DNA of 64,000 nt from Haloarcula limicola (GTDB taxonomy: Archaea; Halobacteriota; Halobacteria; Halobacteriales; Haloarculaceae). The translations under genes and the position numbers were made by a program. The stretch spans positions 372,001 through 436,000 of the forward strand of contig NZ_WRXM01000001.1 in the NCBI RefSeq assembly GCF_010119205.1, in the 5' to 3' direction. This document shows, one piece after another, positions 1 through 64,000 of this stretch; position 1 is the stretch's first letter; each line of letters starts with the position of its first letter. A model generated the notes under the pieces. The model made no database searches. It was given only the letters and a program-made list of their open reading frames with translations, and was not told where the DNA came from.

Positions 1-235
1 AGACGATGGGCTCCATCTCGTGGATCTCCGCGTCCAGTTCGAGGAGTTCCCGGGCGAGCATCGGGTCCTCGTCGCGGGTCTTGCCCACGGCGCTCTGGAG
101 GCGCGTCCCCTTCGGTTTCATGTAGCCGACCTCGCGGCCCGCCTCTCTGGCCGATTTCGCGAGCGCGAGGGCGATTGCGGTCTTGCCGATACCTTCCTCA
201 GTCGACGTGACGAGTAGCGTGTTCGAGTCGGTCAT
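1..235 (-). CDS. Phosphotransacetylase-family protein, N-terminal part (runs off the window)
   Basis: Only the first 78 residues are present; the rest lies to the left of the window. The start of the protein contains a P-loop-like STEEGIGKTAIALAL segment followed by YMKPKGTRLQ, the arrangement of the BioD-like ATPase domain that begins the long (DRTGG-containing) phosphotransacetylase-family proteins. The ATG overlaps the stop of the upstream ADP-forming acetyl-CoA synthetase gene by four bases (ATGA at 232-235), so the two are translationally coupled. This pairing suggests a role in acetyl-CoA/acetate metabolism or its regulation; the catalytic phosphotransacetylase domain cannot be seen here, so the activity is inferred from family resemblance only. 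Confidence 0.75.
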   Translation of the reverse strand, partial: MTDSNTLLVTSTEEGIGKTAIALALAKSAREAGREVGYMKPKGTRLQSAVGKTRDEDPMLARELLELDAEIHEMEPIV

Positions 236-2334
236 AGTTCCTCTTGGTCGATGGTGAGTCGCAGGTCGACCGCCTGCACCCCGTCGGGGGTCGCGACGAG
301 CGGGTTGATGTCCAGTTCGACGATCGCCGGGAAGTCGGTGACGAGCTGCGAGAGCCGCTGGACCGCCTCGACGAGGGCGTCCTCGTCGACCGGATCGCGG
401 CCGCGCGCGCCCCGGAGCAGCGGCGCGGACTCGATGTCGTCCAGCATGCCTCGGGCGTCCGATTCGCTCACGGGCGCGACTCTGACGGTGTTGTCTTCGA
501 GCACCTCCACGAAGATTCCGCCGAGGCCGAACAGCAGCAGCGGCCCGAACTGCGGGTCGCGGTTCATTCCGAGGATGGTCTCCGTTCCCGAGTCGAGGTC
601 CACCATCTCCTGGACCTGGACGCCCAGTATCGCGGCGTCACGCTGGTAGTTCCGGGCGCGAACCACTAAGTCTTCGTAGGTGTCTCGGACCTCCTCGGGC
701 GGGACGCCGACCTCGACGCCGCCGATGTCGGACTTGTGGAGGATGTCCGGGCTGACGATCTTCATCACCACGTCGTCGCCGATGTCCTCGGCCAGTTCCT
801 CGGCCTCCGTGGGCGAGGAGACGACGCCGCCCGCGGGCGTCGGGATGCCGTAGGCGTCGAGCAGTTCCATCGCCTCGACGCCGAGGCGGTTGGTGTCCCG
901 CCGGGCCGCGGACTCCAGTATCTCGCGGGCGCGCTCCCGGTCCACGTCGAACGCCGCCGGTTCCTCGTACTCCCGGGACTGTATCTCGTCGTACTCCCGG
1001 AGCGCGTCGAGGCTCTCGACGGCGCGGGCCGGGTCGAAGTAGTTGGGGATGCCGGCCTCGCTCAAAATATCTCTGCCCGCTCCCACGGACTTCCCGCCCA
1101 TCAGCGTCGTGGCGATCGGCGTCTCGTGGGCCCGCTGTTGGGAGACGACGACCTCGGCGAGTTCCTCGAAGGAGAGCACCGCGGTCGGACAGGCGACGAC
1201 GACGGCCATGGCGACGTTGTCGTCCTCCAGAACCGTCGAAAGCGCCGCCTCGAAGCGCTCGGCGGGGGCGTCGCCGATGATGTCGACGGGGTTGTAGATG
1301 TTGGCCTCCTCTGGCATCGTCTCGCGGAGCGCGTCGAGCGTCTCGTCCTCGAACGAGGACAGCGAGAGGTCGGAGTCGCCGACGGCGTCCGTCGTCATCA
1401 CGCCGGGACCGCCGGCGTTCGTGACGATGGCGATCTCCTCGCCGTCGGGCAGCGGTTGGCCCGAGAGGATCTGCGCGAAGTCGAACAGCTCCTGTACGGA
1501 CTCCACGCGGAGCGTCCCGGCCTGTTCGAGACCCGCCTCGTAGGCGCGTTCGGAACCGGCCATCGCGCCGGTGTGAGACGCGGCGGCGCTGGCCCCCGCG
1601 TCCGTGCGCCCGGACTTGACGAGGACGATGGGCGTCTCCTGCGTCACCTCGCGGGCGGTCTGAACGAACGCTTCCCCGTCGTTGATGTCCTCCAGATAGC
1701 CGAGGATGACCTCGGTCTCGGGGTCGTCACCCCACTCGGCGATGAAGTCGTCCTCGTCCAAGATGGCCTTGTTGCCGAGCGAGACGATGTCCTTGAAGCC
1801 CACGTCGCGCTCTGCGGCCCAGTCCAGTACGGCGGTCACGAACGCCCCGGACTGGCTCATGAAGGAGATGTCTCCCTCGGTCGCCATCTCGTTGCCGAAC
1901 GTGGCGTTCAGCCCCCGCGGCGTCGACATGACGCCGAGGCTGTTCGGCCCGACGAGGTTGAGGTCGTACTCCTCGGCGGCCTCCCGCAGGTCGCGTTCGC
2001 GGGCGGCCCCCTCGCTGCCGGTCTCCCCGAACCCGGCGGTGATGACGACGACGTTGCCGATCCCGGCCGCGCCCGCGTCGCGGATGGCCTCGACGGCGAC
2101 GTCGGGCGGGACCACGACGACGGCCACGTCGATTCCCTCGCCTTCGACGTCGGCGACCTCGTCGTAGCATCGAAGCCCCAACACGTCGTCCTTGTAGGGG
2201 TTGACCGCCACGACGTCGCCGTCGAACGATTCCAGCAGGTTCGACGTGATGGCGCGGCCGACCGACCCCTCCGAGTCGGTCGCCCCGATCACGGCGACCC
2301 GTTCCGGCGCGAACAGCGTCGAGAGTCGTCCCAT
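232..2334 (-). CDS. acd: Acetate--CoA ligase (ADP-forming), fused alpha and beta chains
   Basis: A 700-residue ADP-forming acyl/acetyl-CoA synthetase, which interconverts acetyl-CoA + ADP + Pi and acetate + ATP + CoA in the cytoplasm. In order it has a CoA-binding Rossmann domain (FAPERVAVIGATDSEGSVG near the N-terminus), a succinyl-CoA-ligase-like domain with the phospho-histidine loop AASHTGAMAGSE around residue 260, a second CoA-ligase section, and a C-terminal ATP-grasp domain (VVMKIVSPDILHKSDIGGV, then GLGGIFVEVL). I place the start at 2334 (MGRLSTLFAP); an in-frame ATG 11 codons earlier would add a tail before the conserved CoA-binding fold. Its 3' end overlaps the phosphotransacetylase-like gene. 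Which acyl group it prefers cannot be decided from sequence. Confidence 0.93.
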   Translation of the reverse strand: MGRLSTLFAPERVAVIGATDSEGSVGRAITSNLLESFDGDVVAVNPYKDDVLGLRCYDEVADVEGEGIDVAVVVVPPDVAVEAIRDAGAAGIGNVVVITAGFGETGSEGAARERDLREAAEEYDLNLVGPNSLGVMSTPRGLNATFGNEMATEGDISFMSQSGAFVTAVLDWAAERDVGFKDIVSLGNKAILDEDDFIAEWGDDPETEVILGYLEDINDGEAFVQTAREVTQETPIVLVKSGRTDAGASAAASHTGAMAGSERAYEAGLEQAGTLRVESVQELFDFAQILSGQPLPDGEEIAIVTNAGGPGVMTTDAVGDSDLSLSSFEDETLDALRETMPEEANIYNPVDIIGDAPAERFEAALSTVLEDDNVAMAVVVACPTAVLSFEELAEVVVSQQRAHETPIATTLMGGKSVGAGRDILSEAGIPNYFDPARAVESLDALREYDEIQSREYEEPAAFDVDRERAREILESAARRDTNRLGVEAMELLDAYGIPTPAGGVVSSPTEAEELAEDIGDDVVMKIVSPDILHKSDIGGVEVGVPPEEVRDTYEDLVVRARNYQRDAAILGVQVQEMVDLDSGTETILGMNRDPQFGPLLLFGLGGIFVEVLEDNTVRVAPVSESDARGMLDDIESAPLLRGARGRDPVDEDALVEAVQRLSQLVTDFPAIVELDINPLVATPDGVQAVDLRLTIDQEEL

Positions 2335-2459
2335 TCCTCTATTCGTGAGTTGTGTGGCCGACTGCAAATATCTGCCGGGCCGTTCCCGTATATCGGGAAT
2401 ATAGGGGGTTAATCGGGTAGTTTCCGGGGGTTCGGTATCGGCAGTCGAACGCTCGGCCG

Positions 2460-2490
2460 CGGGCGTCGAGGACCTCGTCTACGAGTGGCG
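2460..2490. repeat. 31-bp exact direct repeat, copy 1 (upstream of the 2548 gene)
   Basis: This 31-base stretch is identical to 2678-2708, which lies inside the following gene and encodes GVEDLVYEWR. Copy 1 lies 58 bases before that gene's ATG. The flanks do not match, so it is a short exact duplication of internal coding sequence into the leader. Confidence 0.85.
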
Positions 2491-2547
2491 GGCGACGAGC
2501 GGTCCGCGAGCGAGTCGCTTTTGCGCCGGAGCGTTCTACGGCCGACA

Positions 2548-2946
2548 ATGACGGAGAACGAGCCGAACTCGCCGTTCGAAGACGACGTGATACGGGCCGT
2601 GGCATCGGAGAACGACGTCGAAGAGAGTCAGCTCCGCGACGCGCTCGAAGCGCACCAGCGGGTGATGGCCGACAATCCGGGCGTCGAGGACCTCGTCTAC
2701 GAGTGGCGACGGCAGTACGACGACCCGGTGCTCGCGCGGACGCCGGAGACGTTCTTCGTCGCGGTCCCGCCGACGGTCTGGGAGGAGTACGGCGACTTCC
2801 TGGGTCTCGACGACTACGTGTTGCGCGCGCTCAGCGCCGTCCATCAGGAACAGACGCTGCGAAGCGACGCCGTCGACCTCTCGGGGATGGCCGACGGTCA
2901 CGCTGCCCTCGTCGTCTCCCGAACGACTGACGGGGAGCGGCGGTAG
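2548..2946 (+). CDS. Conserved haloarchaeal protein of unknown function
   Basis: A 132-residue acidic cytoplasmic protein that I cannot assign to a family. It begins MTENEPNSPFEDDVIRAVAS, has a predicted helical N-terminal half (SENDVEESQLRDALEAHQRV, which could be a small helix-turn-helix-like bundle) and a hydrophobic-aromatic second half (FFVAVPPTVWEEYGDFLGL). No signal peptide, metal motif or transmembrane segment is visible. The ATG at 2548 is chosen because the 21 residues upstream in the open frame include the duplicated 31-bp leader segment and are arginine-rich. It is divergent from the acetyl-CoA synthetase gene. Confidence 0.75.
   Translation: MTENEPNSPFEDDVIRAVASENDVEESQLRDALEAHQRVMADNPGVEDLVYEWRRQYDDPVLARTPETFFVAVPPTVWEEYGDFLGLDDYVLRALSAVHQEQTLRSDAVDLSGMADGHAALVVSRTTDGERR
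2678..2708. repeat. 31-bp exact direct repeat, copy 2 (inside the 2548 gene)
   Basis: Identical to 2460-2490, offset by 218 bases. Here it is coding sequence (GVEDLVYEWR), so this is the likely parent copy. Confidence 0.85.
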
Positions 2947-3100
2947 GGGCCGCGTTACCGGGATGCTACTCTGTCAGTAAATTGGGAGGGACTGACGAGA
3001 GACATCCGTACTCGGCGGCGACGAGCGCTCTGTCGCCGGTTTCGCTCTCAGCCTGTCCCGTAGAGAGCGGAAATTGCCTGTCGATATGGCCAACGATTCT

Positions 3101-3114
3101 TTTGGGTTTCCTAA
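3101..3114. promoter_or_regulatory. Iron-box-like site upstream of dpsA
   Basis: TTTGG-GTTT-CCTAA, one mismatch from the TTAGG-N4-CCTAA pattern seen at the iron locus. Unlike the others it lies about 25-30 bases upstream of the dpsA TATA element rather than over or downstream of it, which would suit activation better than blocking. Confidence 0.55.
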
Positions 3115-3136
3115 AAAAACTTCACTCGACAGGAGG

Positions 3137-3143
3137 TTTTAAG
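3137..3143 (+). promoter_or_regulatory. TATA element of dpsA
   Basis: TTTTAAG centred about 33 bases before the ATG at 3173, giving a transcript with almost no leader, as is common in haloarchaea. Confidence 0.55.
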
Positions 3144-3172
3144 TGTCGCCCGCGAGTATACTACGAATGCCT

Positions 3173-3721
3173 ATGGCAACTCAGGAACACGTCCGAAGGC
3201 AGTTCGGTGACGTCGAGGACAACGAACTCCGTCTGGAGAAGGACAAAGCGGAACAGGTCATCGACGCGCTGAATCAGGACCTGGCGGACACCTACGTCCT
3301 GTACCACCAGCTCAAGAAGCACCACTGGAACGTCGAGGGCGCGGAGTTCCGCGACCTGCACCTCTTCCTCGGCGAGGCCGCGGAGCACGCGGAGGAAGCC
3401 GCCGACCTGATCGCGGAGCGAGCGCAGGCGCTCGGTGGCACGCCCGTCTCCGGCCCCGCCGCGCAGGAGGAACACGCGAAGGTCGAGTACGAGGGACAGG
3501 ACGTCTACGACATCCGAACGTCGCTCCGCCACGACCTCAGAATGTACGGTGACATCGTCGAATCGCTGCGCGACCACATCGAGCTGGCGACGAACCTCGG
3601 TGACCACGCGTCCGCGCAGATGCTGCGCGAGATACTCGTCGAGGTCGAAGACGACGCCCACCACATCGAACACTACCTCGAAGACGACACGCTGGTCTTC
3701 CCGGAAGCGATGGATCGATAG
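3173..3721 (+). CDS. dpsA: DNA-protecting ferritin-like protein DpsA
   Basis: A 182-residue Dps/ferritin-superfamily protein that oxidises and stores iron and protects DNA from oxidative damage. The hallmark helix-A segment YVLYHQLKKHHWNVEGAEF is followed by HLFLGEAAEHAEEAADLIAE, carrying the inter-subunit ferroxidase ligands (His, Asp/Glu). The C-terminal DDAHHIEHYLEDDTLV closely resembles the Halobacterium salinarum DpsA tail as I remember it. I start at the second ATG (MATQEH) because it aligns with known DpsA starts; an ATG two codons earlier is also possible. A DtxR-like site at 3101-3114 and a TATA element at 3137-3143 precede it, so iron-dependent control is likely. Confidence 0.95.
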   Translation: MATQEHVRRQFGDVEDNELRLEKDKAEQVIDALNQDLADTYVLYHQLKKHHWNVEGAEFRDLHLFLGEAAEHAEEAADLIAERAQALGGTPVSGPAAQEEHAKVEYEGQDVYDIRTSLRHDLRMYGDIVESLRDHIELATNLGDHASAQMLREILVEVEDDAHHIEHYLEDDTLVFPEAMDR

Positions 3722-3782
3722 AGTCGCTCGCTCTCGCTTCGAGACGTCCCGCCGATTCGCCGATTCGGACTGCCAGAGTAAG

Positions 3783-3944
3783 TTACCGCCAGCACTCGAC
3801 CGTGAGGTCGGTCGCGATCCAGCCCTCTCGGTTCCCGTTTTCGGTGAAAACCGTCTTCTCAGGGCCGCTCCCGTGCGCCGTGACGGTCGGCCGCTGGTCG
3901 TCTTCGTCCGCGGAGACAGAGACCTCGTCCGTTTGCGTTGGCAT
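3783..3944 (-). CDS. Small 53-aa protein behind an iron box
   Basis: A 53-codon gene, MPTQTDEVSVSADEDD through the aromatic end WIATDLTVECWR. The N-terminal half is acidic and probably disordered; the C-terminal half (KTVFTENGNREGW) looks folded and resembles small conserved haloarchaeal proteins of unknown function, from memory only. It is convergent with dpsA, 61 bases away. A perfect TTAGG-CTAC-CCTAA site sits 10-23 bases before its ATG, downstream of an A/T-rich TATA-like stretch (3968-3982), the position expected for an iron-dependent repressor. No cysteine pair or transmembrane segment is present. Confidence 0.7.
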   Translation of the reverse strand: MPTQTDEVSVSADEDDQRPTVTAHGSGPEKTVFTENGNREGWIATDLTVECWR

Positions 3945-3953
3945 TGATAGCGA

Positions 3954-3967
3954 TTAGGCTACCCTAA
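3954..3967. promoter_or_regulatory. Iron-box site (TTAGG-CTAC-CCTAA)
   Basis: A perfect copy of TTAGG-N4-CCTAA between the TATA-like region and ATG of the 53-aa gene at 3944. It also lies upstream of the divergent gene at 4037. A degenerate second copy (TTTGG-TTGG-CCTAG) follows at 3980-3993. Confidence 0.7.
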
Positions 3968-4036
3968 AGCAAAAAGGGTTTTGGTTGGCCTAGTCGCCGC
4001 GGCGGACTTTTGTACGCCTCGCCACAACGTGGGGAC

Positions 4037-4672
4037 ATGAGCGCCAGTTCCGGTGACGACGTCACCGCCCTGTTGACGGACCTCGTCAGGACCCTCCGAA
4101 AGCTAGAGACGGAGGTCGAACCGACCACCGAGAGCGGCGTCCCGCGGCCGCCGACGCCCTCGGAACTGCTCCGGTTCACGAGCGACGTGACCATCCCGGC
4201 CGCGATCCTCGTCTTGCAGACCAACATCGAGGCGCTGAAGCTCCTCCGCCGGGCGCTTCGGATGGCGGACGGTCGGCCGGCCACGAGCGAGTCGGCGACG
4301 GACGAGGTCCGCCAGCGCGCGACCCGGCTGAGCAGGGTGACGCTCTCTCGCCTCGACGACGCCCTCACGGACCTGCAGGGCGCGATGGAGGGCCGTCCGC
4401 AGGACGAGGAGGCGCGGGAACTCCTCGACGAGGCCCGACGGCTCCGCGCGGACCTCGACGACCGACTGGCCGAACGGCCCGAGGGGAACCGGAACGGCGG
4501 TACGTCCGACGATCCGTCCGACGACACGGCCGACGAGGCGGACGAAGTGGACGTGCCCGTCGACGTCGACGCCGAACTGAAGTCCATCAAAGACGACATC
4601 GACGGCGTCGACGAAACGGGCGACGATGAGGAGGGAGACGACGGCGCTGACAGCGCCGACGACGGACAGTAG
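4037..4672 (+). CDS. Conserved haloarchaeal coiled-coil protein, unknown function
   Basis: A 211-residue soluble protein. The first ~130 residues are helical (LLTDLVRTLRKLETEV; an uncharged segment DVTIPAAILVLQTNIEAL; then RVTLSRLDDALTDLQGA), with heptad-like spacing that suggests a coiled-coil bundle. The last ~75 residues are an extremely acidic Asp/Glu tail (SDDPSDDTADEADEVD), probably disordered. No catalytic motif is visible. The start at 4037 (MSASSGDD) is preferred over an in-frame ATG nine codons earlier, which would precede the GC-rich leader. It is divergent from the 53-aa gene and shares its iron-box-containing spacer, so co-regulation is possible but unproven. Confidence 0.75.
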   Translation: MSASSGDDVTALLTDLVRTLRKLETEVEPTTESGVPRPPTPSELLRFTSDVTIPAAILVLQTNIEALKLLRRALRMADGRPATSESATDEVRQRATRLSRVTLSRLDDALTDLQGAMEGRPQDEEARELLDEARRLRADLDDRLAERPEGNRNGGTSDDPSDDTADEADEVDVPVDVDAELKSIKDDIDGVDETGDDEEGDDGADSADDGQ

Positions 4673-4699
4673 CCGCCGGCCCTAACAGATTAGACAATA

Positions 4700-4720
4700 A
4701 ACATAATGTTTTATTATGTT
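4700..4720. promoter_or_regulatory. Palindrome over the promoter of the 4743 gene
   Basis: AACATAAT, five bases, ATTATGTT: a perfect 8-bp inverted repeat ending 22 bases before the ATG at 4743. It covers the A/T-rich stretch where the TATA element must lie, so it is a candidate operator for a repressor. Confidence 0.5.
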
Positions 4721-4742
4721 GTAGGTCTACCTCTCGGTACCG

Positions 4743-5225
4743 ATGCCGAAAACAGAGTGTCCAACGACGCGTCGGGCGGAACTGTTCGTCAGGAGCGACC
4801 TCCCGCGGCCCTCCCGGGAGCGCCGAGCGGCCGTCGAGGAGCGACTCGGCCAGCTACAGCGCCGGGGCGTCCTCGACGGGTTCGAGACGACGACCTGGCG
4901 GAAGCGCGTCCCGGTCGAGGGCGACGAACCGCGACCGGAGCGCGACCGGTACAACGAGTTCGCCGAGTGGGCCAGCGAGACGGGCGCGTGTCTCGCTCCC
5001 TCTTTCGATACCCGACTGTGTTACAGCACGGAGACGGGCGAGAAGCGGACGGAACTCGTCCTGCCAGTCCTGTGTCTCGCCGTCTACGAGGACGGGGAAC
5101 TGGCACAGGTCGCGCCCGTCGGCGCGGGCGGACAGACGCGCTCTATCGACGCGTTTCTGGCCGAACTCGCCGACGGCGGAACTCGGACGGCGGTCGACGC
5201 CGCGACGGTCACGACCGCGAACTGA
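4743..5225 (+). CDS. Haloarchaeal protein of unknown function, paralogue of the next gene
   Basis: A 160-residue soluble protein. It shares a layout with the 5298 gene: a hydrophobic beta strand near the start (AELFVRSDLP here, RLAVYVRSPV there), a helix carrying regularly spaced Arg/Leu, then LDGFETTTWRKRVPV, a conserved LAPSF, and a hydrophobic LPVLCLAVYEDGELAQVAP. The last motif matches LPVICLVVYEDDEIAGVYP in the neighbour. No DNA-binding helix is obvious, though small haloarchaeal HTH-associated proteins of this size exist. It is preceded by an A/T-rich palindromic promoter at 4700-4720. Function unknown. Confidence 0.8.
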   Translation: MPKTECPTTRRAELFVRSDLPRPSRERRAAVEERLGQLQRRGVLDGFETTTWRKRVPVEGDEPRPERDRYNEFAEWASETGACLAPSFDTRLCYSTETGEKRTELVLPVLCLAVYEDGELAQVAPVGAGGQTRSIDAFLAELADGGTRTAVDAATVTTAN

Positions 5226-5297
5226 CGATGCGTGGACCGTTCACCGATACGGCTATCTCCGTACTCAGCGTAGGACACTCATTCGGTGTACGATACC

Positions 5298-5750
5298 ATG
5301 ACCCGCACTCGTCGGTTAGCTGTGTACGTGCGCTCTCCCGTCTCTGACGCGACGGAGCAACGCCAGACGGCCGCGTTAGCGCGCGCTGACTCGCTCCGCC
5401 AGCAGGGGCTCGTCGACGACGTGAGCGTCACCTACTGGAACCGCCTTTCGACCGGAGCCGACGCGAACGAAGCCGCCGACATCGCCGCGATGGAGGCGTG
5501 GGCCGACGCGCACGGCTGTTCGCTCGCGCCGGCGTTCGACCGCCACGACCGCTCCAGCGCCTTCACCGGCCGCGACTCGGTCGTGACGCTGCCGGTGATC
5601 TGTCTCGTCGTCTACGAGGACGACGAAATCGCCGGCGTCTATCCCCACGCCGGTCCCGAGGGGCACTGCACCGTCGCGGACGGACTCGACAGAGTCGAGA
5701 GCGCGTTACGGTGCGGCGAGAACCTCGCCTACACCGGATCCCAGCGGTAA
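5298..5750 (+). CDS. Haloarchaeal protein of unknown function, paralogue of the 4743 gene
   Basis: A 150-residue paralogue of the upstream gene, arranged in tandem 72 bases downstream. Shared features are the N-terminal strand RLAVYVRSPV, the SLAPAFDRHD block and LPVICLVVYEDDEIAGVYP. The ATG at 5298 gives MTRTRRLAVYV; an alternative ATG four codons upstream is less well placed. The last 22 bases overlap the 3' end of the convergent DUF35 gene (stop at 5729), an unusually tight tail-to-tail arrangement. Function unknown; the pair probably arose by local duplication. Confidence 0.8.
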   Translation: MTRTRRLAVYVRSPVSDATEQRQTAALARADSLRQQGLVDDVSVTYWNRLSTGADANEAADIAAMEAWADAHGCSLAPAFDRHDRSSAFTGRDSVVTLPVICLVVYEDDEIAGVYPHAGPEGHCTVADGLDRVESALRCGENLAYTGSQR

Positions 5751-6097
5751 CCGCCCCACTCCTGGCTCTCGGGGTTCTCGCTCTTGAGGCCGACCTCGGG
5801 GTCTCGCAGTTCCTCGACGTGGACGGGTTCGACCTCGTCGCCCGTCTCGACGTCTTCCGTCGTCACCTGTCCGAGCGCGCGAACGGCCTCGCCGTCCACG
5901 TCGAACTCGACGATGGCGAGCGTGTTCGGCTGCCGGACGCCAGGCGGTGTCGCGGTCGACTTCGTCCACGTGACGACCTCGGCGGTCTGTCCCGAGAGGT
6001 CGTGGGTCTCCTCCTGCGGTTCGCCACACTCCGGACAGCGCGGGTGCGTGGGATACGAGACGTGACCGTTCGGACATTCGCCCGCTTCCAGAGTCAT
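5729..6097 (-). CDS. DUF35 OB-fold, zinc-ribbon protein (beta subunit of a haloarchaeal beta-ketothiolase)
   Basis: A 122-residue protein with an N-terminal rubredoxin-like zinc ribbon (CPNGHVSYPTHPRCPECG) and a C-terminal OB-fold (TLAIVEFDVDGEAVRALGQV), the layout of DUF35 partners of thiolases. In archaea such proteins bridge or channel acyl-CoA intermediates and are obligatory subunits of the two-subunit haloarchaeal beta-ketothiolases described in Haloferax mediterranei (PhaA/BktB type). Its ATG overlaps the stop of the thiolase gene by four bases (6094-6097), which supports a stoichiometric complex. The first ribbon Cys pair is C-x3-H-like rather than C-x2-C; the second CPEC pair is canonical. 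Confidence 0.88.
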   Translation of the reverse strand: MTLEAGECPNGHVSYPTHPRCPECGEPQEETHDLSGQTAEVVTWTKSTATPPGVRQPNTLAIVEFDVDGEAVRALGQVTTEDVETGDEVEPVHVEELRDPEVGLKSENPESQEWGGYRWDPV

Positions 6098-7245
6098 TCT
6101 GCGGCCTCCATGATGGTGGTGATGACGCAGTTGCCGAAGCCGCCGACGTTACACGCCAGCGCGGTGTCGGCCTCGACCTGTCGCGGACCGGCCTCGCCGA
6201 CCAACTGTTCGTATATCTCGACGCCCTGTGCGACGCCGCTCGCCCCCAGCGGGTGGCCCTTGGATTTCAGGCCGCCGGAGGTGTTGATGGGCAACTCGCC
6301 GTCCTTCTCCGTCGCGCCGTCCATCGCCATCTCCCACGCGGTGCCCTGGTCTGCGACGCCGATACCCTCCAACTGGAGGAATTCGAGAATGGTGAACATG
6401 TCGTGGAGTTCGGCCACGTCCAAGTCGTCGGGACCGAGACCGGCCATCTCGTAGGCCTGCTTGCTCGACTCGACGACGCCGCCCATGACCGTCGGGTCGT
6501 CGCGTTCGTGGACGACCTGTGTATCCGTCGCGCCAGCAACGCCCGAGACGACTGCGTACTCGTCGGTAATCTCTTTGGCTCGCTCCTCGGTCGTGAACAT
6601 CATCGCGGCGCTTCCGTCCGTGATGGGACAGAAGTCGTACAGCCGAAGCGGGTCGGCGATGATGGGCGAGTCGAGCGCTTTCTCCATCGTTATCTCCTTC
6701 TGGAACTGCGCCTTCGGGTTGTCGACGCCGTTCTTGTGATTCTTGACGGCGACGCGGGCGAGCGACTCCCGGGGCGCGTCGAACCGTTCGAGGTAGTGCC
6801 GCGCGGTCAGCCCGGCGAACGAGGGCAGCGTCACGCCGTGTTTGTACTCCTCGGGGTGGGTGATCGAGGCGATGATGTCCGTCGCCTCGCCGGTGGTCTT
6901 GTGCGTCATCTTCTCTCCACCCACCAAGAGCGTCATGTCGCTGGCTCCGGAGGCGACCGATTGCCACGCCTCGTAGATACCCGCCCCGCCCGACGAGGAG
7001 GTCTGGTCGACCCGTTCCGCGTACGCCGGCAGGACGCCGAGGTCGTGAGCCAGCATGTTCATCACGCCCGTCTGGCCCTCGAACTCGCCGCTGGCCATGT
7101 TCGAGACGTACAGGTGCTCTACCTCCTTCGGTGTCACGTCGGCGTCGTCGAGACACTCCTCGCCCGCCTGCGAGAGGAGTTCCCGAATCCAGGCGTCACG
7201 CTGCCCGAACTTCGTCATCGACGCGCCGATCACTGCGACTCCCAT
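6094..7245 (-). CDS. Beta-ketothiolase / acetyl-CoA C-acyltransferase, thiolase (alpha) subunit
   Basis: A 383-residue thiolase-fold enzyme that condenses acetyl-CoA with acetyl- or acyl-CoA, or cleaves beta-ketoacyl-CoA. The conserved C-terminal signatures GGLKSKGHPLGASG and ALACNVGGFGNC are present. At the N-terminal nucleophile position, where classical thiolases have Cys-Ala-Ser-Gly, this protein reads TSSSGG around residue 83: the Cys is replaced by Ser. A Ser-His-His triad has been reported for haloarchaeal two-subunit thiolases, which fits the coupled DUF35 gene. The start at 7245 (MGVAVIGASMTK) is chosen over an ATG four codons upstream. A role in PHA monomer supply is likely given the phaB and pcc genes nearby. 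Confidence 0.9.
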   Translation of the reverse strand: MGVAVIGASMTKFGQRDAWIRELLSQAGEECLDDADVTPKEVEHLYVSNMASGEFEGQTGVMNMLAHDLGVLPAYAERVDQTSSSGGAGIYEAWQSVASGASDMTLLVGGEKMTHKTTGEATDIIASITHPEEYKHGVTLPSFAGLTARHYLERFDAPRESLARVAVKNHKNGVDNPKAQFQKEITMEKALDSPIIADPLRLYDFCPITDGSAAMMFTTEERAKEITDEYAVVSGVAGATDTQVVHERDDPTVMGGVVESSKQAYEMAGLGPDDLDVAELHDMFTILEFLQLEGIGVADQGTAWEMAMDGATEKDGELPINTSGGLKSKGHPLGASGVAQGVEIYEQLVGEAGPRQVEADTALACNVGGFGNCVITTIMEAAE

Positions 7246-7385
7246 GCATATGCACACTCAGGGGGGTCGTGTATTCGTTACGGTCGTCACAGTTTCCGCT
7301 GAGAGTCCACACCGCGTCGACCCGTCGTCGGTGCTCGCCGGGAGTCCACACAAAGTATATCCGTGACTGCTTCGCACACCGACCC

Positions 7386-7568
7386 ATGCAGGAAGCGTGG
7401 CTTCAGCTACAGTGTCCCGCCTGCGAGGAGGACTGGGAAGAGAAAGTCGCGGACCTCTCGGGCCCCGAGTCGTCGTTCGAGTGCGACTCCTGCGGGGAGA
7501 CGCGCCCCCTCTCGGAGTTCATGCAGACGAGTCGAGACCTGGAAGTGCTGCGGGAGTTCCACGCCTAA
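7386..7568 (+). CDS. Small zinc-ribbon protein, 60 aa
   Basis: A 60-residue protein with two Cys pairs, CPAC near residue 10 and CDSC near residue 38, separated by a charged loop (EEDWEEKVADLSGPESSF). This is a typical single zinc-ribbon fold with an aromatic/acidic C-terminal tail. Such small haloarchaeal proteins may bind nucleic acid or partner proteins; the specific role is unknown. A TATA-like AAAGTATATCC lies about 35 bases before the ATG. The gene is divergent from the thiolase and ends one base from the stop of pccX. Confidence 0.85.
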   Translation: MQEAWLQLQCPACEEDWEEKVADLSGPESSFECDSCGETRPLSEFMQTSRDLEVLREFHA

Positions 7569-7569
7569 T

Positions 7570-7923
7570 TCAGTAGCGCGCTCGCGCCGCGGCCTTCCAC
7601 TCGTCGCCCCGCTCGACCCCGTCGGGGCGACGCCGTTTTCCGAACCGCGCCAGTCGGCCGGCCAGTTTCCACTCGTCCACGTAGTCAGCGCTCTCCTCGG
7701 CGGCCGCCGCGGCCGCGGCGGCGGCCCGTTGGCGGTCCGAGAGATGCGCGCCGATGGCGGCGCTGATGGCCGCGGCCTCGGCCGTCGTCGCGTCGTCGGG
7801 AAGCGAGACGGCGAGGTCCCCGTCCGCCGGTAGCGTGACGGTCGGGATCGGCTCAGACTCCGCTCCCGTTCCCTCGTCCCCGCTCTCGCTCGCGTCCTCG
7901 ACGGAAGATTCGAGGGACGACAT
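7570..7923 (-). CDS. pccX: Propionyl/acyl-CoA carboxylase small subunit PccX
   Basis: A 117-residue protein with an acidic N-terminal half, an alanine-rich helix ([20 protein letters not shown]) and a basic C-terminus ([17 protein letters not shown]). Size, layout and position directly after pccB match PccX, the small subunit found necessary for activity of haloarchaeal propionyl-CoA carboxylase in Haloferax mediterranei. Its ATG shares one base with the TGA of pccB. The biotin carboxylase subunit (PccA) is not in this window. I rely on context more than on sequence for this call, because the protein is low in complexity. Confidence 0.78.
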
Positions 7924-9503
7924 CACAGCGGGATGTTGCCGTGATCCTTCGGCGGCGTGTCCTCGCGCTTGCGCTGGAGCAGGTCCAGGTCGTCGATGAG
8001 GCGCTTGCGCGTGTCCTTCGGTTCGATGACGTCGTCTAAGTAGCCCCGTTTCGCGGGACCGTAGGGGTGGGCGAACTCCTCGCGGAAGTCGTCCATCAGC
8101 TCCTGGCGCTTGGCGTCGGGGTCGTCGGCGTTGGCGATCTCCTTCCGGTAGAGGATGTTGACCGCGCCGCGCGGCCCCAGCACCGCCATCTCCGAGCCCG
8201 GCCACGCGTAGTTCACGTCGCTGCCGAGGAACTTCGAGGACATGACGATGTACGCGCCGCCGTAGGCTTTGCGGACGACGACGGAGAGCAGCGGTACCGT
8301 CGCCTCGGCGTAGGCGTAGATGAGCTTCGCGCCGCGGCGGATGATGCCGTTGTGCTCCTGGTCGGTGCCGGGCATGAAACCGGGCACGTCGACGAACGTG
8401 AGGATGGGGATGTTGAAGGAGTCACAGAACCGGACGAACCGCGCGGCCTTCTCGGCGGCGTCGATGTCCAGGGTCCCGGCGCTGACCCGCGGCTGGTTGG
8501 CGACGACGCCGACCGACTGGCCGTCCATCCGGCCGAAGCCGGTGATGACGTTTCGCGCCCAGTTGCCGTAGACCTCGAAGAAGGACTCCTCGTCCACGAT
8601 GCGTCCGACGACCTCCTCCATGTCGTAGGGCTTTCGCGGCGCGGAGGGGACGATGTCCGTGAGCTCGGGCACCTCGCGATCGGGCTCGTCCCACGGCGAA
8701 ACCCGCGGCGGGTCCTCCATGTTGTTCTGCGGGAGATACGAGAGCAGGCGGCGGATGTTCTCTAAGACCTCCTCTTCGGAGGGATACGAGAAGTGCGCGA
8801 CGCCGGACTTCGTGGAGTGCGAACTCGCGCCGCCGAGTTCCTCCTTCGAGACCTGTTCACCGGTGACCGTCTCGATGACGTCCGGTCCCGTGATGAACAT
8901 GTGGCTGGTGTCCTGCACCATGAACGTGAAGTCCGTCAGCGCCGGGGAGTAGGTGGCACCGCCGGCACAGGGTCCCATGATGGCCGAGATCTGCGGGATG
9001 AGGCCGCTGGCCTTCGTGTTGCGCTCGAAGATCTTGGCGAAGCCGACCAGCGAGTCGACGCCCTCCTGGATGCGCGCGCCGCCGGAGTCGTTCAGCCCGA
9101 TGACGGGGACGCCGTTCTCGATGGCCTTGTCCATCACCTTACAGATCTTGTCGGCGACGACTTCGCCGACGGAACCGCCCAGCACGGTGAAGTCGTGCGC
9201 GAAGAGGAACACCTTGCGGCCGTCGACTTCGCCGTAGCCCGTGACCACGGCGTCGCCGGCGTAGCGCTTCTCCTCCATCCCGAAGTTCGTCGAGCGGTGT
9301 TCGACGAAGGGGTCGACCTCGTAGAACGTCCCGTCGTCCACGAGGAAGTCGATGCGCTCGCGCGCGGTCATCTTCCCCTTCTCGTGTTGGGCTTCGATGC
9401 GTGCCTCGCCGCCGCCGAGTTCCGCCTCTCGGCGCTTCTCTCGGAGCTCCTCGACGGGGTCGGGCGTTTCCGTCTCGTCGTCTGGTTCTTCCTGTTGACT
9501 CAT
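7923..9503 (-). CDS. pccB: Propionyl-CoA/acyl-CoA carboxylase carboxyltransferase subunit
   Basis: A 526-residue carboxyltransferase that moves the carboxyl group from biotin to propionyl- or acetyl-CoA. Both crotonase-fold halves are recognisable: the N-terminal half has [18 protein letters not shown] and [15 protein letters not shown], and the C-terminal half has [20 protein letters not shown] and [13 protein letters not shown]. The C-terminus ([12 protein letters not shown]) is the usual PccB tail. The start at 9503 (MSQQEE) excludes a ten-codon extension that would overlap phaB. It lies one base after phaB and shares a base with pccX, so all three form one operon. It likely feeds propionyl-CoA into methylmalonyl-CoA metabolism. 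Confidence 0.95.
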
Positions 9504-9504
9504 G

Positions 9505-10248
9505 TTACCACTCCATGCCGCCGTTGACGCCAAGCACCTGGCCGGTCATGTAACTGGACTCCTCGCTGGCGACGAATCGGACGATGCCCGCGATGTCGTC
9601 GACGGTGGCGAAGCGGTCCAGCGGGATCTCGCGCAGAATCTTCTCCTGGACGCGTTCGGGCACCTCCTCCAGCATGTCGGTCTCGACGAACCCCGGCGCG
9701 ACGCAGTTCGCCGTCGATCCGGTGTGAGCGAGTTCCAACGCGAGCGTGCGCGTGAATCCGAACAGGCCGGACTTCGTCGTGGCGTAGTTGGCCTGCCCGA
9801 TGTTGCCCTGCTGGCCGACGACGCTGGAGATGTTGATGAGGCGGCCGTGTTCGGCTCCCTTGATGTCGTCGTAGAAGGCGTCGGTGCAGTTAAACACGCC
9901 CCCGAGGTTGACGTTCATGACCGTGTCCCAGTCCTCGCGGGTCATGTTCTCGAACTTCTTGTCGATCGTGATGCCGGCGTTGTTGACGAGAACGTCCGCC
10001 GGACCGAACTCGTCGGCCACTCGCTCGCGCATGGCCTGCACTTCCGCGGCCTTGGCGACGTCGGCCTGTGCGGCGATGGCGTCGCCGCCGTCCTCGCGGA
10101 TGGATTCGACGACTGCCCGCGCTTCGGCCTCCGAGGAGCGATAGTTGACGACGACGTTCGCGCCGTGTTCCCCGAGGTCTTTCGCGATGCCGCGCCCGAT
10201 ACCTCGTGACGATCCGGTGATCACACACGTCTGGTTGTCGAGGTTCAT
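9505..10248 (-). CDS. phaB: Acetoacetyl-CoA / 3-oxoacyl reductase, SDR family (PhaB/FabG type)
   Basis: A 247-residue classical short-chain dehydrogenase. Visible motifs are the NADP-binding GSSRGIGRG, NNAG, catalytic Ser in NISSVVGQ and YATTK (Tyr-x3-Lys), with the C-terminal GQVLGVNGGMEW typical of FabG-like reductases. Haloarchaea lack bacterial fatty-acid synthase, and FabG homologues there serve as NADPH-dependent acetoacetyl-CoA reductases for polyhydroxyalkanoates, which suits the neighbouring two-subunit thiolase and pcc genes. No PHA synthase is in the window, so a beta-oxidation or generic reductase role is possible. Its promoter is in the 10249-10499 spacer (TATA-like GTATAAGG on the minus strand near 10330). 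Confidence 0.85.
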   Translation of the reverse strand: MNLDNQTCVITGSSRGIGRGIAKDLGEHGANVVVNYRSSEAEARAVVESIREDGGDAIAAQADVAKAAEVQAMRERVADEFGPADVLVNNAGITIDKKFENMTREDWDTVMNVNLGGVFNCTDAFYDDIKGAEHGRLINISSVVGQQGNIGQANYATTKSGLFGFTRTLALELAHTGSTANCVAPGFVETDMLEEVPERVQEKILREIPLDRFATVDDIAGIVRFVASEESSYMTGQVLGVNGGMEW

Positions 10249-10443
10249 AGTTCCGTGGCACGACCCCGCTCGTTTCGTACACTCATCTCTCGACTAGGGA
10301 GGCAAAGCACAGCCAGATAATAGTTCGCCTTATACAACGTTAATCGCCGTCGCGTGAATATTATGGCCTTGGGTAGCCTTCACAATATGGCGTCGCAGAT
10401 ACACGTCCACGTGGGCAAGAGATAGAGGGCCTGGCAATTTTTG

Positions 10444-10457
10444 TTTGGCCGGCCTAA
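10444..10457. promoter_or_regulatory. Iron-box-like site 1 of the 10500 promoter
   Basis: TTTGG-CCGG-CCTAA, one mismatch from TTAGG-N4-CCTAA, 43-56 bases before the ATG of the GT75-like gene; the first of a tandem pair spaced 27 bases centre to centre. Confidence 0.6.
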
Positions 10458-10470
10458 AACGACAGCCTCT

Positions 10471-10484
10471 TTAGGGCAGCCTAA
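10471..10484. promoter_or_regulatory. Iron-box site 2 of the 10500 promoter
   Basis: Perfect TTAGG-GCAG-CCTAA, 16-29 bases before the ATG, overlapping the position where the TATA element (CTTTAGG) must lie. This is the placement expected for an iron-dependent repressor. Confidence 0.72.
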
Positions 10485-10499
10485 ACAGTTCCGGACAGA

Positions 10500-11666
10500 A
10501 TGAAACAGGACATCTGTGTCGTGGTACCGACGATTCGGAACCACGAGTGCATGCGCGCGTACTTCGAGAACGCTCGCCGTCACGGTTTCGACCTCGATAG
10601 GTTGCACGTCGTGCTCGTCACCGAGGACTTCTGTGACACCGACGCGATGCGGGAGATGCTGGACGAGGAGGGCGTCGAGGGGAGCGTCTTCGACGGCGAG
10701 GCCCGCGAGACGTGGTTCGCCGAGCGCGGTCTCGAGGAATACTCGCACCTGATCCCGGCGGCCAGTCACGCACAGACCTCCTTCGGACTGCTCTATCTCT
10801 GGGCCGAGGAGCGATTCGACTACGGCGTCTTCATCGACGACGATACGCTCCCGCACGAGGACGTGGACTTCTTCGGGACGCACATGGAGAACCTCGCCTT
10901 CGAAGGGACTATCGAGGCCGTCGGGTCAGACGAGGACTGGGTGAACGTCCTCTACCAGAACGAGGACGACCACGGGCTCTATCCCCGCGGATACCCCTAC
11001 GCCGCGATGGACGAGAGCGTGGAGACAGCGGACACACGCGTCGACGACGTCGTCGCCTCGCAGGGACTCTGGACGAACGTCCCGGACTTAGATGCCGTTC
11101 GCATCCTGATGGACGGTGACCTACAGGGACAGGCACAGACTCGCACCAGCGCCGAGGACTTCGGTGAGGACTTCGTCGCCGCCGAGGGGAACTACCTCAC
11201 CGTCTGCTCGATGAACCTCGCCTTCCGCCGGGAGGTCGTCCCGGCGTTCTACCAGCTGCCGATGGACGACAACGAGTGGGACGTCGGTCGGTTCGACGAC
11301 ATCTGGTCCGGGCTGTTCCTCAAGCGAGCCTGTGACGTCCTCGATAAGACCATCTACAACGGCGACCCGCTCTGTGAGCACAACAAGGCCCCGCGCTCGA
11401 CGTTCTCGGACCTGACCAACGAGGTCCACGGCCTCGAACTCAACGAACACGTCTGGGAGATACTCGACTCGGTCGGCGAGGGCGCGGAGTCCTACGCCGA
11501 GGTGTTCGAGGCGATGGGTCGAGCGCTCGCCGACGGCGACTTCGCCGACTGGGAGAACGGGGCGTTCCTCAATCACTGCGGGGAGTACATGCTCGACTGG
11601 CTGGACTGTCTCGACGCGATCGCGGCGGCCGAGACCGGACCGGTCCCGGCCGCGGCCGACGACTGA
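10500..11666 (+). CDS. GT75-like protein (reversibly glycosylated polypeptide / UDP-sugar mutase-like)
   Basis: A 388-residue cytosolic protein resembling the GT75 family (plant reversibly glycosylated polypeptides, annotated in archaea as alpha-1,4-glucan-protein synthase). It starts with a GT-A-like strand ICVVVPTIRNHECM and carries a DDD cluster in FGVFIDDDTLP-type context (YGVFIDDDTLPHEDVDFF). The central part has FVAAEGNYLTVCSMNLAFRR and DDIWSGLFLKRACD, the substrate/metal-pocket pattern of that family. Family members interconvert UDP-arabinopyranose and furanose or self-glycosylate; which sugar is used here is unknown. Two tandem iron boxes precede it, and it is followed 40 bases later by the iron ABC transporter genes, so I infer an iron-starvation-induced role in surface glycan supply. 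Confidence 0.75.
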   Translation: MKQDICVVVPTIRNHECMRAYFENARRHGFDLDRLHVVLVTEDFCDTDAMREMLDEEGVEGSVFDGEARETWFAERGLEEYSHLIPAASHAQTSFGLLYLWAEERFDYGVFIDDDTLPHEDVDFFGTHMENLAFEGTIEAVGSDEDWVNVLYQNEDDHGLYPRGYPYAAMDESVETADTRVDDVVASQGLWTNVPDLDAVRILMDGDLQGQAQTRTSAEDFGEDFVAAEGNYLTVCSMNLAFRREVVPAFYQLPMDDNEWDVGRFDDIWSGLFLKRACDVLDKTIYNGDPLCEHNKAPRSTFSDLTNEVHGLELNEHVWEILDSVGEGAESYAEVFEAMGRALADGDFADWENGAFLNHCGEYMLDWLDCLDAIAAAETGPVPAAADD

Positions 11667-11678
11667 AACGCAAGCCAT

Positions 11679-11692
11679 TTAGGCAAACCTAA
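11679..11692. promoter_or_regulatory. Iron-box site before the iron-binding lipoprotein gene
   Basis: Perfect TTAGG-CAAA-CCTAA, 15-28 bases before the ATG at 11707, in the 40-bp spacer after the GT75-like gene. It indicates a separate iron-controlled start for the transporter genes. Confidence 0.75.
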
Positions 11693-11706
11693 AACATACC
11701 AATACA

Positions 11707-12924
11707 ATGACCGACGCCACGGACCACTCCGGACGGAGCGGATCTACGTCTTCCCGCCGGCGATTCCTCGCCCTCGGCGGTGCAACGGCCGCGGCAGGCC
11801 TCTCGGGCTGTTCAGCCATCTCCGACCTCTTCGGCGGCGACGGCGACGACGGGCGTACCACCGGCTCACAGCAGGGCGCGGAGATCGACGTGCCCTCGCT
11901 GACCGAGTTCCGGGGGTCGGGGACGCTCGTCGAGGGCCGACCCGCGCCGGGCGGCACCTCCATCGAAGACCTCCCCGACCTCTCGGGGTCGCTGAACCTC
12001 TACATCGGCGGCGGCGAGGGGGGCATCTACTTCCAGTTCGTCGAGATGCTCCAGGAGATCTACCCCGACTTCGACGTGTTCGCGAGCAGCGCGTCCTCCT
12101 CCTCGCTGGCACAGACTGTCGTCGAGGAGGTCAACGCGGGGTCGCCACAGGCGGACGTCTTCTGGTCCATCGACGCCAGTTCGCTCGGCTACGTCGCACA
12201 GAACGACGCCTACGAATCGCTGCCCGACGACGTGGTCGAGCCGGTCCCGTCGGACTTCCAGGGCGACGACAACGCGTGGGTCGGGGTCGCCGGCCGCGCC
12301 CGCAGCGTCCCGTACAACACGAACGAGCTGAGCGAGGGCGACATCCCGAACAAGGTCGCCGAGTTCCCGAACACGAGCGCGCTGCAGGGGACGATGGGCT
12401 GGGCACCGACCTACGGCGCGTTCAAGTCCTTCGTCACCGCGATGCGACTGCTGCGCGGTCCCGACGCGACTCGACAGTGGCTCGTCTCGATGCGCGAGGC
12501 CGGCACCGAGCGGTTCCCCAACGAGTTCGTCGTCTCCAACCAGGTCGCCGACGGCGCGCTGAACGCCGGCTTCGCCAACCACTACTACGCCCTGCGCGTG
12601 AAGAACCAGCGCCCCGACGCCCCCATCGACCTCGCGTTCACCGAGAACGACGCCGCCTCGCTGGTCAACGTCGCCGGCGCGCTCCGCATCCAAGGGACCG
12701 AGAAGGACCAGCTCGTCAACGACTTCGTCAGGCACCTGCTGTCGGCCGAGGCCCAGGAGTTCTTCACCACCGTTAGCTTCGCCTACCCGATGATCACCGG
12801 GGTCGAACCCGTCGGCGGGCTCCCGACCATCGACCAGTTGAACCCGCCGGATATCCAGCTCTCGAAACTGGCGGAGCTCGAACCGACGCTGCAACTGATG
12901 CGCGAAGCGAACGTTCTCGGATGA
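11707..12924 (+). CDS. Iron ABC transporter substrate-binding lipoprotein (Fbp/Fut-like)
   Basis: A 405-residue secreted solute-binding protein. It has a Tat signal (SRRRFLALGGATAAAGLSGC) ending in a lipobox Cys at residue 35, followed by an Asp/Gly linker, so it is exported folded and anchored to the membrane. The mature part has the type II binding-protein fold of ferric-iron/thiamine binders: SLNLYIGGGEGGIYF, AGSPQADVFWSIDASS, then GWAPTYGAFKSFVTAM. Tyrosines typical of Fe(III) coordination are present in the second lobe (NHYYALRVKNQR). The iron box immediately upstream and the coupled Fbp-like permease support iron as the substrate, but the ligand is inferred. Confidence 0.88.
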   Translation: MTDATDHSGRSGSTSSRRRFLALGGATAAAGLSGCSAISDLFGGDGDDGRTTGSQQGAEIDVPSLTEFRGSGTLVEGRPAPGGTSIEDLPDLSGSLNLYIGGGEGGIYFQFVEMLQEIYPDFDVFASSASSSSLAQTVVEEVNAGSPQADVFWSIDASSLGYVAQNDAYESLPDDVVEPVPSDFQGDDNAWVGVAGRARSVPYNTNELSEGDIPNKVAEFPNTSALQGTMGWAPTYGAFKSFVTAMRLLRGPDATRQWLVSMREAGTERFPNEFVVSNQVADGALNAGFANHYYALRVKNQRPDAPIDLAFTENDAASLVNVAGALRIQGTEKDQLVNDFVRHLLSAEAQEFFTTVSFAYPMITGVEPVGGLPTIDQLNPPDIQLSKLAELEPTLQLMREANVLG

Positions 12925-14549
12925 GCGTCCGCGAGCGCGTCACGGCCGCCCGCGAGCGGGCCACCGACGGCGACGAGACGGCGCTCGGTCAGGGGCTGAC
13001 TCTGCTGGCCGGAGCCATCGCCGCCGCGGTCGTCCTCCCGCTCGGCTGGCTGGTCGTCGACGCGTTCGGCCTCGGCTCGCGGGCCCTCGAACTGCTGGTC
13101 GCCGGCCAGACGATACGGGTACTGCTCCGGAGCGTCGCGCTCGTGGGCGTCGTCACGGCCGCGAGCGTCCTGATCGGGGTGCCGCTGGCCGTCCTCACCG
13201 TTCAGGGAGACCTCCCGTTCAGCCGCTTCTGGACCGTCGTCGTCGCGCTCCCGCTCGCGGTGCCGAGCTATCTGGGCGCTTTCGCCGCCGTCTCGGCGTT
13301 CGGACCCCGCGGGCAACTGGCGAATATCCTCGCTCCGCTCGGGATCGAACAGGTCCCGACCGTCTACGGGTTCGTCGGTGCCTCGGTCGTCCTCACGCTG
13401 TACACGTACCCCTACGTCTTCCTCACGACCCGGGCCTCGCTGCTGTCGCTCGACGCCTCGCTCGTCGAGGCCGCTCGGACGCTCAACGCCGGCCGGTGGG
13501 AGGCGTTCCGCCGGGTGACACTCCCGCAGATACTCCCGGGGATCGCGGCCGGAGCCCTGCTCGTGGCGCTGTACACCCTCTCCGACTTCGGGACGCCGAA
13601 CATCATGCGCGTCGAGGTGTTCACGCAGTTCATCTACGCCCGCTACAACGGCTTCATGCGGGACTACGCGGCGCTCCTGTCCCTGCAACTGTTCGCCGTG
13701 ACGGCGGTGATCCTGGCGATCGAGTCCCGCGTCGGCGCGGACGACTCCGGGGCCTACGCCTCCGGCGGGGACCGCGGGGCGTTCGACCTCGACCTCGGTC
13801 TCTGGCGGTATCCCGCCGCGATACTGCCCGCGGCCGTCGGCCTCGTCGCCATCCTGCTCCCGGTCGGTATCTTCGGCGTCTGGTTCCTCCGGAGCGGGCC
13901 GGGGTACGCCACCGGCTCGATGGCCTTCTCGTGGAGCTACGGCTGGAACTCCGTCTACGTGGCCCTGCTGGCGGCCGGCGGATCCGTGCTGGTCGCGCTC
14001 CCCATTGCCCTGCGGTCGGCGGCCTCTTCCTCCCGGCTGGCCTCGCTGGCGGACCGCGCTCCGTACGTCGGGTACGCGACGCCGGGCATCGTCCTGGCGA
14101 TCGCGCTCGTGAGCTTCAGCCTCGACGTGCTGCCGGCGCTGTACCGGACGATCCCGTTGCTCGTGTTCGCGTACGTCGTCCGGTTCATGCCCCAGGCCAT
14201 CGGCTCCATCCGCACGTCGGCGCTGCAGGTCGATAGTCGGTTCGTCGAGGCCGCCCGGGTACTCGGCCGGTCGCCGTTGGGCGCTTTCCGCTCGGTGACC
14301 CTCCCGCTGGTGCTGCCGGGCATCGCGACTGGGGCCGCGCTGGTCTTCCTCACGACGATGAAGGAACTGCCGGCGACGCTCATCTTGCGGCCGCTCAGGT
14401 TCGACACGCTCGTGACCTACATCTGGCGGGTCCAGGAGGCCGGGCTGTACGGCGCGGCGGCGGTTCCGGCGCTGGTCCTCGTGGTCGTCTCCGGGCTCTC
14501 GATGGCGGTCATCCTCGCCCAGGGGAGCGGTCCCGGAGCGGACACCTGA
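12921..14549 (+). CDS. Iron ABC transporter permease, duplicated (FbpB/ThiP type)
   Basis: A 542-residue integral membrane protein with two homologous six-helix halves. Each half carries an EAA-loop for ATPase docking: VEAARTLNAGRWEAFRRVTL in the first and VEAARVLGRSPLGAFRSVTL in the second, both followed by LPGIA(A/T)G. Such fused permeases belong to the Fbp/Sfu ferric-iron and ThiP families and work as a single subunit. Its ATG overlaps the binding protein's stop (12921-12924). The matching ATPase is not adjacent but follows two genes later at 17151, implying that the intervening membrane glycosyltransferase and Tat protein belong to the same unit. Confidence 0.93.
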   Translation: MSVRERVTAARERATDGDETALGQGLTLLAGAIAAAVVLPLGWLVVDAFGLGSRALELLVAGQTIRVLLRSVALVGVVTAASVLIGVPLAVLTVQGDLPFSRFWTVVVALPLAVPSYLGAFAAVSAFGPRGQLANILAPLGIEQVPTVYGFVGASVVLTLYTYPYVFLTTRASLLSLDASLVEAARTLNAGRWEAFRRVTLPQILPGIAAGALLVALYTLSDFGTPNIMRVEVFTQFIYARYNGFMRDYAALLSLQLFAVTAVILAIESRVGADDSGAYASGGDRGAFDLDLGLWRYPAAILPAAVGLVAILLPVGIFGVWFLRSGPGYATGSMAFSWSYGWNSVYVALLAAGGSVLVALPIALRSAASSSRLASLADRAPYVGYATPGIVLAIALVSFSLDVLPALYRTIPLLVFAYVVRFMPQAIGSIRTSALQVDSRFVEAARVLGRSPLGAFRSVTLPLVLPGIATGAALVFLTTMKELPATLILRPLRFDTLVTYIWRVQEAGLYGAAAVPALVLVVVSGLSMAVILAQGSGPGADT

Positions 14550-14551
14550 AC

Positions 14552-16579
14552 ATGTTCCAACGGATCCGTCGGTCGGAGTGGGCCGCGGCCGTCGGCCTGG
14601 CCGCCCTCGGCGCGCTCGTGGTCGCCGTCGTCTCGACTCAGTTGTTCCCGTATCACTCGCTGAACCACGACGAGGGCGTCTACCTCCAGCAGGCCGCGAT
14701 GCTGCTGGAGGGGCGGCTGTTCCTCCAGTCGCCCGTCGAGGGGGCGTTTCGCCCGTGGTTCTTCGTCGAGAGCGACCGGGGGATGTACTCGAAGTACTCG
14801 CCGGTGGCTCCCGCGCTGTTCGCCCTCGGGAAGCTACTGGGGGGCTATCGCGTGGCGCTGGTCGGCATCGCGGCCGGGAACCTCCTGCTCGTCGTCGGCG
14901 TCGTCCGGGAGGTCTTCGACTACCGGACCGGGCTCCTCGCCGGGGCGTTCGTCCTCGCCTCGCCGCTGTTCCTCGTCGACTCGTCGGTGTTCCTGCCCTA
15001 CGCGCCGACGACCCTGCTGAACCTCGCGTTCGCCTACGCGTACCTCCGGGCCGACCGGGCCGCCGACGGCCGGCGGTGGGCGGCCCTCGCCGGGGTCGCC
15101 GTGGGGCTGGCCTTCTTCTCGCGGCCCTACACGTCGGTTCTGTTCGCGGCACCGTTCATCGCCCACGCGCTCTGGACGCTCGCGACCCGGTGGCGGACGA
15201 CCCTCCCTCGGCAGGCGATTACCGCCGGGCTCGGGACCGCCGGCGTCGCCCTCACGCTGGGGTACAACGCCGTCGTGACCGGCTCCCCGTGGGTGTTCCC
15301 CTATCAGGCGTTCGCCCCCGAAGACGGACTGGGCTTCGGCCACCGGGAGCTACTCGGCCACGAGATCGTCTACACGCCGGAACTGGCCCTGCGAGCGAAC
15401 CGATTGGTACTCGAGCTGTTCTTCACCGAGTGGGTCGCCGGCGGGCTGCTGGGGACGGCGCTGGCCGTCGTCGGTCTCGCGTACGCGGCCCGCGCCGACG
15501 TCGAACCGCGGCGAGTCGTGTTGGCCGGCCTGTTCGTCAGCGTCGCGGTCGGGAACGTCTACTTCTGGGGGAACTTCAACGTCCTCGGCGATCTGGACGT
15601 CGCCGGTGACGGCCTCGTCTCCGCGCTCGGCCCCTACTACCACTTCGACCTCCTGTTGCCGACGGCGGCCTTCGCCGCTCGCGGGGCGGTCGGCGGCTAC
15701 GAGTCGGTCGGCCGGGCGCTCGACGGCCGATTCGGGGACCGCTCCCGACGAATCGCACTGGCGGCGGTCGTCCTCGTGAGCGCCGCCGCCCTCGGGGGCG
15801 TCACCGCCGGGAACCTCGCGGAACCGGTCGAGGACAACGCGGAGGTGACTCGCACCTACGAGGACGCATACGAGCCGTTCGAGGGCGGACCGCCGGCGAA
15901 CTCGCTGGTGTTGCTGCCCGACCCCTACGGGAACTGGCTCAACCACCCGTTCCAGTACCTCCGGAACGACCCCGGCTACGACGGCCGGGCCGTCTACGCC
16001 GTCGACGACCGCCCCTTCGCCGTGACCGAGGCGTTCCCCGACCGGCGGGTCTACCGATACGTCTACCGGGGAGCGTGGGCTCCGCCCGGGGGGTCGCCCG
16101 ACGCGGCGCGGCTCCAGCGCGTCCGCGATGTCTCGGGTCGGCAGGTCCGCCTCGATGCGACCGTCGGCGTTCCGAAGGGCGCTATCGGCGTCACCGTCCG
16201 CGTGGCGACCGACGACGGGAGCGCCTACTACGTCGTCCCGGACGCGGGCGAGACGGCCGATCTCTCGCTGACCGTCGAGGACGGAAACGTGACGGTTGCG
16301 GGTGGCCCGCGCCGGGTCCGGAACGGGACCCTCTCGGTATCGGGACGGGACACCGTCCGGACCACGATATTCGTCGACTACGCCGGCGGCGGCGGGTTCG
16401 CGTACCGACTGGACCTCCCGGTCGACGCCGACGGCGACGGCATGCGGGCGCTCACCCCGCGCGTCGAGTGGTGTCGGAACGCCCGGGCCTGCGGCGGGGC
16501 CGCGGCGTACGTGCCCGAGGCCGTCCCCAACGGGGTCTCCGTCGAGACGAACCTGACGGCGAGCGAGCGGAAGCGATAA
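14552..16579 (+). CDS. Membrane glycosyltransferase, GT-C/GT39-like (PMT/ArnT fold)
   Basis: A 675-residue polytopic protein. After the first transmembrane helix comes an external loop with SLNHDEGVYLQQAAMLLEG; the acidic DE pair in this loop is the catalytic feature of GT-C enzymes using dolichyl/polyprenyl-phosphate sugars. About ten further hydrophobic segments follow to near residue 430 (YVRADR-like turns, then LAGLFVSVAVGNVYFWGNF), and the last ~240 residues form an extracellular beta-rich domain (GAIGVTVRVATDDGSAYYVV, two Cys in WCRNARACGGAAAY). It probably transfers a sugar onto a surface acceptor outside the cell. It begins two bases after the permease stop, an unusual placement for a glycosyltransferase and a strong hint of a functional link to iron uptake. 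Confidence 0.8.
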   Translation: MFQRIRRSEWAAAVGLAALGALVVAVVSTQLFPYHSLNHDEGVYLQQAAMLLEGRLFLQSPVEGAFRPWFFVESDRGMYSKYSPVAPALFALGKLLGGYRVALVGIAAGNLLLVVGVVREVFDYRTGLLAGAFVLASPLFLVDSSVFLPYAPTTLLNLAFAYAYLRADRAADGRRWAALAGVAVGLAFFSRPYTSVLFAAPFIAHALWTLATRWRTTLPRQAITAGLGTAGVALTLGYNAVVTGSPWVFPYQAFAPEDGLGFGHRELLGHEIVYTPELALRANRLVLELFFTEWVAGGLLGTALAVVGLAYAARADVEPRRVVLAGLFVSVAVGNVYFWGNFNVLGDLDVAGDGLVSALGPYYHFDLLLPTAAFAARGAVGGYESVGRALDGRFGDRSRRIALAAVVLVSAAALGGVTAGNLAEPVEDNAEVTRTYEDAYEPFEGGPPANSLVLLPDPYGNWLNHPFQYLRNDPGYDGRAVYAVDDRPFAVTEAFPDRRVYRYVYRGAWAPPGGSPDAARLQRVRDVSGRQVRLDATVGVPKGAIGVTVRVATDDGSAYYVVPDAGETADLSLTVEDGNVTVAGGPRRVRNGTLSVSGRDTVRTTIFVDYAGGGGFAYRLDLPVDADGDGMRALTPRVEWCRNARACGGAAAYVPEAVPNGVSVETNLTASERKR

Positions 16580-16581
16580 GT

Positions 16582-16595
16582 TTAGGCTCTCCTAA
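16582..16595. promoter_or_regulatory. Iron-box site before the 16606 gene
   Basis: Perfect TTAGG-CTCT-CCTAA, 11-24 bases before the ATG, in a 26-bp spacer inside the gene cluster. It suggests an internal iron-controlled promoter. Confidence 0.7.
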
Positions 16596-16605
16596 TCGGC
16601 CGCGT

Positions 16606-17154
16606 ATGCAACTGACTCGTCGGGACGCGCTCGCGGCGCTGTCGGCGGCCGGCGTCGCCGTCGGCGGTGGCGGGGCTGTGCTGCTCGGGGCCGACGACGG
16701 CGACGGGGACCGGGACGACGGCGACGGTCCGCTCGACGACGGGAAACTGAAGACGCTGGCGGCCGCCGGGGAGGTCCTCTACCCGGAGGCCGTCGAGGGC
16801 GTCGAGGAGTTCGTCACCCGATACGCGGAGGGGCGCGCTCGGAACCAGCCCGACCACGCCGCCGGGATGGCCGAGGCGGTCGCCTACGTCGACGACTACT
16901 GTCGGTCGTGGTTCGATCGGCGGTTCGCCGCGCTCGACGGGTCGACCAGGGAGTCGGCGCTCCGCCGGATGAACGCCGACGCGGTCGAGCCGGACCCCGA
17001 GGGCTCCGACGTACAGCGCGTGCGGTACTACGTCGTCAACGAACTGCTCTACGCGCTGTACAGCTCGCCGACCGGCGGGGAACTCGTCGGGATCGAGAAC
17101 CCACAGGGCCACCCCGGCGGGACGACGAGCTATCAGCGGGGGCCGGGGCAGTGA
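16606..17154 (+). CDS. Tat-exported gluconate 2-dehydrogenase subunit 3-like protein
   Basis: A 182-residue protein with a Tat motif at the start (TRRDALAALSAAGVAVGGGG) and no lipobox Cys, so it is probably released or membrane-anchored by its signal. The mature region (LKTLAAAGEVLYPEAVEGVE, then YVVNELLYALYSSPTGGEL and NPQGHPGGTTSYQ) matches the small subunit 3 family that accompanies FAD-linked gluconate/GMC dehydrogenases and assists maturation. No partner flavoprotein or cytochrome subunit is encoded nearby, so it may act alone or with another exported protein. It has its own iron box and its stop overlaps the GTG start of the iron ABC ATPase. Confidence 0.8.
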   Translation: MQLTRRDALAALSAAGVAVGGGGAVLLGADDGDGDRDDGDGPLDDGKLKTLAAAGEVLYPEAVEGVEEFVTRYAEGRARNQPDHAAGMAEAVAYVDDYCRSWFDRRFAALDGSTRESALRRMNADAVEPDPEGSDVQRVRYYVVNELLYALYSSPTGGELVGIENPQGHPGGTTSYQRGPGQ

Positions 17155-18290
17155 CGGCACAGCACCAGCCCGACCTCGGAGCCTCGGAGTTCGACACGGT
17201 CGAGGCGGCGGTCGACGACCCGGAGCGGACCGTCCTCGAGATAGACGGCATCACCAAGGACTACGGGCAGGAAGTGGCCGTCGACGACCTCTCGCTCTCG
17301 GTCAGGGACGGGGAGCTCCTGACGCTGCTCGGTCCCTCGGGCTGCGGGAAGACGACGACGCTGCGACTGCTCGCGGGTCTCGAACGCCCGACCGCGGGAC
17401 ACATCGACATCGCGGGCGAGCGGGTCACCGGCGACGGCGAGGACGGGTTCCGCCAGCCCGACCAGCGGGACGTGGGCATCGTCTTCCAGGACTTCGCGCT
17501 CTTTCCCCACCTCTCGGTCGCCGAGAACGTCGCGTTCGGGCTGACGGATCTCGACGAGACGGCGACCCAGCGCCGGGTCGACGACCTGCTCGAACTGGTG
17601 GACCTGACCGACCACCACGACAAGATGCCCGGCAACCTCTCGGGGGGGCAACAGCAGCGCGTCGCCCTCGCCCGCTCGCTCGCGCCCGAACCGGACGTGC
17701 TCCTCCTCGACGAGCCGTTCTCGAACCTCGACGTCCGCCTCCGCGTCGAGATGCGCGAGGAGGTCCGCAGGATCCTGAAGCGGGCCGGCGTCACGGCCGT
17801 CTCCGTGACCCACGACCAGGAGGAGGCGCTCTCCATCAGCGACCGCGTCGCCATCATGAACGACGGGACAGTCGCGCAGGTCGGTGACCCGGCCGAGGTG
17901 TTCGAGAACCCCGAGAGCCGCTTCGTCGCGAGTTTCCTCGGGCAGGCGAGCTTCCTCTCGGGCCGCGTCGCGGGGACGGCCGTCGAGACGGGACTGGGGT
18001 CGCTGGACGTCGACCGACTGAACGGCTCCGTCGACGCGTACGACGGCGCGACGGTCGACGTGCTCGTCCGCCCGGACGACCTCCGCGCGGTGCCGACCAG
18101 CGAGCCGAAAGCCGACGGCTACGTCGTCCACCGGCAGTACAACGGCCCCTCGTTCGTCTACCGGGTCGAACTCCACAGCGGCGACGTGGTCCACTGCATG
18201 CACAATCACGTCGAGACGTTCGCGGCCGGCGAACCGGTCGCGGTGCAGCTCGCGGCCGACCACGACTTGGCCTGGTACCCCGCGGAGTAG
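17151..18290 (+). CDS. Iron ABC transporter ATP-binding protein (FbpC/PotA type)
   Basis: A 379-residue ABC ATPase with Walker A GPSGCGKTTT, Q-loop FQDFALFPHL, signature LSGGQQQR, Walker B VLLLDEPFSNLD and H-loop VTHDQ. A C-terminal TOBE-like regulatory domain (VDVLVRPDDLRAVPTSEP) follows. The start is GTG at 17151, overlapping the TGA of the preceding gene (GTGA); no ATG lies before the conserved ATPase region, and the upstream open frame is an arginine-rich shadow of the previous gene. It should power the duplicated permease at 12921. The coupling to the Tat protein keeps that protein firmly within the transporter unit. Confidence 0.92.
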   Translation: MTAQHQPDLGASEFDTVEAAVDDPERTVLEIDGITKDYGQEVAVDDLSLSVRDGELLTLLGPSGCGKTTTLRLLAGLERPTAGHIDIAGERVTGDGEDGFRQPDQRDVGIVFQDFALFPHLSVAENVAFGLTDLDETATQRRVDDLLELVDLTDHHDKMPGNLSGGQQQRVALARSLAPEPDVLLLDEPFSNLDVRLRVEMREEVRRILKRAGVTAVSVTHDQEEALSISDRVAIMNDGTVAQVGDPAEVFENPESRFVASFLGQASFLSGRVAGTAVETGLGSLDVDRLNGSVDAYDGATVDVLVRPDDLRAVPTSEPKADGYVVHRQYNGPSFVYRVELHSGDVVHCMHNHVETFAAGEPVAVQLAADHDLAWYPAE

Positions 18291-18306
18291 TCCCGTATCG
18301 GCGGGT

Positions 18307-19020
18307 TCAGCGGAACCGCTCTTCGAACGCCACGCGCACGATGGATTTGGCGATCGCCGCACCGCCGGAGAGAGGATCGAGCTTCGTCTCGCCCCTGCGC
18401 TCGTCGTACTCGATGGGACGCTCGCGCACGTCGTACTCGCGCATCAGCGGCCGCATCAGCAGCTCCGCGGAGAGACCGGTGTTCTCGGTCCACTCGATCT
18501 TCCGGACGACCTCGCGGCGATAGGCGCGCATCCCCGTCGTCGTGTCGTGGACGCGTTCCCCCATCAGGACGCTCGCTAAGAGCGCGAACAGCTCGTTGCC
18601 GAGCTTGTTCATCCCCGGCATCTCGTCGGCCCCGTAGTAGAGCCGGTCACCGCTGACGACGTCCGCGCCGTCGTTTACCTCCGCGAGGAAGTCCGGCAGC
18701 CGCTCCATCGGATAGGTGTCGTCGCAGTCCGTCGTGACGATAACCGGTCGGTCGGGCGTCAGCACGGCCTCGCGGACCGCGACGCCGTATCCCCGTGGCT
18801 CCTGTTCGATCACCGTCGCACCGTGCTCTCGGGCGATCTCGGGCGTCCGGTCGCTGGACCCGTCGACGCAGACGACTTCGGCTCGGCCGTCGGTCACGTC
18901 GGCGATGTCGGAGAGGACGGTCCCGATGGCGTCCGCTTCGTTGTACGTTCCCATCACGACCGCGAGGTCGTCGAACGTGAATCCGTCGTCAGTGGCGCGC
19001 TCGGCTCGCTGCGTGCTCAT
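18307..19020 (-). CDS. GT2 glycosyltransferase, dolichyl-phosphate sugar synthase-like
   Basis: A 237-residue GT-A enzyme of the DPM1/polyprenyl-monophosphomannose synthase type. It has MGTYNEADAIGTVL at the start, VCVDGSSDRTPEIA, the metal-binding TTDCDDTYP, and the acceptor-site pattern GNELFALLASVLMGERVHDTTTGMRAYRR. No transmembrane segment is present, so it acts at the cytoplasmic membrane face and charges a lipid phosphate with a hexose. It is convergent with the iron ABC ATPase (16-bp gap) and carries an iron-box-like site before its own start, so it belongs to the same regulatory group. I infer that it supplies the lipid-linked sugar for the GT-C enzyme at 14552. Confidence 0.85.
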   Translation of the reverse strand: MSTQRAERATDDGFTFDDLAVVMGTYNEADAIGTVLSDIADVTDGRAEVVCVDGSSDRTPEIAREHGATVIEQEPRGYGVAVREAVLTPDRPVIVTTDCDDTYPMERLPDFLAEVNDGADVVSGDRLYYGADEMPGMNKLGNELFALLASVLMGERVHDTTTGMRAYRREVVRKIEWTENTGLSAELLMRPLMREYDVRERPIEYDERRGETKLDPLSGGAAIAKSIVRVAFEERFR

Positions 19021-19054
19021 TGGAGAGAACTCTCTGCTGGCCCCTCTTGAATTT

Positions 19055-19068
19055 TTAGGTTCGCCAAA
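19055..19068. promoter_or_regulatory. Iron-box-like site before the GT2 gene
   Basis: TTAGG-TTCG-CCAAA (one mismatch), 35-48 bases upstream of the ATG at 19020 on the minus strand. Confidence 0.6.
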
Positions 19069-19117
19069 ATCAAATGGCGGCTACGCCTCGGTGGGTACCG
19101 ACCGCGTCGTTCCCCGA

Positions 19118-20170
19118 TTAGACGGACGGCGGCTCGTCCCGGGCGACCTGTATCTCGTAGGCTTCGATGTCCTCGTAGGCCGCCAACTGCCCGCCGACGT
19201 CGACGGGGCCGTCGGTCGTCTCGACGACGAGCGTCGCCACCTCGCGGTTTGGACCGAACGACACCTCCCCGACTTTCCCCTGGACGACCCAGTGGTCGCC
19301 CGTCTCGACGTCGCGTCCCTCGATGGTCGCGTAGAACTCCTCGTCGAGCGCCGCCAGATCGGAGATACACCGCCTGATCGTCCCGTAGCGACGCGGGAAT
19401 GGAATACCCATACCGTTCTCGGCGATGACGTCCGCCGTCGTCCAGAGAACGGTGTTGAGGAAGCCGGAGACCAGAAAGCCCAGCTCGGAGCGATTGAAGA
19501 TGACGCCGTATCGGTCGGCGTCGCCCCGGATCGACTCCCGCGTGGCGTACATCGAGTAGTTGCCGTCGGCGACCGCGACGACGGGCGTCGTGATCCCCCG
19601 CCGCCCCTTCACCGTCGTCGCCACCGAGAGGTAGTCGAACTCGTCCGGGTCGGGGGCCTCTTTCGCCGGCGAGAGGAGTATCTCGGTGGCGATCCCCTCC
19701 TCGCGTCGCGCGGCGAGCTGTGACTCCAGCCGGTTCAACAGCGATGGCGTCAGCGACAGCGTCAGCTCGTACTCCGCCGCGTCGATGATGTCTTCGAGGT
19801 AGCGGAGAATCGTCGGTCGGGACTTCACCAGCGAGACGGCCTCCGGTTCGCGGGCCGGCGCTGTGTACCGCGAGGAGAGGTCCTCGACGAGGTCGTCGAG
19901 CGACTGCTGGATGTCGCCGAAGGCGTCTCGCGGGTCGATGGCGAGCACCTTCATCGGTCGCGACTCCTTGAGTTCGACGAGCCCCACGTCGCTGAGGCTC
20001 CGGACCGTATCGTACACTCGCGGCTGTGGGATGTCGGTGTTCTCCGCGATCTCCGACGCCGTCAGTTCGCCGTGCTGGAGCACGGCGAGGTACGCGGCGA
20101 TCTCGTATTCACCGAGGTCGAATCGCGTGATTACTTGCTCGAGTGAAGCTTCCAAGTCGTCGCCTGACAT
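19118..20170 (-). CDS. TrmB-family sugar-responsive transcription regulator
   Basis: A 350-residue regulator. The N-terminal winged helix-turn-helix (ELTASEIAENTDIPQPRVYD, then DVGLVELKESRP) is typical of TrmB proteins. A phospholipase-D-like, sugar-binding C-terminal domain follows (AEYELTLSLTPSLLNRLESQ; SMYATRESIRGDADRYGVIF). In haloarchaea TrmB proteins bind glucose or other sugars and control gluconeogenic, catabolic and transport genes. It lies 47 bases downstream of a MalK-type ATPase gene in the same direction and so is probably co-transcribed, suggesting local control of this sugar transporter. It is a distant paralogue of the TrmB at 30658. Confidence 0.9.
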   Translation of the reverse strand: MSGDDLEASLEQVITRFDLGEYEIAAYLAVLQHGELTASEIAENTDIPQPRVYDTVRSLSDVGLVELKESRPMKVLAIDPRDAFGDIQQSLDDLVEDLSSRYTAPAREPEAVSLVKSRPTILRYLEDIIDAAEYELTLSLTPSLLNRLESQLAARREEGIATEILLSPAKEAPDPDEFDYLSVATTVKGRRGITTPVVAVADGNYSMYATRESIRGDADRYGVIFNRSELGFLVSGFLNTVLWTTADVIAENGMGIPFPRRYGTIRRCISDLAALDEEFYATIEGRDVETGDHWVVQGKVGEVSFGPNREVATLVVETTDGPVDVGGQLAAYEDIEAYEIQVARDEPPSV

Positions 20171-20217
20171 ACCCGGAGGTTTATCGGACGGCTACAAAGA
20201 AGTTCGGCCCTGCGTGC

Positions 20218-21363
20218 CTATTGCACGCGGGGCGAGCCGGCGGCCTCGAGTTTCCGGTTGTGTAACGCCTCGCCGGTCTCGCGGTCGAAGAGGTGGACCG
20301 CGGACTCCGGGAAGCGCGCGACGAGTCGCTGTCCCGCGTCGACGCTCTTCATCCCGTCGAGGACGGCGGTGAAGAGGTTCTCTTCGGCCCGCTCGTCGCC
20401 CTCGAAGACGAGGTGGATGACGTTCTCGTCGCCCATCGGCTCGACGACGTCGACGGTCGCTCTGTAGTCGTGCTCGGAGTCGACGCTGGAGCGCAGCTCG
20501 ACGTCTTCCGGTCGGATGCCCAACACGAGGTCCGTCGTCCCGCCCAGCGAGGAGATCGTCTCCTCGGAGAGGTCGTACTCGAACTCGTCGGTGACGAGCG
20601 TCGACCCCCGCAGCTCGGCGTCGAAGAAGTTCATCGACGGCTCGCCGATGAACCCCGCGACGAAGAGGTTGTTCGGCTGGTGATAACACTCGAGCGGCGT
20701 CGCACACTGCTGGAGGACGCCGTCGTTGAGGATCGCGACGCGGTCGGACATCGTCATCGCCTCCACCTGATTGTGCGTGACGTACACGGTGGCGACGCCG
20801 ATGTCGTCCTGCAGTCGCTGGAGCTCGGTCCGCATCTCCGCGCGGAGCTTCGCGTCCAAGTTCGCCAGCGGCTCGTCCATGAGGAAGACGTCGGGGTCCC
20901 GGACGATGGCGCGACCGAGTGCCACGCGCTGTTGTTGCCCACCAGACAACTCGTCCGGACGCCGGTCGATGAGTTCCGGGATGCCGAGCATCTCGGCGGC
21001 CTCTTCGACGCGCCCGTTTATCTCCTCGTCCGAGAGGTCGGTCGATTCCTCCAGTCCGAACGCCATGTTCTCCCGGACGGACATGTGTGGATACAGCGCG
21101 TAGGACTGGAACACCATCGCCGCGTTCCGCTCTTTGGCCGGGATGTCGTTGACGACTTCGCCGTCGAGCCGAATTTCCCCTTCGCTAATCTCTTCGAGAC
21201 CCGCGATCATCCGGAGCGTCGTGGACTTCCCACAGCCGGACGGGCCGACCAGTACGAGAAACTCGCCGTCGGCGATGTCGATGGAGACATCGTCGACGGC
21301 GACGATCTGCTCGCCGTCGTCGTCGAATACTTTCGTTACGTTGTCGAGTGTAAGACTTGCCAT
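20218..21363 (-). CDS. Sugar ABC transporter ATP-binding protein (MalK/UgpC type)
   Basis: A 381-residue ABC ATPase with Walker A GPSGCGKSTT, signature LSGGQQQR, Walker B VFLMDEPLANLD and VTHNQVEAM in place of the usual VTHDQ H-loop context. It has a C-terminal TOBE/OB regulatory domain (LVLGIRPEDVELRSSVDSE). It follows the sugar-binding lipoprotein at 21512 by 148 bases but no permease gene is next to it. It could share the permeases encoded at 26842-28816 or serve ones elsewhere. A hairpin lies in the spacer upstream. Confidence 0.93.
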   Translation of the reverse strand: MASLTLDNVTKVFDDDGEQIVAVDDVSIDIADGEFLVLVGPSGCGKSTTLRMIAGLEEISEGEIRLDGEVVNDIPAKERNAAMVFQSYALYPHMSVRENMAFGLEESTDLSDEEINGRVEEAAEMLGIPELIDRRPDELSGGQQQRVALGRAIVRDPDVFLMDEPLANLDAKLRAEMRTELQRLQDDIGVATVYVTHNQVEAMTMSDRVAILNDGVLQQCATPLECYHQPNNLFVAGFIGEPSMNFFDAELRGSTLVTDEFEYDLSEETISSLGGTTDLVLGIRPEDVELRSSVDSEHDYRATVDVVEPMGDENVIHLVFEGDERAEENLFTAVLDGMKSVDAGQRLVARFPESAVHLFDRETGEALHNRKLEAAGSPRVQ

Positions 21364-21408
21364 CGCTTAGTTCCCCCATTGAGGGACTGTAGTTTACCGC
21401 ACACTGCC

Positions 21409-21424
21409 ACCCGATCGCTCGGGT
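21409..21424. other. Hairpin in the spacer between binding protein and ATPase genes
   Basis: ACCCGA-TCGC-TCGGGT, a 6-bp perfect stem with a 4-base loop in the 148-bp gap between the binding-protein stop (21512) and the ATPase start. It may stabilise the upstream mRNA or lower expression of the ATPase; no T-run follows on the minus strand. Confidence 0.4.
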
Positions 21425-21511
21425 CTATACCGTCTGAAACGCCCGCTGGCCGACGTATATAGCTACCGCTTGCCCGATAGCGATAAATGAACGAAGGTCG
21501 GTCGGCGGGCG

Positions 21512-22873
21512 TTACTGGCTGTACGCGTTGGCCAGCTGACTGATGACCTCGTCGTTCGAGCCGCCGGAGATGAACGAGGAGATGGCGGAGTTGACACCCG
21601 AGGCGACGGCGGGCGGTGCCGCGAGTCCGTGGGCCAGCGAGCGCGGCTGGGCGCTGCTGTTCTGGAAGTCCTCGATCTGGTCGGAGGAGAACTCGTTGAA
21701 CGGCTCGGTCGAGGCATCCTTCCGGGGCGGAATCGCGCCCTTGCCGGGGCAGAAGATCTCCTGTGCCTCGGTCGTGCCGGCGAACTGGCACCACTTCGTG
21801 GTCGCGTCCGGCGACGGGTTGTTGACCGGGTAGGGGAACGAGTCCATGTTCAGGGAGTACGACCCGGCGGTGCCCGGGAAGACGACGTAGTCCCACTCCT
21901 CGCCGTACTTCAGGTCGTTCGTGATGTAGGTGCCGGCCGCCCAGTCGCCCTGGTGGATGAAGCCGGCCTCGCCGTTGATGACGCCGTTGTTGGCCTCGGT
22001 CCACGAGATGGAGCCCGCGTCGCTCGGGTAGTACTGGCTGTACTCGCGGACGATGTCGAGCGCCTGCCCGAGGGAGTCGGAGTTGGCGTTGATCTTGCCC
22101 TCCTCGAACGTCGCGGCGTACGTCTCGGGGTCCGTGACGCCCAGGTACACCGTTGCGAAGAGCTGGACGGTCGACCACGGGGAGTTGGTCTGGTGTGCCA
22201 TGCCCGTGTATCCGGCGTCGCTGACGGCCTTGAGCGCGCCGGTGAGATCCGACGGCGTCTCGAGGCTCGACGGGTCCACACCGGCGTCCTCGATGACGCT
22301 GACGTTGTAGAAGACGTTGTTGAGGCGGTGAATGTTGAGCGGGACCGTCACGTAGTTCCCGGCCGGCTGCGCCGCGGCCTTCGGGCCGGCGAGGTAGTTC
22401 TCCTTCATCCCGTTCTCGCTCCAGACGGACTGGCCGATGTCCTTGAGGAGGTTCGCGTCCGTGTACGGCTTCAGCGCCGCACCGGGCCACTGCTGCCAGG
22501 TGCTGGGGTGGTTGCCGTTCTGGATGCGGGTTCGGATGTTGGACTGGAGGTTCGAACCGGCTCCGCCGGCGATGAGGTTCTCGTCGAACTGAACGTTGGG
22601 ATACTTCTCGGTGAAGGCGTTCATCATGTCCTGAATCGCTTCCAGTCCGTCGCCCTCTCCCCACCAGTGAGCGACTTCGAGCGCCTGCGTCTGCGTTGCA
22701 CCGCCGTCGCCGCCGTCGCCGCTGGTACTGCCCCCATCGCCGCCGTCGCCGTCGGTACTGCCGCCGTCGCCGCCGTCGCCACCACAGCCGGCGAGCGATG
22801 CAGCACCTGCGGCACCGGCGATTCGAAGCGCGTTCCGTCGTGTGAGCCGTTTGTCAGAGTTGTCGTCAGTCAT
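21512..22873 (-). CDS. Sugar ABC transporter substrate-binding lipoprotein
   Basis: A 453-residue exported binding protein. The Tat signal is TRRNALRIAGAAGAASLAGC, with lipobox Cys at residue 30, followed by a long Gly/Asp/Ser linker built of GGDGGDGGST-type repeats. The mature domain has VAHWWGEGDGLEAIQDMMNA, VPLNIHRLNNVFYNVS, FIHQGDWAAGTY and VVFPGTAGSYSLNMDSF, the pattern of glucose/maltose-type type I binding proteins. It is the closest relative in the window of the signal-less protein at 45242, with many shared blocks. A minus-strand TATA element lies near 22914-22923. The precise sugar is unknown. Confidence 0.92.
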   Translation of the reverse strand: MTDDNSDKRLTRRNALRIAGAAGAASLAGCGGDGGDGGSTDGDGGDGGSTSGDGGDGGATQTQALEVAHWWGEGDGLEAIQDMMNAFTEKYPNVQFDENLIAGGAGSNLQSNIRTRIQNGNHPSTWQQWPGAALKPYTDANLLKDIGQSVWSENGMKENYLAGPKAAAQPAGNYVTVPLNIHRLNNVFYNVSVIEDAGVDPSSLETPSDLTGALKAVSDAGYTGMAHQTNSPWSTVQLFATVYLGVTDPETYAATFEEGKINANSDSLGQALDIVREYSQYYPSDAGSISWTEANNGVINGEAGFIHQGDWAAGTYITNDLKYGEEWDYVVFPGTAGSYSLNMDSFPYPVNNPSPDATTKWCQFAGTTEAQEIFCPGKGAIPPRKDASTEPFNEFSSDQIEDFQNSSAQPRSLAHGLAAPPAVASGVNSAISSFISGGSNDEVISQLANAYSQ

Positions 22874-23154
22874 GGTTGCACCAATACCTCACTATTTCGT
22901 ATCGAGGATTCGCACTTAATACTTCTGTATGACAACAGTCGCTGTTTTACCTACCCGAAACCGGGACCAATTCGGCCGCAGTATGGCGTTTTTCTGTAGG
23001 ATTACAACTGACGGGATATTTCATACGATGTTATATGTCAGGAAACGCTCGATTTATTGCGCAGCCGCGGCGCTGGATTTTGAGGTGCTTAACACCGACG
23101 ATCGGTATATAATAATTCAGATACGAAAGACGGTATCAGAAAGCGAGTAAATCG
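22874..23154. other. A/T-rich spacer
   Basis: 281 bases between the binding-protein start and the gdh stop, much richer in A/T than the surroundings (for example 23100-23125). It holds the minus-strand promoter of the 21512 gene (TATTAAG-like near 22914-22923) and a short inverted repeat AACAG-TCG-CTGTT at 22934-22946. I find no convincing gene on either strand; the A/T-rich part may be relic or transferred DNA. Confidence 0.5.
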
Positions 23155-24219
23155 TTACAGCGTGTCGAACTCGACGACCGCCTTGATCTGTTCCGCGTCG
23201 TCGGCGAACGCCGGCTCGACCGCCTCGGGCGTCGCGATCGTCGTGACGAGCGCTTCGAGCAGCCACTCCGGCATCGATTCGAGCGTGTCGACGGCGTACT
23301 CGAAGTGCTTGATGTGGGAGTTGACGGTGCCGATAAGGCACTTGTTGTGTAACACCAGTTCGTTGTGTAGCGACCCGCCGTCGACTTCGAAGTCCCAGGG
23401 TTCGGGGATGCCCAGCAGCGCGCCGACGCCGTTCGGCGCGAGCGCGTGGACCGTCTCGATGACGTGGGGCGCGAACCCGGTGGCCTCGTAGATGTAGTCG
23501 ATGGGCTCGTACTCGTCGGGGATCTCGTCGACGGACGTCTCGCGCGAGTCGACGTAGGTCGCGCCGAGCTCTTCGATGATGTCGATGGTCGGGTCCGGTC
23601 GGTCACGGCGGCCGACGCAGTAGGTGCGGTCGTACTCCCGTCCGAACATCCAGAGCGTCAACAGGCCGAGCGAGCCGTTACCGAGCACGCAGGCGGCCTC
23701 TGGCCGCCATTCGAACGGCTCTCGCGTCGCGTACGCGTGTTCGTTCGCCTTCTCCGTGATGGAGATCGGTTCGACGAAGAAGCCGTACTCGGCGAGTTCA
23801 TCGGAGACGGGGACGAGGTAGTCCGCGGGCGACGTGAAGTACTCCGCCATGTAGCCGTGTCCACCCACGATCCCCCGCTCGACGTACTCGCCGGCCGGTG
23901 CCATGTCCGGCTCGCCGCGGCGGAAGTACTCGTTCGTCTCGCCGTCCGGTTTGCGCCGGACCGTCGGGACGACGACCTGTCCCACCTCCAGGCCGGTCCC
24001 GTTCGGCTCCTCGACGACGCCGACGGCCTCGTGGCCCAGAACCATGTAATCCTCGCCCTCCGGAAACCCACCGTGTGACCCGGCGATGACTTCGTGGTCT
24101 GTCCCGTCCACGCCCACCCGAAGCGTGCGAACGAGCGCTTCGCCCTCACCGGGTTCCGGACGCGGCACGTCCAGAAACTGCGGTTCGTCGACGTCGCGGG
24201 TGACACCAATCGCTTTCAT
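23155..24219 (-). CDS. gdh: Glucose 1-dehydrogenase (zinc-dependent, NAD(P)+)
   Basis: A 354-residue medium-chain dehydrogenase that oxidises beta-D-glucose to gluconolactone, the first step of the haloarchaeal semi-phosphorylative Entner-Doudoroff pathway. It strongly resembles Haloferax mediterranei glucose dehydrogenase: TLRVGVDGTDHEVIAG with Asp38, GHEAVGVV with His63/Glu64, FFVEPISITEKANEHAYA containing the Glu150 region, the NADP-binding VLGNGSLGLLTLWMFG and GRRDRPDPTIDIIEELGATY. The structural-zinc Cys cluster is absent, as in that family. A promoter of its own (minus-strand ACTTAATC near 24250) precedes the ATG. Its product should feed the gluconate dehydratase at 46495. Confidence 0.96.
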   Translation of the reverse strand: MKAIGVTRDVDEPQFLDVPRPEPGEGEALVRTLRVGVDGTDHEVIAGSHGGFPEGEDYMVLGHEAVGVVEEPNGTGLEVGQVVVPTVRRKPDGETNEYFRRGEPDMAPAGEYVERGIVGGHGYMAEYFTSPADYLVPVSDELAEYGFFVEPISITEKANEHAYATREPFEWRPEAACVLGNGSLGLLTLWMFGREYDRTYCVGRRDRPDPTIDIIEELGATYVDSRETSVDEIPDEYEPIDYIYEATGFAPHVIETVHALAPNGVGALLGIPEPWDFEVDGGSLHNELVLHNKCLIGTVNSHIKHFEYAVDTLESMPEWLLEALVTTIATPEAVEPAFADDAEQIKAVVEFDTL

Positions 24220-24308
24220 AATCTACCGGACAGTGAGAGCACTGATGATTAAGTCTTTCTTCACCATTATCGTCGCTGGATATGAGGGGTAGATACGGCG
24301 TGGTGGCG

Positions 24309-25379
24309 CTATTCGACGGCGACGGCACGGCCTCGTTCGCTGGAACGATAGATGGCGTCCATGACGCGCTGGACGGTCAGCGCCTGTTCGACCGTGTTGG
24401 TTCCCGGAGGTTCTCCAGCGGCGACGGCCTCCAGAAAGTGTTCCTGTTCGAGCGCGTGGGGTTCGTCGTCCCCGGTCTCGATCTCGGTCGTTCGGTGGTG
24501 CATCGTCCCGGTCGTCGCCGTCTCGTACAGTTCGAGCGAATGGTCTTTCAGGTCGAGCCCGGCTCCGGCCTCCGATCCGCGGACGTAGTACTGCTGGCTT
24601 CCGGGTCGGTTGCTCGCCCACGCGACTTCGAGCGTGATGGTCGTTCCGTCGGCGCAGCGGACGAACGCGCTCGCCGAGTCGTCGACGCTGAACTCGCTCG
24701 CCCCCCGGTCTTCGCCCCACATGTCGAGATAGGAGTAGTCGTCTCTCGTGCCGAACTGCGCGCGGGTCTCGCCGCTCACTTCTACCACGTCGGGATAGCC
24801 GAGCAGATACAGCGAGAGGTCGATCGCGTGTGCGCCGATGTCGATGAGCGAGCCGCCGCCGGCGATGGGTTTCCGCGTGAACCAGGACCCGCGTCCGGGG
24901 ACGCCGCGCCGCCGGATGTAGTCGGCCTCGACGTGCGAGACCTCGCCGAGCGTCCCGTTCCGTTCGTACTCGACGAGCGTCTGCACCGGGTTCGCAAAGC
25001 GGTTGTGGAAGCCGACCATGCAAAAGCCCTCGGCGTCGGCCGCCGCGTCGGCGATGCGTTCCGCGCTTTCGAGCGTGTGTGCCAGCGGTTTCTCCACGAA
25101 CACGTCGCGGCCCGCGCCGAGGGCGTCGACGACGTACTGTTCGTGGAACTTGTTCGGCGTCGTCACGAGGACGGCGTCCACGTCGGCGTAGAACTCGTCG
25201 GGGTCCTCGTACACCGTCGCGCCGTACTCCTCGGCGAATATGCGTCGCGCGTCGGCGTCGACGTCCATGCCGGCGGCGACGAGGTCGTCCAGGCCGGCGT
25301 TCCGCAACCGGTCACAGTGGAGGTGGGCGATGTTGCCGAGGCCGACGAACCCCAGACGAATGGTCGATAGGTCGCTCAT
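24309..25379 (-). CDS. Gfo/Idh/MocA-family sugar oxidoreductase
   Basis: A 356-residue NAD(P)-dependent dehydrogenase of the glucose-fructose oxidoreductase/inositol dehydrogenase family. The Rossmann domain begins RLGFVGLGNIAHLHCDRL; the catalytic motif is DVFVEKPLAHTLESAERIAD (Lys of EKP), followed by GGGSLIDIGAHAIDLSLYLL (Asp-His pair) in the substrate domain. It lies downstream of the sugar ABC genes in the same direction, with 41 bases to the small membrane protein at 25421. It probably oxidises or epimerises an imported sugar; the substrate is unknown. It is only distantly related to the other Gfo/Idh protein at 40447. Confidence 0.92.
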   Translation of the reverse strand: MSDLSTIRLGFVGLGNIAHLHCDRLRNAGLDDLVAAGMDVDADARRIFAEEYGATVYEDPDEFYADVDAVLVTTPNKFHEQYVVDALGAGRDVFVEKPLAHTLESAERIADAAADAEGFCMVGFHNRFANPVQTLVEYERNGTLGEVSHVEADYIRRRGVPGRGSWFTRKPIAGGGSLIDIGAHAIDLSLYLLGYPDVVEVSGETRAQFGTRDDYSYLDMWGEDRGASEFSVDDSASAFVRCADGTTITLEVAWASNRPGSQQYYVRGSEAGAGLDLKDHSLELYETATTGTMHHRTTEIETGDDEPHALEQEHFLEAVAAGEPPGTNTVEQALTVQRVMDAIYRSSERGRAVAVE

Positions 25380-25420
25380 GATGGTAGGTAAGGGACGAAC
25401 GAGACGAAAGCTCTCCCGAC

Positions 25421-25627
25421 TCAGTACAGCTGCTGCTCGCGCTCTTCGCGTTCTTCTTCGCGCTGCTGTTCCGCCTTCTCGGCGCGTCGCCCGCGGCGGT
25501 ACTTGACGAGTCCCGGGATGATCTTGTTCTTCAGATCGAAGACGAACGACGCGATGCCGTACGCCCAGAAGAAGAACAGGACTACCATCCCGCTCCAGTA
25601 GACCGTCGCCGCCAGATGCGTGCTCAT
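25421..25627 (-). CDS. Small single-span membrane protein in the sugar ABC operon
   Basis: A 68-residue protein with one transmembrane segment (VYWSGMVVLFFFWAYGIASF, residues about 9-28) followed by a basic patch (KNKIIPGLVKYRRGRR) and a strongly charged helical tail (EKAEQQREEEREEREQQ) likely to form a coiled coil. The positive-inside rule puts the tail in the cytoplasm. It lies 13 bases after the ATPase gene and 41 before the Gfo/Idh gene, so it is part of the transporter operon. I know of no function; an accessory role with the permease/ATPase is an inference from position. Confidence 0.82.
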   Translation of the reverse strand: MSTHLAATVYWSGMVVLFFFWAYGIASFVFDLKNKIIPGLVKYRRGRRAEKAEQQREEEREEREQQLY

Positions 25628-25640
25628 CGGTAGGGTTAGA

Positions 25641-26837
25641 TCAGTCGTCGGATTCGGCTTCGCTTCCGGTGACGCCGCCGCCGCTCTCGGCCGGGCCGAG
25701 CTTGTGCACCAGCGCTTCGCCGGACGCGGTGTCGAAGAGGTGGACGTTCCGCCGGTCGATGACCACCTCGATGTCGTCGTCCTCCTCGATGTCGGCGTCG
25801 GGATCGATGCTCATCAGCAACTGGTCGTTCGTCGTCTGCTCCTGGGTCATCGACGTCTCGCCCTCGCCCAGCAGCATGTAGGTGAAGATCTCGTCGCCCA
25901 TCGGTTCGAGGATGTCGACCGTCGCCGAGATGGGCGAGGACGGGTCCGCGATCTCGTCGCGCTCCCGGCTGGGGTGGATGTCCTCCGGTCGGATGCCGAC
26001 CGTCAGCTCGTCGCCGACGCCGACGCCCTCGACGCTGGCGGGGTCGAACGCGAGTGAGAAGTTCGGCGTCTCGATGGCGTTCTCGGTGACGTTCCCCGAG
26101 ACGAAGTTCATCGACGGCGACCCGATGAACCCCGCGACGAAGAGGTTCGACGGCTCGTTGTAACAGGTCAGCGGCGGGTCGATCTGCTGGAGCGCCCCGC
26201 TGTTGAGCACGGCGATGCGGTCCGAGAGCGTCATCGCCTCCTCCTGGTCGTGGGTGACGTAGATGATGGTCGTGTCCAGTTCCTTGTGCAGGCGCTGGAG
26301 CTCCGTCCGCATGTGGACCTTCAACTTCGCGTCCAGGTTCGCCAGCGGCTCGTCCATGAGGAACACGTCGGGTTCCCGGACGATGGCGCGGGCGATGGCG
26401 ACGCGCTGGCGCTGCCCGCCGGACATCTCGTCGGGCATCCGGTCTAACATCCCCTCTAACTGGACGATGTCGGCGGCCCGCTCGACCCGGCGGTCGATCT
26501 CGTCCTGGGGGTAGTCCCGCAGGCGGAGGCCGAAGCTGATGTTGTCGTAGACGTCCATGTGCGGGAACAGCGCGATGTTCTGGAACACCATCGCGATGCC
26601 GCGGTCCTTCGGCGGGAGGTTCGTCACCTCGCGGTCGCCGATGTACACCTGTCCCTCCGTGGGGATGGTGAGGCCCGCGATGGTCTCCATCGTCGTCGAT
26701 TTGCCGCAGCCGGAGGGACCGACGAAGCAGATGAACTCCCCGTGGGCGACGTCTAGGTTCATGTCGTCGACCGCGGTGACCGTCTCACCCTGGTCGTCGT
26801 AGCGTTTCGTGACGTGTTCGAGTCTGACTCGTGCCAT
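25641..26837 (-). CDS. Sugar ABC transporter ATP-binding protein (MalK/UgpC type)
   Basis: A 398-residue ATPase with Walker A GPSGCGKSTT, Q-loop FQNIALFPHM, signature MSGGQRQR, Walker B VFLMDEPLANLD and VTHDQEEAM. The C-terminal TOBE region (LTVGIRPEDIHPSREREI-like) is followed by an acidic, Gly-rich tail. It is four bases after the inner-membrane permease gene and completes the operon SBP-permease-permease-ATPase. It is clearly paralogous to the ATPase at 20218 (shared DPDVFLMDEPLANLDAKL-like block). Confidence 0.95.
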   Translation of the reverse strand: MARVRLEHVTKRYDDQGETVTAVDDMNLDVAHGEFICFVGPSGCGKSTTMETIAGLTIPTEGQVYIGDREVTNLPPKDRGIAMVFQNIALFPHMDVYDNISFGLRLRDYPQDEIDRRVERAADIVQLEGMLDRMPDEMSGGQRQRVAIARAIVREPDVFLMDEPLANLDAKLKVHMRTELQRLHKELDTTIIYVTHDQEEAMTLSDRIAVLNSGALQQIDPPLTCYNEPSNLFVAGFIGSPSMNFVSGNVTENAIETPNFSLAFDPASVEGVGVGDELTVGIRPEDIHPSRERDEIADPSSPISATVDILEPMGDEIFTYMLLGEGETSMTQEQTTNDQLLMSIDPDADIEEDDDIEVVIDRRNVHLFDTASGEALVHKLGPAESGGGVTGSEAESDD

Positions 26838-26841
26838 TGTA

Positions 26842-27834
26842 TTACTCCTTGAGCGCGCCTGAGGTCAGTCCGCTGACGATGCGTTCCTGCGCGACGATGA
26901 CGAGGATGACCACCGGGAGGACCCCGACGATGCTCGCCGCCGCCATGAGATTGTACTGCGTGGTGTACTGGGTCTGATAGCTGAGTATCCCGCCCAGAAT
27001 CGGCGACCACTTCGTCGCCTCCGGTGAGGTGGCCATGATGGAACTGAAGAAGTACTCGTTGTACACCGCGATAAAGGTGAGCACCGCCGCCGTCGCGACG
27101 CCCGGTGCCGAGAGGGGCATGATGACCCGGAACAGCGCGCCGAGCCGGGTCGTTCCCTCGACTCGGGCCGCGTCCTCCAGTCCGTCGGGGATCTGGCCGT
27201 AGAACGTCGTGAGGATGAAGACGGACAGCGGCATGAACAGCGAGCTGAAGGGCAACACCATCGACCCCGGTGTGTTCAGCAGCCGCGGGGCCGTGAACAG
27301 CCCGATGTCGGTGAACGGTATCACTACCGGTGCGTTCCCCGCGAACACCTTGAACAGCGGGATGACGAACGCCGCCGGCGGGAAGTAGCTGATCGCGAGG
27401 ATACCGAGCATCAGCGCCGCTCTCCCGGGGAAGCGCAGACGACCGAAGACGTAGCCGGCCAGGCTGGCGATGAACAGCACGATGATCGTGGTCGTGATCG
27501 CCAGCGCGAAACTGTTCAGCATGTAGAGGTGGAACGGCACCTGCTCGAAGACGGTGATGAACGCGCCCGGATTGAACCCCTTCGGTACCGGCAGCGGGAA
27601 CGTCCCGCTGACGCCGAAGAGGTCCACCGCCGGGAGGAAGCTCCCGGCCAGCAGGTTCCCCTCGGGGGTCACCGCCAGCACGAGCAGCCAGTAGAAGGGG
27701 AACATCGTGGTGACGAGGAAGAATAGCATCGCTGCGTAGAACAGCGCGCGGTACACCCGTTCGGGGTTCTGGATGGCGCTCTGGGTCCAGCGCTCCAGCG
27801 GCCCACCGTCCGAGTCTTCGGTTTTCGTAGCCAT
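26842..27834 (-). CDS. Sugar ABC transporter permease (MalG type)
   Basis: A 330-residue inner membrane protein with six predicted helices. The N-terminal one is ALFYAAMLFFLVTTMFPFYW and the EAA loop is LEDAARVEGTTRLGALFRVI, followed by MPLSAPGVATAAVLTFIAVYNE, the MalG-like Binding-protein-dependent transport signature. Its ATG lies one base after the stop of the other permease, so the two are co-translated. Confidence 0.94.
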   Translation of the reverse strand: MATKTEDSDGGPLERWTQSAIQNPERVYRALFYAAMLFFLVTTMFPFYWLLVLAVTPEGNLLAGSFLPAVDLFGVSGTFPLPVPKGFNPGAFITVFEQVPFHLYMLNSFALAITTTIIVLFIASLAGYVFGRLRFPGRAALMLGILAISYFPPAAFVIPLFKVFAGNAPVVIPFTDIGLFTAPRLLNTPGSMVLPFSSLFMPLSVFILTTFYGQIPDGLEDAARVEGTTRLGALFRVIMPLSAPGVATAAVLTFIAVYNEYFFSSIMATSPEATKWSPILGGILSYQTQYTTQYNLMAAASIVGVLPVVILVIVAQERIVSGLTSGALKE

Positions 27835-27835
27835 G

Positions 27836-28816
27836 TTATATCGCGTCCTCCCCTTGCCACACGATGAGTCCCATCACGACGATTCCGATGATGGCGGCGG
27901 TGACGAAGGCGATCGCCGCCGAGACCCCTTCTCGGGTGTTGAACGTCGCGACGACCATACACGACAGCGACGGCACCACCGTACAGCTCGACACCGTCGG
28001 GATGATGCCGTAGATCCGCATCACCTGCACGGAGCGGAACAGCACGGCGACGCCGATGGTCGGCAGGATGAGCGGGAAGGTAATGAGCTTGAACTGCTGC
28101 CACTTGGTCGCGCCCGAGACCTTCGCGACGTCGTAGAGGCCGCGGTCGATGCTCTGCAATCCGGCGAGGATGAGCAGCGCCATGAACGCCGAGGTCTTCC
28201 AGATGTCTGAGACGATGATGATGAACGTCGCGCTGGCGGTGTCGTTCAGGGTGTTGGTCGGCGCGAGCAGGCCGAGGTCCGCGAGCGGCGGCGTGGCGAA
28301 GCCGACGTTGTTGTTGAACATCAGGAAGAAGATCATCCCCTGAATGACGATGGGCACGGCCCACGGGATGATGATGGCCGCGCGAACCCAACGCCGGCCG
28401 TAGAAGTCCTGGTCGAGGATGAGCGCCTGGCCGAGTCCGATGATGGTCTCGAAGGCGACGCTCACGACTGCGATGATGAGGGTGACGACCAGCGCGCTGT
28501 TCAGCATGCTGGTGAACTCCAGGCTCGCCGGGAGGAACGTCGTTCCGCCGGGGAGGTAGCGGTTCTTCTCTCCGGTGAACAACTCCACGTAGTTCTCTAG
28601 CCCGACGAAGCTCGTGCTCGAGAGGTCGACGGAGAGGGCGTAAAGCGACAGCTCGAAAGTGCGCAACAGGGGATAGAGGGCGACCATGCCCAACAGGAGG
28701 AACACGGGTGTCAACAGTAGATACGCGTACTGCGTGTCGCTCAGGTTCTCCATCCACCGCATCAGGTCGACCAGCGCGCCCGAACGTTGGGACTCTCGGC
28801 CGGTCTCGGTGCTCAT
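27836..28816 (-). CDS. Sugar ABC transporter permease (MalF type)
   Basis: A 326-residue permease with six predicted helices, beginning with a cytosolic stretch then AYLLLTPVFLLLGMVALYPL. The EAA loop is YDVAKVSGATKWQQFKLITF followed by PLILPTIGVAVLFRSVQVMR, the MalF-type signature. It follows the binding-protein gene after 76 bases and precedes the MalG-type permease by one base. Confidence 0.94.
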   Translation of the reverse strand: MSTETGRESQRSGALVDLMRWMENLSDTQYAYLLLTPVFLLLGMVALYPLLRTFELSLYALSVDLSSTSFVGLENYVELFTGEKNRYLPGGTTFLPASLEFTSMLNSALVVTLIIAVVSVAFETIIGLGQALILDQDFYGRRWVRAAIIIPWAVPIVIQGMIFFLMFNNNVGFATPPLADLGLLAPTNTLNDTASATFIIIVSDIWKTSAFMALLILAGLQSIDRGLYDVAKVSGATKWQQFKLITFPLILPTIGVAVLFRSVQVMRIYGIIPTVSSCTVVPSLSCMVVATFNTREGVSAAIAFVTAAIIGIVVMGLIVWQGEDAI

Positions 28817-28892
28817 CCGTTCCCGCCTCCTCGTGGCTCAAGCATCATAATCAATAATCAAGTGGGTTTATTGTAAAGCTAGCCCGCGGTTC

Positions 28893-30425
28893 TCACGACG
28901 ATTCGGTGCTTTCGAGGCTGCTCTGGAGCGCCTGCATCGCCTGTTCCGAGGAGACTTCCTGTCCGACGGCGCGGTTCGCCTGTTGGGCGATCTTGCTCGT
29001 CTGGTTGCTCCAGACGGCGGTCACCGGTCGCGGCATCGTGTTCTCCCCGGCGACCTTGAGCGTCTCCATGTAGCGGCCCACGACGGGCACGTTCTTGGCC
29101 TCTTTAGAGTTGAACAGTTCCGGCCGCGGCGGGAGCCATCCCTGGATCGAGAGCAGTTTGAGCTGGAAGTCCTTGTTCATCGCCGCGCGGATGACCTGCT
29201 GGACGGCCTCCTTCTGGCCGCTGTTGGGGTTGACGGTCATGTGCCAGCCGCCGAGGGCGGCGGTCGTGCCGCCGGTGCCGGGCTGGGCGGCCTCGCTCTC
29301 GGGGACGGCGTACGGGATCGGCATCGCGCCGAGGTCCTCGCCGAGAGCCGGCTCTTCGGTCTCCTCCGGGTCGCGGCCGCAGAGCGCGAGCGAATAGGGC
29401 CAGTTGCGGTGGAAGATGGAATTGCCCTCCGCGAACGGCGCACGCGAGGACTCCTCGGTCCACCCGAGGATGTTCGTCGGCGTGAAGCCGCCGCCGTAGT
29501 CGCTGAACTGACCGCCGAAGTCCTCGTCGTGGACGAACTTCCGCATCATGTTCAGCGAGTTGATGACCTCGGGCTGGTTGACCGTGACCGGCCGGCTGCC
29601 GACCGGGCCGAAGAGGTTCTCGCGGCCGCCGAAGTACGCGCCGCCCCACGAGGACATGACCTCGTTGAACGTACAGCAGGCGGTCCCGACATAGATGTCC
29701 CACTGGGTGGTGAACCCGTAGTCCACGTCGGCGTTGTCGTAGATGTCGGCGGCGATGTTCGACCACTTCTTCCACGTCATCGGCTCGGTCGCCCAGTTCT
29801 CCGAGTCGGGGTTGTACCCCGCCTCGTTGGCGAGGTCCTTCCGGTACTGCATCGTCGGGAAGTCCGGGAACACCGGGACGCCGTAGAGGTTGCCGTTCTG
29901 GGGGTTACGCGCCGTGTCGGTGAACGCCGAGAAGTACTCGTTATCGACCGTCGACAGCATCTCCTCGGGGAGCATCTCGGTGAGGTTCTGGATCTGCCCC
30001 CGCTGGATGAAGATGTTCGTCCAGCCGTTGTCCATCAGGAACATGTCCGGGTCCGTCTCGCCCGCGCTCAGGAGCCGGTTGTAGTTCGCACGGGCCTTCC
30101 CCGTGTCCTGGTCCCGCGGGACGAACTGGATCTCGATGTCCTGCGAGAGGCCGTTGTCGTGGAGCGCCTGCTTGATCGCGTCGCCGTTGTTCTGGACGGC
30201 GACGGGGTCGAAGCCCCACTGCACCGTCGTCGCCTGCCCGCTGCCGCCGTCGCCGGTCGAACCGTTGCCGGTCCCACCATCGCCGCCGCCACCGTCGCCC
30301 CCACCGACGAAGTCCGCACACCCTGCTAGTCCCGCGACGACGCCCGTCGCACCCGCCGCTCGAACGAAGCGACGCCGTGAGACGCCTGACGATCGGTCAC
30401 TGTCGTGCGTGCCATTTTCCGGCAT
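28893..30425 (-). CDS. Sugar ABC transporter substrate-binding lipoprotein
   Basis: A 510-residue type I extracellular binding protein. Tat signal SRRRFVRAAGATGVVAGLAGC ends at lipobox Cys36, with a Gly/Asp/Thr-rich linker (GGGDGGGGDGGTGNGS). The mature part has VQWGFDPVAVQNNGDAIKQA, DPDMFLMDNGWTNIFIQRGQ, YGVPVFPDFPTMQYRKDLAN and WHMTVNPNSGQKEAVQQVIR, matching disaccharide/oligosaccharide binding proteins. A minus-strand TATA element (30451-30460) with the sugar-island operator at 30474-30487 just upstream controls it. With three alpha-glucosidases nearby, an alpha-glucoside is a likely ligand. Confidence 0.93.
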   Translation of the reverse strand: MPENGTHDSDRSSGVSRRRFVRAAGATGVVAGLAGCADFVGGGDGGGGDGGTGNGSTGDGGSGQATTVQWGFDPVAVQNNGDAIKQALHDNGLSQDIEIQFVPRDQDTGKARANYNRLLSAGETDPDMFLMDNGWTNIFIQRGQIQNLTEMLPEEMLSTVDNEYFSAFTDTARNPQNGNLYGVPVFPDFPTMQYRKDLANEAGYNPDSENWATEPMTWKKWSNIAADIYDNADVDYGFTTQWDIYVGTACCTFNEVMSSWGGAYFGGRENLFGPVGSRPVTVNQPEVINSLNMMRKFVHDEDFGGQFSDYGGGFTPTNILGWTEESSRAPFAEGNSIFHRNWPYSLALCGRDPEETEEPALGEDLGAMPIPYAVPESEAAQPGTGGTTAALGGWHMTVNPNSGQKEAVQQVIRAAMNKDFQLKLLSIQGWLPPRPELFNSKEAKNVPVVGRYMETLKVAGENTMPRPVTAVWSNQTSKIAQQANRAVGQEVSSEQAMQALQSSLESTESS

Positions 30426-30473
30426 ATCTATTCGGTGATTACCGGCGCCGTACTTAAATGTTATCCATAATTA

Positions 30474-30487
30474 ACCACAGGTGTTGT
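30474..30487. promoter_or_regulatory. Sugar-island palindrome at the 30425 promoter
   Basis: ACCAC-AGGT-GTTGT, one mismatch from ACAAC-N4-GTTGT, within a 20-bp near-palindrome (30471-30490). It sits about 14 bases upstream of the TATA element, a position suited to an activator. Confidence 0.6.
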
Positions 30488-30657
30488 TAATAGCCTGTGG
30501 GGGCACCGGCAAATACCATTATTACTGATATATTAGGTTCAAATCGAACAATCATTATATAATGTTTCGGTAATGACAAAGACCGATTTGCGGCTCCAGC
30601 CCGCTCAAACGCGACAACTGTCGTATAGTTTTCTCGTGCGTTCCGAGAGCGCACTGT

Positions 30658-31734
30658 TCACTGGTGTCGCACGTCGGTGACGATGATCTGGGTCGCCTCG
30701 ATTTCCTCGATGACCGCGCCCCAGCCGCCGACTTCGTATCGGTCGCCGTCGACTTCGAGCGTCGCGCTGATTCGCCCGGCGAGTTGAGCCAGCGGTATCG
30801 GGTCCTTCCGTCCCATCGTACTGCCGGTGTAGTCCACCCCGACGATGGTCCCGGAGAGGTTCACCCGCTCGTTGGTGTCCGTGTCGTAGCCGCGGACGGT
30901 CGCCGAGATGGTCGCCCCCTCGTCCAAGAGCGGTTCGATGTCGCGAATGGCGTGGCGGAGGTCGACGTACGACGTGGGCGTCTCCGGCGTCCGCTCGGTG
31001 TAGACGGTGTCCCAGATCTCCCACAGGCAGGTGATGAAGAACCAGTGGAAGACGTAGGTGTGCGTGCGGTCGTTGACGAGGACGCCGTACTCGCTGACGG
31101 AGTGCCGATGCGGCGCGAAACAGGTCCACGTCCGGTCGATCAACACGAGAAACGGCGACGGGATCTTCCGATGGCGCGCCTCCGTACACGCCCGCTCGAT
31201 GTCGGCCACGTCGGGTATCTCCTCGTCCGGACCCGTACAGATGCACAGTTTGATGTTGACGCCGCGTTCGAGGGCGTCGTGTAGCTCCGGGGCCAGTTCG
31301 TAGAACTGGTCGGTGTTCACCCCCAGTTGGATCTGGTGCTCCGCGGTTTCGATGAGCTCTCGGGCCCGGTTGAGAACGGTGTCGAACCGCTTGACGATGC
31401 TGACCTCGTGATCGGAGATCTCCGGTTGATTCCAGCGGTCTTCGATGCTCTCGGCGGCGTTCAGGTACTTGTCCGACCGAGAGCGGAGGTCGTCGAGCAC
31501 GTCGTCCGGATTACGCGCCCGCGCGGTGAGACTGTCCTGCTGGAACGTCTCGATGTACCCCTTCGATTCGAGGTCCCGAAGCACGTCGTAGATCCGCGGG
31601 TCGGGAACGTCGCACGATTCGGCGATATCCGTCGCCGAGGCCGTTCCCAACCCGAGTAGCGTCACGTAGGCCTCCGCCTGATACGGCGAGAGACCGGCGT
31701 CTTCCAGTACCGTCGTTAGTTCGTCGTCGTCCAT
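30658..31734 (-). CDS. TrmB-family sugar-responsive transcription regulator
   Basis: A 358-residue TrmB protein. The N-terminal winged HTH is SATDIAESCDVPDPRIYDVL then ESKGYIETFQQDSLTARARN, and the C-terminal ligand domain includes IQLGVNTDQFYELAPELHDA and VFHWFFITCLWEIWDTVYTE (Trp/aromatic-rich). It lies beyond the 3'-distal side of the ABC operon's promoter region, transcribed in the same direction as that operon but upstream of it, so it may read into the 30425 promoter region. It plausibly controls the ABC genes. The two Cys near residue 180 (KLCICTGPDEE) are not seen in the 19118 paralogue. Confidence 0.9.
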   Translation of the reverse strand: MDDDELTTVLEDAGLSPYQAEAYVTLLGLGTASATDIAESCDVPDPRIYDVLRDLESKGYIETFQQDSLTARARNPDDVLDDLRSRSDKYLNAAESIEDRWNQPEISDHEVSIVKRFDTVLNRARELIETAEHQIQLGVNTDQFYELAPELHDALERGVNIKLCICTGPDEEIPDVADIERACTEARHRKIPSPFLVLIDRTWTCFAPHRHSVSEYGVLVNDRTHTYVFHWFFITCLWEIWDTVYTERTPETPTSYVDLRHAIRDIEPLLDEGATISATVRGYDTDTNERVNLSGTIVGVDYTGSTMGRKDPIPLAQLAGRISATLEVDGDRYEVGGWGAVIEEIEATQIIVTDVRHQ

Positions 31735-32087
31735 TGTTCGGGTGTGTCAGGTGCGTATCTGCCAGTCGGTCGTCGCGCCGTCTCCGACTCGCGTCCCGTC
31801 TGTTGCGGCTTCCCGTAGATACTTCGACGCTTCGATACGACGGGACGCCGTCGGTACCGCGGTCGCGGCCGCCGAATCGACCGCCGCCGACGAAGCGGTC
31901 GGGAGGGACCGCTCACGGACCGGGCGAACTGACGCGCTGTCGCCGCTGTCCGCGCCGACCGATTTCCCCGACGCGCCGGCTCCGCGGCTGTCATGCCACT
32001 ATCTAACAACACCTGTTGTTAAATATCTTGGTGGCACGGCCCGCGGCGGGGGAACGCTAATGTCCCGTCGTCGTAGAGCTATGCGTG
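31735..32087. other. Spacer with the divergent promoters of trmB and the 32088 gene
   Basis: 353 bases without a convincing gene. Long open frames here are arginine-rich shadows. It holds the minus-strand trmB promoter (near 31745-31760) and, at 32006-32019, a perfect copy of the sugar-island palindrome abutting an A/T-rich TTAAATAT (TATA-like for the 32088 gene). Confidence 0.5.
32006..32019. promoter_or_regulatory. Sugar-island palindrome (ACAAC-ACCT-GTTGT)
   Basis: Core of an 18-bp perfect palindrome TAACAACACCTGTTGTTA (32004-32021). Its right arm runs into TTAAATAT, the likely TATA element of the 32088 gene, so binding here could block that gene or act on the distant trmB. Confidence 0.65.
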
Positions 32088-32903
32088 ATGTCGGCGTTAG
32101 ACGCCCTTCGAGGCCCGGAGCACACCGGCTCGAACAGATGTTGGCCGTGTACCGCCCTGAACCTGCTTCTCGTCGGCGCGTTCGCCTGCTGGTTGCGGTT
32201 CCGCGACCGTCGAGTACTGGGGACGCTGGTCGCCGCCGGCGGCGTCGCGGTCGTCTACCTCCGTGGATACGTCGTCCCGTACACGCCGGCGTTCGCGCCG
32301 AAGCTGGTGGCCGCCTCGCCGCTACCGAACGAGTGGTTTCACGACGAGCGGTCTCCGCAGCCGGCCGACGGGAAGTCGTCGCTCGCCGCGACCGATCTCG
32401 ACGGCGAGACGGTCCTGCAGGAACTCGTGACGGCTGGCGTCGTCGAAGCGGTCGACGACCGACTGCTGGTCGCCGAGGACGTAGACGGCCCGTGGCACGA
32501 GGAGATGCGGTCGCTGGCGGCGCTCTCCGTCGACGGACTGGCCCGCGAGATTGCTCGTTCGCTCCCCCACGTCGACGAGACCGATTCACTCGTCGCCGAG
32601 GGTCGATCGTGGGTCGTCGTCGGTCCCGGGGAGGGCGAACTGGTCGCCCGGCCGGTTGCCGTCGCGGAGCTGGCCGCCTACCGCGTCCTGGCGGACTACC
32701 TCGACGACGAGTCGATCCGGCTGGCCGCAGCGCGCGCACTGCGGATGTTCCTCGAAGAGTGTCCGGCGTGTGGGACGGGGCTCGTCGAGACGTCGGAAGT
32801 CTCCTGCTGCGGGGGATACGCGAAACCGCGGCAGACGCCCGACGAGGTGCTCGCCTGTCCGAACTGCGACCAGCGACTCTACACCTTCCCGAGCGGGGAG
32901 TAG
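32088..32903 (+). CDS. Membrane protein with C-terminal zinc ribbon, unknown function
   Basis: A 271-residue haloarchaeal protein. The N-terminus has GSNRCWPCTALN (a Cys-x2-Cys motif) directly before two hydrophobic segments (LLLVGAFACWLRF; TLVAAGGVAVVYLRGYVV, residues about 26-65). A long soluble alpha/beta domain follows, and the C-terminus is a zinc ribbon with CPACGTG, a CC pair and CPNCDQRLYTF. It may be a membrane-tethered adaptor, possibly RNA- or protein-binding; I cannot name the family. The ATG at 32088 is used; GTG at 32085 is directly before it. A sugar-island palindrome overlaps its promoter, which hints at sugar control. Confidence 0.75.
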   Translation: MSALDALRGPEHTGSNRCWPCTALNLLLVGAFACWLRFRDRRVLGTLVAAGGVAVVYLRGYVVPYTPAFAPKLVAASPLPNEWFHDERSPQPADGKSSLAATDLDGETVLQELVTAGVVEAVDDRLLVAEDVDGPWHEEMRSLAALSVDGLAREIARSLPHVDETDSLVAEGRSWVVVGPGEGELVARPVAVAELAAYRVLADYLDDESIRLAAARALRMFLEECPACGTGLVETSEVSCCGGYAKPRQTPDEVLACPNCDQRLYTFPSGE

Positions 32904-32946
32904 CGGTCACGCTGTGGGCGTGATCGGGTGCGGCAGGAGATGTGCG

Positions 32947-32968
32947 TCGGACGGGAGGTCCCGTCCGA
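32947..32968. terminator. Perfect 10-bp hairpin after the 32088 gene
   Basis: TCGGACGGGA, two bases, TCCCGTCCGA: a perfect 10-bp inverted repeat starting 44 bases after the stop at 32903. It could act in 3'-end formation or RNA stability, or be a protein site. No poly-T follows, so termination is not certain. Confidence 0.35.
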
Positions 32969-33206
32969 AACGCGGGTCGGTGACAACCATGCGTACCGGC
33001 CTGACGAACCGGCAGTCGGTGGGGAGAGTGGGCCGGGTGGTGCGACGGATATGGGGGGAGGAGGGCCGATGCGATGGCAGATGACCCTCCGTCGAGCCGC
33101 CGATATCGTTCGGTCGTGAACGACTGACGGACTGTCGCCGCCACGGGGTCGATGAGACGCCCGAACGCCGACGGCCCGCGTGACACGACCCAGCCGGAGA
33201 TGAGTA

Positions 33207-33220
33207 ACAACGACTGTTGT
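33207..33220. promoter_or_regulatory. Sugar-island palindrome before gfcR
   Basis: Perfect ACAAC-GACT-GTTGT, about 30-44 bases upstream of the TATA-like element and 69-82 bases before the gfcR ATG, consistent with autoregulation or TrmB control of gfcR. Confidence 0.65.
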
Positions 33221-33288
33221 AAAAAGTTTCCGGCACGACTCCGACCCAGAGCATGGGCTATTAAGCCCTACCACTCGGAGATGGAGGT

Positions 33289-33927
33289 ATGAAGAACATC
33301 GACGATCTCGTCGAAAGCGCCGCGGACCTCGCGGAGCGGGGTCTCTCCAAGGGGGAGATCGCGGACGAACTGAACGTCTCCCGGGAGACGGCGAGTTGGC
33401 TCGTAGAGCGCAGCGGGACCGGTACCGAACCGAAGGCCGCGCCGACCGGCGGCCCCCACGACATCCACGTCGACTGGTCCGCCATCGGCCGCGACAGCAG
33501 CCGTCTCCACCACGTCGGGAGCGCGATGGCCGACCTCCTCTCGAAGCAGGGCGAAGACGTCGACCTGACCATCGGCATCGAGAAGGCCGGCGCGCCGATC
33601 GCGACGACCGTGGCCCGGGAACTCGATACGGACCTCGGGACGTACGCGCCGACGAAACACCAGTGGGACGACGACGACAGCGGCACGAGCGACGGGACGT
33701 TCTCCCGGAACTTCGCGCAGATCCGCAACCGCGACTGCTACGTCGTCGACGACACCATCACCAGCGGAAGTACGATGACCGAAACCGTCGAAGCCATCCG
33801 CGAGCAGGGCGGCAACCCCGTCGCCTGCGTCGTGCTGGCCGACAAGCGCGGCCTCGAGGACGTGCGGGGCGTCCCGGTGTACTCGCTCCTGCAGGTCATC
33901 CGCGTCGGCAGCGACGACGACGAGTAG
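33289..33927 (+). CDS. gfcR: GfcR, orotate-phosphoribosyltransferase-like regulator of sugar catabolism
   Basis: A 212-residue protein with an N-terminal helix-turn-helix (GLSKGEIADELNVSRETASW) fused to a type I phosphoribosyltransferase domain (the PRPP loop is CYVVDDTITSGSTMTET). This is the layout of GfcR, known in Haloferax volcanii as an activator of glucose and fructose catabolic genes. It shares no enzymatic pathway with pyrimidine synthesis. Its promoter has a sugar-island palindrome. The surrounding alpha-glucosidases, glucose dehydrogenase and gluconate dehydratase are the kind of genes it would control; a phosphorylated sugar intermediate is the presumed ligand. Confidence 0.92.
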   Translation: MKNIDDLVESAADLAERGLSKGEIADELNVSRETASWLVERSGTGTEPKAAPTGGPHDIHVDWSAIGRDSSRLHHVGSAMADLLSKQGEDVDLTIGIEKAGAPIATTVARELDTDLGTYAPTKHQWDDDDSGTSDGTFSRNFAQIRNRDCYVVDDTITSGSTMTETVEAIREQGGNPVACVVLADKRGLEDVRGVPVYSLLQVIRVGSDDDE

Positions 33928-34006
33928 CGTCGGAAGGGCCGGAATACGTCTCTACCGGACGGTTTTCGGGTGTATAGCGGTAAATTCCACCGACAGCTGC
34001 GGCGCT

Positions 34007-35728
34007 CTATCGACTGCGGTCGTAGATTCGCGCCTCGTAGGGGGCAAGCGTCGTCGCCGATGCGTTCCGGTCGTCGTAGTTCCCGAACACCACGCGGCCG
34101 TCGGCGTCGAGGACGTCTCCCAGTCGCTCGCGTTCGCGTTGCCAGTTCAGGACGACGAGCATCGACGCCGATCCCAGCGTCCGCCGGTGGGCCCAGACGT
34201 CCGGGTGTGACTCGTCGGGCAGGACGTACTCCGTTTCGCCGTAGACGAGGACGTCCCGCGCCTCTCGCAGGGCGATGAGGTCGCGGTAGTAGTGATAGAC
34301 CGAATCGGAATCGGCCACCGCGCGGTCCGCGTTGACCAGCGGGTAGTCGTCGTTGACCTGAATCCACGGGTCGCCGTCGGTGAAGCCGGCGTGCTCCGAA
34401 TCGTCCCACTGCATCGGCGTGCGGGCGTTGTCCCGCGACCGATTGCGGACGAAGGGAGCGACGGTCTCGTAGGGAACCCCGTGTTCCGACAGCAGGCGGT
34501 CCACCTGTCCGCGGGCTTCGACGTCGCGGATGTCCTCCGGACTGTCCCAGTCGGCGTTCGTCATCCCGATCTCGTCGCCCTGGTAGAGGAACGGCGTCGC
34601 CTGCTGTGTGAGGAGGAACGTCGCCAGCAGTTTCCCGGACTCGCGGCGGTACTCGTCGTCGTCGCCGAACCGAGAGACGAGGCGAGTCTGGTCGTGGCTG
34701 CCCATGTACAGGCAGTTCCACCAGTCGCCGACGCCCTCGTCCCAATATCGGATGGCCTCCTGCAGGTCCGCGAGGTCCATCTCGTTGAGCATCGCGTCGA
34801 GGTCCGCGTCGTCCGTCGTCGCGAGCGCCTCGGTCCCCACGTAGTCGGGGCTCCACTTCCCTCCGGGGCCGTAGGTCACGTCCATGTGGTCGAAGTGGAC
34901 CACCACGTCGACGCCGTCCTCGTAGTACTTCTTGGCCTCCTCGGGGTCCGCACCCGGCGTCTCGCCGATGAGAAGCACGTCGTAGTCGCCGTAGGTCTCG
35001 GCGGCCATCTCCCGCATGAACTCGTGGATTCTGGGGCCGTTGAAGTACAGGTCCATGTCGAACCAGTCGTCGCCGGCGTCGGCGTCGGGCAGCCCGTCCG
35101 GTTTCGAGATACAGGAGATGGCGTCCATCCGGAAACCGTCGATGCCCTTCTCGAGCCAGAAGTTCATCATGTCGTAGACGGCTTCTCGGACGGCGGGGTT
35201 CTCCCAGTTGAGGTCCGGTTGCTTCTCGTCGAAGAGGTGGAGGTACCACGCGCCGCGCGCCTCGTCGTAGGTCCACGCCGGGCCGCCGAACAGCGAAATC
35301 CAGTTGTTCGGCGGCTCCGTCGGGTCGCCGTCGCGCCAGATGTACCAGTCGTCTCGCCCGCCGCTCGGGTCGCGAGACTCCCGGAACCACGCGTGCTCGT
35401 CGGAGGTGTGGTTCACGACGAGGTCCATCACGATGCGCATCCCGCGGTCGTGGAGCGCGTCGCGGAGGCGCTCCCAGTCGGCCATCGTCCCCATCTCGTC
35501 CATGATCGCCCGGTAGTCGCGGATGTCGTAGCCCATGTCGGCGTTGGGCGAGTCGTACACCGGACAGAGCCACACCACGTCGACGCCGAGTTCGTCGAGG
35601 TAATCGACGCGTTCGTGTACCCCTCGGAGGTCCCCGATGCCGTCCCCGTCGCTGTCGGCGAAACTCCGCGGATAGATCTGGTAGACGACGGCTTCTTTCC
35701 ACCATTCGCGGTCGATGTCAGTACTCAT
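34007..35728 (-). CDS. Alpha-glucosidase, GH13 (GH13_31-like), probable alpha-1,4 preference
   Basis: A 573-residue cytoplasmic GH13 hydrolase. The conserved regions are MDLVVNHTSDEH (I), GFRMDAISCISKPDG with nucleophile Asp (II), LLIGETPG with acid/base Glu (III), and YMGSHDQTRLV (IV). Region V reads QPDLNWENP, the oligo-1,6-glucosidase subfamily signature. The residue after the nucleophile is Ala, where alpha-1,6 enzymes have Val; Ala or Thr is linked to alpha-1,4 preference, so maltose-like substrates are likely. It has no signal peptide and its own TATA element (minus strand 35748-35758), and is convergent with gfcR. Confidence 0.93.
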   Translation of the reverse strand: MSTDIDREWWKEAVVYQIYPRSFADSDGDGIGDLRGVHERVDYLDELGVDVVWLCPVYDSPNADMGYDIRDYRAIMDEMGTMADWERLRDALHDRGMRIVMDLVVNHTSDEHAWFRESRDPSGGRDDWYIWRDGDPTEPPNNWISLFGGPAWTYDEARGAWYLHLFDEKQPDLNWENPAVREAVYDMMNFWLEKGIDGFRMDAISCISKPDGLPDADAGDDWFDMDLYFNGPRIHEFMREMAAETYGDYDVLLIGETPGADPEEAKKYYEDGVDVVVHFDHMDVTYGPGGKWSPDYVGTEALATTDDADLDAMLNEMDLADLQEAIRYWDEGVGDWWNCLYMGSHDQTRLVSRFGDDDEYRRESGKLLATFLLTQQATPFLYQGDEIGMTNADWDSPEDIRDVEARGQVDRLLSEHGVPYETVAPFVRNRSRDNARTPMQWDDSEHAGFTDGDPWIQVNDDYPLVNADRAVADSDSVYHYYRDLIALREARDVLVYGETEYVLPDESHPDVWAHRRTLGSASMLVVLNWQRERERLGDVLDADGRVVFGNYDDRNASATTLAPYEARIYDRSR

Positions 35729-35804
35729 GGCCCTCGTGAGTGGGATTGTATATCATGACCCTCTCGTAGCCGGACACTCGTCCGGTCGGAACAAAAAGGC
35801 ACGC

Positions 35805-37529
35805 TCAACGAAGCTCGTAGACGCGGGCCTCGTACGGCGCGAGCGTGACCGTCGTCGGGTCGTCGTCGTCCCGGTCGTAGTTCGACAGCAGGAGCGACGC
35901 CGTCTCGAATTTGACCGGGACCTCGACGGTCTCCTCGTCGCCGAAGAAGTTGAGGACGACGAGCAGCCGTTCGGTCCCCTCGGCCGTACCGAGCGTTCGC
36001 GTGTAGACGTAGACCGACTCGTGGTCGGGCAGGAGGTCGCAGTAGTCCCCGTAGACCAGCGCGTCGTGGCTGTCCCGTAAGTCGAGGAGGTCCCGATAGT
36101 AGTTGAGGACGGAGTCGGGGTCGTCCTCGGCGTCGCCGACGTTGACCTCGTCGTAGTTCGGATTGACCTGAATCCACGGGTCGCCCTCCGTGAACCCGGC
36201 GTTCTCGGAGGGCTCCCACTGCATCGGCGTGCGGGCGTTGTCCCGGGACCGATAGGAGATGGTGTCCTGGATGTCGGTGTACTCGTCGTAGTCGTCGGTT
36301 TCCAGCAGCGCCTTCGCGTGGTTGATGGCGTCGACGTCCCGCATGTCGGCGATCGACGTCCACGGGGAGTTGGTCATCCCGAGTTCCTGTCCCTGATAGA
36401 TGTAGGGCGTCCCCGAGAGCGTCAGCGAGAACGTCCCGAGCAGTTTCGCCGACTCCCGGCGGTAGTTGACCGGGTCGCCGTACCGGGAGACGACGCGCGG
36501 CTGGTCGTGGTTCTCCCAGTAGATGGCGTTCCACCCCTCCTCCGCCAGGCCGTTCTGCCAGCGGCTCGTGATCTCTTTCAGCTCCTCGAGGTCCCACTCC
36601 CCGATCGCCCAGCGCTGGTTCTCCGCGTAGTCGAGCTTGGTGTGCTGGAAGTGAAACGCCATGTCCAGCGGGCCGTCGGTACCCGTGTACGACTTCGCCT
36701 GCTCGACGCTCAGCTGGGGCATCTCGCCGACGGTCATCACGTCGTAGTTCGAGAGCACCTGCTCGTCCATCGCGTCCAGATACTCCGTTATCCGCGGGCC
36801 GTCGATGAAGTGCTCGGAGCCGACCCACTCGCTGTCCGGGTCGCCGTCGGGCAGCCCGTCGGCCTTCGAGAGCAGGTTGATGACGTCCATCCGGAAGCCG
36901 TCGATCCCCTTCTCCAGCCACCACTCGATGGTCTCGAAGACGTCCCGCCGAACCGCCTCGTTCTCCCAGTTGAGGTCCGGCTGGGAGGTGTCGTAGAGGT
37001 GGAGGTAGTACGCCTCCCGTTCCTCGTCGTAGGTCCACGCCGAGCCGCCGAAGAAAGACTGCCAGTTGTTCGGCGGGCCGTCGCCGTCGCCTTCCCGCCA
37101 GATGTAGTAGTCCTCGTACTCGGGGTCTCCCCGCCGGGACTTCTGGAACCACTCGTGGTCGACCGAGGTGTGGTTGACCACGAGGTCCATGACGAGTTTC
37201 ATGTCGCGGGCGTGGATCTCCGAGAGCAGTTCCTCCCAGTCGTCCATGGTCCCGTACTCGTCGTCGATAGACTGGTAGTCGCTGATGTCGTAGCCGTTGT
37301 CCCGTTGGGGGGAGTCGTAGATCGGGTTGAGCCAGATGACGTCCGCACCCAGCGACGACACGTAGTCGAGGCGGTTGATGAGCCCCGGCAGGTCGCCGAA
37401 GCCGTCGCCGTCGCTGTCGGCGAAGCTCCGCGGGTAGATCTGGTAGACGACCGCCTCCTTCCACCACGCTCGCTCGTCGTCCGCTACTCCCCCGTTGGTT
37501 CGTGTTTCGTACGTTGTCATCTCTATCAC
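35805..37529 (-). CDS. Alpha-glucosidase, GH13 (oligo-1,6-glucosidase-like)
   Basis: A 574-residue paralogue of the 34007 and 37526 enzymes. Region I is MDLVVNHTSVDH, region II GFRMDVINLLSKADG with Val after the catalytic Asp, region III VMTVGEMPQLS, region IV YWENHDQPRVV, and region V QPDLNWENE. Val at the +1 position is associated with alpha-1,6 (isomaltose-type) or broad activity. The ATG overlaps the stop of the upstream 37526 gene (37526-37529), so the two are co-translated. A slightly later ATG (MTTYET) is another start. Confidence 0.92.
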   Translation of the reverse strand: MIEMTTYETRTNGGVADDERAWWKEAVVYQIYPRSFADSDGDGFGDLPGLINRLDYVSSLGADVIWLNPIYDSPQRDNGYDISDYQSIDDEYGTMDDWEELLSEIHARDMKLVMDLVVNHTSVDHEWFQKSRRGDPEYEDYYIWREGDGDGPPNNWQSFFGGSAWTYDEEREAYYLHLYDTSQPDLNWENEAVRRDVFETIEWWLEKGIDGFRMDVINLLSKADGLPDGDPDSEWVGSEHFIDGPRITEYLDAMDEQVLSNYDVMTVGEMPQLSVEQAKSYTGTDGPLDMAFHFQHTKLDYAENQRWAIGEWDLEELKEITSRWQNGLAEEGWNAIYWENHDQPRVVSRYGDPVNYRRESAKLLGTFSLTLSGTPYIYQGQELGMTNSPWTSIADMRDVDAINHAKALLETDDYDEYTDIQDTISYRSRDNARTPMQWEPSENAGFTEGDPWIQVNPNYDEVNVGDAEDDPDSVLNYYRDLLDLRDSHDALVYGDYCDLLPDHESVYVYTRTLGTAEGTERLLVVLNFFGDEETVEVPVKFETASLLLSNYDRDDDDPTTVTLAPYEARVYELR

Positions 37530-39190
37530 TCCAGTTCGTAGACGCGGGCTTCGTACGGTCGCAGCGTCAGAACGCCGTCGGTCGTCGGGACCTCGTCGTA
37601 GTTAGCGACGACGACCTCGCCCGCTCGTTCCGCGTGGTCGAGCGTCGCCACCGTCTCGGTGTCGTCGAAGTTCAGGACGACGAGCACCTCGTCGGTGCCT
37701 TCGTCCGTCGTGAGCGTTCGACGGTAGGCCCATAACTCTTCGTGGTCCGGTATCAGGAGCTGATAATCGCCGTAGACGAGGACGTCGTTCTCGTCTCGGA
37801 CGTCGACGAGGGTCCGGTAGTACTGCAGGATCGAGTCCTCGTCGCGCTCGGCCGCGGCGACGTTTATCTCATCGTGGTCGGGGTTGACCGCCAACCACGG
37901 TTCGCCGTCGGTGAAGCCGGCGTGCTCCGACTCGTCCCACTGCATCGGCGTGCGAGCGTTGTCGCGAGAGCGGGCGCGGACGATGTCCTGAACCTCCTCG
38001 AACGCGTCGATCTCGCCGGCCTCCATGGCCTCCTCGACCTTGCCGATCGACTGGAGGTCGTCGAGCTCGTCGAGGCTCGACCACGGGTAGTTGGTCATGC
38101 CGATCTCCTGGCCCTGATAGACGTAGGGCGTCCCCGAGAGCGTAAAGAGGAGCGTCGCCAGCAGCTTGCCCGACTGCCGTCGGTACTCGCCGTCGTCGGC
38201 GAACCGCGAGACGATGCGCGGCTGGTCGTGATTGGTGAGATACAGCGAGTTCCAGCCGTCGAGTTCGGTCTGCCAGTGGGACATGACCGCTTTCAGATCC
38301 GGCAGGTCCCACTCGGCGGGCGAGAGCCAGCGGTCGCCCACGTCGACGAACATGTGCTCGAAGTGAAACAGCATGTCCATCGGCCCCTCCGCGGAGACGT
38401 AGTCGCTCGCCGTCTCCACGTCGACGTCGACGCACTCGCCGACGGTCATCGTATCGTAGTTCTCGTAGGTCCGCTCGGCCATCTCCTCCAGATACGCCTG
38501 CGCGTTCGGCCCGTTGGCGAAGTGTTCGATGCCGGTCCAGTCCTGCTCGGGGTCGCCGTCCGGGAGACCCTCCGGCTTGGAGACGAGGTTGATGACGTCC
38601 ATCCGAAAGCCGTCGATCCCCTTCTCCAGCCACCAGTTCATCATCTCGTAGACGTCCTCGCGCACCTCGGCGTTGTCCCAGTCTAAGTCCGCCTGCGTCC
38701 GGTCGAAGAGGTGGAGATACTGCTCGCCGACCTCCTCGTCGTGCTCCCACGCCGACCCGCCGAACCCGCTCTTCCAGTTGTTCGGGGGCCCCTCGCCGTC
38801 GCGCCAGTAGTAGTACCCGCGGTAGTCGTCCTCGTCCTCGCGCGACTTCCGGAACCACTCGTGGTCGGTCGAGGTGTGATTGACCACGAGGTCCATGACG
38901 AGGCGCATGTCGCGGTCGTGGACTTCCGCGAGGAGTTCCTCCCAGTCGTCCATGGTCCCGTACGCCTCGTGGATGGCCCGGTAGTCGCTGATGTCGTAGC
39001 CGTTGTCCGCCTGCGGCGACTCGTAGACCGGATTGAGCCAGATGACGTCCGCACCCAGCGACTCGACGTGGTCGAGGCGATCGATGACGCCCTGTAGGTC
39101 GCCGACACCGTCGCCGTCGCTATCGTTGAAACTCTTGGGGTAGATCTGGTAGACCACCGCCTCCTTCCACCAGGTGCGCTCTCGGTCCAT
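37526..39190 (-). CDS. Alpha-glucosidase, GH13 (oligo-1,6-glucosidase-like), first gene of the pair
   Basis: A 554-residue GH13 enzyme. Motifs are MDLVVNHTSTDH (I), GFRMDVINLVSKPEG (II), TMTVGECVDVD (III) and YLTNHDQPRIV (IV). Region V is QADLDWDN, a divergent version of the usual QPDLN, which could shift specificity. It leads the two-gene unit with 35805 and has a strong-looking promoter: TATA near 39210-39222 with the sugar-island palindrome at 39236-39249 just upstream. All three alpha-glucosidases lack signal peptides, so they hydrolyse imported oligosaccharides inside the cell. Confidence 0.92.
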   Translation of the reverse strand: MDRERTWWKEAVVYQIYPKSFNDSDGDGVGDLQGVIDRLDHVESLGADVIWLNPVYESPQADNGYDISDYRAIHEAYGTMDDWEELLAEVHDRDMRLVMDLVVNHTSTDHEWFRKSREDEDDYRGYYYWRDGEGPPNNWKSGFGGSAWEHDEEVGEQYLHLFDRTQADLDWDNAEVREDVYEMMNWWLEKGIDGFRMDVINLVSKPEGLPDGDPEQDWTGIEHFANGPNAQAYLEEMAERTYENYDTMTVGECVDVDVETASDYVSAEGPMDMLFHFEHMFVDVGDRWLSPAEWDLPDLKAVMSHWQTELDGWNSLYLTNHDQPRIVSRFADDGEYRRQSGKLLATLLFTLSGTPYVYQGQEIGMTNYPWSSLDELDDLQSIGKVEEAMEAGEIDAFEEVQDIVRARSRDNARTPMQWDESEHAGFTDGEPWLAVNPDHDEINVAAAERDEDSILQYYRTLVDVRDENDVLVYGDYQLLIPDHEELWAYRRTLTTDEGTDEVLVVLNFDDTETVATLDHAERAGEVVVANYDEVPTTDGVLTLRPYEARVYELE

Positions 39191-39235
39191 AGTGCTGGCT
39201 AGTCTAATCCCCTACTTAAATCTGTGGCCTCTACA

Positions 39236-39249
39236 ACAACGGGTGTTGT
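39236..39249. promoter_or_regulatory. Sugar-island palindrome before the alpha-glucosidase pair
   Basis: Perfect ACAAC-GGGT-GTTGT about 14 bases upstream of the TATA element of the 39190 gene, the same spacing as at the 30425 promoter. Confidence 0.65.
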
Positions 39250-39276
39250 AAATGACATCCCGTACCAATGACCGGC

Positions 39277-40359
39277 TCAGCGAGAGAGCACGCCGTGGCG
39301 AGAGAGTTCGAGGTCGTAGCCGACGGCCGAGACGTCGCGAGTCGGCCACTCGCCCGTCTCTGAGAGCAGTTCGACACCCCCGCTCGTGACGAGATGGGTG
39401 TCCTCGCTCTTCGACCCCGCTATCGTCGGGTTGTAGGCGTATCCCTGTGGCACCGTCACGGGCGCGTCCCCGTCCGGCGTCGCGACCCACTCGCGGCCGG
39501 CGAACCCGGCCGCGCCGCCCTGGTGGTGGTTTCGCCACTCGCCGTCCCACCCGACGGCGTCGTAGGCGTCCCGAATCGCTTCGAACACGTCGGCGGCCGT
39601 GCCGCCGTCTTCGGCGACGGCTCGGGTCGCAGCGAGCGCCGTCGTCTCGACGCGCATCGCCTTCCGCGTCCGCTCTCCGAGCCACTCGGGCGGGTCGAAC
39701 GCCACCGTCCGCGTACAGCTGGTGTGCAAGCCGTCGCGCTGGGCAGTCACCGACAGCAGCGCGTACTCGCCCAGCGGTTCGTCCTTCGGTGTGTAGTGGC
39801 GATACCGCTGGGCGCGCGCGGCGCTCCCGACCAACGCCACCGGCGACTCGACGCCGCGAGCGAATAACTCGTGACGCAGGTCGGCGGCGACGGCTCGTTC
39901 GGTGTCGTCGGGACTCGCTCCCCGCGCCACGGACTCTATCGCCGCGGCGGCGTCGGCGCTCAGGTCGCGGTACCGCTCGATCTGGCGGTCGGTCAGCGGC
40001 TGGCGGAGTTCGCTCGCGTCGACCGACGCGAAGTCGGCCACGTCGAAGTCGGCCGCGGCCGGCGTCGGACTCACCGACGCGACCGCCTCGGCCAGCGACG
40101 TCTCGTACCACTCGAACGTCTCGATCGTGACCCCCTCGTTGAGCTCCTCGTCCCGGAGCCGACTCGCCTCGATGTTGTTCGTCACGACGGTCACGCCCTC
40201 GCCGTCGTAGCCCGCCGCGGCGACTCCCATCGTGCCCTCTCGATCGACGACGCTGTCGCCGCCGCCGGTCAGCCACGCGAACCCGTTCGGCCCCGCGAAC
40301 CACACCGCTCGCAGGTCGTTCTCAGCTAGATACGCATCGAGACGGCTAGTCAGTGACAT
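39277..40359 (-). CDS. M24 (pita-bread fold) family protein, probably non-metallo
   Basis: A 360-residue protein with the two-domain Xaa-Pro peptidase/creatinase layout: an N-terminal creatinase-like domain (LRAVWFAGPNGFAWLTGGGD) and a C-terminal pita-bread domain. Where active M24 peptidases have the two metal-binding Asp residues, this protein reads YALLSVTAQRDGLHTSCTRT, so both Asp positions are Ser. The His region (HHQGGAAGF) and the C-terminal SKSEDTHLV Glu remain. It therefore likely lacks the di-metal centre, like creatinase, and may hydrolyse a C-N bond or bind a ligand. It is preceded by 87 bases from the Gfo/Idh gene and has a separate 3' neighbour in the alpha-glucosidases. Confidence 0.8.
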   Translation of the reverse strand: MSLTSRLDAYLAENDLRAVWFAGPNGFAWLTGGGDSVVDREGTMGVAAAGYDGEGVTVVTNNIEASRLRDEELNEGVTIETFEWYETSLAEAVASVSPTPAAADFDVADFASVDASELRQPLTDRQIERYRDLSADAAAAIESVARGASPDDTERAVAADLRHELFARGVESPVALVGSAARAQRYRHYTPKDEPLGEYALLSVTAQRDGLHTSCTRTVAFDPPEWLGERTRKAMRVETTALAATRAVAEDGGTAADVFEAIRDAYDAVGWDGEWRNHHQGGAAGFAGREWVATPDGDAPVTVPQGYAYNPTIAGSKSEDTHLVTSGGVELLSETGEWPTRDVSAVGYDLELSRHGVLSR

Positions 40360-40446
40360 ACCGGCTCAAGCGAGGAGACGAGTGAAAAACCAATCGGCTG
40401 GCGACACGACTCGCCGTCGGTCGCGGCGTTCCGGGGCGACGGGGGG

Positions 40447-41556
40447 CTACTCGACGCCGACCCACTCGCGGCCGTCGTCGCTGCGCTCGACGGCGTCGAG
40501 CACGCGCTGGACGGCCAGCCCGTCGGCGAAACCGGGCTCGTACGCGCCGCCGTCGGCCACCGCCGAGAGGAACTCGTAGTTCTCGTGGACGAACGTGTGC
40601 TCCCAGCCGATGACGTGGCCCGGCGGCCACCAGTGGTCGAGATACGGGTCCTCGGGGTCGGTCATCAGGATCGTCTCGTACCCCCGGCCGTCCTCTCGCA
40701 GCAGTTCGAGCTCGTTCAGCCGTTCGAGCGAGAACCGCAGGCTCCCCTTCGTCCCCTCTATTTCGATGGTGTGGTTGTTCTTGTTGCCGTTGGCCATCCG
40801 CGTGGCCTCTAAGGTCCCCATCACGCCGTTCTCGAAGGCGACCTGCGCGGAGTAGGCGTCGTCCACCGTGACCGGTCGCGTTTCGTTTTCGTCCTCCAGC
40901 GGCCGCTCGTCCACGAACGTGCGCAGGTGGCCGCTCAGCTCCTCGATGTCGCCGACGAGGAACCGCGCGAGGTCGACGGTGTGCGCGCCGAGGTCGCCGA
41001 GCGCGCCGCTGCCGGCCATCTCCTCGTCGTTGCGCCACGACCACGGGGCCTCGGGGTCGGTCAGCCAGTCCTGCAGATACCGCCCGCGGAAGTGTCGGAT
41101 CTCGCCGAGTTCGCCGCTCTCTAACAGTCGCTTCGCGTACTGGATAGCCGGGATGAACCGGTAGTTGAAGGCGATGCCCGCCGGTACATCCGTTCCGGCC
41201 GCGGCGTCGGCCATCCGCTCGGCGTCGTCGAGCGTCGGAGCCAGCGGCTTCTCGCAGAACACGGGGGTCCCGGCCTCCAGCGCGGCGATGGACGGTTCGG
41301 CGTGAACGTGGTTCGGCCCGAGGTTGTAGAAGACGTCGACCTCGTCGATCACGTCCCGCCAGTCGGTCGCCGTCCGCGCGAAGCCGAGGCTGTCGGCCGC
41401 CTCGGCGAGCGCCTCCTCGTCGCGGCCGACGACGACCTCGCGGTTGAGCTCGGGCGCGTCGTCGAAGAACATGGGCAGCCGCGCGAACGCGTTCGCGTGC
41501 GCCTTGCCCATGAAGCGATACCCCAGTACGCCGATGTCGAGTGGTTCTGTCGTCAT
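40447..41556 (-). CDS. Gfo/Idh/MocA-family oxidoreductase
   Basis: A 369-residue NAD(P)-dependent oxidoreductase. The Rossmann start is LDIGVLGYRFMGKAHANAFA, the catalytic Lys is in TPVFCEKPLAPTL, and the substrate domain has GSGALGDLGAHTVDLARFLV (Asp-His). The ATG at 41556 gives MTTEPLDIG; the open frame extends further upstream through a duplicated start segment and a hairpin element (41524-41701), which is not plausible coding. It stands next to a xylose-isomerase-like protein in the same direction, a pairing often seen in inositol or 3-keto-sugar degradation. Confidence 0.92.
   Translation of the reverse strand: MTTEPLDIGVLGYRFMGKAHANAFARLPMFFDDAPELNREVVVGRDEEALAEAADSLGFARTATDWRDVIDEVDVFYNLGPNHVHAEPSIAALEAGTPVFCEKPLAPTLDDAERMADAAAGTDVPAGIAFNYRFIPAIQYAKRLLESGELGEIRHFRGRYLQDWLTDPEAPWSWRNDEEMAGSGALGDLGAHTVDLARFLVGDIEELSGHLRTFVDERPLEDENETRPVTVDDAYSAQVAFENGVMGTLEATRMANGNKNNHTIEIEGTKGSLRFSLERLNELELLREDGRGYETILMTDPEDPYLDHWWPPGHVIGWEHTFVHENYEFLSAVADGGAYEPGFADGLAVQRVLDAVERSDDGREWVGVE
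41524..41556. repeat. Duplicated start segment, copy A (start of the 40447 gene)
   Basis: 33-base segment encoding MTTEPLDIGVL on the minus strand, matching 41669-41701 except at a few bases near its start codon. It flanks a 112-bp insert together with copy B. Confidence 0.75.
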
Positions 41557-41604
41557 GCGTTCATTTCCGATTTTGGACTGCGAGCGAACGGAGTGAGCGA
41601 GCAG

Positions 41605-41665
41605 CCTTTTTCGCCCACGTTTTTGGGCCGAGCGGTGCGCGCTGCGCACCCGAGGCCGAAAAAGG
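41605..41665. repeat. Compact stem-loop element with nested inverted repeats
   Basis: Outer arms CCTTTTTCG (41605-41613) and CGAAAAAGG (41657-41665); inner hairpin GGTGCGC-GCT-GCGCACC (41634-41650). It is preceded by CGAGCGAACGGAGTGAGCGA (41581-41600), a motif I recall as common between haloarchaeal genes. The whole lies between the two 33-bp start copies. Confidence 0.6.
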
Positions 41666-41668
41666 TGG

Positions 41669-41701
41669 CAGTACGCCGATGTCGAGTGGTTCGTCAGTCA
41701 T
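41669..41701. repeat. Duplicated start segment, copy B
   Basis: The second copy of the 33-base start segment (encodes MTDEPLDIGVL), 145 bases from copy A. The ATG is at 41701 on the minus strand. Confidence 0.75.
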
Positions 41702-41731
41702 TGATGTCTGCAGGTGCTGTCTCTCCGCGCG

Positions 41732-42700
41732 CTACTCCGCCCAGTACGCGTCGCCCGGCGTCGTCTCGAAGACCGCGCGGTCGAGCACGTCGACGGCCTT
41801 CTCCAGTCCCTCGCGGCCGCTGGTCAGCGAGTCCTCGTGTTCGATGGAGAGCGTGCCGTCGTAGCCCACCATCCGCAGGGTCGAGACGACGTCCTTCCAG
41901 TGAGCCTCGCCGTGGCCGTAGCCGATGGAGCGGAACAGCCACGAGCGGTCGGCCTCCTCGGTGTAGCCGGTCGTGTCGAGGACGCCCTTCTCGCGGGCGT
42001 TCTCCTCGTAGACCTTCGTGTCCTTGGCGTGGAAGTGATGGATGGCGTCCTCCTCGCCGAGCAGTCGAATGGCGGCGGTCACGTCGATACCCTGCCAGTA
42101 CAGATGCGAGGGATCGAAGTTCGCGCCGATGCGCTCGTTGGTCGCCTCGCGGAGTTTCAGCATGCCGTGCGGTTCGTAGACGAGCATGTTCGGGTGCATC
42201 TCGATGGCGACGTCGACGCCGTGGTCGGCGGCGTAGTCGGCGATCTCCGACCAGTACTCCGTGGCCACCTCCCACTGGTAGTCGTGGGCGTCGGCGTGCT
42301 CGGTCGGCCACGGTGCGGTGATCCAGTTGGGCACCTCGTCGTTCGGGCCGCCGGCGGGCAGCCCCGAGAAGGTCGTGACCGCGTCGACGCCGAGCTGGTC
42401 GGCCAGTTCGATGGCCTCCCGCAGTTCCGTGTCGGCCTCGCTCGCTCGGTCGTCGTCGGGGTGGAGCGGGTTGTTGTGCGTCGCCAGCGCGCTCACCTCC
42501 ATGTCGTGTTCGTCGAGCGAGTCTCGGAGTTCGGCTCGCGCGTCGTCGTCGTCGAGGTACTCCTCGCGTGGGAGGTGATCGTCGCCCGTGAACCCGCCGC
42601 AGCCGAGTTCGACGGCGTCGACGCCGATATCGTCCAGATACGAGAGCGCGTCTTCGAGGGACTGGTCGCCGAGCGGCACAGTCAGGACACCGACTTGCAT
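41732..42700 (-). CDS. Sugar phosphate isomerase/epimerase (xylose-isomerase-like TIM barrel)
   Basis: A 322-residue AP-endonuclease-2/xylose-isomerase-like TIM barrel. Candidate metal ligands are Glu in VDVAIEMHPNML, Asp in ANFDPSHLYWQG, His in IHHFHAKDTKV and Glu in GTLSIEHEDS. The N-terminus MQVGVLTVPLGDQSLEDAL and IGVDAVELGCGGF are typical. It lies directly upstream of the Gfo/Idh gene, and such pairs oxidise and isomerise or open inositols and 3-keto sugars. The start at 42700 follows from the conserved MQVGVLT opening; the exact substrate is unknown. Confidence 0.9.
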   Translation of the reverse strand: MQVGVLTVPLGDQSLEDALSYLDDIGVDAVELGCGGFTGDDHLPREEYLDDDDARAELRDSLDEHDMEVSALATHNNPLHPDDDRASEADTELREAIELADQLGVDAVTTFSGLPAGGPNDEVPNWITAPWPTEHADAHDYQWEVATEYWSEIADYAADHGVDVAIEMHPNMLVYEPHGMLKLREATNERIGANFDPSHLYWQGIDVTAAIRLLGEEDAIHHFHAKDTKVYEENAREKGVLDTTGYTEEADRSWLFRSIGYGHGEAHWKDVVSTLRMVGYDGTLSIEHEDSLTSGREGLEKAVDVLDRAVFETTPGDAYWAE

Positions 42701-42814
42701 GGGAGACACTGCGGAAATGAAGGTAATAAATCCTTGCCGAATACCGCCCGCGGTCGAATGGGTCCAGAACCGGACGACATCGCACCGCGGGGAGGCGATA
42801 GTCGCCGTCACCGC

Positions 42815-43531
42815 TCAGAAGAGGTCTTCGACGCCGACGCCGTCGTCGTTGTCGTCCCGGCCGCCGGAGGCGATGTCGGCGGCGATGGCCGAGGTGAAGG
42901 CGTCCATCCCGCGGGTCTGATACCACACCTTCCCCGGGCCGGTGAAGTCCATCACGACGCCCTCGCCGCTCAGGAGCGTCGACTTCAGGCCGCCGATGCG
43001 ACGGGCGTCGAAGTCGGTGGTCCCCTCCCACGCGACGACGTGGTCGTTGTCGATCGTGTAGCGTTCGCCCTCGGCTAATTCGACGGTCTCCAGCCCGCCG
43101 AACGCCTCGACGAAGACGTGCCCGCTCCCTCTCAGCGCCAGCGGCGTGACGCCGACGCCCGACAGCATCGACTTCAGGCCGCCGAACTCGGATTCGATCT
43201 TCACCTCGGGCGAGGACGCCAGATAGGACCCGTCGACGGCGTACAGCGTGCCGTCGTCCATCTCGTGATGGTGGACGTCGCCGGGCGTCGGCGGCGCGAG
43301 CGTCACTTCTCCCCGCCCGCCCTCCGCGGTGAACGTGTTGGCGACGAGCGACTCGCCGCCCAGCATCGACTTCGCCGAACTGAGGATGCCGTCGTTGCTC
43401 TTCGACGTGGCGATGGCGACGTCGTCCGACATCGAGACCATCGCTTCCGGTTCGGCCTGTATCGACTCTCCGCTTTCGAGTGTTACCTTGACGAGCGTAT
43501 ACGCCGGTTGCTGTGTGAATTCGAAATCCAT
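42815..43531 (-). CDS. TIGR00266/AIM24-family protein
   Basis: A 238-residue protein of the AIM24 family, predicted to form a beta-rich (TRAP-like) fold. It begins FEFTQQPAYTLVKVTLESGE with the family signature YTLVKVTLESGESIQAEPEAMVSM-like opening and has Gly-rich repeating segments with duplicated blocks KSMLGGESLVANTF and KSTLLSGEGVVMDF. The family is widespread but of unknown biochemical role, possibly membrane-associated or stress-linked. It is transcribed alone, between the isomerase and the transducer. Nothing ties it to sugar metabolism. Confidence 0.88.
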   Translation of the reverse strand: MDFEFTQQPAYTLVKVTLESGESIQAEPEAMVSMSDDVAIATSKSNDGILSSAKSMLGGESLVANTFTAEGGRGEVTLAPPTPGDVHHHEMDDGTLYAVDGSYLASSPEVKIESEFGGLKSMLSGVGVTPLALRGSGHVFVEAFGGLETVELAEGERYTIDNDHVVAWEGTTDFDARRIGGLKSTLLSGEGVVMDFTGPGKVWYQTRGMDAFTSAIAADIASGGRDDNDDGVGVEDLF

Positions 43532-43646
43532 GTGTGTACCCCACTACCTCCAATACCCGTAACCACTCGGACATAATTAAGCATTCCTGTGAGACTAATT
43601 AGATGGGGGAATGGGAAAGAAGATGTCGAGAACGACCGGACTCCGC

Positions 43647-45137
43647 TCAGTCGTCGGTCTCGTATCGCTCGAACAGCGTCGTGAGCTGCTTCGCGCGCAT
43701 GGTCAGCATCCGCGCGTTGACGTACATCTCGCCCAGCGCGAGGTTCTGCTCCTCGGCGATGGCGGCGACGTGTTCGGCCTCCTCGACGTTCTCGCGGGAC
43801 GTCTCGGCCACGTCGTCGGCGATGGAGGCGACCTCTTCGCTACTGGCCGCCTGGTCGTCGGTAGCGTTGCTGATCTCCTTGACGCCGGAGCTGGTCCGCT
43901 GAACGTGTTCCATGATCGATTCGAGCGCTTCGAGGCCCTCGTCGACCGCCACCTGCCCGTCCTCGACAGAGTCCTGCATCTCCGTTATCTCCTCGACGGC
44001 GTCGTCAGTCTGGTCCTGGATGTCCTCGATGAGGTCCTCGATCTGGTCGGTAGCGCCCTTGGTCTCCTCGGCGAGGGTCTTCACCTCGTCGGCGACGACG
44101 CCGAAGCCGTTGTTCTCCGCGCCCGAGGAGGCGTGGGCGGCCTCGATAGAGGCGTTCAGCGCGAGGATGTTGGTCTGTTCGGCGATGTTGTCGATGAGGT
44201 CGACGATCTGGCCGACCTCCTCCATCCGGTCGTTCAGCGCCCGGACCGTCTCGACCACGTCGTCGGTCCGCTCGACCGTCGTCGCCATCGTCTCGTGTGC
44301 CTCCTGTCCGGCCTCGATCCCCTCGACCGTCCGGCGCTCGGTCTTGTCGGCCATCTCCGTGACCTCGTTCGAGGAGGCCGCGATCTCCTCGATGGTCGCG
44401 GACATCTCGGACATCTCGCTGCTGATGGTCGAGATCTGCCGGTGCTGTTCGTGGAAGACGTCGGCGATTCCCTGGACGGTCCCGGCGACGCTCTCGGAGG
44501 CCTCCTTGACGGCCTGGGTCGCCGCGGTCACCTGCTCCGAGGACCCGGCGACGTCGTCGGAGAACTCGCTCGCCGTCTCGATAGTCTGTTCGAACGCGGT
44601 CGCCATCTCGTTGAACTCCGCGGCGAGTTCGTTGAGCGAGGCCGACGGCGTCTCCTCGCTCATCCGCTGTCGGAGGTCGCCTTCGCCCGCCGCGTCGACC
44701 GTCGCACGGTACTCGGCGAGGTACTCCGAGAGTTCGTCCGACGAGAGGTCGTCTGCCGCCACGACGCCGCCGTCCGTCGTCGCCGTCGGTCGCTCCGGCC
44801 GCGACGGAGCGGCTACGGGCCGCTCGGCGAGTTCGGTTCGCGCGAATGCGGCGTCCGCGACGAGCGCGTCCCGCGTCGCTCGGGCCGATTCGAGTTCGTC
44901 GGTCAGCCGGTCAGTCTCCGTTTCGAGCGCCGCACGCTCGGTCTCCCCTTCCGCCAGCGTCTCACGGAGTCGCCGCACGGAGTAGAGAGCACCCGCCGCC
45001 GCGGCGACGAGCCCCGTCCCCGAGAGAACCGGTACCAATCCCGACGGAGCGAAGCCGACGACACCCACCTGATACAGGGCATGGAGGAACTGCCCCAGTA
45101 CCGCCCCTGACATCCGTTCACTCACTGCCTCGTTCAT
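43647..45137 (-). CDS. Methyl-accepting chemotaxis transducer without an extracellular sensor domain
   Basis: A 496-residue haloarchaeal transducer (Htr). The N-terminus has one or two hydrophobic segments ([37 protein letters not shown], to residue about 54) with a very short outside loop. A coiled coil and HAMP-like region ([20 protein letters not shown]) follow, then the long signalling domain with [20 protein letters not shown] and [20 protein letters not shown], the CheA/CheW tip. Because no periplasmic ligand domain exists, the ligand must be sensed from inside, through the membrane, or via a soluble partner. It is divergent (104 bp) from the signal-less binding-protein paralogue at 45242. 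Confidence 0.93.
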
Positions 45138-45153
45138 ACGATTCCATTTCGAG

Positions 45154-45165
45154 ATGGGTTATATA
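45154..45165 (-). promoter_or_regulatory. TATA element of the transducer gene
   Basis: TTATATAA-type sequence on the minus strand about 20-28 bases before the ATG at 45137, in the divergent spacer. The 45242 gene has its own TTTCTTAA-like element (45209-45216) on the plus strand. Confidence 0.5.
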
Positions 45166-45241
45166 AATCATCGTGCCCGGAGAATCATGTCTGAGAACGG
45201 GCGGGGTAGTTTCTTAACGGCGCGGTGGAGAGGGTACCGGT

Positions 45242-46444
45242 ATGTCACGCTCTTCGTCGGCCCGCGGTGGGGCGGGAAGCGGTGTCGAGTTGCTGCATCG
45301 GCTGGTCGGTGGCGACGGCGGTGCGGCCCTCGACGCGCTCCTCGACGGATTCGAACGGCGACATCCCGACGTGTCTCTCGGCGACGTCACCGACGAGAAC
45401 CTCAGTCTGGAAGTCAAGAGCCGCATCCTCAAGGAGAACCCGCCGGACGTGTGGATCGAGTGGCCCGGCAAGAACCTCAAGCCCTACGACGACGCCGGCG
45501 TCCTGGGCGACGTCTCGGCGGTCTGGGAATCAGGGACGATGGAGCGCAACTACCTCGAGGGGCCGAAGGAGGCCGCGCGCTTCGAGGGGACCTACCGCGC
45601 CGTGCCGATCAACATCCACCGCATCAACAACCTCTTTTACAACGTCTCGCAGGCGGAGGCCGTCGGCGTGGACCCGGCCAGTCTCGACAGTCCGCGTGCG
45701 CTCGCGGAGGAAATCGATCGAATCGGCGAAGAGACGGAACGCCTCGGAATGCTGTTCCCGATGAAGAACCCGTGGACGGTCCTGCAGATGTGGGAGACGG
45801 TGTTGCTCGGCGAGCACGGGCTCGATACGTACGTCGGCGTCACCGACGAGTCCGCGTCCGCACACCGCCGGGCGATCGCCGACGCGCTGGACATCGTCAA
45901 ACGGTACGGCGAGGCGGCGCCCGAGGACAGGCTGTACACGTCGCTGACCGACGCGAACGCGCGGTTCACGCGGGGCGAATCGGTGTTCTTCCACCAGGGC
46001 GACTGGGCGGCCGGCGAGTACGCCGACGCCGACGGATTCGGCTATCGAGACGACTGGGACCACGTCCCGTTCCCCGGGACCGACGGCCTGTACGCGATGA
46101 ACATGGACTCCGTCGTCTCCGCCGCGGAGACGGACAATCCCGAGGCCGTCTCGACGTTCCTCGGCTACGTCGGCTCCGCCGACGGGCAGAAGCGATTCAA
46201 CCAGCGGAAGGGGTCGATACCGCCCCGTACGGACGTCGATACGAACGCGTTCACGCCGTTCTTACAGGACCAGCAGACGGCGTTCCAGCGCTCGCAGGCG
46301 CAACCGCTCTCGATCACGCACGGACTGGGCGTCCGTCCCGCACAGCTCATCGAACTGAAGACGGCGATGTCGACGTTCGTCTCGACGTGGGACGTCGAGG
46401 CAGTCGCGGACGACGTCGTGGCGGCGTTCGACACGCGGGCCTAA
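45242..46444 (+). CDS. Sugar-binding-protein homologue without a signal peptide
   Basis: A 400-residue paralogue of the exported sugar-binding lipoprotein at 21512. Shared blocks are VPINIHRINNLFYNVS (VPLNIHRLNNVFYNVS there), FHQGDWAAGEY, VPFPGTDGLYAMNMDS, the KGSIPPR block and the LSITHGL region. Yet it begins MSRSSSARGGAGSGVELLHR with no twin-Arg, hydrophobic core or lipobox, and an in-frame TAA lies seven codons upstream, so no signal can be added. It is therefore expected to be cytoplasmic. It is divergent from a transducer that lacks an extracellular sensor, and next to gluconate dehydratase; a soluble sugar receptor for taxis or regulation is the best hypothesis. Confidence 0.9.
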   Translation: MSRSSSARGGAGSGVELLHRLVGGDGGAALDALLDGFERRHPDVSLGDVTDENLSLEVKSRILKENPPDVWIEWPGKNLKPYDDAGVLGDVSAVWESGTMERNYLEGPKEAARFEGTYRAVPINIHRINNLFYNVSQAEAVGVDPASLDSPRALAEEIDRIGEETERLGMLFPMKNPWTVLQMWETVLLGEHGLDTYVGVTDESASAHRRAIADALDIVKRYGEAAPEDRLYTSLTDANARFTRGESVFFHQGDWAAGEYADADGFGYRDDWDHVPFPGTDGLYAMNMDSVVSAAETDNPEAVSTFLGYVGSADGQKRFNQRKGSIPPRTDVDTNAFTPFLQDQQTAFQRSQAQPLSITHGLGVRPAQLIELKTAMSTFVSTWDVEAVADDVVAAFDTRA

Positions 46445-46494
46445 TCGAGACGATTTCCTCTACACTTTTGTAACGGGCGTAGGAAGCCCCATCC

Positions 46495-47745
46495 ATGGGA
46501 CTGGCGAACGACGTAGACTACGCTGACTTGCACGACCCCAACGCCGAGTACACGATGCGAGAGCTCTCCTCGGAGACGATGGGCGTCACCGCGAAGCGCG
46601 GCGGCGGCCGCGACGTCGAGATCACCGACGTCCAGACGACGATGGTCGACGGGAACTTCCCGTGGACGCTCGTCCGCATCTACACCGACGCCGGCGTCGT
46701 GGGCACTGGGGAGGCCTACTGGGGAGCCGGCGTCCCGGAACTCATCGAGCGCATGAAGCCGTTCGTGGTGGGCGAGAACCCGCTCGACATCGACCGCCTC
46801 TACGAGCACCTCGTCCAGAAGATGTCCGGCGAGGGCAGCGTCGAGGGCGTCACCGTCACCGCGATCGCGGGCATCGAGGTCGCGCTGCACGACCTCGCCG
46901 GCAAGATCCTCGAAGTGCCGGCGTACCAGCTGCTGGGTGGGAAGTACCGCGACGAGATGCGCGTCTACTGCGACTGTCACACCGAGGAGGAGGCCGACGC
47001 CGACGCCTGCGCCGAGGAGGCCCGCCGCGTCGTCGACGAACTGGGTTATGATGCCCTGAAGTTCGACCTCGACGTTCCCTCGGGGCTGGAGAAGGACCGC
47101 GCGAACCGTCACCTCCGTCCGGGCGAGATCCGCCACAAGGCCGAGATCGTCGAGAAGGTCACCGAGGAGGTCAAAGACGAGGCCGACGTGGCCTTCGACT
47201 GCCACTGGACGTTCTCCGGCGGCTCCGGCAAGCGGCTGGCCGACGCCATCGAGGACTACGACGTCTGGTGGCTCGAAGACCCGGTTCCCCCGGAGAACCT
47301 CGAAGTGCAGGAGGAGGTCACGAAGTCCACGAACACGCCCATCACGGTCGGCGAGAACCGCTACCGCGTGACCGAGGAGCGCCGCCTCATCGAGAACCAG
47401 GCGGTCGACATCATCGCGCCCGACATGCCGAAGGTCGGCGGCATGCGCGAGACGCGGAAGGTCGCGGACGTGGCAAACCAGTACTACGTCCCGGTGGCGA
47501 TGCACAACGTCTCCTCGCCGGTCGCCACGATGGCGAGCGCCCACGTCGGCGCGGCCGTCCCCAACTCCCTGGCCGTCGAGTACCACTCCTACGAACTCGG
47601 CTGGTGGGACGACCTCGTCGAGGAGACGGTCATCGAGGACGGCTACATCGAGATCCCCGAAGAGCCGGGCCTGGGCCTCACGCTCGACATGGACGCCGTC
47701 GAGGAGCACATGGTCGACGGCGACACCCTCTTCGACGAAGCGTAG
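46495..47745 (+). CDS. gnaD: D-gluconate dehydratase (mandelate racemase/enolase superfamily)
   Basis: A 416-residue enolase-superfamily dehydratase, expected to convert gluconate to 2-keto-3-deoxygluconate. Catalytic and metal motifs are visible: general-base Lys in ALKFDLDVPSGLEKDRANRH, Asp in VAFDCHWTF, Glu in WWLEDPVPPEN, Glu in TVGENRYRV, and His in VAMHNVSSP. The N-terminal stretch DPNAEYTMRELSSETMGVT resembles haloarchaeal gluconate dehydratases more than xylonate dehydratase (XacD), but the two are close and a sugar-acid mixture is possible. The glucose dehydrogenase at 23155 makes its presumed substrate. It is 50 bases after the binding-protein homologue. Confidence 0.88.
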   Translation: MGLANDVDYADLHDPNAEYTMRELSSETMGVTAKRGGGRDVEITDVQTTMVDGNFPWTLVRIYTDAGVVGTGEAYWGAGVPELIERMKPFVVGENPLDIDRLYEHLVQKMSGEGSVEGVTVTAIAGIEVALHDLAGKILEVPAYQLLGGKYRDEMRVYCDCHTEEEADADACAEEARRVVDELGYDALKFDLDVPSGLEKDRANRHLRPGEIRHKAEIVEKVTEEVKDEADVAFDCHWTFSGGSGKRLADAIEDYDVWWLEDPVPPENLEVQEEVTKSTNTPITVGENRYRVTEERRLIENQAVDIIAPDMPKVGGMRETRKVADVANQYYVPVAMHNVSSPVATMASAHVGAAVPNSLAVEYHSYELGWWDDLVEETVIEDGYIEIPEEPGLGLTLDMDAVEEHMVDGDTLFDEA

Positions 47746-47763
47746 TGAAACGACTCGTCGAAC

Positions 47764-47822
47764 CCGCCGAGTTTCGCCCGGCGGTGTTCGATGGAGCGTA
47801 ACCGGCCGAATTCGGGCTTTTT
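47764..47822. terminator. Possible 3'-end signals after gnaD
   Basis: A CCGCCG/CGGCGG stem (47764-47784) is followed by a T5 run (47818-47822). Archaeal termination needs T-rich runs, so this is a weak candidate. Confidence 0.3.
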
Positions 47823-47937
47823 CCGGATTGTCGGATACAGCCCCGTCAGGCCTCGTTCGGTGGGTCGAGGCGACACGCGATTATCACGCGTTGTAACGCG
47901 ACGGCAGATTCTTGTTGGCTCCAGAGAATGAACGTGC

Positions 47938-50706
47938 ATGAGCGAGACGATCAGCGTCCTCCAGGTCGACGACGACCCGGCGTTCGTGGAGTTAGCGGCC
48001 GAGTTCCTCGAACGGGAGGACGACCGTCTCCGCGTCCGAACCGCGAGGTCCGCAGGTGAAGGACTGGCGGCGCTGGACGCGGAACCGGTAGACTGCATCG
48101 TCTCAGATTTCGAGATGCCGGAGACGAACGGACTGGAGCTGCTCGACGCCGTCCGCGAGGAGCATCCGGAGTTACCGTTCGTCCTGTTCACCGGGAAGGG
48201 GTCCGAAGAGGTCGCGAGCGAAGCGATCCGCCGGGGAGCGACCGATTACCTGCAGAAACAGAGCGGCACCGAACAGTACGCGCTGCTGGCCAACCGCGTC
48301 CGGAACGCCGTCGAGACGTATCGCTCGGCCCGGCATGCCGCCGAAGAGGAGCGCATCAGTACCGTCGTTCGAGAGGCCAACCGGGTGTTGGTGCGTGCCG
48401 GATCCTGTGCGGACATCGAGGCGCGGATCTGCGAACTCATCAGTCGCGCCGACCCGTACCAGTTCGCGTGGATCGGCCGTCTCGACGACGAGACGGACCG
48501 TATCGAGCCCAGCAGTTGGGCCGGCGGCGGGGGGTATCTCGACGATATCACGGTCACGGCCGACGAGACCGATACCGGGCTGGGCCCGGCCGGGACCGCG
48601 CTCCGCGAACAGCGATTCGCCGCCACGCAGGACGTGAAATCGGACTCCGAGTTCACGCCGTGGCGCGAGGCCGCCCTGGAGTACGGCTTCCGTTCGGTCG
48701 CCGGGATTCCGCTGACCTACGATTCGGAGCGCCACGGCGTCCTCGTCGTCTACGCCGATCGACCGCGCGCCTTCGACGAGACCGAAGCGCAACTGCTCAC
48801 CGAACTCGGCGACGACATCGCCCACGCGCTACACGCCCAACGGGTCCGGACCGACCTCGAACGGACGACGGTACGCCTCGAAGGGCTCTTCGAGAACTCG
48901 CCGGACATGATAAATCTCCACGACGGGGACGGCACTATCGTCGACGCGAATCCGATGCTCTGTGAGAAGCTCGGGTACTCGGTCGGCGAACTAGTCGGCA
49001 CTAAGATCTGGGAGATCGACGACCAGATCACCCCCGAGGAGGCCCGCGAACTCTGGTCCAGTCTGGCCCCCGGAGAGCGCCACGAACTGCAGAGCGAGTT
49101 TCGACGGTGCGACGGCTCGACGTTCCCCGTCGAAGTCCACCTGCGCCGTCTCCGTGACGAGGGCGACGACCGTTTTCTCGTCACCAGCCACGACGTCTCC
49201 GACCAGCGAGAGCGCCAACAGCAGTTGGAGGCGCGGTCGACCGCCATCGAGTCGGCGACGGACGGGATGGCGATCTTAGACGAGGACGAGGGGTACACCT
49301 TCGTCAACCAGGCCCACGCCGACGTGTACGGCTACGACTCGCCCGAGGCGTTCTACGGCGAAAACTGGCGAATGTGTTACGGGAGAGCGGAGGCCGAACG
49401 CTTCGAGCGCGAGGTCATGCCGATACTGGCCGCCGACGGGGAGTGGATCGGGAAGGCGACCGGCAGACGGCGGAGCGGTGAGACGTTCATGCAGGAGATC
49501 TCGCTGACCCAGCTCGACGACGGTGCGATCATCTGCGTCGTTCGAGATATCAGCGAGCGAGAGGCCCACCGAAAGCGCCTCGAACAGCTACAGCGTCGGA
49601 CGCAGGCGCTGATGACGACCCAATCAGTCGAGGAGACGGCGGCCGTCGCCGTCGACGTCGCGGACGACGTGCTCGGCGCGGAACTCAGCGGGTTTCACGA
49701 GTCGAGTGAAGACGGGCGACGGCTGACGTTAGTCGCGCAGACCGACGGCCACGGCTCGACGTTCGAGTCGTCCCACGCGTACGAACGCGACAGCGACGAC
49801 CCGGTCGATTCGGTCGTCTGGGAGGCCTTCGATCGGGGGACGCCGTACTACGTGGACGACTGCGCCGAACACGAGCGGTTGGCCGGGAACACCCCGGCCG
49901 GCAGCGTGATTATCTGTCCGATCGCAGACCACGGCGTGTTCGTCGTCTCGGCCGCGGAGCCGAACGCGTTCGACGAGACGGATCACACGCTCGCCGACAT
50001 CCTGGCCTCGACGTTCACGGCGGCGCTTCAGCGGGTGGACCGCGAGTCGCTCCTGCGCGAACGGGAGCGCGAACTGACGAGGCAGAACGAGCGGCTGGCG
50101 GAGTTCGCGAACGTCGTGAGTCACGACCTGCGGAACCCGCTCAGCGTCCTCGAAGGCTCGCTGGAACTGGCTGAGGAGACGGGCGATCCCGAACACTTCG
50201 AACGGAGCCGGCAGGCACTCTCACGCATGGAGCAGCTCATTGACGACGTCCTCGCGCTCGCCCGACAGGGCGGGGACGTAGACGAGCTCGACGCGGTCGA
50301 GGTCGAGACGATAGCCGAGGCGTGCTGGCGAAACGTGGCGACCGGCGAGGCGTCGCTCCGCGTCGAACGCGGGGGCAGTATCCGGGCCAGCGAGAGCCGG
50401 TTCAAACAGCTCGTCGAGAACCTGTTCAGGAACTCGGTCGAACACAGTGACCGACCCGTCACCGTAACGGTCGGCGTCCTCGACGGCGGACGGGGGTTCT
50501 ACGTCGAGGACGACGGCGACGGCATCCCCCCGGCGGAGCGCGAACGGGTCTTCGAGAGCGGCTATTCGAACGCCTCGGGCGGGACCGGGTTCGGCCTCGC
50601 GATCGTCCAGCGCATCGTCGCGGCCCACGGCTGGGAGATCGCCATCGAAGAGAGCGACGCGGGCGGCGCGCGCTTCGAGGTGACCGGCGTCGAACCGGTC
50701 GAGTAG
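47938..50706 (+). CDS. Hybrid multi-sensor histidine kinase (REC-GAF-PAS-PAS-GAF-HisKA-HATPase)
   Basis: A 922-residue cytoplasmic signalling kinase. Order of domains: receiver (VLQVDDDPAF, phospho-acceptor Asp57 in CIVSDFEMP, FTGKGSE), GAF (about 145-300), PAS (about 315-430) with NSPDMINLHDGDGTIVDANP, a second PAS (about 435-560), GAF (about 575-715), HisKA with His729 in FANVVSHDLRNPLSVLEGSL, and HATPase (EDDGDGIPPAERERVFESGY; GTGFGLAIVQRI). No transmembrane segment is visible. Receiver-first kinases of this type are common in haloarchaea and usually lack an adjacent response regulator; none is present here. The signal is unknown. A palindrome CGCGTT-GT-AACGCG (47887-47900) precedes the gene. 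Confidence 0.94.
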   Translation: MSETISVLQVDDDPAFVELAAEFLEREDDRLRVRTARSAGEGLAALDAEPVDCIVSDFEMPETNGLELLDAVREEHPELPFVLFTGKGSEEVASEAIRRGATDYLQKQSGTEQYALLANRVRNAVETYRSARHAAEEERISTVVREANRVLVRAGSCADIEARICELISRADPYQFAWIGRLDDETDRIEPSSWAGGGGYLDDITVTADETDTGLGPAGTALREQRFAATQDVKSDSEFTPWREAALEYGFRSVAGIPLTYDSERHGVLVVYADRPRAFDETEAQLLTELGDDIAHALHAQRVRTDLERTTVRLEGLFENSPDMINLHDGDGTIVDANPMLCEKLGYSVGELVGTKIWEIDDQITPEEARELWSSLAPGERHELQSEFRRCDGSTFPVEVHLRRLRDEGDDRFLVTSHDVSDQRERQQQLEARSTAIESATDGMAILDEDEGYTFVNQAHADVYGYDSPEAFYGENWRMCYGRAEAERFEREVMPILAADGEWIGKATGRRRSGETFMQEISLTQLDDGAIICVVRDISEREAHRKRLEQLQRRTQALMTTQSVEETAAVAVDVADDVLGAELSGFHESSEDGRRLTLVAQTDGHGSTFESSHAYERDSDDPVDSVVWEAFDRGTPYYVDDCAEHERLAGNTPAGSVIICPIADHGVFVVSAAEPNAFDETDHTLADILASTFTAALQRVDRESLLRERERELTRQNERLAEFANVVSHDLRNPLSVLEGSLELAEETGDPEHFERSRQALSRMEQLIDDVLALARQGGDVDELDAVEVETIAEACWRNVATGEASLRVERGGSIRASESRFKQLVENLFRNSVEHSDRPVTVTVGVLDGGRGFYVEDDGDGIPPAERERVFESGYSNASGGTGFGLAIVQRIVAAHGWEIAIEESDAGGARFEVTGVEPVE

Positions 50707-50736
50707 CGCCGGCGCTCGCGGAGCTCCGATAGCCAC

Positions 50737-51279
50737 ATGTCTCAGCCCACCCAACGTCGACGCGTGTCGATCGCCGCCCTGAACTCGCTCTCCAACCTGC
50801 TGGTCACTATCGCCGTCGGCCCGGGGATCGTCACCCACGAGTACGCCCACTACGCCGCCTGTAAACTGACCGGCGTCGCCGTGCTCGGGCTACCGGCGAT
50901 GCGACCGACGGCCGACGACGCCGTGCTGGAACACGAGTCGGTGTCGGCGTTCGGCCCGGACTTCGCCATCGCCGTCGCCCCGTTCGTCGCGAACTCCCTG
51001 TTCGCGCTCGCCTGTTTCGCCGCGGCGAGCGCCGTCATCGGACCGCTGGGCTGGCTCTGCCTGTGGCTCGGCGTCGCCTTCGGGTTCACGTCGTTTCCGA
51101 GCGACGCCGACACGGAGACGCTCTTTGCGACCGCCGCTGAACTGCCCCGGACTACCCGCCCGGTCGGCTACCTGCTCGCCGCGCCGGTCAGGGCCGCGTC
51201 GTGGTCGGTACTGCTGGCCGGGGTGCTGACGTTCGGCTGGACGAGCGTGCTGTTCGCGGCCGGGAGCGGGATGACGTAG
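50737..51279 (+). CDS. Membrane protein with an HEXXH motif (M50-like?)
   Basis: A 180-residue hydrophobic protein. After a short basic N-terminus comes a hydrophobic segment with THEYAHYAACKLTGVAVLGL, where HEYAH fits the HEXXH zinc-protease motif inside a predicted helix, as in membrane-embedded M50 metalloproteases. Later hydrophobic segments are VAPFVANSLFALACFAAASA and LLAGVLTFGWTSVLFAAG. A second ligand such as an Asp (FPSDADTETLFA) may be present. It could instead be a M50-like pseudoprotease or DUF3267-type protein. It lies 30 bases after the kinase and ends 20 bases from the acyl-CoA ligase gene. Confidence 0.7.
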   Translation: MSQPTQRRRVSIAALNSLSNLLVTIAVGPGIVTHEYAHYAACKLTGVAVLGLPAMRPTADDAVLEHESVSAFGPDFAIAVAPFVANSLFALACFAAASAVIGPLGWLCLWLGVAFGFTSFPSDADTETLFATAAELPRTTRPVGYLLAAPVRAASWSVLLAGVLTFGWTSVLFAAGSGMT

Positions 51280-51299
51280 AACGCAGTCCGACCGATGCG

Positions 51300-52862
51300 C
51301 TACTCCCCGAACCGCTCGGTGACGGCCTCGCGGTCTATCTTGTCCGGACCGCTGGTCGGCATCGACTCGACGAACGCGAGATGTTGTGGGTGTTTGAACC
51401 GGGCGAGTCGGCCGTCGAGGAACGCCCGGAGGTCGTCGAGCGAGAGCGACTCCGCGCCGGGAGCGAGTTCGACGACGGCCTTTCCGACCTGTCCCCACCG
51501 CTCGTCGGGGACCGGAACGACCACGACCTCCGAGACGGCGTCGTGGCCGGCGATGGCGTCCTCGACTTCCGCGGGGTAGACGTTCTCCCCGCCGCTGACG
51601 AACATGTGCTTCTTGCGGCCCTCGATGTGGAAGTAGCCGTCCTCGTCCACGCGCGCGAGGTCGCCGGTGGCGACCCACCCGCCGCCGAAGGTGGCCTCGG
51701 TCTCCTCGGGGTTGTCGAGGTAGCCGGCGGCGGCGTGGGGCGAGCGGAGTTCGAGTTCGCCGACCGCGCCCTGTTGGACTTCCTCTCCTCCCTCCACGAC
51801 TCGCGCATCGACGTGCATCGCCGGGACGCCGACGGCGTCGGCTCGCTCGCGGGGCCACCCCTCCGGCATGGCGAAGTTGTTCGGGCCGCACTCGGTGAGG
51901 CCGTACCCCTGTGAGAGCTCCACGTCGCGGTCCCACCACGCCTCCATCACGGACTGGCGACAGGGGCCGCCGCCGGACTTGGCGAAGCGAAGCGTCGAGA
52001 GGTCCGTGGTCTCCCACTCGTCGTGGTCGGTCATCATCCGCAACACGGCGGGGACTGCGACCAGGACCGACCCGCCTTCGTCCTCGATGACGCGCAGGAG
52101 GTCGCCGGGGTCGAACTCGCGGGCGACGACGACGGTCCCGCCCATGTGCCAGAGCGGGACCGTGAGGACGTTCCAGCCGCCGGTGTGGAACATCGGGAAC
52201 ACCATCGGCGTCACGTCGTCGTCGCGCAGCCCCCACGCCGTGATGGTGTTCACGGAGTTCCAGACGATCCCGTGATGGGTGACGACCGTCTCCTTCGGCG
52301 TCCCCGTCGACCCGCCGGTGTGCAGCAGGAGATGCGGGTCCTCGGGCGAGAGCGCCGCCGTCTCGACGGGCGAGGCGTCCTCGGGGAGCGCGTCGGCGTA
52401 GGTCGATATTTCTCCCCTCTCTTCGCTCGAACCAGCCGCCTCGACGGCCAGCAGCGTCGTATCGAGGTCGTCCGTCTCGTCCAGCGCTTCCCGCACGTCG
52501 GCGAGGAAGGGCGTCTCGACCACGAGCAAGCCGGGGTCGACGCGTTCGAGCAGTTCGCTCAGTTCCGGCGGCGCGAGGCGGTGGGAGAGTGGCGCGAGGA
52601 CGCCGCCGGTCTTGCCCGTGGCGAAGAAACAGTCCACGACGGCCGGGCGGTTGCGCGAGACGACGGCGACGCGTCCGCCGTCGGCGACGCCGTGCTCGCG
52701 CAGCAGTCGCGCCGTCCGGTTCGCCCGCCGGTCCAACTCGGCGTAGGTGAATCGGTCGCCGGTCGTCGCGTCCACGAGGCCCTCCCGGTCGGGCGTCAGC
52801 GAGGCCCGCTTCTCGCTCCACGCGCCGACCCACGCCTGCGGTCCCGCGGCGAACTCAGACAT
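51300..52862 (-). CDS. AMP-forming acyl-CoA synthetase
   Basis: A 520-residue member of the acyl-CoA synthetase/luciferase superfamily. The ATP/AMP loop is LLLHTGGSTGTPKETVVTHH, followed by GYGLTECGPNN (A5), WVATGDLARVDEDGYFHIEG (A7) and the catalytic Lys in SGPDKIDREAVTERFG (A10). It activates a carboxylic acid with ATP and CoA; the chain length or aromaticity is unknown. Its start overlaps the hydrolase stop by eight bases (52855-52862). Together with the hydrolase and the upstream KAS III-like gene it suggests an acyl-CoA pathway for a compound imported by the Liv transporter. Confidence 0.92.
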   Translation of the reverse strand: MSEFAAGPQAWVGAWSEKRASLTPDREGLVDATTGDRFTYAELDRRANRTARLLREHGVADGGRVAVVSRNRPAVVDCFFATGKTGGVLAPLSHRLAPPELSELLERVDPGLLVVETPFLADVREALDETDDLDTTLLAVEAAGSSEERGEISTYADALPEDASPVETAALSPEDPHLLLHTGGSTGTPKETVVTHHGIVWNSVNTITAWGLRDDDVTPMVFPMFHTGGWNVLTVPLWHMGGTVVVAREFDPGDLLRVIEDEGGSVLVAVPAVLRMMTDHDEWETTDLSTLRFAKSGGGPCRQSVMEAWWDRDVELSQGYGLTECGPNNFAMPEGWPRERADAVGVPAMHVDARVVEGGEEVQQGAVGELELRSPHAAAGYLDNPEETEATFGGGWVATGDLARVDEDGYFHIEGRKKHMFVSGGENVYPAEVEDAIAGHDAVSEVVVVPVPDERWGQVGKAVVELAPGAESLSLDDLRAFLDGRLARFKHPQHLAFVESMPTSGPDKIDREAVTERFGE

Positions 52863-53658
52863 CCTCTAAGAACTCCGTGAGCAGCCGGTTCACCTCGTCG
52901 CGGCGCTCGACGAAGAGGAGATGGGGCGCGCCGTCGAGGGAGACGAACTCCGCGTCGGGCAGGTCGCCGGCGAGCCGCTCTCCGTTCTGTATCGGGACGA
53001 CGCGGTCGGCGGTGCCGTGGAGGACGAGCGCCGGCACCCGAATCTCGTCGAGGCGGTCGTGCACGTCGAAACCCTCGACGGCAGCCCCCTGCCACTGGCG
53101 GGCCTGGTCGCTGGCGTCGCTGTCGAGCCGCCAGTCGACGATCCGTTCGAGGAGGTCCTCGTTCTCCTCGGCGAACTCGTCGGTCAGCGCCGGGGCCATC
53201 TTGTAGCGGATCGCCTCCCGCTCGTCCATGTCGCCCGGGTCGCCGTACATCCGCTGGACTGTCGTCTCTGGGGTCGGCACCTCCTCGGGACCGCCGGGAG
53301 AGGTACACATGAGCGTCAGCGACGCTACTCGATCGTCGTCGAGCGCGAACTGCATGGCGATCATCCCGCCCATGCTCGCGCCGACGACGTGGGCCGACTC
53401 CACGCCCGCGTCGTCTAGGACCGCCGCGAGGTCGCCGGCCATCTGTTCGATGGTGTAGGGGCCCTCGGGCTCGCTCGATTCGCCGGTCCCGCGGTTGTCC
53501 CACAGAATCGTGTCGTAGTCGTCGGCGACGGCGCGGCGCTGCCACCGCCACATCCAGCGGCCGTAGCCCAATCCCTCGACGAAGACGACCGTCTCGGCGT
53601 CGGCGGGTCCCTCGCGTTCGTAGGCGAGGCGGACGCCGTCGTTGCGTGCGTCTGGCAT
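52855..53658 (-). CDS. Alpha/beta hydrolase
   Basis: A 267-residue alpha/beta hydrolase fold enzyme. The nucleophile elbow is HVVGASMGGMIAMQFA (Ser), the acid is Asp in LVLHGTADRVVPIQNGERLA, and the base His is in SLDGAPHLLFVERRDEV. The opening EREGPADAETVVFVEGLGYG carries the oxyanion-hole region. It could be an esterase, lactonase or C-C hydrolase acting on a ring-cleavage product. It is 75 bases downstream of the KAS III-like gene and overlaps the acyl-CoA synthetase gene, so it is likely in the same pathway. Confidence 0.92.
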   Translation of the reverse strand: MPDARNDGVRLAYEREGPADAETVVFVEGLGYGRWMWRWQRRAVADDYDTILWDNRGTGESSEPEGPYTIEQMAGDLAAVLDDAGVESAHVVGASMGGMIAMQFALDDDRVASLTLMCTSPGGPEEVPTPETTVQRMYGDPGDMDEREAIRYKMAPALTDEFAEENEDLLERIVDWRLDSDASDQARQWQGAAVEGFDVHDRLDEIRVPALVLHGTADRVVPIQNGERLAGDLPDAEFVSLDGAPHLLFVERRDEVNRLLTEFLEDV

Positions 53659-53733
53659 GGACTACCCTACTCTCGGAACGCCCTTCAAGGGGGGCGTTAC
53701 CATGTGAACGTCCGGGTGAACTGACCGGTGCGG

Positions 53734-54750
53734 CTACGCCGTCCCCCACTCCAGTACCGACGCGGCCCACGTGTAGCCGGTCCCGGCCGCAAGACAGAGA
53801 ACCACGTCGTCGGGCGCTAACTCCTCTCTGACCGCGTCGAGCGCGAGCCCCTGGTCGCAGCTCTGGACGTGGCCGTACTCGTCGAGGTAGAACTGGTCGT
53901 CGGCACCGAGGCCGAAGTCCTCGCAGAGGATCTCGTGGAACGACCGCTTCATGTGGGTGATGGCGGCGAAGTCCACGCTCTCGCGGTCGTAGCCGGAGCG
54001 AGAGAGCGCGTCGTCGGCCACCTCCCGGAAGTTCGGCAGGCTGACCTCGCCGAGCCGGCGCTTCATCCGTTTGTGGTCGGGGACGCGAAGGGTGTGCTCG
54101 CCGTTGGCCACCGTGTCGTGGCTCGGCGGCCGACGGGTGCCGCCCGCGGGCATGATCACGTCCTCGCTGAAACTGCCGTCGGTCAGGGAGGCGCTCGCGC
54201 GGACGCGGGCCACAGCGCGGTCGGGCGCGTCGGCCTCTAAGACCAGCGCCGTCGCGCCGCTCCCGAAGTTGAACATGAAGGAGGTGTCGGGGTCGTCGTA
54301 GTCCACGAGGTCCTCCTCGCGGCTGGCGGCGACGAGGAGGATTCTATCGAGGCCCGCGTCCGTTTCGAGGAGGGCCTTCGCCTCCCGCAGTGCGACGGGG
54401 AGGCCGGCACAGAGCGCGTAGCTCTCGGTGGCCGACGCGCCGTCCGCGCCGAGGGTGTCGGCGACGGCCGCGGCGGCGTTCCAGACGACGTAGTCCTTGA
54501 ACTCGCTGCCGTGGTAGCGGACGGCGTCGAGTTCGTCGGGGCGGAGGGCAGCGTCAGCGAGGGCGTCCTCGGCGGCGGCGACGCACATCTCCGCGGGGTG
54601 GTCCTCGTCGGGCGGGCAGACGTGCTTCCGCTCGACGCCCATCTTCTCGACGACCACCTCCTCGGGGATGCCGGTCCGTTCGGCGATGTCCGCGCCGGTG
54701 AGCACCACGTCGGGGAGGTAGGTGCCCAGCCCGGTGACGTGGACGGTCAC
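53734..54750 (-). CDS. KAS III/FabH-like acyl-condensing enzyme with altered triad
   Basis: A 338-residue thiolase-superfamily protein of the FabH type. The nucleophile is Cys114 in ESYALCAGLPVAL and the active-site His is His266 in ITHMKRSFHEIL. The third residue, Asn in bacterial FabH (YGN), appears here as His294 (DEYGHVQSCDQG). HMG-CoA synthase uses Glu in a similar role, so this protein is neither. It may transfer an acyl group between CoA thioesters or condense an acyl-CoA with an unusual partner. Its ATG overlaps the LivM stop (54747-54750), so it is translated with the transporter, a remarkable link between uptake and enzyme. Confidence 0.86.
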   Translation of the reverse strand: MTVHVTGLGTYLPDVVLTGADIAERTGIPEEVVVEKMGVERKHVCPPDEDHPAEMCVAAAEDALADAALRPDELDAVRYHGSEFKDYVVWNAAAAVADTLGADGASATESYALCAGLPVALREAKALLETDAGLDRILLVAASREEDLVDYDDPDTSFMFNFGSGATALVLEADAPDRAVARVRASASLTDGSFSEDVIMPAGGTRRPPSHDTVANGEHTLRVPDHKRMKRRLGEVSLPNFREVADDALSRSGYDRESVDFAAITHMKRSFHEILCEDFGLGADDQFYLDEYGHVQSCDQGLALDAVREELAPDDVVLCLAAGTGYTWAASVLEWGTA

Positions 54751-56066
54751 TGCTCGTCACCTCCGGCGTCGTCGGACGGGGGGTCGGGGCTCGGATCGCC
54801 GAACGCGTTGGCCGAGACCACCGCGAGCTTGCCGCCGGCCCGCTGGCGGATCGTCCCCAGCAGGCCGTCGGGCACGTAGAGGACGAACAGGACGAAGACG
54901 AGGCCGACGTAGAGGGCGGCGTGGCCGTTCAGCAGCGTGTCGATGAGCCCGCCGAAGGTCATGTCGCCGACGACGGGCGTCCCGAGCGTCTCCTCGCCCA
55001 GGAGCGCGCGGAGGTACGGGAGGAGACCGCCGCCCTGCCCCGAGGTCGAGAGGAACTCCCGGATCGTCTCGTCGAACAGGCGGCCGAACAGCGGCCCGGC
55101 GAGGGTGCCGAAGCCGCCGATGATGCTCGCCAGCAGGGCGTCGCCGGTCGTCAGGAAGTAGAAGGCGTTCTCCGGACTCGCCGAGCGGCGGAAGCCCGCG
55201 AACAGGCCGCCGGCGACGCCGGCGAAGAAGCCGCTGATGGCGAACGCCGCCAGTTTGTACCGGTAGGTGTCGTAGCCGATGGCGACGGCGCGCTCCTCGT
55301 TCTCGCGGATGGCGAGCATCACCTGTCCGAACGGCGAGTGGAGGATGCGCTGCATGGCGAAGTAACAGACCAGCACCACCAGGCCGACCATGTAGTAGGA
55401 GACGGCGGTGCTGCCGAGCGTCTGGCCCAGCAGCGACACCTCGTCGCCGGTGAGGATGCCGATCGCGAGGTTCAGCTGGTCGACGCCCGGAACGCCGATC
55501 TCGAACCCGGCGGAGTGGGCTGACCCGACGGAGGGGCCGTCACGCGGGTTCGTCGCCACGTAGTCCCACCCGCGGACGAAGACGTACACCACCTGCGCGA
55601 ACCCGAGCGTTATCATGGCGAAGTAGACGCCCGAGAGGCGGAAGGAGACGAGGCCGACGAGGACGGCCAGTACCACGGCGAGCAGGCCCGCGACGAGCAG
55701 CGACGCCATGAACGGCGTCCCCGACCCGAACAGGGGGACTGCGCCGTTGGCGATTAGGATGACCGTGTACGCGCCGGTGCCGTAGAACGCGGCGTGGCCG
55801 AACGAGAGGTAGCCCGTGTAGCCGCTGATGAAGTCGAAGGACATGGCGAACAGGCCGAAGTACAGCACCGAGGTCATCGTCTCGACGGTGGGCAGCAGCA
55901 TCGTGGCCTCGTAGCTCACCGCGGAGTTGACGAGGAAGTGATAGATGGAGGGATAGACCAGCAGCGCGAGGACGACCGCCAGATGCGGGACGTGCGCTCG
56001 GAGGTAGTCTACCGGCCAGTCGGTCCCAGTCGCGGCGGCGGACTGGGTCTCGGTGTCGGTGCTAAT
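54747..56066 (-). CDS. livM: Liv-type ABC transporter permease (LivM), possible ATT start
   Basis: A LivM-type permease of 439 residues if it starts at ATT 56066, or 390 residues if it starts at GTG 55919. The longer form adds a plausible N-terminal transmembrane helix (HLAVVLALLVYPSIYHFLV) expected in LivM, but the only start codon in that region is ATT, which overlaps the LivH stop by one base. Other helices include YFGLFAMSFDFISGYTGYLS, and the family signature GFAQVVYVFVR is present. It is coupled to the KAS III-like gene. The carried substrate may be a branched acid, amide or amino acid; it cannot be told from sequence. Confidence 0.8.
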   Translation of the reverse strand: MSTDTETQSAAATGTDWPVDYLRAHVPHLAVVLALLVYPSIYHFLVNSAVSYEATMLLPTVETMTSVLYFGLFAMSFDFISGYTGYLSFGHAAFYGTGAYTVILIANGAVPLFGSGTPFMASLLVAGLLAVVLAVLVGLVSFRLSGVYFAMITLGFAQVVYVFVRGWDYVATNPRDGPSVGSAHSAGFEIGVPGVDQLNLAIGILTGDEVSLLGQTLGSTAVSYYMVGLVVLVCYFAMQRILHSPFGQVMLAIRENEERAVAIGYDTYRYKLAAFAISGFFAGVAGGLFAGFRRSASPENAFYFLTTGDALLASIIGGFGTLAGPLFGRLFDETIREFLSTSGQGGGLLPYLRALLGEETLGTPVVGDMTFGGLIDTLLNGHAALYVGLVFVLFVLYVPDGLLGTIRQRAGGKLAVVSANAFGDPSPDPPSDDAGGDEQ

Positions 56067-57051
56067 GGCCGCCCACCCCCTCGACGCCGAAGAGGCCCTG
56101 CGGCCGGACGATGAGCGTCACGACCAGCACGAGGAACAGGACCAGTTCCGGCAGGCCGGTGAAGGTGACGTAGTTCTGGAACCACCACGTCATCACCGAG
56201 TCGGTCATCCCGACGACGAGCGAGGCGGCGACGGTGCCCCGGAACGTCCCCAGGCCGCCGACGATGACGACGATGAACGCCGGCAGCAGCGTCTCGGCCG
56301 CCAGCGGGACGCTCGCGCCCCACGAGACGTCCCACATCAGGAGCGTCCCCGCCGCGCCCGCGAGGCCGACCCCGAGGGCGAAGACGACGGTGAACACGCG
56401 CCGCACGTCGATGCCGAGCGCCGAGGCCATCTCGGCGTCCTCGCTCCCGGCCCGGATGTAGAGGCCGTAGCGCGTCCGCGTGAGGAAGCCCCAGATGAGC
56501 GCGACGGTGAGCAGGCCGAGCAGTATCTCGAAGACGGCCAGCCACCGCACGTCGATGGGGCCGAGCGCGGCCGGCTGGCGCAGGAACTGGGGCTTCGTCG
56601 CCAGCGCCGCGTTCCAGTCCGACAGCGGCTGCATCCCGTAGATGCCCAGCACGATGCGGACGATCTCGTCGATGACGAGCGTCAGCCCGAACGTCAGCAG
56701 GATCTGGTAGATGGGCGGCCTGTCGTACAGCGGTCGGATGACCTGCGTCTCGATGGCTCCGCCCAGCAGCGTGAGCGCGCCGAAGACGGCGACGATGGCG
56801 ACGAAGAACAGCGCGAGGCGACCGACTGTCCCGGTCGCCTGCGTGACGGTCAGGACCATGACGAGCCCGCCCAGATATGCGCCGACCATCGTCAGCGACC
56901 CGTGCGCGAAGTTCAGCACGCCCATCAGCCCGAAGATGAGCGTCAGCCCGCTGGCTATCATGACGTACAGCGCCGACTTCGCCAGCCCTTCGACGAAGAC
57001 GCTTCCCAGCTCCGAGAGCGTGAGGAAGTCCGCGAGCGCTTCGAGTATCAC
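56062..57051 (-). CDS. livH: Liv-type ABC transporter permease (LivH)
   Basis: A 329-residue permease starting at GTG 57051 (MILEALADFLTL), which shares bases with the LivF stop (GTGA). Helices include VEGLAKSALYVMIASGLTLI and LMGVLNFAHGSLTMVGAYLG, the LivH signature, followed by QILLTFGLTLVIDEIVRIVL. The longer open frame upstream is a shadow of LivF. It partners LivM in a branched-chain-type ABC system. Confidence 0.93.
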   Translation of the reverse strand: MILEALADFLTLSELGSVFVEGLAKSALYVMIASGLTLIFGLMGVLNFAHGSLTMVGAYLGGLVMVLTVTQATGTVGRLALFFVAIVAVFGALTLLGGAIETQVIRPLYDRPPIYQILLTFGLTLVIDEIVRIVLGIYGMQPLSDWNAALATKPQFLRQPAALGPIDVRWLAVFEILLGLLTVALIWGFLTRTRYGLYIRAGSEDAEMASALGIDVRRVFTVVFALGVGLAGAAGTLLMWDVSWGASVPLAAETLLPAFIVVIVGGLGTFRGTVAASLVVGMTDSVMTWWFQNYVTFTGLPELVLFLVLVVTLIVRPQGLFGVEGVGGH

Positions 57052-57746
57052 GCCGATAGATACCTCCTGAAGCGCTCGTCGTCGGCCGACACCGCGTCGG
57101 TGTCGCCGTCGTCGACGACCCGGCCGTTGTCCACGATGTAGAACCGGTCGGCGAGGTCTAACGCCAGCGGGAGGTTCTGTTCGACCAGCAAGACGGTGGT
57201 GTCCTCGGCGGCGCGGGCGAGCGCCTCGCCCACGTCGGCGACGATCTGCGGGGCCAGCCCCTCGCTCGGCTCGTCCACGAGCAACAGGTCGTTCTCGCCG
57301 ACGAGGCCGCGGGCGATGGCGAGCATCTGCTGTTGGCCGCCCGAGAGGGTGCCGGCCTCCTGCTTGCGTCGCTCTTCGAGGATGGGGAACGACTCGAAGG
57401 CCAGTCCCAGCCCCTCCCGAACGCCGTCGGCGTCGGGGATGGCCGCCCGCAGGTTCTCCTCGACGGTCAACTGCGAGAAGATGCGCCGGTCCTCGGGGAT
57501 CCACCCGAGGCCGCGGCGGGCGACCTCGTGGGTTTCGAGGCCCACGAGCGAATCGCCGCGGAACCGAATATCGCCCTCCCGCGGCGGCGTCAACTGGAGG
57601 ATGGAGCGCAGCGTCGTCGTCTTGCCGACGCCGTTGCGGCCCACGAGCGCGACGACTTCGCCCGCCGAGACGGAGAGGTCCACGCCCTCGAGGATGTGAC
57701 TGTCGCCATAGTAGGCGTGGACGCCGTCGAGTTCGAGGAGGGTCAC
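57048..57746 (-). CDS. livF: Liv-type ABC transporter ATPase (LivF)
   Basis: A 232-residue ABC ATPase with Walker A GRNGVGKTTT, signature LSGGQQQM, Walker B LLLVDEPSEGLAP and LLVEQNL in the H-loop region, typical of LivF. Its start overlaps the stop of LivG (57743-57746) and its stop overlaps the LivH start, so the set is translated as one block. Confidence 0.95.
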   Translation of the reverse strand: MTLLELDGVHAYYGDSHILEGVDLSVSAGEVVALVGRNGVGKTTTLRSILQLTPPREGDIRFRGDSLVGLETHEVARRGLGWIPEDRRIFSQLTVEENLRAAIPDADGVREGLGLAFESFPILEERRKQEAGTLSGGQQQMLAIARGLVGENDLLLVDEPSEGLAPQIVADVGEALARAAEDTTVLLVEQNLPLALDLADRFYIVDNGRVVDDGDTDAVSADDERFRRYLSA

Positions 57747-58558
57747 GCGACGCCTCCCGAGTCGGTCGATTCGTCGTCCGTCGCGTCGCCGGTCGCCTCG
57801 TCCAGCGTGCCGGGTTCGTAGCCGCCCAGATACGCCGACTGCACGTCCGGGTTCGCCCGCACGTCCTCGGGCGGGCCGTCGGCGATGACCGCGCCCTGAT
57901 GGAGGACGACGACGCGGTCGGAGACGTCCATCACGATGTCCATGTTGTGTTCGACCAGGAGGACCGCGTGGTCGTCGGCGACGTCTCGGATGAGGTCGCG
58001 CACCTCGTCGACGCTCTCGGAGGAGACGCCCGCGTTCGGTTCGTCAAGCAGGAGCACCGACGGGTCGCCGGCCAGCGCGATGGCGACTTCGAGCTTCCGC
58101 TTGGCCCCGTGGCTGAGCGTGCTCGCCGGGTCCTCGGCTCTGTCGGCCAGTCCGACCCGCTCGAGCTTCGCGTACGCCCGCTCGGTGTACCCCTCGAAGT
58201 GGTCGACGTTGCGCCAGACGGTCAGCGAGTCGTCGCCGGCGGCCTGCTCGGCCACGCGGACGTTCTCCAGGACCGTGCGCTCGGGGAAGACGTTCGTCAC
58301 CTGATACGAGCGGTGGACGCCCCGCTGGGCCGTCTCGTGGGGCGAGGCGTCGGTGATGTCCTCCCAGTCGTCGCCGTGGCGCAGCGAGACAGTCCCGTCT
58401 GTCGGTTCTAACACCCCGGTCAGGAGGTTGAAGAACGTCGTCTTCCCGGCCCCGTTGGGACCGATGAGCGAGCAGAGTTCGGTCCCCAGTTCGAAGTCGA
58501 CGCTGTCGACGGCCGTCAGCCCGCCGAAGTCCTTGGTCAGGCCCCGCGTTCTGAGCAT
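57743..58558 (-). CDS. livG: Liv-type ABC transporter ATPase (LivG)
   Basis: A 271-residue ABC ATPase with Walker A GPNGAGKTTF, signature LSHGAKRKLE (the LivG variant), Walker B VLLLDEPNAGVS and the H-loop VLLVEHNMDIVMDV. It starts one base after the stop of the binding-protein gene and is coupled to LivF. Confidence 0.95.
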   Translation of the reverse strand: MLRTRGLTKDFGGLTAVDSVDFELGTELCSLIGPNGAGKTTFFNLLTGVLEPTDGTVSLRHGDDWEDITDASPHETAQRGVHRSYQVTNVFPERTVLENVRVAEQAAGDDSLTVWRNVDHFEGYTERAYAKLERVGLADRAEDPASTLSHGAKRKLEVAIALAGDPSVLLLDEPNAGVSSESVDEVRDLIRDVADDHAVLLVEHNMDIVMDVSDRVVVLHQGAVIADGPPEDVRANPDVQSAYLGGYEPGTLDEATGDATDDESTDSGGVA

Positions 58559-58559
58559 G

Positions 58560-59987
58560 TTACAGCGAGCAACCCATCTGGTCGCTGTCTTTCGGAATCG
58601 TGGTCTCGCTCTCCTCGATCCGGGCCAGCGGCTCGCTGGGCATGATGGCCGCGCCCCAGTTCTCCGCCCACTCGTCGGTGGTCGGGATCGGGTCGGCGAC
58701 GGTCATCGCGGAGCGGGCCTGGTTGTTGTACTCCTGGAAGGTGTACCCGCCCTCGCCCTTCGGCGTGTCCGTGACGGTCATCCCCTTCAGCGCGTCGGCG
58801 ACGTCCGCGCCCGCCGTCGAACCGCCCTCGGTGACGGCCTGATGGATGGCCGACGCGCCCGTGAACGTCCCCGAGGTGAACAGGTCCGGGACGACGCCGT
58901 AGGTGCTGGTGTAACGATCGACGAACGTGGAGTTGACCTCGTTGTCGTACTGGTTCCAGTGGTACCGCGTCGTGAACGGACCGAGCCGCGCGTTCCGGAT
59001 CTTCTCCTTGGTCAGCGGTTCGCCGAGGACGTTCTGGAGGGTCCCGCCGACGACGCTGTTGGTGATGCGCGTGGCGAACCCGCCGAAGACGCGGAAGGAG
59101 TAGTCCCCCGAGAGGAAGGCGTTGAACATCAGCGGGAGGGTGGCGACGGTGAAGCCGCCGACGACGCCCTCCGCGCCGGCCTCCTCTGCGTTGTCGAGCA
59201 GCCCGCTCCACTCCTCGTACCCCCGCTCGACGAAGCGGGTGTCGAGGATCTCGACGCCCTCCTGCTGGAGGACGGCCTTGTAGTTGTTCACCACCGCGCG
59301 CCCGAAGGAGTAGTCCGCGCCGAAGAGGTACACCTTCGAGACGTCGGTCTCGTTGGCGACGTACTTCCCGCCGGAGCGGGCGTCCATCGCGGTGGTCTCG
59401 CTGGCGCGGTAGACGAGGTCCGAACACGTCTCGCTGTTGGCCGTGATGCCCGCCGACGCCGCCGGGCCGACCATCATCGGGACGCCGGCCTGACTGACGA
59501 CGTTGCCGATGACCCGCCCGGCCGCGCCCGAGGAGGAACAGCCGAAGAGCATGTCGACGTCCTGGTTGCTGACGAGGTTCGTCGCGGCCGTCTGTGCGGT
59601 GTCCGCGGCGAATTCCGTGTCGCGGATGTAGAGCGTGTACTCCACGTCGCCGACGGTCATCGAGAGTTCGCCCGTGCTGGACTGCTCCGGCGGGCTCCGG
59701 TCTGCCTTGTACGACAGCCCCGAGAGGAACCCCCACAGCGACTGCTTCCCGTAGTACGAGAGGTCCCCCGAGAGCGGCTGGAGCACGCCGATGCTGATCG
59801 ATTGTGCGCTGTCCGACCCGCCCGTCGAAGTGCCGTCGCTTGTCATGTCTGAAGTTCCGCCGCTGCCGTCACCACCGTCGCCGCCGTCGCCACCGTCGCC
59901 GCCGTCTTCGTTTACACAGCCACTGAGGCCGGTGATTCCGACACCGAGCGCACCGAGTACGCGCCGCCGTGTGATGTGGTCTCGCAT
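58560..59987 (-). CDS. Liv-type substrate-binding lipoprotein
   Basis: A 475-residue exported binding protein of the LivJ/AmiC type. The Tat signal is ITRRRVLGALGVGITGLSGC with lipobox Cys at residue 24, followed by a GGDGGDGGDGGDGS linker. The mature part has SISIGVLQPLSGDLSYYGKQ, VDMLFGCSSSGAAGRVIGNV (ligand pocket) and KVYLFGADYSFGRAVVNNYK, typical of periplasmic binding-protein type 1 receptors for amides and branched amino acids. The start at 59987 is preferred to an earlier ATG because the Tat motif then falls near the N-terminus. It heads the operon that ends with the acyl-CoA ligase. Confidence 0.93.
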   Translation of the reverse strand: MRDHITRRRVLGALGVGITGLSGCVNEDGGDGGDGGDGGDGSGGTSDMTSDGTSTGGSDSAQSISIGVLQPLSGDLSYYGKQSLWGFLSGLSYKADRSPPEQSSTGELSMTVGDVEYTLYIRDTEFAADTAQTAATNLVSNQDVDMLFGCSSSGAAGRVIGNVVSQAGVPMMVGPAASAGITANSETCSDLVYRASETTAMDARSGGKYVANETDVSKVYLFGADYSFGRAVVNNYKAVLQQEGVEILDTRFVERGYEEWSGLLDNAEEAGAEGVVGGFTVATLPLMFNAFLSGDYSFRVFGGFATRITNSVVGGTLQNVLGEPLTKEKIRNARLGPFTTRYHWNQYDNEVNSTFVDRYTSTYGVVPDLFTSGTFTGASAIHQAVTEGGSTAGADVADALKGMTVTDTPKGEGGYTFQEYNNQARSAMTVADPIPTTDEWAENWGAAIMPSEPLARIEESETTIPKDSDQMGCSL

Positions 59988-60055
59988 ACAGATGTAAGTA
60001 CACGAACGATTACCATAGTGTGTCGCGTTCACATGTTAACGCCGGCGAGCGAGCG

Positions 60056-60760
60056 TCAGGAGTCGATATCTTCGAGCGCGTCGACGACGCGCTCGATCAT
60101 CTTGCGCTCGCCTCGGCGGAGGTTCTTCGAGACGGCGGGTTTCGAGACGCCGAACTCCTCCGCCAGCGTCCCGAGCGTCGCGTCGCGGGGGCTCTGGAAG
60201 TACCCGGAGGAGACGGCCTCTTCGAGCGTCTCGCGTTCGGTCTCCGAGAGGTCGCGACACCCCTCGATGAGCGTCATCGCCGCGCCCGCGTTGCGTGCCA
60301 CGTCCTGCAGCTGCGGCAGGCTGGCCGGCGAGCGCTCGATGACGTCGAACTCGTTGTCGCGGTCGAGTTCCGAGAGCGTGTCGTCGGCGTCCCGGCCCCG
60401 GTCGAAGCCGACGTGCCACACTTCGCTGCCCGCCTCGATATGGAACGGGCCGGTGATGTACCCCCCGTTGTCCCGGATCGTCTCCATCGCCGTCGTCTCG
60501 ACCATGACCGTCCGGATGTGGGCGGCGGCGTCCTGCCGGCGCAGCAGGGAGACGTCGTTCATGTTCGGGTGGTCTCGCAGCGTCGAGAGCCCGTGGTCGA
60601 GTACCTCTCGGTCGTCGGCCTCGACGACCATCCGCGTCTCCAGTTCTCGTTTGGCGGTGTCGAAGTCCCAGTGGACCGCCGCGAACGCGACACCATGGTC
60701 CGCCGTCGTGTCGATGAACGGACAGTCGTACTGCTCCATGTCCATGGCGATGTCTATCAT
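60056..60760 (-). CDS. HTH-10 (bacterio-opsin activator-like) transcription regulator
   Basis: A 234-residue regulator. The N-terminal two thirds form a sensor-like domain (DHGVAFAAVHWDFDTAKREL; GGYITGPFHIEAGSEVWHVG) and the C-terminus is the HTH-10 DNA-binding domain of the Bat family (LEEAVSSGYFQSPRDATLGT, then LAEEFGVSKPAVSKNLRRGE). A minus-strand A/T-rich TATA region lies near 60790-60805. It is immediately upstream of the Liv operon in the same direction and is therefore its most likely regulator, but it may also have other targets. Confidence 0.9.
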   Translation of the reverse strand: MIDIAMDMEQYDCPFIDTTADHGVAFAAVHWDFDTAKRELETRMVVEADDREVLDHGLSTLRDHPNMNDVSLLRRQDAAAHIRTVMVETTAMETIRDNGGYITGPFHIEAGSEVWHVGFDRGRDADDTLSELDRDNEFDVIERSPASLPQLQDVARNAGAAMTLIEGCRDLSETERETLEEAVSSGYFQSPRDATLGTLAEEFGVSKPAVSKNLRRGERKMIERVVDALEDIDS

Positions 60761-60954
60761 GGGCTGTCCACGCTACCGAAGTTGGTATCTCCATAATGAT
60801 AAATTATTCTTCCCACGACGGTATCAAAACGGTCCGTGCGAATCGCTTCGACAGCTAGGTATGGTGTCACGAACCGCCGTCGATTTCCGCCTCCACGCCC
60901 CTTCTATCACGAATTACTACGGACTATAGCGGCGTCCTGCTATGCCGTTTCAAT

Positions 60955-60965
60955 AGTGTTTTAGG
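60955..60965 (+). promoter_or_regulatory. TATA element of ppc
   Basis: GTGTTTTAGGCC about 25-30 bases before the ATG at 60988, giving an almost leaderless transcript. The TTAGG here is not followed by CCTAA, so it is not called an iron box. Confidence 0.45.
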
Positions 60966-60987
60966 CCTCCCCTCGGGAGAGACTGGT

Positions 60988-63684
60988 ATGACTTTGCACG
61001 CCAGAGAGATAAGTCAGGACGTGCGGGAGTTAGGGGAACTCCTCGGTGAAATCGTAGAGGCACAGTCGTCGACGGAAGCGTTCGAGATCGTCGAAGACAT
61101 TCGGACGTCCTCCATCGAGTACCGGCGCGGCGACGCGGACGACCGAGAGAGCGTGGGGCAGACGCTCGACCGCCTCAACCCCGAGATGGAGGACATCGTC
61201 GCGCGAGCGTTCACGACGTACTTCGAACTCATCAACCTCGCGGAGGAGCGCGAACGCGTCCGCGAGATCCGCGAGGGCAGTCAGGAGGGCGTCTTGGAGG
61301 ACAGCGTCCTCGACGCCGTCAAGCGACTCTCTGACCGCGACGCCGACGCCGAGGAGGTCGAACAGGTTCTCGACGACGTGCTCATCCAGCCGACGTTCAC
61401 CGCACACCCGACCGAGGCCCGGCGGAAGACGGTGAAGGCGAAGCTCCGCGCGGTCGCGAACGACCTCGAAACGCTCGACGAGGTCCGTCTCACCGACCGC
61501 GAGGAAGAGACCGTCGAGCGCGACCTCGCGGCCGAGGTCACGAGCCTCTGGCAGACGCCCCAGGTCCGCGACCGCCGCCCCGAGGTCACCGACGAGGCGC
61601 TCAACGTCCAGTGGTACCTGGAGAACGTCCTCTTCGAGGTCATCGACGAGGTCTACGACGAGCTCGAAGACGCGCTGGACGAGGAGTACGCCGAGGACAT
61701 CCACGTCCCCAAGCTCTACGAGTTCCGCTCGTGGGCCGGCTCCGACCGCGACGGCAACCCCTTCGTCACGCCGGAGGTCACTGAGGAGACGCTCGAACGC
61801 CAGCGCGACACCGTCCTGCCGCTGTACCGCGACAAGCTCAAGGAACTCTCCGGCGTGCTCAGCCAGGACGCCTCGAACATCACGACCGACGCCGCCTTCG
61901 ACGAGCGCCTGAGCGAGCACAAGACCCGGCTCCCCGGCGCCGCGAGCGAGGCCGAGGAGCGCTACCCCGACGAGCCGTACCGCCAGAAGCTCAAGCTGAT
62001 GCGCGAATCCGTCCTCCGGGTCAGCGACGTCCGACAGGGCGGCTACGACGGCTCCGGAGAGCTACTCACGGACCTCCGGACCATCGCCGAGAGCCTGCGC
62101 GAGAACGAGGCGGAAGTCGTCGCCGAAGCCCACGTCGACCCGCTGATTCGGAAGGTCGACACCTTCGGCTTCGCGTTCGCCAGTCTCGACCTCCGGGACC
62201 ATCGGAAGATGCACACCGACGCCATCGCCGAGGCCGTCGACCGACAGGGCATCGACTACGTCGGGATGGACGAGGACGAGCGCGTCGAGTTCCTCACCGA
62301 GGCCGTTTTGCAGGACGACCCCATCGTCGACATGGAGGACACCGAGGGGCTCTCGGACGACTCCACCCGCGTCTTCCGCCGCTTCCGGAAGACCGCCGAC
62401 TGGCAGAACGAGTTCGGCGTCGACGCCATCGACACCTACGCGATCAGCTGGTGCGAGGAGCCGAGCCACGTGCTCGAAGTCCTCTTCCTCGCCGATCAGG
62501 TCGGCATCGTCGACCTGCCGGGCTACTGCGGGCTGGACATCGTCCCGCTGCTGGAATCGGAGTACGCCCTCTCCGGTGCCCGGCGCATCATGGGGACGCT
62601 GTTCGACAACGAGGCCTACTCGAAGGCCCTCGACGCCCGCGAGGGCATCCAGGAGATCATGCTGGGATACTCGGACTCCAACAAGGAGAACGGCTTCCTG
62701 GCCGCTAACTGGTCGCTGTACAACAACCAGAAGCGACTCGCCAACATCACCGACGACTACGACGTGGAGATGCGCCTGTTCCACGGCCGCGGCGGCTCTA
62801 TCTCCCGCGGCGGCGGCCCGATGAACGACGCGATGCTCGCGCTGCCGAACGAGACGGTGACCGGCCAGATCAAATTCACCGAGCAGGGCGAGGCCATCGC
62901 CGAGAAGTACGCCAACCACGACATCGCCGAGCGCAACTTAGAGCAGATGCTCAACGCGCAGGTTCGCTCCCGCCACAACTCGATGCACGAACCCGTCGAG
63001 GAGATCCCCGACGAGTGGGCCGAGGCCATGGAGACGGCCGCCGACGCCGCCCGCGAGGAGTATCAGGACCTGCTGGAGACGGACGGCTTCGTGGAGTACT
63101 TCGAACAGGCGACGCCCATCACCGTCATCGAGAACCTCAACATGGGCTCGCGGCCGGCCTCCCGCAGCGAGGACCGCAGCGTCGACGACCTGCGCGCCAT
63201 CCCGTGGGTGTTCTCGTGGACGCAGGCCCGCTGTATCATCCCGGGCTGGTACTCGATCGCCACCGGGCTGAACGCCTATCTCGACGACGGCGGCGACATC
63301 GAGACGCTCAAGGAGATGTACGAGGAGTGGCCGTTCTTCCGGACGAAGCTCGACAACGCCTCGCTGGCGCTCGCCCGCACGGACATGGACATCGCCCGCC
63401 AGTACGCCGACCTCGCCGACGACGACCTGCGCGAGCGCATCTTCCCGCGCATCGAGGAGGAGTACCGCGAGACGGTCGATCTCGCCCTCGAGATCGGCGG
63501 CCGCGAGGGTCTACTCTCGCGCGACTGGCTGGAGGAGAACCTCGAACGGCGGAACCCGTACGTGGACCCGCTGAACCTCCTGCAGGTCCGCCTGCTGGCG
63601 CAGTCACACCTCACCGAGACCGAGAAGCGGACGCTCCGCCTGACGGTGCAGGGGGTCGCGGCCGGCATGAAGAACACCGGATAA
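60988..63684 (+). CDS. ppc: Phosphoenolpyruvate carboxylase
   Basis: An 898-residue bacterial-type PEP carboxylase that makes oxaloacetate from PEP and bicarbonate, refilling the TCA cycle. Signatures include QPTFTAHPTEARRKTVKAKL (catalytic His), EIMLGYSDSNKENGF (Lys/Arg region), the mobile loop FHGRGGSISRGGGP and the C-terminal QGVAAGMKNTG, where bacterial enzymes end in QNTG. The full length matches the family. Its promoter gives a leaderless mRNA. It sits between the HTH-10 regulator and a universal stress protein and is transcribed alone. Confidence 0.97.
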   Translation: MTLHAREISQDVRELGELLGEIVEAQSSTEAFEIVEDIRTSSIEYRRGDADDRESVGQTLDRLNPEMEDIVARAFTTYFELINLAEERERVREIREGSQEGVLEDSVLDAVKRLSDRDADAEEVEQVLDDVLIQPTFTAHPTEARRKTVKAKLRAVANDLETLDEVRLTDREEETVERDLAAEVTSLWQTPQVRDRRPEVTDEALNVQWYLENVLFEVIDEVYDELEDALDEEYAEDIHVPKLYEFRSWAGSDRDGNPFVTPEVTEETLERQRDTVLPLYRDKLKELSGVLSQDASNITTDAAFDERLSEHKTRLPGAASEAEERYPDEPYRQKLKLMRESVLRVSDVRQGGYDGSGELLTDLRTIAESLRENEAEVVAEAHVDPLIRKVDTFGFAFASLDLRDHRKMHTDAIAEAVDRQGIDYVGMDEDERVEFLTEAVLQDDPIVDMEDTEGLSDDSTRVFRRFRKTADWQNEFGVDAIDTYAISWCEEPSHVLEVLFLADQVGIVDLPGYCGLDIVPLLESEYALSGARRIMGTLFDNEAYSKALDAREGIQEIMLGYSDSNKENGFLAANWSLYNNQKRLANITDDYDVEMRLFHGRGGSISRGGGPMNDAMLALPNETVTGQIKFTEQGEAIAEKYANHDIAERNLEQMLNAQVRSRHNSMHEPVEEIPDEWAEAMETAADAAREEYQDLLETDGFVEYFEQATPITVIENLNMGSRPASRSEDRSVDDLRAIPWVFSWTQARCIIPGWYSIATGLNAYLDDGGDIETLKEMYEEWPFFRTKLDNASLALARTDMDIARQYADLADDDLRERIFPRIEEEYRETVDLALEIGGREGLLSRDWLEENLERRNPYVDPLNLLQVRLLAQSHLTETEKRTLRLTVQGVAAGMKNTG

Positions 63685-63777
63685 CGCCGGCTCCGACGCT
63701 CGTTCGGTGCGCCGCTCCGTTACAACGGGCGTAGTAGTCACCGAAGCCTTTACTTTCGAGCCCTGTGGAGGGCCGCT

Positions 63778-64000
63778 ATGGCACTAGAGAGGATTCTCCT
63801 CGCCGTCGGACCGAACGACAAGGACCGCATCGACGAACTCGCCGCGGCCGTCACGGACATCGCCGGTCCCGCGGGGGCCAGCGTCGTCATCGCCCACGTG
63901 TTCACCGACGACGAGTACGACAACGTCGTCGACCGACTGGAGTTCGCCTCCGCCAGCGAGGCCGACCCGAACGAGGTCGCCGACCGACACACGACCGTAC
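63778..64000 (+). CDS. Universal stress protein (UspA family), N-terminal part (runs off the window)
   Basis: The first 74 residues of a UspA-type protein: ALERILLAVGPNDKDRIDEL, then AAAVTDIAGPAGASVVIAHV, the beta1-alpha1-beta2 start of the fold. The rest is outside the window, so the ATP-binding motif cannot be checked. A degenerate match to the sugar-island palindrome (ACAAC-GGGC-GTAGT at 63722-63735) lies about 42 bases before the ATG and is probably chance. Confidence 0.85.
   Translation, partial: MALERILLAVGPNDKDRIDELAAAVTDIAGPAGASVVIAHVFTDDEYDNVVDRLEFASASEADPNEVADRHTTV

Follow-up and report, generated by a model that had tools for sequence, protein, structure and literature searches.

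A sugar-binding protein without an export signal as a candidate cytoplasmic partner of a membrane-hairpin transducer in the Haloarculaceae

As far as the literature that we searched shows, binding-protein-mediated chemoreception has so far been described only outside the cytoplasmic membrane. BasB and CosB of Halobacterium salinarum, which are described as periplasmic, co-purify with the transducers BasT and CosT (PMC3579733). The same organism has a receptor for an internal nutrient, the cytoplasmic arginine transducer Car (Htr11), which has no transmembrane helix and is itself the receptor (PMC3579733). A survey of bacterial substrate-binding proteins (SBPs) treats SBPs as extracytosolic and cytosolic matches to their Pfam models as proteins of other function (PMC9602780). 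In the open-licence literature searched we found no description of a chemoreceptor served by a cytoplasmic SBP, and an earlier report elsewhere is possible.

Here we describe a gene pair in a 64,000-nucleotide stretch of Haloarcula limicola DNA, hereafter the window (Table 1). As with BasB/BasT and CosB/CosT, an SBP is paired with a methyl-accepting chemotaxis protein (MCP)-type transducer in a haloarchaeon. Unlike those systems, the window SBP carries no export signal and the window transducer has no outside domain, and because both are absent the pair falls outside the BasB/BasT type definition. The original prediction held that the BasB/BasT logic may have moved inside the cell, an idea that is partly supported in that it fits both the anatomy of the two proteins and the distribution of their genes.

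Table 1. Features of the locus, in window positions
Feature	Position	Strand	Description
Exported Tat-lipoprotein paralogue of SBP (comparison)	21512..22873	-	signal RRNALRIAGAAGAASLAGC
GFO/IDH/MocA oxidoreductase	40447..41649	-	PF01408, PF22725; near transducer in several genera
IolE-like xylose-isomerase-type TIM barrel	41732..42811	-	PF01261; same direction as transducer
MCP-type transducer	43647..45137	-	496 aa; N-terminal membrane hairpin, variable cytoplasmic coil, MCP signalling hairpin
Intergenic promoter region	45138..45241		104 bp between the divergent genes; aligned in eight related genomes
Transducer TATA box	45160..45169	-	TATATAAATC on + strand; centre about 27 nt before ATG
SBP TATA-like box	45210..45218	+	TTTCTTAAC; centre about 28 nt before ATG
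SBP gene	45242..46444	+	400 aa; signal-less (predicted cytoplasmic) ABC-type sugar-binding protein
Enolase-superfamily sugar-acid dehydratase	46495..47745	+	gluconate/galactonate-dehydratase-like; PF13378/PF02746; downstream of SBP

The binding protein lacks an export signal and the transducer an outside domain

The 45242 protein matches PF13416 (SBP_bac_8, E 1.8e-18) and PF01547 (SBP_bac_1, E 4.7e-14) in Pfam, with homology extending over the domain, and its closest solved structure is 2b3b, the glucose-binding protein of Thermus thermophilus (E 1.1e-27). Its proposed paralogy to the 21512 lipoprotein is borne out by 38% identity over 389 residues. It has no hydrophobic stretch, twin-arginine signal or lipobox, in agreement with the earlier claim that a signal peptide is absent. 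The in-frame stop upstream of the ATG, previously placed at seven codons, actually lies nine codons away. The eight sense codons in between (RRGGEGTG) cannot encode a signal. We checked the locus for a mis-called start hiding an upstream Tat signal and found none, nor was such a signal present upstream in any of 39 related signal-less SBPs whose N-termini we inspected. Orthologues of the 45242 protein have the same short polar N-terminus, often with an in-frame stop a few codons upstream.

The promoter region points the same way. The transducer TATA box is kept in all eight aligned genomes, with a TATATATATCC-type variant in Halapricum, and the SBP box is kept in the eight as TTTCTTAAC, TTTCATAAC or TTGATAAC-like sequence. 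Leaderless haloarchaeal transcripts require a box-to-ATG spacing of about 27-28 nt. The spacing at both genes is that of leaderless transcripts, which supports the annotated starts of SBP and transducer alike; the position of the SBP box is consistent with a leaderless transcript that would begin at 45242. Since the orthologues are equally signal-less and both genes keep a TATA-like box at this distance from the ATG, the absent signal is not a start-site artefact. Purifying selection on the SBP gene is indicated by the differences between orthologues, which are two to six times as frequent at third codon positions as at positions 1 and 2.

The transducer matches MCPsignal (PF00015, E 2.5e-40) and has two hydrophobic segments, at about residues 12-30 and 33-51. 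Because the loop between them is very short, there is no periplasmic domain, as had been predicted. All 34 orthologues identified below (about 484-496 aa) likewise have a hydrophobic N-terminus and no outside domain, with only one hydrophobic segment exceeding a simple threshold in several of them. The juxtamembrane coil (about 55-120) is variable. It is followed by a conserved DGG motif (122-124) and by a HAMP-like conserved stretch at 153-178 (GDLxxR...LNxLAxxFNEM) that the Pfam HAMP model does not match. The 17-letter tip of the signalling hairpin is nearly invariant across the 34 orthologues, and a CheA kinase (PF02895 above cut-off) is encoded in 34/34 genomes with the transducer. AlphaFold models of the transducer and the SBP were poor (mean pLDDT 55.3 and 51.0) because only nine and six sequences were usable as input; the low-confidence transducer model is all-helical, with helices at 4-29 and 35-104 and no other fold.

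Co-occurrence of the two genes across the Haloarculaceae

A contig scan recovered five close SBP orthologues with a divergent adjoining transducer, in Haloarcula-type genomes and Halapricum. Conservation of the divergent arrangement in other haloarchaea had been named as a check on the prediction, and the pair passes it: 14 genomes from three genera have the two genes side by side and divergent, namely eight of the window's genus, five of Halapricum (g7) and one of genus g2 (G003). The G003 pair (L053:3124-5304 and neighbourhood) lies a few kb from an EF-2 gene, unlike the sugar-island context of the window. In the draft assembly of Halapricum sp. CBA1109 (G392; L013/L154), one of the five from the contig scan, the transducer is intact and the SBP is split by a frameshift, which reflects a sequencing error or else a loss of recent date.

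Conservation extends beyond adjacency. A transducer orthologue is present in 34 of 146 Haloarculaceae genomes, scoring 440-989 bits where paralogues from the same genomes score 228 bits or less, and none was found outside the family among 392 genomes of the order. All 34 also encode a signal-less SBP: with a profile built from 25 signal-less SBPs, an intact copy scores 508 bits or more in 33, and the 34th (G392) holds the frameshifted copy. Among SBP hits at E<=1e-75, a threshold below which a more distant signal-less SBP could have escaped the search, no signal-less SBP was found in the 112 Haloarculaceae genomes without the transducer. Hits at this threshold occur in 44 of the 112, and their N-termini are all those of Tat lipoproteins (that of G399 being assigned through G283, which has the same coordinates). 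More divergent signal-less SBPs, at 411-431 bits, were seen only in the transducer genomes G372, G247 and G394. These three are among seven genomes (with G003, G119, G319 and G198) that have a second signal-less SBP and a single transducer orthologue. The second SBP of G247 and G394 (L184, L185) is divergent, at 37-38% identity, with genes for hydrolases and for another enolase-superfamily enzyme close by; in G394 it is present twice on one replicon.

Adjacency alone is ruled out as the cause of this co-occurrence, as the SBP and transducer genes lie apart in 20/34 genomes. In g4, g5 (Halorhabdus), g11 and g17 they occupy separate loci and both are present. The transducer of g4 retains its GFO, TIM-barrel and AIM24 neighbours with the SBP elsewhere, and in G172 it directly faces the dehydratase gene, again with the SBP elsewhere. 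In all seven Halorhabdus genomes examined (L142, L144-L149) it has 2-oxoacid:ferredoxin oxidoreductase genes as neighbours, perhaps a sign of some connection with central carbon flux, and in six g11 genomes (L136-L141) it adjoins anthranilate phosphoribosyltransferase and other tryptophan-pathway genes; the neighbour names in g4, G172, Halorhabdus and g11 are our own readings of the sequences. The SBP gene in genomes with an unlinked pair is found near unrelated or other sugar genes. The gene for the signal-less SBP at L059 is divergent from that for a TrmB-like sugar-sensing regulator, possibly another partner for an internal binding protein.

As a control we followed the TIM-barrel gene of Table 1, which is present in 72/146 genomes, 28/34 with the transducer and 44/112 without it. 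That every gene of the sugar island accompanies the transducer is thereby rejected, on the one island gene tested. An EF-2 tree of 28 genomes calls for no fewer than five gain or loss events of the pair, each of which affected both genes; a sign test over the five independent pairs gives p 0.06, the lowest value possible with five pairs. As adjacent genes can be removed by one deletion, losses of that kind count less and the unlinked lineages carry the weight. Within an unlinked-gene lineage, G411 (g11) is the sole near-complete genome to lack both genes, at 99% completeness; G316 and G438 of g11 are incomplete.

These distributions bear on two readings that need no contact between the proteins. 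The two genes could serve one pathway separately, with the SBP controlling or buffering internal sugar through, for example, an enzyme or a TrmB-type regulator, and the transducer sensing membrane potential or redox through its hairpin. The transducer indeed has a short hairpin only, and in Halobacterium, MpcT uses two transmembrane helices to sense membrane potential (PMC3579733); the oxidoreductase neighbours in Halorhabdus and the varied sugar genes near signal-less SBPs would also suit such a division of labour. We nonetheless judge it unlikely, though worth serious attention, because 34/34 co-occurrence with 20 unlinked pairs exceeds what a shared pathway usually gives, and because the TIM-barrel gene, a pathway neighbour, has no such co-occurrence. 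Co-occurrence through a shared niche or joint transfer of the sugar island, again with no functional contact, we regard as improbable. It would sit well with a window rich in sugar uptake and breakdown genes and with positives confined to one family; against it, both genes persist at separate loci in g4, g5, g11 and g17, and the distribution of the single other island gene tested departs from that of the transducer.

Origin, cleft and gene context of the signal-less binding proteins

The 40 signal-less SBPs in a tree of 72 form a single clade, set off by a branch that has 100/100 support, which suggests that the signal was probably lost once. Like the exported TsgA/GlcS/MalE-type lipoproteins (PF13416/PF01547; 2b3b), they belong to the same sequence family and conserve cleft-type motifs: W74-P-G76, HR at 126-127, GDW at 253-255, D289, KGSxPxR at 323-329 and HG at 360-361. 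They differ from those lipoproteins in lacking the Tat lipoprotein signal, in forming a separate clade and in the N-lobe tryptophan (column 21), which is present in 100% of the exported set and mostly replaced in the signal-less SBPs. A further distinction is that no permease or other ABC transporter gene lies directly beside the paired SBP gene. Column 20 is Arg in the transducer-paired clade (Trp to Arg at residue 20), and other signal-less SBPs differ there. In the Thermus protein these tryptophans stack on the sugar, so their replacement means that the ligand of the signal-less SBPs may differ.

The conserved cleft also bears on whether these SBPs now act as enzymes of the cytoplasm or in some other non-sensory role. 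Cytosolic single-domain proteins of other function do occur in these Pfam families (PMC9602780), but the residues typical of sugar binding are conserved here and the partner gene encodes a chemoreceptor, which makes this account very improbable. It is scarcely credible that the SBP is in fact exported, whether from an overlooked start or by a non-classical route, and acts outside like BasB or CosB: although SBPs are described as acting outside the cytoplasm (PMC9602780), many orthologues have in-frame stops a few codons upstream, 0/39 sequences have a signal, the position of the promoter box suits the annotated start, and the transducer offers no outside domain that could receive the SBP.

Downstream of the SBP, the gene originally called gluconate dehydratase does encode an enolase-superfamily sugar-acid dehydratase; its gluconate identity is likely rather than certain, as its best NCBIfam models, galactonate (207 of 311 bits) and gluconate/galactonate (205.5 of 750 bits), both score below their cut-offs. 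It follows the SBP directly only in the window's genus (Haloarcula-type genomes, 96-99% identity) and is absent from that position in Halapricum. From Arg 20 and the adjacent dehydratase, our guess is that the ligand might be a sugar acid such as gluconate. On the other side of the pair, the GFO and TIM-barrel genes lie close to the transducer in most adjacent-pair loci; the 40447 oxidoreductase scores 349 bits against the levoglucosan dehydrogenase model NF052479, short of the cut-off of 650.

The wider surroundings are also rich in sugar genes. A sugar island at 18000-39190 comprises two clusters for ABC-type sugar uptake together with the genes of a TrmB-type regulator (30658-31734) and of a phosphotrehalase-like GH13 enzyme (37526-39190). 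Downstream of the dehydratase, 47938-50706 encodes a large response-regulator/GAF/PAS histidine kinase, and genes resembling it are found close to some of the other signal-less SBPs (L055, L063).

Proposed sensing of the internal sugar pool

We consider it reasonably probable that the 45242 protein is the cytoplasmic ligand-binding partner of the divergently encoded transducer and reports on internal sugar or sugar acid. An exported sugar-binding protein of the TsgA/MalE kind would once have lost its Tat lipoprotein signal, and its descendants would have remained cytoplasmic, serving exclusively as partners of a single transducer with an inward-facing input side. Imported sugar, or a breakdown product such as a sugar acid, would close the SBP, and the loaded SBP would dock on the cytoplasmic coil or the HAMP-like region of the transducer below the membrane hairpin. 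Docking would then change CheA activity via the ordinary MCP hairpin, leading to steering by the internal sugar pool.

In genomes with a second signal-less SBP, both proteins could serve the same transducer. Whether one membrane-hairpin transducer reads one or several cytoplasmic SBPs as exchangeable ligand adaptors, steering the cell by metabolites already imported, is in our estimate an even call.

Reception of an internal nutrient, as proposed for this pair, would resemble that by Car. Unlike Car, the window transducer has a membrane hairpin, and its ligand-binding part is likely a separate protein. In bacterial taxis through the sugar phosphotransferase system, internal sugar status reaches the chemotaxis kinase. 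The flow of information proposed here would be alike in this respect, and would differ in that no phosphotransferase parts are proposed and sensing would fall to a binding protein once used in transport.

The co-occurrence of SBP and transducer suggests that these cells are guided in their steering by substances already imported. If this is true, transport binding proteins can become internal metabolite sensors simply by losing a signal peptide, and a family-wide cytoplasmic version would offer a genetically tractable way to test steering by internal nutrients. The strict co-occurrence also lists about 40 matches to 'extracellular solute-binding protein' models that should not be extracellular.
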